DNA of 27,232 nucleotides from a virus: IMG/VR virus record IMGVR_UViG_3300044631_002149, positions 1-27,232 of that record, one strand, 5' to 3'. Positions 1 through 27,232 of the stretch are shown piece by piece (positions within the stretch are counted from its first letter, which is position 1; the number at the start of each line of letters is the position of its first letter). The notes under the pieces were generated by a model. That model saw only the letters and a program-made list of their open reading frames with translations, did not search any database and was not told the origin of the DNA. Position numbers and translations under genes: made by a program.

Positions 1-2
1 GT

Positions 3-188
3 GGAGCTGTCAGGCTGCGCTCAATCATCACCGAACTGGTTAACCGTAACGCTTATGGTGTCTTGCGCGAGCGTGACTGGTTATGGCAGGAGGCCAGGGA
101 GCATTCTGCAGAGTGCCGAGAATACGCTAATCGCTGTTTCATTGAGCAGTTTAACGCTACGCTAGCCGAGCTTCCTAGGCTAGTTTGA
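3..188 (+). CDS. C-terminal end of an unidentified protein (5' truncated by window edge)
   Basis: The third frame is open from the first base of the window to a TGA at 186-188 and gives about 61 residues, including RLRSIITELVNRNAYGVLRE and ending in AELPRLV. The composition is that of a real, charged, helical protein, while the other two frames give less protein-like text or stop early. The start lies outside the window. Its stop overlaps a possible TTG start (185) of the next gene, which would couple the two. I do not recognise the family and assign no function. Confidence 0.5.
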   Translation, partial: GAVRLRSIITELVNRNAYGVLRERDWLWQEAREHSAECREYANRCFIEQFNATLAELPRLV

Positions 189-220
189 TTCTCTCCCATT
201 ATCCCATCGCTTATTGTCTC

Positions 221-826
221 ATGCTTGCTTTAATCGCTGATTCTCCTATTATTTCCACTGATACGCTCCGGGCTGATCACTTGTGTTCCGCTTTGATCAG
301 TGAAGCTGACAGACTAGGCATCACACTAGACCGTGATTTATGGCAGCCTGCTGCTGCCATAGTCGCGCACGGTCAACGTGGTGGTATGTGCCTAGACCTG
401 CCACCTAGGCTAAGTGAGATCAGCGGTGAAATAGTGTCAGAATTGTTTGACGCTTTGAACTGGGCCGCTCCCAGTGGTTGCTATCTGGGGGCAAGTGAAG
501 GTGACGGCGCTTGTTTCCTGTGGACTCTCAGTATTGAAGCGCAATGTGAGGCGATCAATACTGATCCTAAGTCTAGGTTTGAGGCTAAAACTCTAGACGT
601 GCCAGAGCACTGGCTTTCCGCGCTAGTTAACGGTGACGAGTCAGGACTGACCGATAAAGAATCTGCGCAGTTTGAAGCATTCTGCGATGGCGAACTAGGC
701 GACAATTGGTCCGTCAATAGCTGGGAGGAAGAGGCATCTTTTATGAAATATCACGATGCGCAACCCTATGGTGTGCGGGCGTGTGATGCCGTGACGGTGC
801 TGGCGATGCGGCTTAAGCAAGTGTGA
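221..826 (+). CDS. Unidentified acidic accessory protein (~201 aa)
   Basis: The frame is open from a TTG at 185, which overlaps the preceding stop, but the first ATG is at 221 and I prefer it. A TAGTTT box at 181-186 could serve as a -10 for that start. The protein is acidic and soluble, with no signal peptide or membrane segment. Its C-terminal half has the pattern VPEHWLSALVNGDESGLTDK followed by an aromatic/acidic stretch and a final YGVRACDAV. This 'W-x-L...NGD-x-SGL-(T/S)-D' pattern reminds me of small uncharacterised proteins of mobile elements (DUF6926-like), but I cannot confirm membership. The function is unknown. Position in the accessory arm suggests an early or host-interaction gene rather than a virion part. 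Confidence 0.6.
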   Translation: MLALIADSPIISTDTLRADHLCSALISEADRLGITLDRDLWQPAAAIVAHGQRGGMCLDLPPRLSEISGEIVSELFDALNWAAPSGCYLGASEGDGACFLWTLSIEAQCEAINTDPKSRFEAKTLDVPEHWLSALVNGDESGLTDKESAQFEAFCDGELGDNWSVNSWEEEASFMKYHDAQPYGVRACDAVTVLAMRLKQV

Positions 827-837
827 CCAAATGTAAC

Positions 838-883
838 GGCTCCCATGCCTAGCGCGGTTAATCCATGCTACTGTATGGGAGCC
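838..883. repeat. Perfect 9-bp inverted repeat around the promoter of the 84-aa gene
   Basis: GGCTCCCAT (838-846) and ATGGGAGCC (875-883) are perfect inverted arms separated by 28 nt. A TACTGT -10 candidate (869-874) sits immediately before the right arm, so transcripts starting near 881 would lack the left arm. The dyad can act either as a protein-binding operator flanking the promoter or as an RNA hairpin formed only by read-through from upstream. No T-tract follows, so it is not a standard terminator. Confidence 0.4.
869..874 (+). promoter_or_regulatory. Candidate -10 box (TACTGT) for the 84-aa gene
   Basis: TACTGT preceded by GC lies 25 nt before the ATG at 900. This matches the spacing of the other -10 candidates in the window. 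No -35 hexamer is apparent. The leader is A/C-rich with no Shine-Dalgarno next to the start. Confidence 0.35.
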
Positions 884-899
884 AACCAAACAACCAGCC

Positions 900-1154
900 A
901 TGAACAACGGAACAATTGCCAGGACCGCGAGTCAGTCAGTCGCAACGATTCGGCGCATTATTGAGCAGGATAGGCGCAACGGCCCCCAGCCCTGGATGCA
1001 CCAGGCCTACGGCCATGCTCAACAATTGCTAGATATGGCGTACGCTATGTCATATCTAAAACAGTGTGACAAGCTGTCAGATCATATCTATATTCTGCGC
1101 GGTGTGGTCTGCGATTTGCGCGACAATTCTTACAGTTTCGGGTATGGGGATTAA
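900..1154 (+). CDS. Unidentified 84-aa protein
   Basis: The ATG at 900 is the first start after a candidate -10 box at 869-874. The product is small and mixed in charge, with a helical middle (residues ~40-60, QQLLDMAYAMSYLKQ) and three Tyr residues near the C-terminus. It has no recognisable domain, signal peptide or membrane segment. Its own promoter and a flanking inverted repeat suggest it is separately regulated from the gene before it. The function is unknown; small proteins in this position in phages are often early host-modifying genes, but that is only inference from position. Confidence 0.5.
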   Translation: MNNGTIARTASQSVATIRRIIEQDRRNGPQPWMHQAYGHAQQLLDMAYAMSYLKQCDKLSDHIYILRGVVCDLRDNSYSFGYGD

Positions 1155-1398
1155 GCTATAGTTGGCAGCCGTGATTCTCGCCTCCCGTGATAGCAAACGG
1201 GGGGCAGGATTGCGGTTTTCGCGGTGTGTGGGCGGGTCTCTTACCCCCTCCACCTCCCCCTCCCAAACAACGCACTTACGCTCCCCCATTATCCCCACCA
1301 CACTTACCCCCACCAACAAAGCCGCAGCACAAACAGGGGGGCGGGGGTCAAATCCCTAAAAGCTCAACCCCCATATTCCCACCAGATTTTAGAAAAAA
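1155..1398. other. C-tract-rich stretch without a convincing gene
   Basis: About 240 nt hold no gene I can defend. A TATAGT box (1157-1162) is followed by a hairpin with arms at 1184-1188 and 1197-1201. Runs of four to five C follow (1244-1264, then several to 1312), then G6-C-G5 at 1336-1347, and a 6-bp inverted repeat GGGGGT (1343-1348)/ACCCCC (1367-1372). A GTG-started frame (1187-1477) gives a Pro-rich low-complexity peptide that runs antisense into the next gene, and a TTG frame (1162-1359) is no more convincing. The stretch could be a small RNA, an origin or packaging region, or a poorly conserved Pro-rich peptide. Confidence 0.4.
1157..1162 (+). promoter_or_regulatory. Candidate -10 box (TATAGT) reading into the C-rich stretch
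   Basis: TATAGT preceded by GC, just after the stop of the 84-aa gene. A GTG start lies 24 nt downstream (1187), and a hairpin (1184-1201) would form early in the transcript. It matches the box seen elsewhere in the window, but no convincing gene follows. Confidence 0.25.
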
Positions 1399-1848
1399 TC
1401 AGACCCCATCATCTTTGACAAACGCAGCTCCATCACTGCCGGCAAAACGATCATCAGTACCCCAGCCGTTGCGCTGATATGTAAGCAGAAACAATAAGCA
1501 ACACCCAGCATGTGCAAGATGCGACAGCCCAGTTTCGGGATCAAGATTTTCACCACGCCACCAAGCAAATAAATGCCGCAGCAGGGCAGCATAATACCGC
1601 CCCCAGCGAGCACCACGACACCAGTTGTTATCACCGTATTTGCCGGCACCAAAAGTAAGCACGGCAGCAATTTCTTCGATAGCAGCAGTGGGGACGAGAT
1701 CAAGACGCGGCTTGAGCGCTGATTCAGCTGATTTACGGCATTCTCCCGCCGGCTCATCAAAGACAAGCCGAAGCTCGGGCTCTTCGTATGTCACTCTCCA
1801 GTCTTTGCCAGAAAAGCTGGGGAGCGTGATAGTGCGTGATTTAGCCAT
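1399..1848 (-). CDS. MazG-like nucleotide pyrophosphohydrolase (DUF5664 / dATP-dGTP diphosphohydrolase N-terminal-like)
   Basis: The 149-aa product has an N-terminal ~45 residues of no clear type, then the conserved block LDLVPTAAIEEIAAVLTFGA (residues 49-68), KYGDNNW (70-76), a helix with ALLRHLFAWWRGE (88-100), and DPETGLSHLAHAGCCLLFLL (103-122). The EE pair and the later Glu/Asp/His residues fit the metal-binding helices of all-alpha NTP pyrophosphohydrolases. Family members are thought to hydrolyse (d)NTPs to monophosphate and pyrophosphate. In phages this can tune dNTP pools or deplete signalling nucleotides, and relatives occur in phages with modified purines. No purZ- or polymerase-type partner is in this window, so the substrate is open. 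Start: ATG at 1848, 22 nt after an extended -10 (TGgTATTAT); no Shine-Dalgarno. It lies 37 nt after the 53-aa gene on the same strand. Confidence 0.8.
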   Translation of the reverse strand: MAKSRTITLPSFSGKDWRVTYEEPELRLVFDEPAGECRKSAESALKPRLDLVPTAAIEEIAAVLTFGAGKYGDNNWCRGARWGRYYAALLRHLFAWWRGENLDPETGLSHLAHAGCCLLFLLTYQRNGWGTDDRFAGSDGAAFVKDDGV

Positions 1849-1870
1849 GAAGCAAGTGTAATGCGCTCAC

Positions 1871-1876
1871 ATAATA
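1871..1876 (-). promoter_or_regulatory. Extended -10 (TGgTATTAT) for the MazG-like gene
   Basis: On the minus strand, TATTAT with an upstream TG at the extended -10 position lies 22 nt before the ATG at 1848, in the gap after the 53-aa gene. It is the closest match to a sigma70 consensus in the accessory region. Confidence 0.45.
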
Positions 1877-1885
1877 CCACGCTGC

Positions 1886-2047
1886 TTAGTGCAGTGTCAA
1901 TGATTTGCGCGAAACAAGCCGCGAGACGCCATTGGGGTCAATGACAACGACACGCCCGCCAGAGGGCAGCAGCTTGTAGGCGTATGGCAGCTTCCAGCCA
2001 GATTGGCCGTCATGCTTGACCATCGTGTAAGTCGTTGGGCGTTCCAT
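1886..2047 (-). CDS. Small 53-aa basic protein
   Basis: A short minus-strand frame from ATG 2047 to TAA at 1886-1888 gives MERPTTYTMVKHDGQSGWKL, then PYAYKLLPSGGRVVVIDPNG and a basic C-terminus. The alternation of hydrophobic and polar residues in the second half (GGRVVVIDPNGVSRLVS) suggests beta strands, so it looks like a small folded protein rather than noise. It is followed on the same strand by the MazG-like gene. A TAGTAT box lies only 6 nt before its ATG, which would give a leaderless message if used. I do not recognise the family. Confidence 0.5.
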   Translation of the reverse strand: MERPTTYTMVKHDGQSGWKLPYAYKLLPSGGRVVVIDPNGVSRLVSRKSLTLH

Positions 2048-2053
2048 GGCTCC

Positions 2054-2059
2054 ATACTA
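2054..2059 (-). promoter_or_regulatory. Candidate -10 (TAGTAT) giving a leaderless transcript
   Basis: On the minus strand TAGTAT ends 6 nt before the ATG at 2047, so initiation about 7 nt downstream would start at or next to the A of the start codon. A divergent plus-strand -10 candidate lies ~20 bp away. Confidence 0.3.
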
Positions 2060-2078
2060 CCCCATCTCCCGCCGGCTG

Positions 2079-2087
2079 TGGTAAAAT
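2079..2087 (+). promoter_or_regulatory. Extended -10 (TGgTAAAAT) for the zinc-ribbon gene
   Basis: A full extended -10 ends 21 nt before the ATG at 2109. Starting there, the transcript would begin around 2094, after the upstream ATG at 2091, which argues for 2109 as the true start. Confidence 0.45.
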
Positions 2088-2108
2088 AAAATGCAATTTC
2101 AAGGCGAA

Positions 2109-2351
2109 ATGCGAATCAGCGTCTTTCCGTGCCCGCGTTGCACGCATAAAAAAACAACAGTGCAGCAAACAGATCGGCTTGACGATGGAATGCGAGTGCG
2201 CAGACGCAAATGTGATAGCTGCGGGCATTTGTGGTACACGGAACAGCCGCCGGAGCAGCAGATTGTCGATACGACGCGATTGGTCTGGTGCGGAGGGATG
2301 ATCGTCGGGCTGCGACCGCCGGCAGAATCGACGAAAAATGAGAAAATGTAG
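2109..2351 (+). CDS. NrdR-like zinc-ribbon protein (80 aa)
   Basis: Residues 8-11 (CPRC) and 35-38 (CDSC) form a CxxC...CxxC zinc ribbon. The context, CPRCxxKKTTV...G-x-RVRRRKCDSCGHLWYT, closely follows the N-terminal ribbon of NrdR, which reads CPxC...V-x-D-S-R...IRRRRxC-x-C-x-RFTT. The ATP-cone domain of NrdR is absent; the ~40-residue tail is of no known type. Known: NrdR binds DNA and represses ribonucleotide reductase genes; phages often carry ribbon-only versions (Ogr-like or NrdR-like) that act as transcription factors. Inferred: a DNA-binding regulator. ATG 2091 is an alternative start, but the promoter position favours 2109, with a weak AAGG at 2101-2104. It converges on terminase with 13 nt between the stops and no terminator between. 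Confidence 0.65.
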   Translation: MRISVFPCPRCTHKKTTVQQTDRLDDGMRVRRRKCDSCGHLWYTEQPPEQQIVDTTRLVWCGGMIVGLRPPAESTKNEKM

Positions 2352-2364
2352 AGAATCTGGGCAA

Positions 2365-3705
2365 TCAGTAGACTCTGTGCGTAGTAATCGCCCCTGTCTC
2401 CCCTTTATTCATGTTGAAGCGACCCAGGCATAAATAACCAAAGGCGTCAAACGAGTGGTCTACGCCGAGCTTCTTGTTTGGCATTCGCGTACCTTCAGCG
2501 TAGCCTAAAGTCCTGAAGCTCTTAATCAACTCACGGCAGCGTGGGTTGATCTTGGTATGCACCTCGCCATCAGCTGTACGCAGCGCTGCATTGACCGCCC
2601 GTATCTTGTCAGCAATGTTATATGGGGCCTCGGGGGCGTAGACTGTAATTCCGGCCTTGCGGAGGATCTGATGATCGCTCACACCTACGCCGGAAGTTTG
2701 TTTGCGCTTGCCGGTGGGGTCGGGGCAGGCAATTTTACGTCGATTTTCGCCATAAAGATCATTGAGCACTTCTGCCATGTCCCAAGTCGTCGCACCTTTT
2801 AAGTTCAACTCGTTAAAAACACGCAATTCGACGGCTCGACCCTTGACTCGCACGATATTGGCGCAAATAGCGGTTAATGGGTCGTTGTTAAAGTCCATGC
2901 CGATGTAAAGCGGCAGATTGAGGTCATCTTCAACAGTCGAGTCAAGGTTTAGCATTGAGAAGCACGATGCCACTAGCCCTGTATTCGACAGGATTTTAGC
3001 TTCATATTCGCGCTCAAACACCTCTAGCGCAAGCGTTCTACGTGCTTCCTCAATTTCGGCCAGCGGAATGTTTCCGCCTTGCAATGACGTGTATTCGTAA
3101 AGCCCCCACTGTTCGGGGTCAAGTTGCTCCAGCCCAGGGTCCACATCGTCAGAGCCCTGCAGTTGCAGCACTAGCTCATAAAACCATCCCGCAGTACCCT
3201 CGGGGGATGGCGTGGTCGTGAATAATGCCCAGCCGCCACGGTCGGACAATGCCGGCCTAATAACAGAACGCCAAGTATATTCTGTCTGAAACGCGCACTC
3301 GTCTAGCACAACGCCCGTGAGCGCAGGGCCGCGCAATGCGTCGGGATCTTCAGAGCCCTTAAGGTAAATGCTGGAGCCGTTGATCAGGTCGATTTTTAGG
3401 TTTGACTCATTCTTCTTCCGTATCCAGCGATCCGGTATAATGCGTTTGTATGTATCCCAGGCTATATCTTTGGCCATTCGATACGTTGGCGCGACGTAGT
3501 AATACACGCCAGTGCGTTCAGCCGCGCCACGCAACAGCTCAACGCCCCCAAGCACCGTCTTTCCGCCCCGCCGGCCCGCCAGCACGACGCGAAAGCGGCG
3601 CCGATCCCGAAAAATGCGTCCCTGCACAGGCCGCAGTGACAGCGCATTTCTGCCGGCCAGGAAATCACCGCTCTGGCGTGGCTTCGCTGGGGCGGCAACA
3701 GTCAC
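2365..3705 (-). CDS. terL: Large terminase subunit (ATPase-nuclease)
   Basis: Full-length at 446 aa. Walker A is GRRGGKT (residues 44-50) and Walker B VVLDE (132-136) with catalytic Glu136; a coupling motif FTTTPSPEG follows (162-170). The C-terminal RNase H-like nuclease shows GMDFNNDP (Asp271), CPDPTG (Asp329) and VDHSFDAFGYL (Asp420). The protein cuts and translocates DNA into the procapsid through the portal. Start: GTG at 3705 is the only start downstream of the in-frame TAG at 3745-3747, 26 nt after a TACAGT -10 on this strand; no Shine-Dalgarno is visible. Odd: it is encoded opposite to the portal and all other structural genes, from a divergent promoter pair. No small terminase was recognised nearby; candidates are the zinc-ribbon gene or the 53-aa ORF after portal, neither proven. 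Confidence 0.95.
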   Translation of the reverse strand: MTVAAPAKPRQSGDFLAGRNALSLRPVQGRIFRDRRRFRVVLAGRRGGKTVLGGVELLRGAAERTGVYYYVAPTYRMAKDIAWDTYKRIIPDRWIRKKNESNLKIDLINGSSIYLKGSEDPDALRGPALTGVVLDECAFQTEYTWRSVIRPALSDRGGWALFTTTPSPEGTAGWFYELVLQLQGSDDVDPGLEQLDPEQWGLYEYTSLQGGNIPLAEIEEARRTLALEVFEREYEAKILSNTGLVASCFSMLNLDSTVEDDLNLPLYIGMDFNNDPLTAICANIVRVKGRAVELRVFNELNLKGATTWDMAEVLNDLYGENRRKIACPDPTGKRKQTSGVGVSDHQILRKAGITVYAPEAPYNIADKIRAVNAALRTADGEVHTKINPRCRELIKSFRTLGYAEGTRMPNKKLGVDHSFDAFGYLCLGRFNMNKGETGAITTHRVY

Positions 3706-3731
3706 TGCATCATGCGGAGGTTTGCCCGCCG

Positions 3732-3737
3732 ACTGTA
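3732..3737 (-). promoter_or_regulatory. Candidate -10 (TACAGT) for terminase
   Basis: Minus-strand TACAGT preceded by GC, 26 nt before the GTG at 3705. It lies 8 bp from the oppositely directed portal -10, forming a compact back-to-back promoter. Confidence 0.45.
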
Positions 3738-3745
3738 GCTCAGGC

Positions 3746-3751
3746 TAGAGT
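3746..3751 (+). promoter_or_regulatory. Candidate -10 (TAGAGT) for portal
   Basis: TAGAGT preceded by GC, 21 nt before the ATG at 3773. The same GCTAGAGT octamer occurs at 23476-23483 before the second major-tail paralogue. Confidence 0.45.
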
Positions 3752-3772
3752 GTGGTTTCATGCGCCGCTGCA

Positions 3773-5266
3773 ATGGACATTACAAGAATCAGGCTGACGC
3801 ATCGGCGCTACACGGATAACGATAGCCCGTTTTTCATGGATCTCACGAATCTGCGGATGCGCAGAAAGTGGGAGATCATGCAAGCGGTGACGAATGGCAC
3901 CGAATACCTGCACGAAAATGCAGAAGTGTATCTGCCGCGTGAACCACGCGAAAATCCGGCAGAAACAGAAAATGGCGTTAAATACGACCCGTGGCAGGCT
4001 CGCGTTAATCTGTCGGTGCTGGCACCGTTTACCAAGCGCTTGATCCACAACGCTGCGGGCATGGTGCTCAGGCGGCAGATTCAGCTAGAAGGTGGCGATC
4101 CGTGGTGGTCGGAGACATGGCGCAAGGATGTAGACGGTGACGGTTCATCGCTTGATCAATTTGCCAAGAAGCGGCTTGAAGTGGCGCTGACGTATGGCAT
4201 GTCATCGTTGATCGTTGATGCCCGCAAGCGCCCTGAGGCCCGCACTGCTGCCGATGAACTCGATCCCCTGCGCCCGTATCTGGTGCCGGTGGACCCGTGG
4301 CAGTACCTGGGCAGCCGGCGGGAAAGCGATCAGCCCGGTGCCCCGCTGACGATTTTCCGCTATCAGGAGGAACGTAAAACAGCAAAAGGGACGTATGGTG
4401 AAGAATATGTGCCCATCGCACGCATCATCATCCCAGGCGCATACCAAGTATTTGAGGCGGACAAGCAAGAGGCAGTCGAAAGCGGTAGTTACGATCTCAG
4501 CTACATTCCGCTGGTCAGCATTTACGCTGAACGCGAGGGATTCCTGTGCGCTTCGCCGCCATTGGCGGATGTTGCCCACCTGAACATCGCTCATTACCGC
4601 CGGCTGGCTGACTTGCTGCATTCGCTGCACATTGCTGCCATCGGCCTGCTTGTGCTTGAGGACTATGAAGGCGAGGAGGGTGTGACGGGGCTGAATTATG
4701 CCATCAAGATGAATCCGAACACAAAAGCGTACTGGGTGCAGTGCGATGCGGGTTCATTTGTCGCACAAGGTGAGCTGCTGGACCGCCTAGAAAATGAAAT
4801 CTCGCATTTGGGCGTTACAAAACTGCTCGGGCAGAAGTTTGTAGCCGAAAGCGCTGACGCTAAGCGCATTGATCAGCAGCAAGCCAATTGCGTGCTATCT
4901 GTTGCTGCGCAAGAACTTGAGGCGGCGCTAAATGAAGCGGTTAGGATTGCATCGGAGTACAACAAAAAAGAGCCGCCAAAAGTTATTATTAGCAAGGACT
5001 TTGACTTCTACCGCTTGCTTGGTCAAGACGTGAGCGTGCTAAGCGATCTGTCTGACAAGGGGCAGATTACGCTTGAGCTGCTTCACAAGATCTTGTATCA
5101 CGGCGAATGGATACCTGAGGATGTTGACCTGAAGCAACTCGCCGCAGACACCAAGACTTTGCAAGAGGAGTTGCGTCAGCGTGCTATGCTTGAGCAGCAA
5201 CAACTGCAAAGTGCAAATGACGACGACAGTACAGGAAGCGAGGAATCGGCTGCTGATACTGATTGA
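3773..5266 (+). CDS. Portal protein (DUF4055-like)
   Basis: 497 aa from ATG 3773. The N-terminal third has W-x-I-x-x-A-V-x-NGTEYL...VYLPREPRE...YDPWQARVNLSVLAPFTKRL followed by GMVLRRQ, the usual start of DUF4055-type portals. A long helical middle (QQQANCVLSVAAQELEAALN) and a Gln/Asp/Ser-rich acidic tail follow. The ring of portal subunits sits at one vertex, binds terminase during packaging and later the neck. Start choice: GTG 3752 would extend the frame by seven residues but would begin directly after the -10 box (3746-3751), so ATG 3773 fits better. Position next to terminase, although divergent, and before scaffold and capsid supports the call. Its last 50 bases overlap another frame (5217-5378). 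Confidence 0.85.
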   Translation: MDITRIRLTHRRYTDNDSPFFMDLTNLRMRRKWEIMQAVTNGTEYLHENAEVYLPREPRENPAETENGVKYDPWQARVNLSVLAPFTKRLIHNAAGMVLRRQIQLEGGDPWWSETWRKDVDGDGSSLDQFAKKRLEVALTYGMSSLIVDARKRPEARTAADELDPLRPYLVPVDPWQYLGSRRESDQPGAPLTIFRYQEERKTAKGTYGEEYVPIARIIIPGAYQVFEADKQEAVESGSYDLSYIPLVSIYAEREGFLCASPPLADVAHLNIAHYRRLADLLHSLHIAAIGLLVLEDYEGEEGVTGLNYAIKMNPNTKAYWVQCDAGSFVAQGELLDRLENEISHLGVTKLLGQKFVAESADAKRIDQQQANCVLSVAAQELEAALNEAVRIASEYNKKEPPKVIISKDFDFYRLLGQDVSVLSDLSDKGQITLELLHKILYHGEWIPEDVDLKQLAADTKTLQEELRQRAMLEQQQLQSANDDDSTGSEESAADTD

Positions 5267-5378
5267 GCAAAAAGCGCTTGAGATTTATGACGACATGCTA
5301 AAAGCCCCTGAGCCTCTGCGTTGTGCAGCTGCTCAGGGGCTTTGCGGTGCGTGTGATCAGTGCCCGCGAGCGCGTTGA
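5217..5378 (+). CDS. Small 53-aa protein overlapping the portal 3' end
   Basis: ATG 5217 opens a frame that overlaps portal by 50 nt and continues to TGA 5376-5378. It reads as protein: a helix RLLILIEQKALEIYDDMLKA, then PEPLRCAAAQGLCGACDQC. The 'L-x-L-I-E...A-x-E-x-x-D-x-L...R-x-AAAQGL' pattern is reminiscent of the helical repeat in small terminase subunits and similar DNA-binding phage proteins, but the piece is too short to assign. It ends in a CxxCxxC-like cluster. The 5301-5343 hairpin lies inside its coding sequence, and its last 22 nt overlap the 3' end of the minus-strand gene. No Shine-Dalgarno. The function is unknown. Confidence 0.45.
   Translation: MTTTVQEARNRLLILIEQKALEIYDDMLKAPEPLRCAAAQGLCGACDQCPRAR
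5301..5343 (-). terminator. Strong hairpin, probable intrinsic terminator for the minus-strand gene
   Basis: A perfect 13-bp inverted repeat AAAGCCCCTGAGC (5301-5313)/GCTCAGGGGCTTT (5331-5343) holds an inner CTGC/GCAG stem (5316-5319, 5325-5328). On the minus strand it begins 13 nt after the stop of the 81-aa gene and ends in TTTT. On the plus strand it ends in TTTG, so it may act weakly for portal transcripts as well. Confidence 0.6.
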
Positions 5379-5602
5379 CTGGCGCGAGTCGAGCGTACAA
5401 GCTCAGGGGCGATCATCGGCTCCTGAAGCACCTCAGTCTCGCACATGCCATCGGCATACACGGTCTTTTCCAGCACCAGGCCGGCGATGTTGACCCGCTC
5501 CACTTCGGGGGCGGGCTCTTCGGCTTCAACCTCCGCAACAGGGGCGGGCTTGGGGGCCGGCGCGGGTGCGCGAGCCGGTGCTTTGGGATCAACGGTTGCC
5601 AT
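5357..5602 (-). CDS. Ala/Pro-rich 81-aa protein encoded opposite the head genes
   Basis: ATG 5602 is 27 nt after a minus-strand TACAGT box. The product has a Pro/Ala/Glu-rich linker (residues ~6-35: repeats of AP, PAP, KPAP, then EVEAEEPAPE) and a compact C-terminal part beginning VNIAGLVLEKTVYADGMCET. Third codon positions are strongly G/C, as in the neighbouring real genes, which supports translation. It is the only minus-strand gene inside the head cluster apart from terminase. No family recognised. A promoter shared with scaffold (see 5623-5639) and a good terminator make it a complete one-gene unit. The role could be regulatory or structural; nothing in the sequence decides. Confidence 0.6.
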   Translation of the reverse strand: MATVDPKAPARAPAPAPKPAPVAEVEAEEPAPEVERVNIAGLVLEKTVYADGMCETEVLQEPMIAPELVRSTRASQRARGH

Positions 5603-5622
5603 TGGTGCTTTTGAGCGGCTAC

Positions 5623-5639
5623 GCGCTACACTGTAGCGC
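5623..5639. promoter_or_regulatory. Palindromic bidirectional -10 element (scaffold and minus-strand gene)
   Basis: GCGCTACA-C-TGTAGCGC is a 17-bp palindrome with perfect 8-bp arms. Read rightward it holds TACACT (5627-5632), 23 nt before the scaffold ATG at 5656. Read leftward it holds TACAGT (5635-5630), 27 nt before the ATG at 5602. The two -10 boxes overlap by three bases, so only one polymerase could open the site at a time. Confidence 0.5.
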
Positions 5640-5655
5640 ATCCATCAAACATCCC

Positions 5656-6330
5656 ATGACGCTCACGCCGGAAGAAATCGCTGCGCTGCAGGAAAGGGCC
5701 GCAAGGGCAGAAGAGCTGGAGCAGCGTCTTGCTGCAGTCGATGGCAAGAAGGGCGAGATTCTGGACGAAAAGAAGCAGCTGCAGCAGCAGCTGAAGGAAT
5801 TGCAGGATCGGGAAGATGCCCGCAAGAAAAAGGAGCTGGAAGAGCAGGGCAAAACTGCTGAGCTGCTGGAGCGCGAGCGCAAGGAAAAGGAAGAGCTGCA
5901 AAAACAAATTGCAGAGAAGGATCAGGCCATCCAGCAAGCTGAAGAGCAGCGCACCAAGGATCGGCTGCGGGCTGATTTTGTTGCCGGCGTGGGCAGCGAA
6001 GCGTTTGCGCCGATGCAGCTCTGGGCGCTGTTTCAGTCTGCTGTGCAGGACAAGGACGGCAAAACAGTGGTGCTGTTCAGGGGCGCTGAAGTGACCCCTG
6101 GCGAGCTGGCCGGCAAGCTGCGCAACGACGCCGAGTACGCCCATCACCTCAAGCCCAGGGGGGCAGGCGGCATGGGCTCAAGGCCGGCCAGCGGCGACCC
6201 CATCGAGGTTTCGGGCAACCCGTACCTGCCTGGCGGCAATGTGACCCAGCGCATCACGTTGGAACTCGACAACCCAGACCTTGCTGCTAAGCTCAAGGCT
6301 GAAGCGGCTGCCGCCGCGAGCAAAGGGTGA
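5656..6330 (+). CDS. Capsid scaffolding protein
   Basis: 224 aa. Residues ~5-105 form an uninterrupted charged coiled coil (EELEQRLAAVDGKKGEILDE, KKQLQQQLKELQDREDARKK and on), followed by a small globular part with ADFVAGVGSEAFAPMQLWAL and a flexible Gly/Pro-rich segment before an Ala/Lys-rich tail. This is the standard build of siphovirus scaffolds, which guide coat protein into a procapsid and then leave or are digested. It lies directly before the major capsid gene. Start: ATG 5656, 23 nt after a TACACT box; the frame extends upstream but the promoter lies within that extension. The leader is C/A-rich with no Shine-Dalgarno. No protease motif is visible. Confidence 0.8.
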   Translation: MTLTPEEIAALQERAARAEELEQRLAAVDGKKGEILDEKKQLQQQLKELQDREDARKKKELEEQGKTAELLERERKEKEELQKQIAEKDQAIQQAEEQRTKDRLRADFVAGVGSEAFAPMQLWALFQSAVQDKDGKTVVLFRGAEVTPGELAGKLRNDAEYAHHLKPRGAGGMGSRPASGDPIEVSGNPYLPGGNVTQRITLELDNPDLAAKLKAEAAAAASKG

Positions 6331-6401
6331 GGCTGCGCTGATCCCCGAGCACAACATGACTGCTGCGCGGTCGTGTCAACGCAAACCTTGCTTTTCCTCC
6401 A

Positions 6402-7493
6402 GTGGCCTATCTCGGCAACCTCGGCGGAACGTTTCAGAGCGATGTTGCGAGCCTGACACGGCTGGCGACTTCTGCACCGTTCGCCCAATACCTCCAAGAG
6501 CAGATTTTCCTGCAATCCCGCATGATCCGCTCGGGGATCATTGCAACCAACCCCGGCCTGACTGCCACCACCGGCACTCGGATCGAGGCGCCTTTCTTCA
6601 AGCCGCTCAACCCGGTTGAAGAGCGCATGACCTCCAGCGACGATTGGGGCACTTCTGGCGAAGGTCACTTCACTTTCCAGAAGATCCAGGCCAGTACGCA
6701 GTACGCCACCATCACCCATCGCGGTTTTGCTTACGCCATTGACAAGCTGACCCGGCTTGCCATTGGCGAAGATCCGATGGTGGTACTGTCCAGCCAGCTT
6801 GCGCCGGCAATGGACAAGCTGCGCACTGCCAAGTTCATCTCCCAGATGGAAGGTCTGCTTGGCACTGGTGGCCCGCTGAATGCCACCAACAACCTGAACA
6901 AGTCCGTCACCACTGGCGCCGGTGAGGCCAACTACCTCACCGCCGGCAATGTGATCGAGGCTCGTTACAAGCTCAATGAGCGCCAGAGCGAAATCACGAC
7001 TATCGTGATGCACTCGCTGGTTGCTGCTTACCTTGAGCAGATCGGTCAGCTCACTTTCTACCCCGCCGGCAACCTGGCTTCTGGCCAGAACATTGCATTC
7101 GGCGCTGGTGGCGTGAACATCCGCGACACTTCGATTGGCTACTTCGCCGGTCTGCAAGTGGTCGTTGATGATCAATGCCCGATCATCGGCACCTCTGGCC
7201 AACAGCGGCAGTTCGTCTGCTATCTGGCCGGCAATGGCGTGATGCAGGAAGGCGACCAGATCCCTATGGAGATCGAGCCCGATCGCAATGCGCCCAGCAA
7301 GCAAGATGGTATCATCATCGACTACCATCATGTGCAGCACATTCCGGGTACTTCGTGGAATGCCAACTTCGACAATCCCACGAATGCACAGCTGGCGACT
7401 GGCGCTAACTTCAGCCTGGTGTATGGCGATGCTCGCCTTATTCCTGCAGTGCGAATTTTGGTGAACAGTCCCTACGGGGGAACGGTCTCTTAG
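6402..7493 (+). CDS. Major capsid protein
   Basis: 363 aa from GTG 6402. Features typical of HK97-fold coat proteins of the Gp13/coat-like group are seen: an N-terminal block with RLATSAPFAQYLQEQIFLQS, a central QYATITHRGFAYAIDKLTRL, then TTIVMHSLVAAYLEQIGQLT and a late IGYFAGLQVVVDDQCPI ('VMHS...', 'G-x-x-VVVDD-x-P'). Codon choice is strongly biased to C/G third positions, as expected for the most abundant virion protein. It follows scaffold by 71 nt without a promoter, so it is probably co-transcribed. The GTG is preceded by a pyrimidine stretch rather than a Shine-Dalgarno. An ATG at 6356 is in another frame and is not the start. It is followed by a terminator/promoter region and the HNH gene. 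Confidence 0.85.
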   Translation: MAYLGNLGGTFQSDVASLTRLATSAPFAQYLQEQIFLQSRMIRSGIIATNPGLTATTGTRIEAPFFKPLNPVEERMTSSDDWGTSGEGHFTFQKIQASTQYATITHRGFAYAIDKLTRLAIGEDPMVVLSSQLAPAMDKLRTAKFISQMEGLLGTGGPLNATNNLNKSVTTGAGEANYLTAGNVIEARYKLNERQSEITTIVMHSLVAAYLEQIGQLTFYPAGNLASGQNIAFGAGGVNIRDTSIGYFAGLQVVVDDQCPIIGTSGQQRQFVCYLAGNGVMQEGDQIPMEIEPDRNAPSKQDGIIIDYHHVQHIPGTSWNANFDNPTNAQLATGANFSLVYGDARLIPAVRILVNSPYGGTVS

Positions 7494-7509
7494 GACGGGG
7501 CTTTCACGA

Positions 7510-7515
7510 TATACT
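7510..7515 (+). promoter_or_regulatory. Candidate -10 (TATACT) for the HNH gene
   Basis: TATACT lies 26 nt before the ATG at 7542 and immediately before the left arm of the terminator stem. A transcript starting ~7 nt downstream would skip most of the left arm and escape termination. Confidence 0.4.
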
Positions 7516-7540
7516 GAGGGGGCCGACACCCCCTCTTTTT
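7516..7540 (+). terminator. Intrinsic terminator after major capsid protein
   Basis: Seven-bp stem GAGGGGG (7516-7522)/CCCCCTC (7529-7535), 6-nt loop, then TTTTT (7536-7540). It ends one base before the HNH start codon. Confidence 0.75.
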
Positions 7541-7541
7541 C

Positions 7542-8078
7542 ATGGCCGAAATTGAATGGCGCGACATTCCGGGATACCCCGGCTACCAAGCCAGCGCGTG
7601 CGGACGGGTACGCTCGCTAGAGCGCAGGATTGTTTTCAGGGACGGCAGGTCGAGAGTATTCCCCAGCGTGGTATTGCGTCAAGCGAATCACTCTGCTGGA
7701 TATTTACAGGTTGCGCTTGGCGCAAACAATAGCAGAACCGTGCATACGCTTGTTGCGGCAACTTTTTTGGGCGAGCGCGAAAGCATGTGGGTTAATCACA
7801 AAAACGGCAACAAGAAAGATAATAGAGTCAAAAACCTTGAATGGGTTTCTCCCAGTGACAACCAAAGGCACGCGGTAGCCACGGGCCTGTCACCAAAGCC
7901 GCCGCTAAAAAGAGGCACCGATCAGCACAAGGCTCGTCTTGACGAAGAAAAGGTGAGAAAGATTAGGGCGCAATATGCAGAGGGCGCTGGCATTGCCAGG
8001 CTCGCAAGGGAATACAATGTTGGCGAGTCCACAATCAGAAACGTGGTTCAGCGCAACTCCTGGGCCTGGCTCGACTAG
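7542..8078 (+). CDS. Free-standing HNH homing endonuclease (NUMOD4-HNH_3-HTH)
   Basis: 178 aa. The N-terminus IEWRDIPGYPGYQASACGRVRS (split here as residues 4-25) is a NUMOD4 DNA-binding motif. Residues 66-108 are an HNH_3 nuclease: H68, N85-H86, N90, N94, N98-LEW. Residues ~133-172 (KVRKIRAQYAEGAGIARLAR then YNVGESTIRNVV) are a helix-turn-helix. Known: such enzymes nick or cut phage DNA to spread their own gene into allelic sites. It sits alone between capsid and a small virion gene, within its own promoter/terminator. Its start codon lies inside a repeated intergenic sequence, and its codon use is more A/T-rich than the capsid gene before it; both suggest later arrival. Confidence 0.9.
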   Translation: MAEIEWRDIPGYPGYQASACGRVRSLERRIVFRDGRSRVFPSVVLRQANHSAGYLQVALGANNSRTVHTLVAATFLGERESMWVNHKNGNKKDNRVKNLEWVSPSDNQRHAVATGLSPKPPLKRGTDQHKARLDEEKVRKIRAQYAEGAGIARLAREYNVGESTIRNVVQRNSWAWLD

Positions 8079-8088
8079 CCCTGCGCTG

Positions 8089-8127
8089 ACGATGGATCAG
8101 GGGGCTCCGGCCCCCTTTTTCATGGCC
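8089..8127 (+). repeat. Right copy of the imperfect direct repeat flanking the HNH gene
   Basis: Counterpart of 7506-7547: ACGAT at 8089-8093, GC-rich hairpin, then TTTTTCATGGCC (8116-8127). In this copy ATGGCC is followed by TGA, giving only a two-codon frame. Confidence 0.5.
8100..8120 (+). terminator. Intrinsic terminator after the HNH gene
   Basis: Stem GGGGGC (8100-8105)/GCCCCC (8110-8115) closed by a TCCG tetraloop in a C(UCCG)G context, a stable UNCG-type loop, followed by TTTTT (8116-8120). Confidence 0.8.
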
Positions 8128-8137
8128 TGATCTGGGC

Positions 8138-8143
8138 TATGCT
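8138..8143 (+). promoter_or_regulatory. Candidate -10 (TATGCT) for the 73-aa gene
   Basis: TATGCT lies 26 nt before the ATG at 8170, about 17 nt after the T-tract of the terminator. The T-tract is placed where a -35 would be but matches the consensus poorly. Confidence 0.45.
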
Positions 8144-8169
8144 GGAGACTGAGCCCCGCATCTACTCAG

Positions 8170-8391
8170 ATGGCTTCCTTCAATTCCGTCAAGGCCAAGA
8201 AAGGTCAACTCGACCTTGAAGTTGGCGTCACTGTCGCCAACCTGCCCGCCGCCTCCACCTATACCGGCTGGCCCATCCGCGTAGTCACCGACGCCACCTC
8301 CCCCGCTGTCGGCTCTGCACCTACCGGCGGTGGTTCCGCCAAGGCCCTGGTGTGGAACAACGGCACCGCTTGGCGCGTGTTTGCGGTCTGA
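8170..8391 (+). CDS. Small virion-type protein (73 aa)
   Basis: The C-terminal pattern AKALVWNNGTAWRVFA is like that found at the end of small capsid-decoration or fibre domains ('...V-x-(S/N)-(D/N)-G-x-x-W-R-x-V'). The rest is Ala/Thr/Gly-rich and beta-prone (LDLEVGVTVANLPAASTYTG). Codon use is strongly C-ending, like the capsid and major tail genes, which suggests high expression. It has its own promoter between two terminators and lies 5 nt before the adaptor gene. A head decoration protein is the best guess by size, position and codon use, but no family is certain. Confidence 0.65.
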   Translation: MASFNSVKAKKGQLDLEVGVTVANLPAASTYTGWPIRVVTDATSPAVGSAPTGGGSAKALVWNNGTAWRVFAV

Positions 8392-8396
8392 TCGCC

Positions 8397-8963
8397 ATGA
8401 GCAGCGTCCGCTGGTGGCCGTGGCATCGCCTGGCCGAGCCCTACCCTCGTCCGGCCATCAGCGGCGAGCCGGCGTGCAACTGCACGCCCCCCGAGCTGAT
8501 CGAGGTGGCCGATGCGGATGCCTACATGGCGACCACGCTCAAGGCGGCCACTTGGGCGGCGCTCAGCTCAACCCAGAAAGGGCAGGCGCTCAAGTCTGCC
8601 CAGGATGCACTGCGCACGTTGCGCTGGTGTACGGATGAAGAAACATGCTGCGGCAGGGATCTGGAGGATAGCTACACGGCTGCCGCTTCAGAGCTGGCGC
8701 TTGTATTGTTTAACGATAGTACGGCAGTATTTGGCGCCGCCGATCAACTGCCCAAGCCCGTTGTATCGAGAGAAAAGCTGGGCGATCTGGAGCAATGGTT
8801 TTTCTCTCCCGCGCAAATCCGTAGCCCAAGCGTACTGCCGAATGATGGGCGTGTTGGCAGGCAGTCGCCAACAGTGCTACGCCTGTACCCGTGGCTGCTT
8901 GATTTAATCGGCTGCTGGGTGTCGCGCAAGAATGAAACGGTCATTCCATTGTTTCGAGGGTAA
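8397..8963 (+). CDS. Head-tail adaptor (neck) protein, DnaT/gp6-like
   Basis: 188 aa from ATG 8397. The core EVADADAYMATTLKAATWAA, LSSTQKGQALKSAQDALRTL then YTAAASELALVLF follows the four-helix pattern of phage adaptor proteins ('A-D-A-Y...W-x-A-L-S...K-x-x-A-L-x-x-A-x-x-x-L'), which bind the underside of the portal ring. The first ~35 residues (with CNC) and the C-terminal ~70 residues (ending WLLDLIGCWVSRKNETVIPL) are less standard. The frame is open upstream to 8352, but that would overlap the preceding gene by 40 nt; ATG 8397 leaves a 5-nt gap. Order before closure, gp10-like and terminator genes is as in other siphoviruses. Confidence 0.65.
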   Translation: MSSVRWWPWHRLAEPYPRPAISGEPACNCTPPELIEVADADAYMATTLKAATWAALSSTQKGQALKSAQDALRTLRWCTDEETCCGRDLEDSYTAAASELALVLFNDSTAVFGAADQLPKPVVSREKLGDLEQWFFSPAQIRSPSVLPNDGRVGRQSPTVLRLYPWLLDLIGCWVSRKNETVIPLFRG

Positions 8964-9446
8964 ATGAGTGCTCCGCAAGATGCTTGGGCTAAACCACTGG
9001 TCAAGCGGCTTGTTGATCGCTTCCGCTCGCAAGCGCTTTCCTACATTCGCATCACCCCCGGCACTTACGACGAAACAACCGGCACGGCAACCGTAACTGA
9101 AACCGTCATTCCCGCTGCCGGCGCTGTTGTCAAGTCAATGCAAGGCGAGCGCGACGGGGTGCAGCAGGGGCATGAAGTTGAAGTATGGATTGACCATGAA
9201 ACGGTGCCGTGGCCGATCACGACCAATGATCGCCTGCAATATCTGGGCAAGCGATGGAAGATCACGGCAATCGACCCCACCTATGGCAGCGGCGGCGACC
9301 CGCCTACTGGGGCAATTTATCTGACCACGCTTGATGGCAAGATTATTACAACGCTTGACGGCAAGGCGCTGATTGTGCAGGGACCGCAAAATGCCCCGGC
9401 CCAATTTAACATGTACGCCAGCAAGGTAACAGCGAAGGCGGAATAA
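8964..9446 (+). CDS. Head closure / neck protein candidate
   Basis: 160 aa, beginning directly after the stop of the adaptor gene. It is mostly beta: YIRITPGTYDETTGTATVTE, then PWPITTNDRLQYLGKRWKIT ending AIDPTYGSGG, the kind of small beta-barrel ('D-x-L-x-Y-x-G-x-x-W-x-I-x-x-I') seen in head-closure proteins that plug the neck after packaging. A short internal duplication, TTLDGKIITTLDGKALIV, lies near residues 117-135. The place between adaptor and gp10-like gene is the usual one. The assignment rests on fold pattern and order, not on a clear family match. Confidence 0.55.
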   Translation: MSAPQDAWAKPLVKRLVDRFRSQALSYIRITPGTYDETTGTATVTETVIPAAGAVVKSMQGERDGVQQGHEVEVWIDHETVPWPITTNDRLQYLGKRWKITAIDPTYGSGGDPPTGAIYLTTLDGKIITTLDGKALIVQGPQNAPAQFNMYASKVTAKAE

Positions 9447-10093
9447 TGGCAAGACGTGCCCCGAGAAGAGCCGGCAAAGGTTTTGGCAATGACCTGCGCA
9501 ATCTGCCGCCCGATATTCGCAAGGCTGCTTTCGATGCGTTGCGCAATGCCGCAAAGGAAGTATTGAATGATCTTGCGGAGATCAGCCCGAACTGGGGCGG
9601 GGCGTTTAGGGAAAGTTGGTACGTCGAGACAGCCGATGGCAAAAGAGGCGCAAGGCCCACGGGCGAAAATGGTAAATACAATCTGTTTAACATCCCTCAG
9701 CTTGGCACGCAAAGCCGCACCGCCAGGGGGCAATTCGGCCCTGTCGTTCCGCCAGCCAACAAGGTCCAGCTTTTTATCGGCAACTCGGCTCCATACGCAA
9801 CGCAAGCGATGGATTTGGAGCCTTACGAATACCCGAACCTGCCCAAAGGCGAAAGACTGCCGCCGCCCAAGGGAAAGATTTACGAAGCTGGCATCAGGCC
9901 AGCGGGCGCTATGCGTGGAGACATTGAGCCGCTTGGCTTTGGTGATAATATGCCCCCGCCGAACCGTTCCACCGCACCGCTGCATTGGTACTCTACCTAC
10001 ATGGGCGGCGGTGCATTTACAGCCGCTTTTAACAAGGGCGCCAAAGCAGGCTTCCTTGAGGCCCGCAATCGTCCGCGCCCCGTGCAGCAATGA
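9446..10093 (+). CDS. HK97 gp10-like neck/tail-completion protein
   Basis: 215 aa; ATG overlaps the previous stop by one base (TAATG). An N-terminal basic stretch (MARRAPRRAGKG) is followed by a helix ALRNAAKEVLNDLAEISP, then WGGAFRESWYVET and a late 'LFIGNSAPYATQAM', matching the gp10-like pattern of a helix, a 'TGxLRxSW'-type strand and 'NxxPYAxxxE'. These proteins sit at the head-tail joint. It is longer than usual (about 120-150 aa) because of a Pro/Gly-rich C-terminal part with a candidate aromatic patch (HWYSTYMGG). It overlaps the next gene by 4 nt (ATGA). Confidence 0.6.
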   Translation: MARRAPRRAGKGFGNDLRNLPPDIRKAAFDALRNAAKEVLNDLAEISPNWGGAFRESWYVETADGKRGARPTGENGKYNLFNIPQLGTQSRTARGQFGPVVPPANKVQLFIGNSAPYATQAMDLEPYEYPNLPKGERLPPPKGKIYEAGIRPAGAMRGDIEPLGFGDNMPPPNRSTAPLHWYSTYMGGGAFTAAFNKGAKAGFLEARNRPRPVQQ

Positions 10094-10530
10094 CCGTACT
10101 ACAGCAAATCCGTGGCATCTATGAGCGCATTGTGATTGATGCTGCTGACCCGGTGCCAACATTTGTCGAGAATCAATCGGCAGTGGACTTTAATGCGCTG
10201 AGCGAGTATTGCCTGATTCGTGTTAATTTTGGGCTCATACAAGAGCCCGTGATTGGGGCGCAAGCGCAATGGCATGTGCGCGGTGCGTTGGTGTGCGAAA
10301 TCTACTCACGCAAAAATATCGGCCCTGGTCGTGGCATCGAAATCGCGGCGCCGATCATCGAGGCGCTCAGCGCCCTCAATGCCCCCACCCCGCCGGCAGC
10401 TCAGGAGATCATCGCTCGCGTCGGCCCCGTGACCGGCCCTACGCAGGCGCAGCTGCAGGACAGGCCGCATCACTTCACGCGCTTTTCGATGCCGTTCCTG
10501 GCCCGTAGCCGGCCCGTCTTGGCACCGTAG
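10090..10530 (+). CDS. Tail terminator candidate (gpU / DUF4128-like)
   Basis: 146 aa, ATGA overlap with the preceding gene. An N-terminal helix (VLQQIRGIYERIVIDA) is followed by alternating strands, 'WHVRGALVCEIYSR', a helix 'GRGIEIAAPIIEALSAL', and a final 'HHFTRFSMPFLARS'. This helix-strand-helix-strand plan and the position just before the major tail gene are those of tail terminators, which cap the growing tube and bind the neck. No exact family signature is visible. Confidence 0.55.
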   Translation: MTVLQQIRGIYERIVIDAADPVPTFVENQSAVDFNALSEYCLIRVNFGLIQEPVIGAQAQWHVRGALVCEIYSRKNIGPGRGIEIAAPIIEALSALNAPTPPAAQEIIARVGPVTGPTQAQLQDRPHHFTRFSMPFLARSRPVLAP

Positions 10531-10542
10531 CCGTGATTGCCG

Positions 10543-10548
10543 TAGACT
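10543..10548 (+). promoter_or_regulatory. Candidate -10 (TAGACT) for the major tail gene
   Basis: TAGACT lies 42 nt before the ATG at 10591, a longer leader than at most genes. TGAT upstream (10533-10536) is also present before the 8138 and 11484 boxes. Confidence 0.3.
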
Positions 10549-10567
10549 GAAGGCTCAAGCTCTACAG

Positions 10568-10582
10568 CCGGCCACGGGCCGG
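10568..10582 (+). promoter_or_regulatory. GC-rich leader hairpin before the major tail gene
   Basis: CCGGCC (10568-10573)/GGCCGG (10577-10582) with an ACG loop ends 8 nt before the start codon. No T-tract follows. It could protect the 5' end of an abundant mRNA or modulate initiation. Confidence 0.35.
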
Positions 10583-10590
10583 ATGCTCCG

Positions 10591-11421
10591 ATGCCCGTTA
10601 CCAACTGCGGTCAAACGACCGTCCTGACCGGCCAGGACGGGATGATCACCATGAAGCCTCCCGGCACGCAAGCCTGCCTGCTGGATTGGACCGACTTCCC
10701 TGTGCCGGTGTCTCCGGCGACCAGCTCGCTGCTCAAGATCCCCGCCAACTCCGACTTCCGCGTGGACGATCCCGTGACCTTCACCGTGAAGGGCACCGCC
10801 GATCTGGACAGCGCCCTGACCGCCAACACGGTCTACTACATCAAGACCCGCCCTTCTGCGACCACCGCGACCATCTCGGCCACCCTGGGCGGCAATGCCA
10901 TCGCCTTCAGCGGCAGCGGCGGCACTGGCTCCGCTGACACCCCTGGCGCCGGCAATCACATCGAGATGAACTTCGCCAGCGCTTTTGCCATGTGCGAAGT
11001 GCCCTCGGTGACGCTGACCATCACCCGCGGCGAGATTGACAACACCGCGCTTCCTTGCAAGCCGGCGGCTGCCGGTGGCGGCCCCAAGGTGGCTCAGTTC
11101 CGGTCTTACCAATCTGGCTTTGCCGATGGCAACGGCACGCTGACACTGCGACTGGTTGAGGACCTGAAGGCTTTTAACAATCGTATCATCCAAGGCACGC
11201 TGTTCAATGATCAGGACGGTGCTGTGCTCAAGGCGTACTTCAACGCTATCGCTGCTTCCGGCGGCGCTGCTGTCGATGACGCTGCCTCTCTTTACAGCGA
11301 GTTTCCTGTCATCCTGCTCGGCTTTGACACTGGCATCAGCCAGGACGAAGGCCCTACTGAGGTGTCCGTGAACTTCCGTATCTCCGGCCAGCCTACGCAC
11401 CTGTTCGGCTTGGCTTTCTGA
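10591..11421 (+). CDS. Major tail (tube) protein
   Basis: 276 aa. It is rich in Thr, Gly, Ala and beta strands and has strongly C-ending codons typical of abundant virion proteins. Landmarks are LTGQDGMITMKPPGTQACLL near the N-terminus, GTADLDSALTANTVYYIKTR in the middle, ITRGEIDNTALPCKPAA, and VNFRISGQPTHLFGLAF at the end. Its place between the terminator candidate and the chaperones identifies it as the tube subunit. The gene at 23519-24574 is a full-length paralogue. Residues ~45-110 (a 'DDPVTFTVKGTADLDSALTA' module) look like an inserted beta domain exposed on the tube. A 26-nt block (10625-10650) is identical to the paralogue (23553-23578). Confidence 0.8.
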   Translation: MPVTNCGQTTVLTGQDGMITMKPPGTQACLLDWTDFPVPVSPATSSLLKIPANSDFRVDDPVTFTVKGTADLDSALTANTVYYIKTRPSATTATISATLGGNAIAFSGSGGTGSADTPGAGNHIEMNFASAFAMCEVPSVTLTITRGEIDNTALPCKPAAAGGGPKVAQFRSYQSGFADGNGTLTLRLVEDLKAFNNRIIQGTLFNDQDGAVLKAYFNAIAASGGAAVDDAASLYSEFPVILLGFDTGISQDEGPTEVSVNFRISGQPTHLFGLAF

Positions 11422-11442
11422 TCACTTGCGGATAACCACACA

Positions 11443-11465
11443 GCGGGGCTCCGGCCCCGCTTTTT
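11443..11465 (+). terminator. Intrinsic terminator after the major tail gene
   Basis: Stem GCGGGGC (11443-11449)/GCCCCGC (11454-11460), C(UCCG)G tetraloop, then TTTTT (11461-11465). It is the same design as the terminator at 8100-8120. Confidence 0.85.
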
Positions 11466-11483
11466 CATGCGCTGATTCGGTGC

Positions 11484-11489
11484 TATGAT
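11484..11489 (+). promoter_or_regulatory. Candidate -10 (TATGAT) for the tail chaperone gene
   Basis: TATGAT lies 23 nt before the ATG at 11513 and 18 nt after the T-tract of the terminator. The leader is pyrimidine-rich without a Shine-Dalgarno. Confidence 0.5.
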
Positions 11490-11512
11490 TCGACCGTTGC
11501 ATTCCCTCTCTC

Positions 11513-11872
11513 ATGGCCAAGAACATCAAGGAACTGCTCAAGCGCACTCGCCAACGCCGCAAGGCTGAGATCACGCTGAGCACGGGCGATGTAATCGAGC
11601 TGTACTTCATGCCTCTCACCGAAGCGGAAGATGAAAAGATCCGCGAAGCAGTCGAAAACGACAAGCGCAACAACGCCTATGGCCTGCGCGTGCTGGTGAA
11701 CAAAGCCGAGTATGAAGACGGCAGCAAGATGTTCACTGTTGGCGACATTGGCATGATGCGCAATGAGTACGCCAAAAGCGACCTGACTGCCATGATGGAA
11801 GCGCTGGTGTTCAACGGGGGCGTACTGGCGAAGGAAGACCCCAAAAGCGATCAAGGAAGCGATCAAGAATGA
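11513..11872 (+). CDS. Tail assembly chaperone, short form (gpG-like)
   Basis: 119 aa between the major tail and tape measure genes, the standard place of the chaperone pair. It starts with basic helix KELLKRTRQRRKAE, has strands ITLSTGDVIELYFMPLTEAE and helices AVENDKRNNAYGLRVLV and NEYAKSDLTAMMEALVFNGG, and ends acidic (AKEDPKSDQGSDQE). In siphoviruses the short form coats the tape measure during assembly. A second frame continues past its stop (see next entry), as in lambda G/GT. ATG 11513 is preceded by CTCTC with no Shine-Dalgarno. Confidence 0.75.
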   Translation: MAKNIKELLKRTRQRRKAEITLSTGDVIELYFMPLTEAEDEKIREAVENDKRNNAYGLRVLVNKAEYEDGSKMFTVGDIGMMRNEYAKSDLTAMMEALVFNGGVLAKEDPKSDQGSDQE

Positions 11873-12047
11873 TCCGCGCTTAATGGTTCGTCTTGCGTTG
11901 TGCAAAGAGCTGGGGATGACACCTTCTCAGCTCAAGCGCGAAGCAACGCAAGACGACATTATTATGTTGGCGGCATATTTCGATATTCTCGCTGACGAAA
12001 TGCCCAAGCCAGGCGCTACGCCTGTCCCGAGCCCCAGAAGGCGCTAG
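11796..12047 (+). CDS. Tail chaperone frameshift extension (gpT-like)
   Basis: A second frame is open from 11796 to TAG 12045-12047 and reads KTPKAIKEAIKNDPRLMVRL, then ELGMTPSQLKREATQDDIIM, then LAAYFDILADEMPKPG. The ending 'DDIIMLAAYFDILADE' is the classic 'E-(L/I)...W/L-A-A-Y' tail of T-type extensions. It lies in the +1 frame relative to the short form, so fusion requires +1 or -2 slippage, not the common -1. Candidate sites in the overlap are the GGGGG run 11816-11820 (codons AAC GGG GGC) for -2 and CCC-A at 11840-11843 for +1. Independent translation from ATG 11883 is an alternative. Confidence 0.7.
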   Translation, partial: WKRWCSTGAYWRRKTPKAIKEAIKNDPRLMVRLALCKELGMTPSQLKREATQDDIIMLAAYFDILADEMPKPGATPVPSPRRR

Positions 12048-12050
12048 TCT
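12045..12050 (+). promoter_or_regulatory. Possible -10 (TAGTCT) for the tape measure gene
   Basis: TAGTCT, which includes the stop codon of the chaperone extension, is 28 nt before the GTG at 12079. It fits the spacing rule but could be coincidence. Confidence 0.25.
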
Positions 12051-12078
12051 GGGGCACTGACACCGGGGCAGGCGGGGC

Positions 12079-15000
12079 GTGGCTGATTATGAAGGTCTGA
12101 TACGGGTTGGCATACAGGGCCTGAATCAGATCAAGGATTTAGAAAAAACTATTAACTCTTCGGTCGATGCCGCGAAGGAGCTTGAAGCGCGACTCGACAG
12201 TATTGAGAAAAAGCAAAGGCGTGCGTCTACAAGGAGTCTGGGCGCGACTAGGGATCTTGGCGCTGCGCTAAACAGGGTTGTCGATACCGACCAAGGCAGA
12301 AACGCAAGAGGGCAAATACTGCCTGGAGCAAGCCCAGCCGAAAGGCGTGCCGCTGCGCAAAACCTGAGACGCGCAGAGCTAAGGCTTAAAGCTGAAGACA
12401 GATCGGCTGCAGCGCTTGAAAGAGCAAGAAGAGTTTATATCGCAACGCTTGGGAAAGTCAACGCAACAACACGTCAAGCAGTGCCCATGCTTGAGTTCGC
12501 CAGTGGCGGGCTGGAAGCAATCTCGGGCAAGATTAGCCGCGAAAGCCGCATCAATTATCTCACCAACCTGTTCCAAGGCAGGCAGCGAGAGTTTGCCCGT
12601 GGCGGTGGCGGCGCAAATCTATCCGCTGACCTTCAGCAGCAGGCACGCAATACTCGCGCTGCATTTGACCTAGCAAGTGCAGGCGGCAGAGAAAACCTGC
12701 AACTGATGCAGCGGCTCGCTACAGAAATGGCGGGCATTGTGCGGCAGCAGAATGAAGTAAGCAGGCTTCGCGCTGGCCGCTCTACAATGTTTGAGGCTGG
12801 GCGGCGCGGGCAGGAAAGGATCACCGACCTGTCCAGAATGGCAGGCGCAGATCCAGGCAAGATTAGACAGCTTCGCTCTCAGGCGACAAGCGTAATCTCT
12901 GCTCAGTACACGGGCGACATTGCCGGCGCAAGGGATCTAGCGCGGCGCATGAATGCGTCGATCATGCGCTATACGCGAGAGCTTGATGCGGCGGCGCGTG
13001 ATTTACAGCAACAGCAGCGGGCGGGCCTCAGAAACCTCAACGTGCGCCAGAGCTGGGCAACCGGCTTGGAACAGCTGGGCGAAACCGCTACTGCTGTCAA
13101 CCAGCGCTTGAAGGTAGCCAGGACAAATCAGCGAGCCTCTTGGACGACCGCACTGGAGCAGCTAGGGGACACTGCTACGACGATTAACCAGAGGCTGAGG
13201 GTAGCCAGGACTAATCAGAGGGCTTCTTGGGCCACCGGCTTAGAGCAGCTGGGAGAAACTGCAACTGTTATCAACCAGCGCCTTAAAGTAGCCAGGACAA
13301 ATCAGCGAGCCTCTTGGACGACCGCACTGGAGCAGCTAGGGGACACTGCTACGACGATTAACCAGCGCCTAAAAGTAGCCAGAACCAATCAGCGGGCCTC
13401 TTGGGCAACCGGCTTAGAGCAGTTGGGCGAAACCGCTACTACCATTAACCAAAGGCTAAAAGTAGCCAGAACCAATCAGAGGGCTTCTTGGGCCACAGGG
13501 TTGGAACAGCTAGGGGAGACTGCAACTGTTATCAATCAGAGGCTGAAAGTAGCGAGAGCAAACCAGCGAGCTTCTTGGACAACCGGCTTAGAGCAGTTGG
13601 GCGAAACTGCGACGGTTATCAATCAGCGCCTAAAGGTAGCTAAAACAAATCAGCGAGCCTCTTGGGCAGCCGCACTAGAGCAGCTCGGGGAAAACGCCAC
13701 TACGATTAGCCAGCGCCTAAAAGTAGCCAGAACCAATCAGCGGGCCTCTTGGGCAACCAGCCTAGAGCAGCTAGGGAAGACTGCTGCCGTAATCAACCAG
13801 AGGCTAAAGGTAGCGAGAACAAACCAACGCGCTTCCTGGGCAACCGCGCTAGAACAGCTGGGGGAAACCGCTACTGCAATCAACCAAAGGTTGGGCGCAC
13901 GCAACCTCAACGTGCGCCAGAGCTGGGCAGCAGCGCTGCAGGACATTGGCGCCGAGCAGCAGATCAGGGCTCGCGCATTGCCTGATCGCAATCTGCTGGC
14001 CCAGCGCGTTGCGGCCAGTGGCCAGGTCGCGCCCACACGGCTTGACGATCTCAGGGACGCTGCCCGCAAGGCTGAAGCAGAGGCAGAGAAGCGAGCGGCG
14101 GGCTCCACCAAGCGCTATGCCGATGCAGTCGAACGCGAGGCGAAGCGGCTGGAGCGGCTTGGCATCGGCCAAGGCCCTGTGCGCGGCCCCGGTGGGGCGG
14201 TCCCGATGGGCGGGCAGTCGAGGGGCGGCTTCAACCAGCTCCCCTTCCCCGCCGGCCCAGGCAATGCCAGGGGCATCGCGCAGTTCCAGGCGATCCAGCG
14301 GCAGCAGCGAGCCGGCGGGGCACAGGGCTTCTTCCAGGGCGACGCACGCAAGGCGATCAGCGAGGGCCTGATTGGTGGCGCGTTCCCGCTGCTGTTCGGC
14401 CAAGGGCTCGGGGCATCCATCGGCGGCGCGGCGGGTGGTGTCAGCGGCGGCCTGATCGGCGGATCGTTCGGCTTCGGCCTGTCGCTGATCGGCACTGCAC
14501 TGGGCAGCGCTGTTGATACCACCACCAACAACCTGAAAGAACTTGCGGCATCGCTCAAGTCGCCCAATGATGCCATCACCGCACTGGAAGCAAGCGGTTT
14601 TCGTGTTGGCGATAGCTTAAAGTTCCAAGTTGAACAGCTGCAATCTGTTGGCCGCGCTTATGACGCGCAGACGCTTGTATTGCAAGAAGTCGAAAGGCGG
14701 CTTGGCGCTGGCAGTGTTCAAGGCTTAAACGCGCTCAATGCAGAGCAAAAGCGGTTGAATGAGTCCTGGGCAGAGCTGACGGGTGCATTGCAAAGTCAGC
14801 TGATTCCGGCGCTGGTCGGATTTACGAATGGAGTCAACGAAGTCATTGCGGCAGTTTCCGGGCTGGGAGAGCTGCCTGTCGTCAAGCAGCTCCTTCAAGC
14901 TCGCGGGGCACTGGCATCTACGCCGCTGGGCCGGGTCGTGGTTCCTTTTGCTCTTGCGGAAGGTCAGTTTCAAGCTGCTCAACAAAGGGGCAGAAGCGTC

Positions 15001-18000
15001 GCCGCCACGGCTCCTGCTCGCGTACCGCTCACGCCCCAAGAAGAGCTGGCCGCCGAATCAACCCGCATCCAAGAATCGCGCAGGGTTGCAGACCAGATCC
15101 GCTCGGCGTACCGCGAAGCATTCCAGCTGCAACGCCAAGCATACGATCTGCAACGCGAAGGCGCGGACATCAACCGCGAGATTGCAGATTATTCTTACAG
15201 AAAACAGCGCGAGATATTTGATCTGCGGCAGCAGGTTGCAGAGCGGGAAATTGAGAACAACCGTGCAGCGGCGCAGAATCGAATCGAGCGCAGTGACCTG
15301 AGCGCACGGCAAACATTTGCGGCGGCGACTGGCTTTGAGCAGCAGCTGCTCACTAATGTCCGCGAAGTGATGCGGACCCGGCAGGAAGGCGAAGCGGACA
15401 TTGAACAATCGCGCAGAAAGCTAGAGCTGGCGATGGCCAAGCTCAACCGCGACGTTGAAGATTACAAGCGCACAAATGCACGCGAAATTGAGGACATTGA
15501 GCGGCGCAAGTTGGCATATACGCGCTCAGTGGAAGATTACAAGATGAACGTTGCAGATTATGTACTGCAACGCGCAAGAGAGGCCGCTGACTTTATGCGG
15601 CAGGCGATGACACTGCCTGAGGTTGGCGGCGGTGGCGGTGCTGTTGGTGGCGGGCTTTCTACTGCAATCGACCGCATTGGTGGAGCGTATCAGTTCCGGG
15701 GCACAGAACTGGCCAGCCGCAGGCAGCCCGGCGATTATCAATCCGATCCGCGAGAAAACTTCTTCTTTGACCGCCGGCCACAGCTGATCGCTGGCGCCAA
15801 AGCCCGAATTGCCACGCTGACGCAATCCGATTTGGCGGCCCTGGCTTTCACGGTGCTTACCGAGGCCGGCCCGACCGACATTGGCAAGATGGATGTAGCA
15901 GCCAATCTGCTTGTCCGCTCTGCCGCATTGGACAATGCGCCGATCAGCGCTGTTGCTAAACAGCCTGGGCAGTATGTCGGCGTCAACAGGTACGGCAGAA
16001 TTGACCTTGAAAGCGAAACGAGAGGCCGTCAGGTATTCGGTTCTCGCTATGACCAAACACTGAATCTGCTGCGCGGCGGCGTTGCTGGTGGAGCAATGCC
16101 TGGCGGCGTTGTTGCCCGCACTGGTGCAACTGGCATCGGCACAGGTGCCCACCTTGACGTGCGCTGGGCTGACGGCAGGCCGATCACGGCAGCAGACGCA
16201 GATCGCTTCATTCGTGTCGCCGGCAAGCTGCCATCGAGCTATGGCGTTACCAGTGGCTACGGCCCGCGCAGGGCGCCCGTCCCAGGGGCATCGACCTTCC
16301 ACCGAGGTGTTGACTTTGCCACCCCGGCAGGCCAGCCAATCACCCTCACCGGAGGCGCCAGGCTCACAGGCGCAATGACTGAAGCGCAGAGCGGCGGCGG
16401 CGGGATCGTTGGCATCATCGAGACCCCGATGGGGCAGATGAAGCTGCTGCATCTTGAGCGCGTCCTTGGCACGCCCCAGGCGACTGCCGCCGCGCAAGTC
16501 TCCAACATTCCCCAGCCGCGCTTCAGCCCGGTCGCGGTCGGCGCTACGCCTTCTGCTGCACCGATTAATGCTGAGCGCATGGCCGTGCTCTCGCGCATGG
16601 TCGGCAGCGAGCAAGAGGCGCAACGGATTCTGGAAGAGCAAAACAAGCTCAGGCAGAAAGGCATTGAGCTTGCTCAGGTCGAGCAAATCCTGCAGGGCAA
16701 TCAAGTGCCGGCACTTGAGCAAGAGTTTGCCGCGCTGCAAAGCAAGCTCAAGGCTCGCCGCGATTCGCTCGGACTGAGCAGCAACGAGCTTGCGTTGGCC
16801 GATCTTGAAGCAGAAAGCAAAGCGCGAATTGCGCGGATTGAAGAAGAGCGAGCCGGTGCGCTTGCAAAAGCCAGCAAGCAATACAAAGGAGCCGATCTTG
16901 CCAAGGCCCAGCAAATGATTAACGAGCAAAGTAAGCTCGGGCTGGGCATTGCCAAGGCGGAAGAGCAGCAGAAGCGCGAAAATCTAGAGCTGGTAAACCA
17001 AATAGCAAACGCGCAAGAAGCGAATGACTTGCTAATCAATGCACGCAAAGAAAAAGAAGTGGCAACGGTTGAAAATGCTGCCTTGCTGCGCGGCGAGCTT
17101 AACGCAAGCGCTGTCGAGCTGGCCAGGCTGTCTGATGGTTACAAAGCCATGAGCGAACAGCAAAAGGCAGCCTATGAGCTTGATGTTGCCAGAACCGAAG
17201 AGCTGCGCAAGCAAAATGAGTTCAGGCAGCAGATCAATCAACTGCAGCAGGAGCGAAGTCTTACTGGCGCTGGGCTACGCGCTGGAATGATCGGTGAACC
17301 TGCACGCAGCTTTGAGCAGGCACTGAATGACGACAGAAGCGTTGAGCAAGCAAATCAGCTCGCGCAGGAGGCCGAACTTCTTGAAGACCAGCAGCTGATC
17401 TGGGACAGCCTTGAAAAGAACATTGTCGATGTATCTAACGCAATTTCGGGCGGGCTCACTAATGGTCTGCTTGATGTAATCAGCGGCGCCCAAAAGATTG
17501 AGGACGTAGGCCGCGAGGTGCTTAATGGCATCGCCCGTACGTTTGCCGACACCGCACAGCAGCAGCTGAGCACGCTGATGCAACGCAAGCTCGCGTCGAT
17601 GCTGGGTGGCCCTGAAGGCCCGCTCACCAAGATGCTCGGGGGCGCGTCCGCTACCGCCGGCCCTGAAGCGCTCAACGGTGCATCTCTGGCCGCAAGCGGC
17701 AACGTATGGGCGCTCAATAATGCGGCGCTTGCGGCAAGCGCCAGCCTGCAATCCTTCGCTGCGCAAGCTGCGGTTTCTAGCGCAACAAGTGGTATCGGTT
17801 CTGCATTCTCTGCAAGCGCTCCTAACATCTTGGGCAGCTTCTTCCCCGGCGGCGCCGGGCTAAGTTTTGGCCCCAGCTCCATGCTTAGCGGTATTGGTTC
17901 TGCATTCTCCAGCGCAGCGCCCAACATCCTGGGCAGCGTGCTCGGCGGCGCCAGTCCGCTGCCCAGCTTCCCGTTTGGCGGTTTCCTGGCCAATGGCGGC

Positions 18001-18375
18001 ACGGCTCAGCGCGGCAAAGGGTACGTCGTGGGTGATGGCGGCGAGCCTGAGGTTTTCTTCCCTGGCGCAACCGGCCAAGTCGTGCCGTTTTCCGATTTGG
18101 AGAACGATGAGGACGAGCCAGAGTTTTCTTTTGCTGGCGCCGCCGGAAAGGCCGTGCCACGCTCTGACATGGAAAAAGCCGCTGCGCTACAGGAAGGTGA
18201 ATCGAGCAACGAGCCCATTGACATTCGCTACACCGTGACAGAACAGCGTGGCGAGCGCTATGTTACCGAGGAACAGCTGCTCAAGAGCAATGCCGCCTTG
18301 GCTAAGCGCACTCAAGCCATGACCTACGCTGGCATGAGAAACAATCAGCAAATCCGCGAGTACGCCGGGCTCTGA
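12079..18375 (+). CDS. Tape measure protein with repeat array and muralytic domains
   Basis: 2098 aa, from a GTG preceded by a G-rich stretch. The order is: helical N-terminus; ten 29-aa repeats (residues ~324-613); Gly-rich hydrophobic segment (~763-812, GGAFPLLFGQGLGASIGGAA); the block LNESWAELTGALQSQLIPAL common in tape measures; long charged coiled coil (~1015-1180); a SleB-like segment (~1250-1300, with TEAGP Glu1262 and 'DVAANLLVRSAALDNAPIS'); an M23 peptidase-like domain (~1392-1470) with SGYGPRR, H1408-x3-D1412 and LLHLE (H1458); a second coiled coil (~1500-1760); and a C-terminus with YVVGDGGEPEVFFPGATGQV. It sets tail length (about 0.15 nm per residue suggests roughly 300 nm, less for folded domains) and probably enters the envelope with wall-cutting activity at infection. 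Confidence 0.9.
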   Translation: MADYEGLIRVGIQGLNQIKDLEKTINSSVDAAKELEARLDSIEKKQRRASTRSLGATRDLGAALNRVVDTDQGRNARGQILPGASPAERRAAAQNLRRAELRLKAEDRSAAALERARRVYIATLGKVNATTRQAVPMLEFASGGLEAISGKISRESRINYLTNLFQGRQREFARGGGGANLSADLQQQARNTRAAFDLASAGGRENLQLMQRLATEMAGIVRQQNEVSRLRAGRSTMFEAGRRGQERITDLSRMAGADPGKIRQLRSQATSVISAQYTGDIAGARDLARRMNASIMRYTRELDAAARDLQQQQRAGLRNLNVRQSWATGLEQLGETATAVNQRLKVARTNQRASWTTALEQLGDTATTINQRLRVARTNQRASWATGLEQLGETATVINQRLKVARTNQRASWTTALEQLGDTATTINQRLKVARTNQRASWATGLEQLGETATTINQRLKVARTNQRASWATGLEQLGETATVINQRLKVARANQRASWTTGLEQLGETATVINQRLKVAKTNQRASWAAALEQLGENATTISQRLKVARTNQRASWATSLEQLGKTAAVINQRLKVARTNQRASWATALEQLGETATAINQRLGARNLNVRQSWAAALQDIGAEQQIRARALPDRNLLAQRVAASGQVAPTRLDDLRDAARKAEAEAEKRAAGSTKRYADAVEREAKRLERLGIGQGPVRGPGGAVPMGGQSRGGFNQLPFPAGPGNARGIAQFQAIQRQQRAGGAQGFFQGDARKAISEGLIGGAFPLLFGQGLGASIGGAAGGVSGGLIGGSFGFGLSLIGTALGSAVDTTTNNLKELAASLKSPNDAITALEASGFRVGDSLKFQVEQLQSVGRAYDAQTLVLQEVERRLGAGSVQGLNALNAEQKRLNESWAELTGALQSQLIPALVGFTNGVNEVIAAVSGLGELPVVKQLLQARGALASTPLGRVVVPFALAEGQFQAAQQRGRSVAATAPARVPLTPQEELAAESTRIQESRRVADQIRSAYREAFQLQRQAYDLQREGADINREIADYSYRKQREIFDLRQQVAEREIENNRAAAQNRIERSDLSARQTFAAATGFEQQLLTNVREVMRTRQEGEADIEQSRRKLELAMAKLNRDVEDYKRTNAREIEDIERRKLAYTRSVEDYKMNVADYVLQRAREAADFMRQAMTLPEVGGGGGAVGGGLSTAIDRIGGAYQFRGTELASRRQPGDYQSDPRENFFFDRRPQLIAGAKARIATLTQSDLAALAFTVLTEAGPTDIGKMDVAANLLVRSAALDNAPISAVAKQPGQYVGVNRYGRIDLESETRGRQVFGSRYDQTLNLLRGGVAGGAMPGGVVARTGATGIGTGAHLDVRWADGRPITAADADRFIRVAGKLPSSYGVTSGYGPRRAPVPGASTFHRGVDFATPAGQPITLTGGARLTGAMTEAQSGGGGIVGIIETPMGQMKLLHLERVLGTPQATAAAQVSNIPQPRFSPVAVGATPSAAPINAERMAVLSRMVGSEQEAQRILEEQNKLRQKGIELAQVEQILQGNQVPALEQEFAALQSKLKARRDSLGLSSNELALADLEAESKARIARIEEERAGALAKASKQYKGADLAKAQQMINEQSKLGLGIAKAEEQQKRENLELVNQIANAQEANDLLINARKEKEVATVENAALLRGELNASAVELARLSDGYKAMSEQQKAAYELDVARTEELRKQNEFRQQINQLQQERSLTGAGLRAGMIGEPARSFEQALNDDRSVEQANQLAQEAELLEDQQLIWDSLEKNIVDVSNAISGGLTNGLLDVISGAQKIEDVGREVLNGIARTFADTAQQQLSTLMQRKLASMLGGPEGPLTKMLGGASATAGPEALNGASLAASGNVWALNNAALAASASLQSFAAQAAVSSATSGIGSAFSASAPNILGSFFPGGAGLSFGPSSMLSGIGSAFSSAAPNILGSVLGGASPLPSFPFGGFLANGGTAQRGKGYVVGDGGEPEVFFPGATGQVVPFSDLENDEDEPEFSFAGAAGKAVPRSDMEKAAALQEGESSNEPIDIRYTVTEQRGERYVTEEQLLKSNAALAKRTQAMTYAGMRNNQQIREYAGL
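13048..13917 (+). repeat. Ten tandem 87-bp (29-aa) repeats in the tape measure gene
   Basis: The TGG codon recurs at exactly 87-bp steps (13054, 13141, 13228 ... 13837), with an eleventh start at 13924. The unit consensus is QRASWATGLEQLGETAT followed by VINQRLKVARTN. Units 2 and 4 share a 78-bp identical block (13114-13191 and 13288-13365), and 13362-13410 equals 13710-13758, four units away. A 27-bp sequence (13033-13059) recurs exactly after the array (13903-13929), so the array grew inside one ancestral copy. Since 29 residues are close to eight helical turns, all Trp fall on one face. Confidence 0.95.
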
Positions 18376-18909
18376 ATGCTTACTGTAATGCCCTACATCG
18401 AGCTGCTGACCGACGCGGGGGCTCAGTTCTCTCCGCGCCAGCTTTATCAGCCTTATTTTCCAAACGAGACAAGGACTTACGCTGGCGCTAGTTATGTATT
18501 CAGCCCTTTTAGTATCGCTGGGGATTTTTCTTCTGATGGCAGCGAAAGCGGCGAGCTTGAGCTTATTGCTCCGGCTAACATGATCTCAGCCGCTTTGCTG
18601 TGGCAAGCGTCCGAAAGTCGATACTTCATCAGGGTTAATTCGATGCTTCTGGCCGGGACGCCTCCGGCAAATGAAACAGGCTATCCGACCTATTCTGAGG
18701 TAGGCATTCTTAGCTCTACTATTTGCGCCTGTGATTCGTTTGCTTACACTGATACGGTTCCTGGCGAAGAAGATCAAGACGACCAAGCCGCGCTTGTTAC
18801 GCTGAAACTTTCCAACCCTCTTAATTTTGTAGCGGGCACAGCTCCGACCCGCAGGCTCACAGCTGATCAAGTTGGCCCGCTGCCGGCAAGTGGAGGGCTT
18901 ACGTTTTGA
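18376..18909 (+). CDS. Minor tail protein (tail tip, gpL-position)
   Basis: 177 aa, ATG directly after the tape measure stop. A beta-rich protein: 'PYIELLTDAGAQFSPRQLYQ', 'GELELIAPANMISAALLW', and an ending 'PTRRLTADQVGPLPASGGLTF' in which '(V/T)RRLT...V' resembles the close of gpL-type minor tail proteins. A CAC motif occurs at TICACDSF, but there is no four-cysteine set like the iron-sulphur site of lambda gpL. Position between tape measure and the NlpC-like and J-like genes matches gpL in lambda-type tips. The role is inferred from order; it is probably part of the ring joining tube and tip. Confidence 0.5.
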   Translation: MLTVMPYIELLTDAGAQFSPRQLYQPYFPNETRTYAGASYVFSPFSIAGDFSSDGSESGELELIAPANMISAALLWQASESRYFIRVNSMLLAGTPPANETGYPTYSEVGILSSTICACDSFAYTDTVPGEEDQDDQAALVTLKLSNPLNFVAGTAPTRRLTADQVGPLPASGGLTF

Positions 18910-19289
18910 CGTTCTGGCGCAGCTGGGTGGGGCTTCCCTGGGCGCTCAATGCCGACCCGAGGGACGGGCGAGCAGCGTGCTGCTTCAGGACCGCGCAGGC
19001 GACCCGCGAAGAGCTGGGGATGCGCTGGCCGGCAGATCGCATGGCTCACTGGTATTCCGACGCGCAGGCGGGCGCCTGGCACGGGCTCCGGTGGGATTGG
19101 CTGGAGCTGACCACCCCAATCGAGGAACCCGAGGCCGGGGCGCTGATCCGCTTCGATAATCAAGATGACAGCTTTGGCGTTGGTGTGCTGGCTGATGCGC
19201 AAACCCTGCTTACAGTGCGGCATCATGGACGATTGATTGTCGGCCCAGTCTCCGCTTTCCGCCGGCTTAAGCTGTATCGCTTGCAATGA
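18906..19289 (+). CDS. Degenerate NlpC/P60-like tail-tip protein (gpK-position)
   Basis: 127 aa from TTG 18906, overlapping the previous stop by 4 nt (TTGA). The start WVGLPWALNADPRDGRAACC and the run to REELGMRWP line up with phage NlpC/P60 peptidases ('Y-V-G-x-P-Y...D-P-x-G-x-D-C-W-G-L...Y-R-E-x-x-G-x-x-L-P'), with C25 or C26 at the catalytic cysteine. Later, EAGALIRFDNQDDSFGVGV corresponds to 'G-D-(L/I)-(V/L)-x-F-x...H-V-G-V', but the catalytic His is Gly91. The ending RRLKLYRL matches the usual '(R/G)-x-(Y/F)-R'. So the fold is probably kept and the peptidase activity lost. It ends in an ATGA overlap with the J-like gene. Confidence 0.6.
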   Translation: MTFWRSWVGLPWALNADPRDGRAACCFRTAQATREELGMRWPADRMAHWYSDAQAGAWHGLRWDWLELTTPIEEPEAGALIRFDNQDDSFGVGVLADAQTLLTVRHHGRLIVGPVSAFRRLKLYRLQ

Positions 19290-22200
19290 TCCCTCTCCTT
19301 CCTTACGAAAAGCGCTTGGCCGAGATTCTTGGCATCAGCCAAGACAAATATCAGGAATGGAAGGCGATCACGCTGAAGCATTCTATTGAAAAGCCGGCAG
19401 CGGCTGAAGGCCCAGTGTGCGGCCCGCTGGTGCCAGTGCTTGTCAACCTTGCAATTTCAGTCGGCGTCACACTGCTGTCCTCGCTGCTGTTCCCGACACC
19501 GCAGCAAAGCCGCATCGTCACCAAGCGCGGGCGGCGCGATCCGCGCACAAGCAATCAGCGATCATCGCCGCGCTTTGGCTTTGATTCGGTGCAGGAACCC
19601 GCTCAGGTTGGGCAATTTGTGCCAATCGTTATTGCTAAACGCGAAAACGGGCTAGGCGGCGTGCGTGTTGCTATGCCGATGGTCTGGTCACAGGTGCTTG
19701 CGTTAAACGGCTCGGTGATGCTTCGCGGCATTTTTCTTGCAGGCGCGGCAAACATGCGAGCAGACGCCTGGGACCAAAGGGGCTGGGCGTTTGGCAATAA
19801 CACTCTTGGCGCCTATGCCTACACTGGCAACGCGCTAACTAGGGGCGCAAGATACTCGATTTACTACGCTCCCGAAGGCGGCAGAATTGCAGACAGCCAA
19901 CTGATCGCCGGCAGACAGGCAAGCCGAGATGTTGGCAATTTTACCAACTACGGGGGCCAGGATGTTTTCTCTGTGAATATCGGCGGGCAGTTTAGAAGAG
20001 CGTTTTGCATGGCAGAAAGCCCATCGACGAGCAAAGCGTTTGGCCTGTATGGCTGGTGCCCCAACGTGATGCTGCATCGCTCGACCGTGCAGTTGCAGCC
20101 AACAGTTACCGCCAGAATAAATAACGATGGCGACGTTAAGACAGACGACGACGCCGCCGCATTGGTTGAACTATGGAAGGGCAAGTTTCACTGGTCGATG
20201 CGTGGCGCTTTGCGGCAGCACCGGGAGTCAAGCTCAAGTACATGGACCAATCCGGCAAGCGGCAATTTTGATATTCAGGGTTTAGACGTGAGCATTGGCG
20301 ACGGCTTGCGTTACGTTCTTCGCCGCAACACGGATGCCGAAACCAAAATCAAGTTTGATACAAGCAACTGCAGGATCAAGAACAACAAGGCAGAATCAAA
20401 GCAGGACATGGGCGGCGTCGCTGCCTCTGTTGCCGGCGTACAGAACTCTGCGGACACGGCGCTGATTCCAAACGAGTTATACCGGATCGGCACATGCTGG
20501 GCTATTTTAGAAGAAAGACTGCCGCAGCACGACGAGACAATCTTCATTAGCGATTCCGAGAATGAACCGATTGGCAATGGCAATGGCATGGAATACATCT
20601 TTACCGTTGTCAAGGCCGGCAGGGTGCAGTTTGGCGGCGAAGGTTTTTTGGAAACGCCGGAGCAGGGCACAACGATTTTCCCCGATGAATACGACCCGGA
20701 TACTAATTTTGCCAACATGGAAAGCGGCACAGAAGGGCGTTACAAGGTCTGCTCTGCTGCTGCGCAAATCTTCCGTATGGCGATTGCGTCTGTTGGTGCA
20801 GTTAGAGAATACAAAATATGCGAGCTTGTAATCAAGTCTCGGGTTGGCGTAACTGTTAGCGGAATGACGGGATTCCGCTCCTGCCCAACTATTCAGGAGA
20901 TCAACGCAAAGGCAGGCCAAGAGCAGGTTGACGACGACGCCGAAGGCCGGCTTACGGTTTCACGTTTTGACAGCAGCGGCAGCCTTGTCACCACCAAGAC
21001 GCGCCGATACAGCGCATTCTCGATGCAATACAGCGATGATCGCGGCAGCACATGGACGAGCTTCCCCGAGGTGTTTGCCGTTGCCGGCGTGAGCGGAGAG
21101 GATGTTTATAACTATCTGCGAATCAGCTTTGCTTCTTACAAAAGATGGGAAGTCAGGTTTGAGCCTGTTTCGAGCTGGGAGATTCGCCGCGACGGGCTTG
21201 ATCGCGTGATGGTGCTTGACACCAATAGCAACGCTCAGGTTAGCAAAACATCCGGCGATGTTACTGTTTCAACAACTGGCTACATTATCAACCCGACCGC
21301 AGGCAAGCGGCGCAAGATGAAAAATCTTGAGCCCGATATTGATCTCGGGCTGGGATGGTCTGATCCAGAGTACAGCTCAATGATTGACGGCTACGCCAGG
21401 TTTGCGGAGGCGTTTCCTTACGATAATCTGCAGTCAACAGTTGGCACGACTCCAGAGCATGAAATCAAACACGTTAATTATTACGGGGATCTTGATTTTG
21501 TGCCTTCGTACAACAAACTAGCGCCTGTCGGCGTCAACATTGCAGCCTCGCTGGAGTTTAACAGCCTTGGGCAGTTTAGCGGCTTTTGCAACAATGGCTA
21601 TGAAATGCCAAGACTGCGAAACGATAATACATTGGGGGCCAGTCATTTATTCCCAGACTGGCTGCGCGAGTTGATGACAAATCCTGACCTGGGCGCTCTT
21701 CCGCGAACGCAGACCAGGCAGATTGACGAGGATAGCTTTAGGCAGGCCGCGCAATGGTGCCAAGACCGGGAATACTTTTACGATGCAGTGGAAGATGAAC
21801 CGCTGAACATTCTTGATTGGGCGACTGAAACCGCGCAGGCGCACTTGCTGAAGCTGGTTAAGCTGGGCGGGGTGTACTACTTGAAAAAAGCTATTGAGTT
21901 TGACGATCCGCTGGACATTAAGGGACAGTTTAATAATGGCAATATAGAAGGGGGATCGTTTAAGCTCGACAGCATTGACTATCTGACTAGGCAGCCGTTT
22001 GCCGTTCAGGTCAAGTGGCGCGAAGAATCAACTAGCGCTGAAGCGCCACTGTTTGCCCGCGAGCGCGTAGCAACAGTCCGAGAGGTGGGCACTAGCGCAA
22101 ATGTCCCGATTAGGACACTGGACCTGTCCAAGTGGTGTACTAACTACAGGCAGGCGATTGATGCAGCCTGCTATTTGATTCGCTTTGTCACGCTTATAGA

Positions 22201-22651
22201 CCATCGAATCAGCTTTAGGACTACGCCGGATGTTCTGGCAGCGGAGCTTCGCTCTGGAAACTTTTTTAAGCTAGACATTGACGTTATCAACTACAACAAG
22301 GCAGTGCAGGGCTTTATACAGGACGATGGCCGAATCGTCACGACCCGCCCTGACTTGCTGCCGGCTGTGGATGGCGACTATCCCGGCCTTGCGTGGGACA
22401 TGGAAACCGACCCCGTAGAGCGCGACATTACAATCACCAACGGGCGCGGCGTGCCTCGCAATCACTTTTTTGCCATAGCGCGAGCCGGCACAAGGCAACG
22501 CACTTACGAGATCAAGAAGATTAGCATTGACGCTGAGGGCGTGATTACTATTGACGCCTTCCATCACCCAACCAACGCAAGCGGCAAGAGCCTGCTTGGC
22601 GTAAAGTGGACAACGTATGCGACCGACGACAACTGGGTGATTGACCTATGA
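19286..22651 (+). CDS. Tail tip / host-specificity protein (J-like)
   Basis: 1121 aa, close in length to lambda gpJ (1132). The N-terminus holds a hydrophobic segment (residues ~50-68, VPVLVNLAISVGVTLLSSLL) reminiscent of gpI/J junctions. Then 'QEPAQVGQFVPIVIAKRENG' and 'GGVRVAMPMVWSQVLALNGS', the usual J-type start ('P-x-x-Y-G-x-(R/V)-R-V-x-G...'), follow. The middle includes a block with EDVYNYLRISFASYKRWEVR and a hub-like 'LRELMTNPDLGALPRTQTRQ' ('L-L-T-N-P-x-Y-G-L' in J). The C-terminal part closes with 'ITNGRGVPRNHFFAIARAG'. The protein plugs the tail end and contacts the receptor. It overlaps neighbours by 4 nt on both sides, so the tip genes form one translationally coupled row. Confidence 0.8.
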   Translation: MIPLLPYEKRLAEILGISQDKYQEWKAITLKHSIEKPAAAEGPVCGPLVPVLVNLAISVGVTLLSSLLFPTPQQSRIVTKRGRRDPRTSNQRSSPRFGFDSVQEPAQVGQFVPIVIAKRENGLGGVRVAMPMVWSQVLALNGSVMLRGIFLAGAANMRADAWDQRGWAFGNNTLGAYAYTGNALTRGARYSIYYAPEGGRIADSQLIAGRQASRDVGNFTNYGGQDVFSVNIGGQFRRAFCMAESPSTSKAFGLYGWCPNVMLHRSTVQLQPTVTARINNDGDVKTDDDAAALVELWKGKFHWSMRGALRQHRESSSSTWTNPASGNFDIQGLDVSIGDGLRYVLRRNTDAETKIKFDTSNCRIKNNKAESKQDMGGVAASVAGVQNSADTALIPNELYRIGTCWAILEERLPQHDETIFISDSENEPIGNGNGMEYIFTVVKAGRVQFGGEGFLETPEQGTTIFPDEYDPDTNFANMESGTEGRYKVCSAAAQIFRMAIASVGAVREYKICELVIKSRVGVTVSGMTGFRSCPTIQEINAKAGQEQVDDDAEGRLTVSRFDSSGSLVTTKTRRYSAFSMQYSDDRGSTWTSFPEVFAVAGVSGEDVYNYLRISFASYKRWEVRFEPVSSWEIRRDGLDRVMVLDTNSNAQVSKTSGDVTVSTTGYIINPTAGKRRKMKNLEPDIDLGLGWSDPEYSSMIDGYARFAEAFPYDNLQSTVGTTPEHEIKHVNYYGDLDFVPSYNKLAPVGVNIAASLEFNSLGQFSGFCNNGYEMPRLRNDNTLGASHLFPDWLRELMTNPDLGALPRTQTRQIDEDSFRQAAQWCQDREYFYDAVEDEPLNILDWATETAQAHLLKLVKLGGVYYLKKAIEFDDPLDIKGQFNNGNIEGGSFKLDSIDYLTRQPFAVQVKWREESTSAEAPLFARERVATVREVGTSANVPIRTLDLSKWCTNYRQAIDAACYLIRFVTLIDHRISFRTTPDVLAAELRSGNFFKLDIDVINYNKAVQGFIQDDGRIVTTRPDLLPAVDGDYPGLAWDMETDPVERDITITNGRGVPRNHFFAIARAGTRQRTYEIKKISIDAEGVITIDAFHHPTNASGKSLLGVKWTTYATDDNWVIDL

Positions 22652-23058
22652 GCATCATCACGGCGCTACCGGGAATAACGCCAACGACCAGGGATTACAG
22701 CATGGGGCGCTGGCCTCAGAGCAGGATGAAAATGCGCAACGGGCGCACTGTCCGCTGGGGCCTGTCCAGCCGGCCAACCGGCGACAGGATGCAGCTGGCA
22801 TGGGAAAATATCACCTACGCACAAGCCGAACAGCTCTGCGAAGTATGGGACGCAAACTACGGCATCTATGGGCAAGTCGAGCCGCCATCAGAGATTCGGG
22901 ACGGCACAAGCGGAGATTTGAGGGCTTTGCTCAACACGCCCTTCCCTGGGGCAACCTGGCATTTCGTCGGCAACCCGCAAGTTGAAGCTGTGAAGGCTGG
23001 CCGCTGTACGGTACGGATGCCGATTGGTGTTCGCGGCTTTGTGAGGTATGACGCATGA
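22648..23058 (+). CDS. Small tail protein A (136 aa), paralogue of the next gene
   Basis: ATGA overlap with the J-like gene. Pattern 'MQLAWENITYAQAEQLCEVW', 'GIYGQVEPPSEIRDG', 'GATWHFVGNPQVEAVKAGRC' and 'RMPIGVRG'. The order 'W-x-x-x-x-(F/W)-E-N-(I/V)-T...Q-A...L...W...G...W...P-x-x-E-x-V-K-x-G-R' is shared with the following gene, so the two are an ancient tandem duplication. Mostly beta with one helix. Likely a tip or fibre-base component by position; no named family recognised. Confidence 0.6.
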   Translation: MSIITALPGITPTTRDYSMGRWPQSRMKMRNGRTVRWGLSSRPTGDRMQLAWENITYAQAEQLCEVWDANYGIYGQVEPPSEIRDGTSGDLRALLNTPFPGATWHFVGNPQVEAVKAGRCTVRMPIGVRGFVRYDA

Positions 23059-23462
23059 CTATTACACTGCCGGCCTACACCCCGTCACGGTGGACGCTTA
23101 AGCTGCCTGGCTACCCAGTCATCACAAACTCTTGGCGTTCTTCTGCGTTCCCCGAGATACTTGGCAACTGGCCAAGCGATGCTGAGTGGCAGCTGGCGTT
23201 TGAGAATGTCACCAGCGATCAGGCATTGGCGTTGCTGCTGCCTTGGCGGGCCACTGGTGGCGGTCAGTGGCCGCTCGATCCATTGCCGGCGGCGCTCGCG
23301 GGCGGCGTCAACAATACAGCGTTTGCAAGAAGGTTGACCGGCACGACATGGACTGTCGCGCAAGAGCCGCGAAAAGAGTCTGTCAAAAATGGACGGTTTA
23401 ACGTAACCTTGGAACTTGTCTATGAGCTAACAATGACCTCAAATTATCGGGGGAATATCTAA
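23055..23462 (+). CDS. Small tail protein B (135 aa), paralogue of the preceding gene
   Basis: ATGA overlap with its paralogue. It shares 'WQLAFENVTSDQALALLLPW', 'GTTWTVAQEPRKESVKNGRF' and a beta C-terminus 'NVTLELVYEL' with the neighbour. In the first 35 residues (TITLPAYTPSRWTLKLPGYP, NSWRSSAFPEIL) it differs, with several Trp and Pro. The pair may form a mixed ring or a heterodimer around the J-like tip; this is inference from tandem order and equal length. It ends the coupled tip gene row; a promoter candidate follows at 23478. Confidence 0.6.
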   Translation: MTITLPAYTPSRWTLKLPGYPVITNSWRSSAFPEILGNWPSDAEWQLAFENVTSDQALALLLPWRATGGGQWPLDPLPAALAGGVNNTAFARRLTGTTWTVAQEPRKESVKNGRFNVTLELVYELTMTSNYRGNI

Positions 23463-23477
23463 AATGGCAGCGCAAGG

Positions 23478-23483
23478 ATCAAG
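23478..23483 (+). promoter_or_regulatory. Candidate -10 (TAGAGT) for the second major-tail paralogue
   Basis: TAGAGT preceded by GC, 35 nt before the ATG at 23519. The octamer is the same as at the portal promoter (3744-3751). Confidence 0.35.
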
Positions 23484-23518
23484 CTGCTAGAGTTCCAGTA
23501 GAGCGTCGCGCCCGTCCC

Positions 23519-24574
23519 ATGCCAGTTTCCGGCAAGCGTAAAAGAACGGTTTTGACCGGCCAGGACGGGATGATCACCCTCAGGCCGCCTGGGACGCTGA
23601 TATGTTTGCGCGACTACAGCGATTTCATGGCTGGTGGCATGATCAACGTGCCAGCAAGCTGTGACTTGCGCATCAATGATCCAGTAGTTTTTACAAAAAA
23701 GGGATCTGCGCAGCTTGATGATGCAGTCGAAGACGGCGTTATTTATTACATTGCCGCCCGCCCTACGCCTAGCACAGCGCAAATATCTGATTCCGCAGGA
23801 GGTGCTCCCATTACCTTTGCCGGCAATGGCGGGTCGGCAGGCGCTGATACGCCAGGAGATGGGAATTACATTGAAATGGGCTTTGCGCTTGACCAAGCGC
23901 TATGCGAGGTGGCATCGGTCACGCTATCAATCAGACGCGGAGAGGTTGATAAAACAGCGATCCCCTGTCAGCCGGCGTCAGGTGCAGGCGGCCCAAAAAT
24001 GGCGCTCTTCCGCTCATACCAAGCCGGATACGCTGACGGCAAAGGGGTTTTAACTATTCGCCTGACGGAAGACCTGGAGGCATTTAATGTTCGGTTAGTG
24101 CAAGGCGTGCTGTTCAGCAATCAAAGCGGAGCAATCTTAAAAGCATACTTCAATGCGGTCGCTGCCACGGGAGCGCTTTATGCAGACGACTCGCAATCGC
24201 TTTACAGCGAGCTGCCGATTGTATTGCTTGGCTTTAACACAAGAATATCACCAGAGAACGGCCCTGCTGAGCTGGCGATTGATTTTCGTGTTTCCGGCCA
24301 GCCGCTCAACGCATTTGGGTCTGGCGCTCTGACGCCGCCCCCTGCGCCGGTCTTGGCCTTCTGCCCACTGCTAACGGTCGTCGGCACTGGCGCAACGCTG
24401 TTCGTGGCCGTCGCCCCATCCCCCGCCGGCCCAGTGATCGAGCTGGGCGCGACGGGCACCCTGGAGGTTGCCGGCACTGGCGCAACGCTGTTCGTGGCCG
24501 TCGTGAACCTTGATGGCGGCCCAGTGATCGAGCTGGGCGCGACGGGCACCCTGGAGGTTGCAGCAGCGCTGTAG
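23519..24574 (+). CDS. Second major-tail-like protein with C-terminal 30-aa repeats
   Basis: 351 aa. Residues ~1-270 are a full-length paralogue of the tube protein at 10591: both have LTGQDGMIT...PPGT, a 'INDPVVFTKKGSAQLDDAVE' module, 'RRGEVDKTAIPCQPASGAGG' and end in 'FRVSGQPLNAFG'. After a Pro-rich link (ALTPPPAPVLAFCPLL) come two copies of GTGATLFVAV...GPVIELGATGTLEVA. Codon use is much less C-biased than in the tube gene, so it is probably a low-copy protein: a tip-proximal tube ring, a decorated tube subunit, or an alternative subunit. The ATG at 23519 is the first after the promoter candidate; an 8-codon frame at 23464 is not considered a gene. Confidence 0.75.
   Translation: MPVSGKRKRTVLTGQDGMITLRPPGTLICLRDYSDFMAGGMINVPASCDLRINDPVVFTKKGSAQLDDAVEDGVIYYIAARPTPSTAQISDSAGGAPITFAGNGGSAGADTPGDGNYIEMGFALDQALCEVASVTLSIRRGEVDKTAIPCQPASGAGGPKMALFRSYQAGYADGKGVLTIRLTEDLEAFNVRLVQGVLFSNQSGAILKAYFNAVAATGALYADDSQSLYSELPIVLLGFNTRISPENGPAELAIDFRVSGQPLNAFGSGALTPPPAPVLAFCPLLTVVGTGATLFVAVAPSPAGPVIELGATGTLEVAGTGATLFVAVVNLDGGPVIELGATGTLEVAAAL
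24382..24561 (+). repeat. Two tandem 90-bp repeats at the 3' end of the second tail-protein gene
   Basis: 24382-24471 and 24472-24561 are identical except for ~14 positions in the middle (24414-24427 versus 24504-24517), where the encoded residues change from APSPA to VNLDG. Third positions are conserved too, so the copies are recent or kept alike by recombination. Confidence 0.9.
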
Positions 24575-24593
24575 CCGTGCTAGCGGCATGAGC

Positions 24594-24599
24594 TAGTAT
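24594..24599 (+). promoter_or_regulatory. Candidate -10 (TAGTAT) for the 353-aa tail gene
   Basis: TAGTAT preceded by GC lies 21 nt before the ATG at 24621. No Shine-Dalgarno in the leader. Confidence 0.4.
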
Positions 24600-24620
24600 T
24601 GGCAAAACTACGTCACGGTC

Positions 24621-25682
24621 ATGGCAGTTACCAAGGAAACCTATACCGCCTTAGCCTCAGCAAGCTGGACAGCATCTGACGCTGCCGACATATTCAAGGA
24701 TGCGTTTATTGACGCAGGCTACATGACGGACTGGCACGATAGCTTTACGGCAGCTGGGTATCAATTTTGCGTCTTAAAGATTGAGCACGACGCGACCAAA
24801 GCCTATGGCTCGTCATTTTATTATTTTGCTTTCTCGACAAGCGAGTGTGGCGTTTCCCTTGCGAGTGGCTGGGGGAGCAATGTTCCAACCGGAACGCAAT
24901 TTCTTGACTATCACCGACTGCCTTCAGCAATAAGCGGTATCAACGCTAACTGGGGCGCAACAAACCTTGCTATCAGCACCAGCGGCAGCGCCTTTGGCCT
25001 GTCCGCGACATCCAACTTGCTTCTTGATCGCTATACATCCGGCGACGACACGAAGCAAAGCTGGTTCGTTTTGCGTCAAGGGACCAATATAAGCCGCCCT
25101 TTTACAATTTTACACAAAAATACGGTTCTGCAGCCTTGGCTCGATTTGAGCAAGGGAGTAATAAGCGGCGTTAGCACTGTTGACGCAAGAGTGTTTAACA
25201 GAGCTGGAGTGCTGGCATTCAGGCAGCAGGAAAATATCCGTAGGGCTCTTTTGTTTGGGCAGGCTTTGCGTGGAGACACTGAAATCACTTTTGCCAGCGG
25301 TCGCTTTCACGGCATAGAATACAGCTCTTTCGTTTATCAAGGACTGGGCAGCCAAAGCAACTCAACTGGAAATAACTATGGCAACGCCATTAGCAACCCC
25401 TATGGCGGCAGCATGACTCTCCCCGTTGGCAAAAACTCTGCCAACCCTGCATTTACGACCGACTACGTTCCCATCTGCACTGACCTGCCGTGGTCGCCGT
25501 GGACGCCAACACGCCTTGCCGATGATTTCGCGGTCTACATGCACTACGCCAACAATGCAATCGCTTATGGCAACAGGTTCATCGTGCAGGCTGGTACCAA
25601 CGAATGGGAGATACTGGCTTTTGCCAATAACACCGTCGTTAATGACGGCGCTTCTGCCACATTCCTTGCAAGGGTTGTTTGA
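24621..25682 (+). CDS. Putative tail/fibre structural protein (353 aa)
   Basis: The protein begins with helices (TYTALASASWTASDAADIFK, then AFIDAGYMTDWHDSF) and continues as a Ser/Thr/Asn/Gly-rich, aromatic beta protein, typical of receptor-facing virion parts. Examples are SSFYYFAFSTSECGVSLASG, GRFHGIEYSSFVYQGLGSQS and NEWEILAFANNTVVNDGASA. The strand 'FAVYMHYANNAIAYGNRFIV' near the end gives a compact C-terminal domain. No enzyme motif is seen. I do not recognise a named family; position among tip proteins and fibre suggests a tail-tip or fibre component. ATG 24621 is the only sensible start. Confidence 0.6.
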   Translation: MAVTKETYTALASASWTASDAADIFKDAFIDAGYMTDWHDSFTAAGYQFCVLKIEHDATKAYGSSFYYFAFSTSECGVSLASGWGSNVPTGTQFLDYHRLPSAISGINANWGATNLAISTSGSAFGLSATSNLLLDRYTSGDDTKQSWFVLRQGTNISRPFTILHKNTVLQPWLDLSKGVISGVSTVDARVFNRAGVLAFRQQENIRRALLFGQALRGDTEITFASGRFHGIEYSSFVYQGLGSQSNSTGNNYGNAISNPYGGSMTLPVGKNSANPAFTTDYVPICTDLPWSPWTPTRLADDFAVYMHYANNAIAYGNRFIVQAGTNEWEILAFANNTVVNDGASATFLARVV

Positions 25683-25684
25683 TC

Positions 25685-26161
25685 ATGGCAGTCATTGTAG
25701 GAGCTAACGGCGCAGCGAAACTGAATCTAGGCGGCGGCCTTAAATACGTCGCCAATATGTTTTCGTGGAAGGCCCAGCTTAGGCGTGAAATGTTGCGCCA
25801 GACAACGCAAGCCGATAACTACGAAAAGCGCACAGCTGGTTTGGGCGACTGGACTGGCTCTTTTTCATTCAGGTTGCAATTTTCTGATGATACCAGCGTT
25901 GCTCAAAGTGCATGGCAGCTGCTTAATTTTGCCTTTAGCAATACTGACGATACGCTGAAAGCCGGCATTGAGCTAATTTTGCAATCGGAGAAACTGCCGC
26001 CCGACTTCGACATTTTTAAGACAACAGTTTCCGGCGTTATCAAATTGACGGGTACCGTTGTCATTGGCGACATAAGCATGGACTGCGCAGATCCCGAGCA
26101 AGCCATCGTTGCCGTGGCAAGTTGGGAAGCGGACGGAGCGCTTACCCTTGCCCGCAGCTGA
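25685..26161 (+). CDS. Tube-like small tail protein (158 aa)
   Basis: The ATG at 25685 follows the previous stop by two bases; a TTG at 25679 would overlap it but adds only two residues. The product has 'GANGAAKLNLGGGLKYVANM', 'SWKAQLRREMLRQTTQADNY', 'TAGLGDWTGSFSFRLQFSDD' and a C-terminal strand-rich part with 'KLTGTVVIGDISMDCADPEQ'. The pattern of an N-terminal strand pair, a 'T-x-x-x-x-W-x-G-x-F' turn and a late 'G-x-(V/I)-x-(V/I)-(D/G)' resembles small phage tail tube proteins. It may form part of the tip or a second tube component. There is no separate promoter, so it is co-transcribed with the 353-aa gene. Confidence 0.55.
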   Translation: MAVIVGANGAAKLNLGGGLKYVANMFSWKAQLRREMLRQTTQADNYEKRTAGLGDWTGSFSFRLQFSDDTSVAQSAWQLLNFAFSNTDDTLKAGIELILQSEKLPPDFDIFKTTVSGVIKLTGTVVIGDISMDCADPEQAIVAVASWEADGALTLARS

Positions 26162-26187
26162 TTCTGGCCCCGCCCCCCGTGCCGCAC

Positions 26188-26193
26188 TATGAT
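26188..26193 (+). promoter_or_regulatory. Candidate -10 (TATGAT) for the holin-like gene
   Basis: TATGAT lies 25 nt before the in-frame GTG at 26219, the same spacing as at other genes. It overlaps the upstream ATG pair at 26189/26192, which would therefore not be in the transcript. Confidence 0.4.
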
Positions 26194-26218
26194 GCTTCTG
26201 ACCCTGCCGGCCCCACCA

Positions 26219-26611
26219 GTGCGCCAAGAGGAACGAATCGGCAAGCTGGAGCGCGACCTGGCCAAGCTGGAGGGCATCGTCGAGCAGCTCGTTGCCGGCA
26301 TGGATGCCGAGCACCGGGCGATGAAGGAAAGCAGGAAGGAGGATCGAGAAGCGCTGAAGGGGCTGGGAGAAAAGATGGAGCGCTCAGTAGCCGAGCTTGC
26401 GACTGAAATGAAGAAGCTGGCAGAGCGCAACGCTGCCATTGACAGCAGCGTACTTGCCAAGCAATCGCAAGCCCTGGGCGCTATTGCTGTAACACGCTGG
26501 ATCATCGGTACTGCCATCGCTGCCGGCATTCTTGTGTTGACATTCCAAGCCGGCGAGCATCGCAGAGAGCCAGAAGAGAAGACTCAGTTTATCGTGAGGC
26601 TTGATCAATGA
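26219..26611 (+). CDS. XhlA/holin-like coiled-coil membrane protein
   Basis: 130 aa from GTG 26219; the frame is open to ATG 26189, but the -10 box there argues for the later GTG. Residues 1-75 are a charged coiled coil (EERIGKLERDLAKLEGIVEQ, then KESRKEDREALKGLGEKMER and SVAELATEMKKLAERN). They are followed by one membrane segment (~residues 87-110, GAIAVTRWIIGTAIAAGILV) and a short charged tail. This coiled coil plus 'W-x-(I/L)-G-(T/A)' membrane helix is the plan of XhlA-type proteins, which act with holins in lysis. Position beside the fibre gene is common for lysis genes. No endolysin is in the window. A structural membrane-contacting protein is an alternative. It overlaps the fibre gene by 4 nt (ATGA). 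Confidence 0.65.
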   Translation: MRQEERIGKLERDLAKLEGIVEQLVAGMDAEHRAMKESRKEDREALKGLGEKMERSVAELATEMKKLAERNAAIDSSVLAKQSQALGAIAVTRWIIGTAIAAGILVLTFQAGEHRREPEEKTQFIVRLDQ

Positions 26612-27232
26612 CGCAACAAACAACGACAATTACTGACAGGCCAAATGCCACATTGCCGCTGACCGGCAATGAGCGGCTGGTGATGGATGAAGTGGGCGAA
26701 GGGGCGCGAACGGTTGATGCCCCTGCCTCTGCTGTTGCTGCTCTCGCCACAAAGCAAACTGTAGGGCTTGGGAGTGTAGACAATACTTCAGACGCCAATA
26801 AGCCTGTGTCTACTGCACAGGCAGCGGCGATTGCGGACGCGGTGTCAGCCCACGTAGCCGCTGCAGACCCCCACCCCGGCTACCTGACTCAGGCCGAGGG
26901 AAACGCCGCCTACGAAGCCGCTGGGGCTGTCGCTGCCCACGTTGCCGCAGCCGACCCGCACACGCAATATGTGCAGCCTGGAGACAGCCCCTCATTCACC
27001 GGCCTGACGATCACCGGCACGGCGCCGGTCGTCATCCCGCACATCCATGGCAGCATCGCCGGGAACCTTTACGTTCACGTCAGGAACACCAGCGGCGGTG
27101 AGCTAACAGCAGGCACAGCGGTCTATGCGACCGGCAGCGTGGGCGACACCGATCGAATCAGGGTGGCGGCCTGCGACCCGACCGATCCGCTCAAAATGCC
27201 GGCGATCGGCGTGCTGGAGACGACCCTTGCCA
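26608..27232 (+). CDS. Tail fibre protein, N-terminal part (truncated by window end)
   Basis: ATG 26608 overlaps the preceding stop. About 208 residues are seen and the frame stays open at the window edge. It contains the widespread fibre motif VGLGSVDNTSDANKPVSTAQ, followed by two copies of 'AHVAAADPH-x-x-Y' (AHVAAADPHPGYLTQAEGNA and AHVAAADPHTQYVQPGDS), then SFTGLTITGTAPVVIPHIHG and a Gly/Thr-rich beta region. These are typical of long trimeric side fibres that bind host surface glycans. The N-terminus (MTQQTTTITDRPNATLPLTG) is the probable virion-attachment part. The receptor-binding end lies beyond the window. Confidence 0.8.
   Translation, partial: MTQQTTTITDRPNATLPLTGNERLVMDEVGEGARTVDAPASAVAALATKQTVGLGSVDNTSDANKPVSTAQAAAIADAVSAHVAAADPHPGYLTQAEGNAAYEAAGAVAAHVAAADPHTQYVQPGDSPSFTGLTITGTAPVVIPHIHGSIAGNLYVHVRNTSGGELTAGTAVYATGSVGDTDRIRVAACDPTDPLKMPAIGVLETTLA

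Follow-up and report, generated by a model that had tools for sequence, protein, structure and literature searches.

How a tape measure protein counts the rings of a phage tail is the structural question at stake in the locus described here, where repeats of one exact length lie in tandem within a tape measure gene. The DNA analysed (the window) is a viral contig of 27,232 bp, in which the gene order is major tail protein, tail assembly chaperone and then tape measure.

10591-11421 (+): major tail (tube) protein, homologous to its S-2L counterpart (E-value 1e-56)
11513-11872 (+): tail assembly chaperone of 119 aa, a homologue of the S-2L chaperone (E-value 5e-10), matching phrog_344 and phrog_20784
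12079-18375 (+): tape measure protein ORF, 2098 aa with a GTG start, matching phrog_20119 (E-value 2e-9) and phrog_1538 (E-value 3e-4)

An earlier sequence-only reading took the long ORF for a tape measure gene, and this identification holds, since it encodes a long protein placed directly after the S-2L-like major tail protein and chaperone genes and matches annotated tape measure families among the PHROG profiles (phrog_20119 through its C-terminal part). Tape measure and tail proteins of Acinetobacter and Moraxella match residues 1358-1477 only, a match to M23 peptidases in the second half of the protein is weak and lies below Pfam's cut-off, and a search for relatives in cellular genomes gave no match. 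Among cultured phages the portal and capsid proteins are closest to those of cyanosiphoviruses, S-2L first and then KBS-S-2A and S-H1; the portal is also near those of MED4 phages, and the one exception for the capsid is a single-cell marine virus record. The morphogenesis module is of the S-2L kind, with homologous portal, capsid, tail tube and chaperone, and the host is likely to be cyanobacterial.

A second frame is open in the tail assembly chaperone gene (11840-12064, +), shifted +1 (or -2); it starts at the motif (C/T)CC AAA AGC (11840-11848) and continues AIKEAIKNDPRLMVRLALCKELGMTPSQL..., and both this frame relation and CCAAAAGC are kept in 16 of the 16 relatives where both parts were found. 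The arrangement resembles programmed frameshifting of the +1/-2 type, unlike the -1 type usually described for chaperones of this sort. The terminase large subunit gene (2365-3705, -) lies on the strand opposite to the portal and morphogenesis genes, and two tandem 90 bp copies with 87 % matches (24382-24561), mostly within the ORF at 23519-24574, are also present in the related contig L008.

Within the tape measure ORF the array is flanked by two conserved blocks, one upstream and one that is rich in glycine (GGAFPLLFGQG), and it is made up as follows.

13033-13059 (+): 5' copy of the 27 bp bracket (NLNVRQSWA), present as a single copy in relatives L003 (8484-8510) and L005
13054-13140 (+): unit 1 (WATGLEQLGETATAVNQRLKVARTNQRAS)
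13141-13227 (+): unit 2
13228-13314 (+): unit 3
13315-13401 (+): unit 4
13402-13488 (+): unit 5
13489-13575 (+): unit 6
13576-13662 (+): unit 7
13663-13749 (+): unit 8
13750-13836 (+): unit 9
13837-13923 (+): unit 10, its last 21 nt being bracket sequence
13903-13929 (+): 3' copy of the 27 bp bracket
13114-13191 (+): 78 bp tract identical to 13288-13365, offset by 174 bp or two units
13362-13410 (+): 49 bp tract identical to 13710-13758, offset by 348 bp or four units
13924-14010 (+): resident single unit (WAAALQDIGAEQQIRARALPD...), the sole unit in L003 and L005

Ten units of 87 bp (29 aa) run back to back from 13054 to 13923 without insertions or deletions, and TGG (Trp) is the first codon of every unit. 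One more Trp codon, at 13924, starts the flanking resident sequence, which gives ten complete units but eleven Trp residues in register. The exact 87 bp period and the Trp every 29 residues had been read correctly from the sequence, as had the longest identical runs, of 78, 49 and 27 bp at offsets of 174, 348 and 870; only the extent of the array needs the small correction that the end of the tenth unit already belongs to the bracket. The two copies of the bracket, AACCTCAACGTGCGCCAGAGCTGGGCA, are spaced by exactly 870 bp (10 x 87), and the internal linkers between units (ARTNQRAS) are unlike it (NLNVRQS). TRF scores the array at 705 for a period of 87, 926 for 174 and 979 for 261. A super-repeat of 174 bp (a dimer structure) was considered but is not claimed, as mean identity by unit offset shows no significant peak at two or four units when compared with shuffled unit orders. 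Pfam families reported on the array were discarded, being summed weak matches to unrelated families with almost no single passing stretch, and a PDB sequence search with the array gave no match at E-values up to 1.

The ten-unit array is common to three contigs, the window, L002 (99.99 % identical) and L004, and single-sequence and profile queries for this unit family in other viral contigs returned only L002 and L004. L004 is identical to the window over 12079-14408, array included, and from 15001 on is only 94 % identical. In L003 and L005 the bracket occurs once and the array is absent, so that these relatives have ten units fewer; the DNA missing from L003 amounts to exactly 870 bp (1 Trp unit versus 11 in the window), and the flanks are 96 % (downstream) and 91 % (upstream) identical to the window in L003, and 89 and 91 % in L005. 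Tandem repeats can be mis-assembled in metagenomes, and an array of this kind could in principle be an artefact, but we hold this to be extremely improbable: the longest identical tract, at 78 bp, is shorter than the usual read length, and the same ten units occur in three separately assembled contigs, one of them a genotype that is 6 % divergent downstream.

Throughout the tape measure family the two conserved blocks, the upstream one and GGAFPLLFGQG, enclose a variable zone. One 29-residue Trp unit is found in L003, L005, L015, L041, L049, L052 and L053, two in L016 and L017, three in L057, four in L031, five in L112 and eight in L067. Close pairs differ by whole units: L031 (four units) and L053 (one) are 261 bp apart with flanks 92-95 % identical, and L057 (three) and L016/L017 (two) are 87 bp apart with flanks about 92-97 % identical. 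L120 (four) and L126 (three) are shifted by exactly 87 bp amid 5276 bp that are 100 % and 3088 bp that are 99.4 % identical, although this difference could reflect assembly collapse, the DNA-identical units there exceeding a short read, a problem from which the arrays of the window, L057 and L016/L017 are free. L125 and L130, whose contigs start within the array, were left out of the gain and loss evidence. The sequence comparisons thus indicate that gains and losses are of whole 87 bp units; unit number had been expected to vary in this way, and an invariant number, named beforehand as grounds for giving up the idea, is not what the relatives have.

The spacing is equally regular. In a first set of Trp-motif gaps 29 of 38 are of 29 residues and five are of 25, all five from L087, and in a second set, which includes L113 (the same contig as L112) and a few near-duplicate loci, the figure is 30 of 30; without L113 the combined count is 55 of 64 gaps of exactly 29 residues. 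The 29-residue spacing persists in arrays that share little sequence, and across very different arrays nothing is better conserved than the Trp and the SW motif. The only clear exception, L087, has eight 25-residue units (seven turns) with the motif SW..FFE at residues 590-790 of its tape measure protein. L006, L007, L035 and L063 have, at the same place and instead of Trp units, an unrelated 33-residue GSPAY repeat (of the GGPRESIKGRKDLPGSPAYYEEQRKQLQRAVRA type), which contains proline and glycine and reaches about eight or more copies. The N-terminus of the tape measure protein is mosaic, window positions 12079-12540 resembling L006 and the sequence from about residue 155 onward resembling L003. 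The variable zone is on these observations a hot spot in which different repeat modules replace one another within one gene.

Mean pairwise identity among window units 0-8 is 77 % in DNA and 86 % in protein, and pooled over these units dS is 1.57, dN 0.09 and dN/dS 0.057. These values agree with the claim that the array is old, and with dS near saturation at such a dN the protein sequence of each unit has evidently been maintained for a long time, pointing to strong purifying selection at the protein level; in the array of L067 dN/dS is 0.20. An excess of codon divergence beyond chance, of a recombination-avoiding kind, was ruled out, because random synonymous choice would leave the units less similar than they are. 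To assess the identical tracts, the aligned units were permuted by column and by codon (2000 trials). The 78 bp run was reached in 0/2000 permutations, the longest permuted run being 60-62 bp, and about 0.3 % of them (p about 0.003) reached the 49 bp run at offset 348, so that on statistical grounds the units have exchanged sequence in the past. Exchange had, however, been called active, and for the window lineage this part of the claim does not stand: two further contigs have zero DNA differences over ten units, and only two tracts stand out. Given units of such age (dS about 1.6) whose protein sequence is nevertheless conserved (dN/dS 0.06), exchange in this lineage is better described as episodic, and the array appears to be mostly stable now, although at least two exchange tracts of later date have left their mark. 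Neighbouring window units resemble each other a little less than units paired at random (P about 0.03-0.045). Elsewhere in the family, four fresh units of L112 share 98-100 % DNA identity, and L112 and L120 have recent DNA-identical expansions; exchange and amplification are, on this evidence, real processes across the family.

The same figures bear on how the window came by its array. Divergence among the units (dS 1.57) is far greater than that between the flanks of the window and of L003 (dS 0.14-0.27), and the array therefore predates the split from L003; it follows either that L003 and L005 have lost it or that an ancestor of the window received it by recombination. In the second case a long array from another phage would have recombined into an L003-like gene at NLNVRQSWA, duplicating the 27 bp bracket, and to this we would give an even chance. 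Besides the disparity in dS, the mosaic N-termini and the difference between bracket and internal linkers speak for import, as do the brackets themselves, which are identical where comparable identity inside the array is found in 2 % of 27 bp windows and 7 % of linker columns; this mildly favours a recent event at the array edges. However, conversion confined to the brackets would leave the same picture, a search of IMG/VR turned up no donor array, and loss from both L003 and L005 by recombination between brackets is the equally possible mirror alternative.

AlphaFold2 models of single chains, of moderate confidence, predict the window array as a nearly unbroken long helix (helices at 2-210 and 215-337, mean pLDDT 68) and the barely similar 29-residue array of L067 as one helix (29-259, pLDDT 61); for the window protein the prediction covers the array. 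At 29/8 residues per turn W1, L5, L8, A12, I15, L19 and A22 of the window unit share one face, and the amphipathic Fourier signal at this periodicity is significant in L067 (p 0.007) and not in the window (p 0.13), L031 or L057. By arithmetic at 1.5 Å per residue, 29 residues make eight turns and 43.5 Å, and 25 residues 37.5 Å.

As to what the array may do, we consider it very probable that it serves a cyanosiphovirus-like tape measure as a helical ruler module that grows and shrinks by whole units, each worth about 4 nm of tail. Each unit would form eight helix turns inside the tail lumen, on a tape coated by the tail chaperone during assembly that sets the number of stacked tube-protein rings, and one unit more or less would change the tail by about 29 x 1.5 Å, or 4.4 nm, close to a single ring; compared with the empty-site relative L003, about 43 nm of tail would come from the ten units. 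Units would spread through tandem duplication and unequal recombination, with insertions or deletions of whole helical turns tolerated and other lengths selected out, presumably because these break the helical register. The step of 4 nm per unit is soundly inferred by analogy with published tape-measure mutants. Tails have been shown to vary with the length of the tape: in phage phiCbK a protein of 1,964 aa predicts a tail of 295 nm, and 300 nm was measured (PMC3556154); in TP901-1, which has 11/18-residue repeats, tails shorten with the size of the deletion (from 118 to 65 nm for 347 aa), phages lacking the 29 residues of repeats 1-2 are viable, and with some intermediate deletions only heads are formed (Mahony et al. 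2016, PMC5099701). Viruses of this family thus appear, from their sequences, to change tail length in fixed steps.

Alanines in place of one 11-residue repeat of TP901-1 have little effect (PMC5099701), so one repeat may do without its particular side chains, which counts against the ruler reading. The units could be a neutral or nearly neutral repeat, a helical spacer grown by slippage and unequal crossing-over whose exact residues are unimportant and which tail length simply follows. The existence of the empty-site lineages L003 and L005 and the expansions in L112 and L120 suit this explanation, and dN/dS is not low in young arrays (L031 0.75, L057 0.35). We nevertheless think it quite improbable, given the long-kept protein sequence of the window units and a spacing that stays at 29 across arrays with little common sequence.

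Selection on the units might instead mean that each serves mainly to dock the tail assembly chaperone, or a tube ring, with the Trp as anchor and tail length following the number of sites loaded. This is compatible with the ruler model but makes the side chains the point. It accords with the conservation of the Trp and SW motif, with the purifying selection and with the position of the chaperone gene directly upstream, and W/F residues have been cited as anchors for small auxiliary proteins (Belcaid et al., PMC3271669); set against the tolerance of alanines in TP901-1, these points leave it a serious possibility to which we assign somewhat less than even weight.

A stricter form of the ruler model makes the 29-residue unit a true graduation, its 43.5 Å matched to one tube ring. 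The ring rise in siphophage tails is 38-43 Å (PMC9022992). Such a match is in our view rather unlikely, but if it were true each unit would bind or time exactly one ring, natural populations would vary tail length ring by ring, and the constancy of the gap at 29 (or 25) despite very different array sequences would be accounted for. The family provides natural phage pairs 1, 3 or 10 exact units apart in closely related backgrounds, and the idea of one unit to one ring is therefore directly testable through ring counts.

Among known systems, cyanosiphovirus S-2L (MW334946) is alike in its homologous portal, capsid, major tail protein and tail chaperone and in having the chaperone followed by the tape measure; unlike that of the window, its tape measure is 857 aa long and has neither the GGAFPLLFGQG block nor Trp units. 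The IMG/VR contigs L003, L005, L031, L053, L057, L067, L112, L120 and others share the GGAFPLLFGQG block, SW motif and 29-residue gaps with the window, and differ from it in having one to eight units of other sequences. Aromatic tape measure repeats with spacings of 11, 18 or 11-11-18, and their history of duplication and loss, are already known (PMC3271669). As in TP901-1, p2 and Clostridium and Bacillus prophages (PMC3271669, PMC5099701), the repeats of the window are in-frame, Trp-marked and variable in number, and they share with the 11/18 repeats their place in the tape measure gene, the duplication and loss of whole units, the variation of unit number in whole units between relatives and the integral number of helical turns. 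In the window there is only one period, fixed at 29, and a lone Trp in each unit, whereas those systems have 11 or 11-11-18 (40); W or F residues spaced at 11 or 18 were not found in the window array, there being only one aromatic residue per 29. The window is further set apart by units 86 % identical in protein, by empty-site relatives at high DNA identity and by its different phage group. The sequence-only reading had called a 29-residue period less usual, which is right for the literature, as no description of a 29-residue tape measure repeat was found in the open-licence literature searched; on the other hand 29 is 11 + 18 and fits the published grammar, and it is the rule in this family. 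The window unit has Ala at +11 and Leu at +18, the same arithmetic of turns in a different pattern. Within the searchable literature, then, the general principle is known, and what is new is the 29-residue unit length together with clear natural variation unit by unit.
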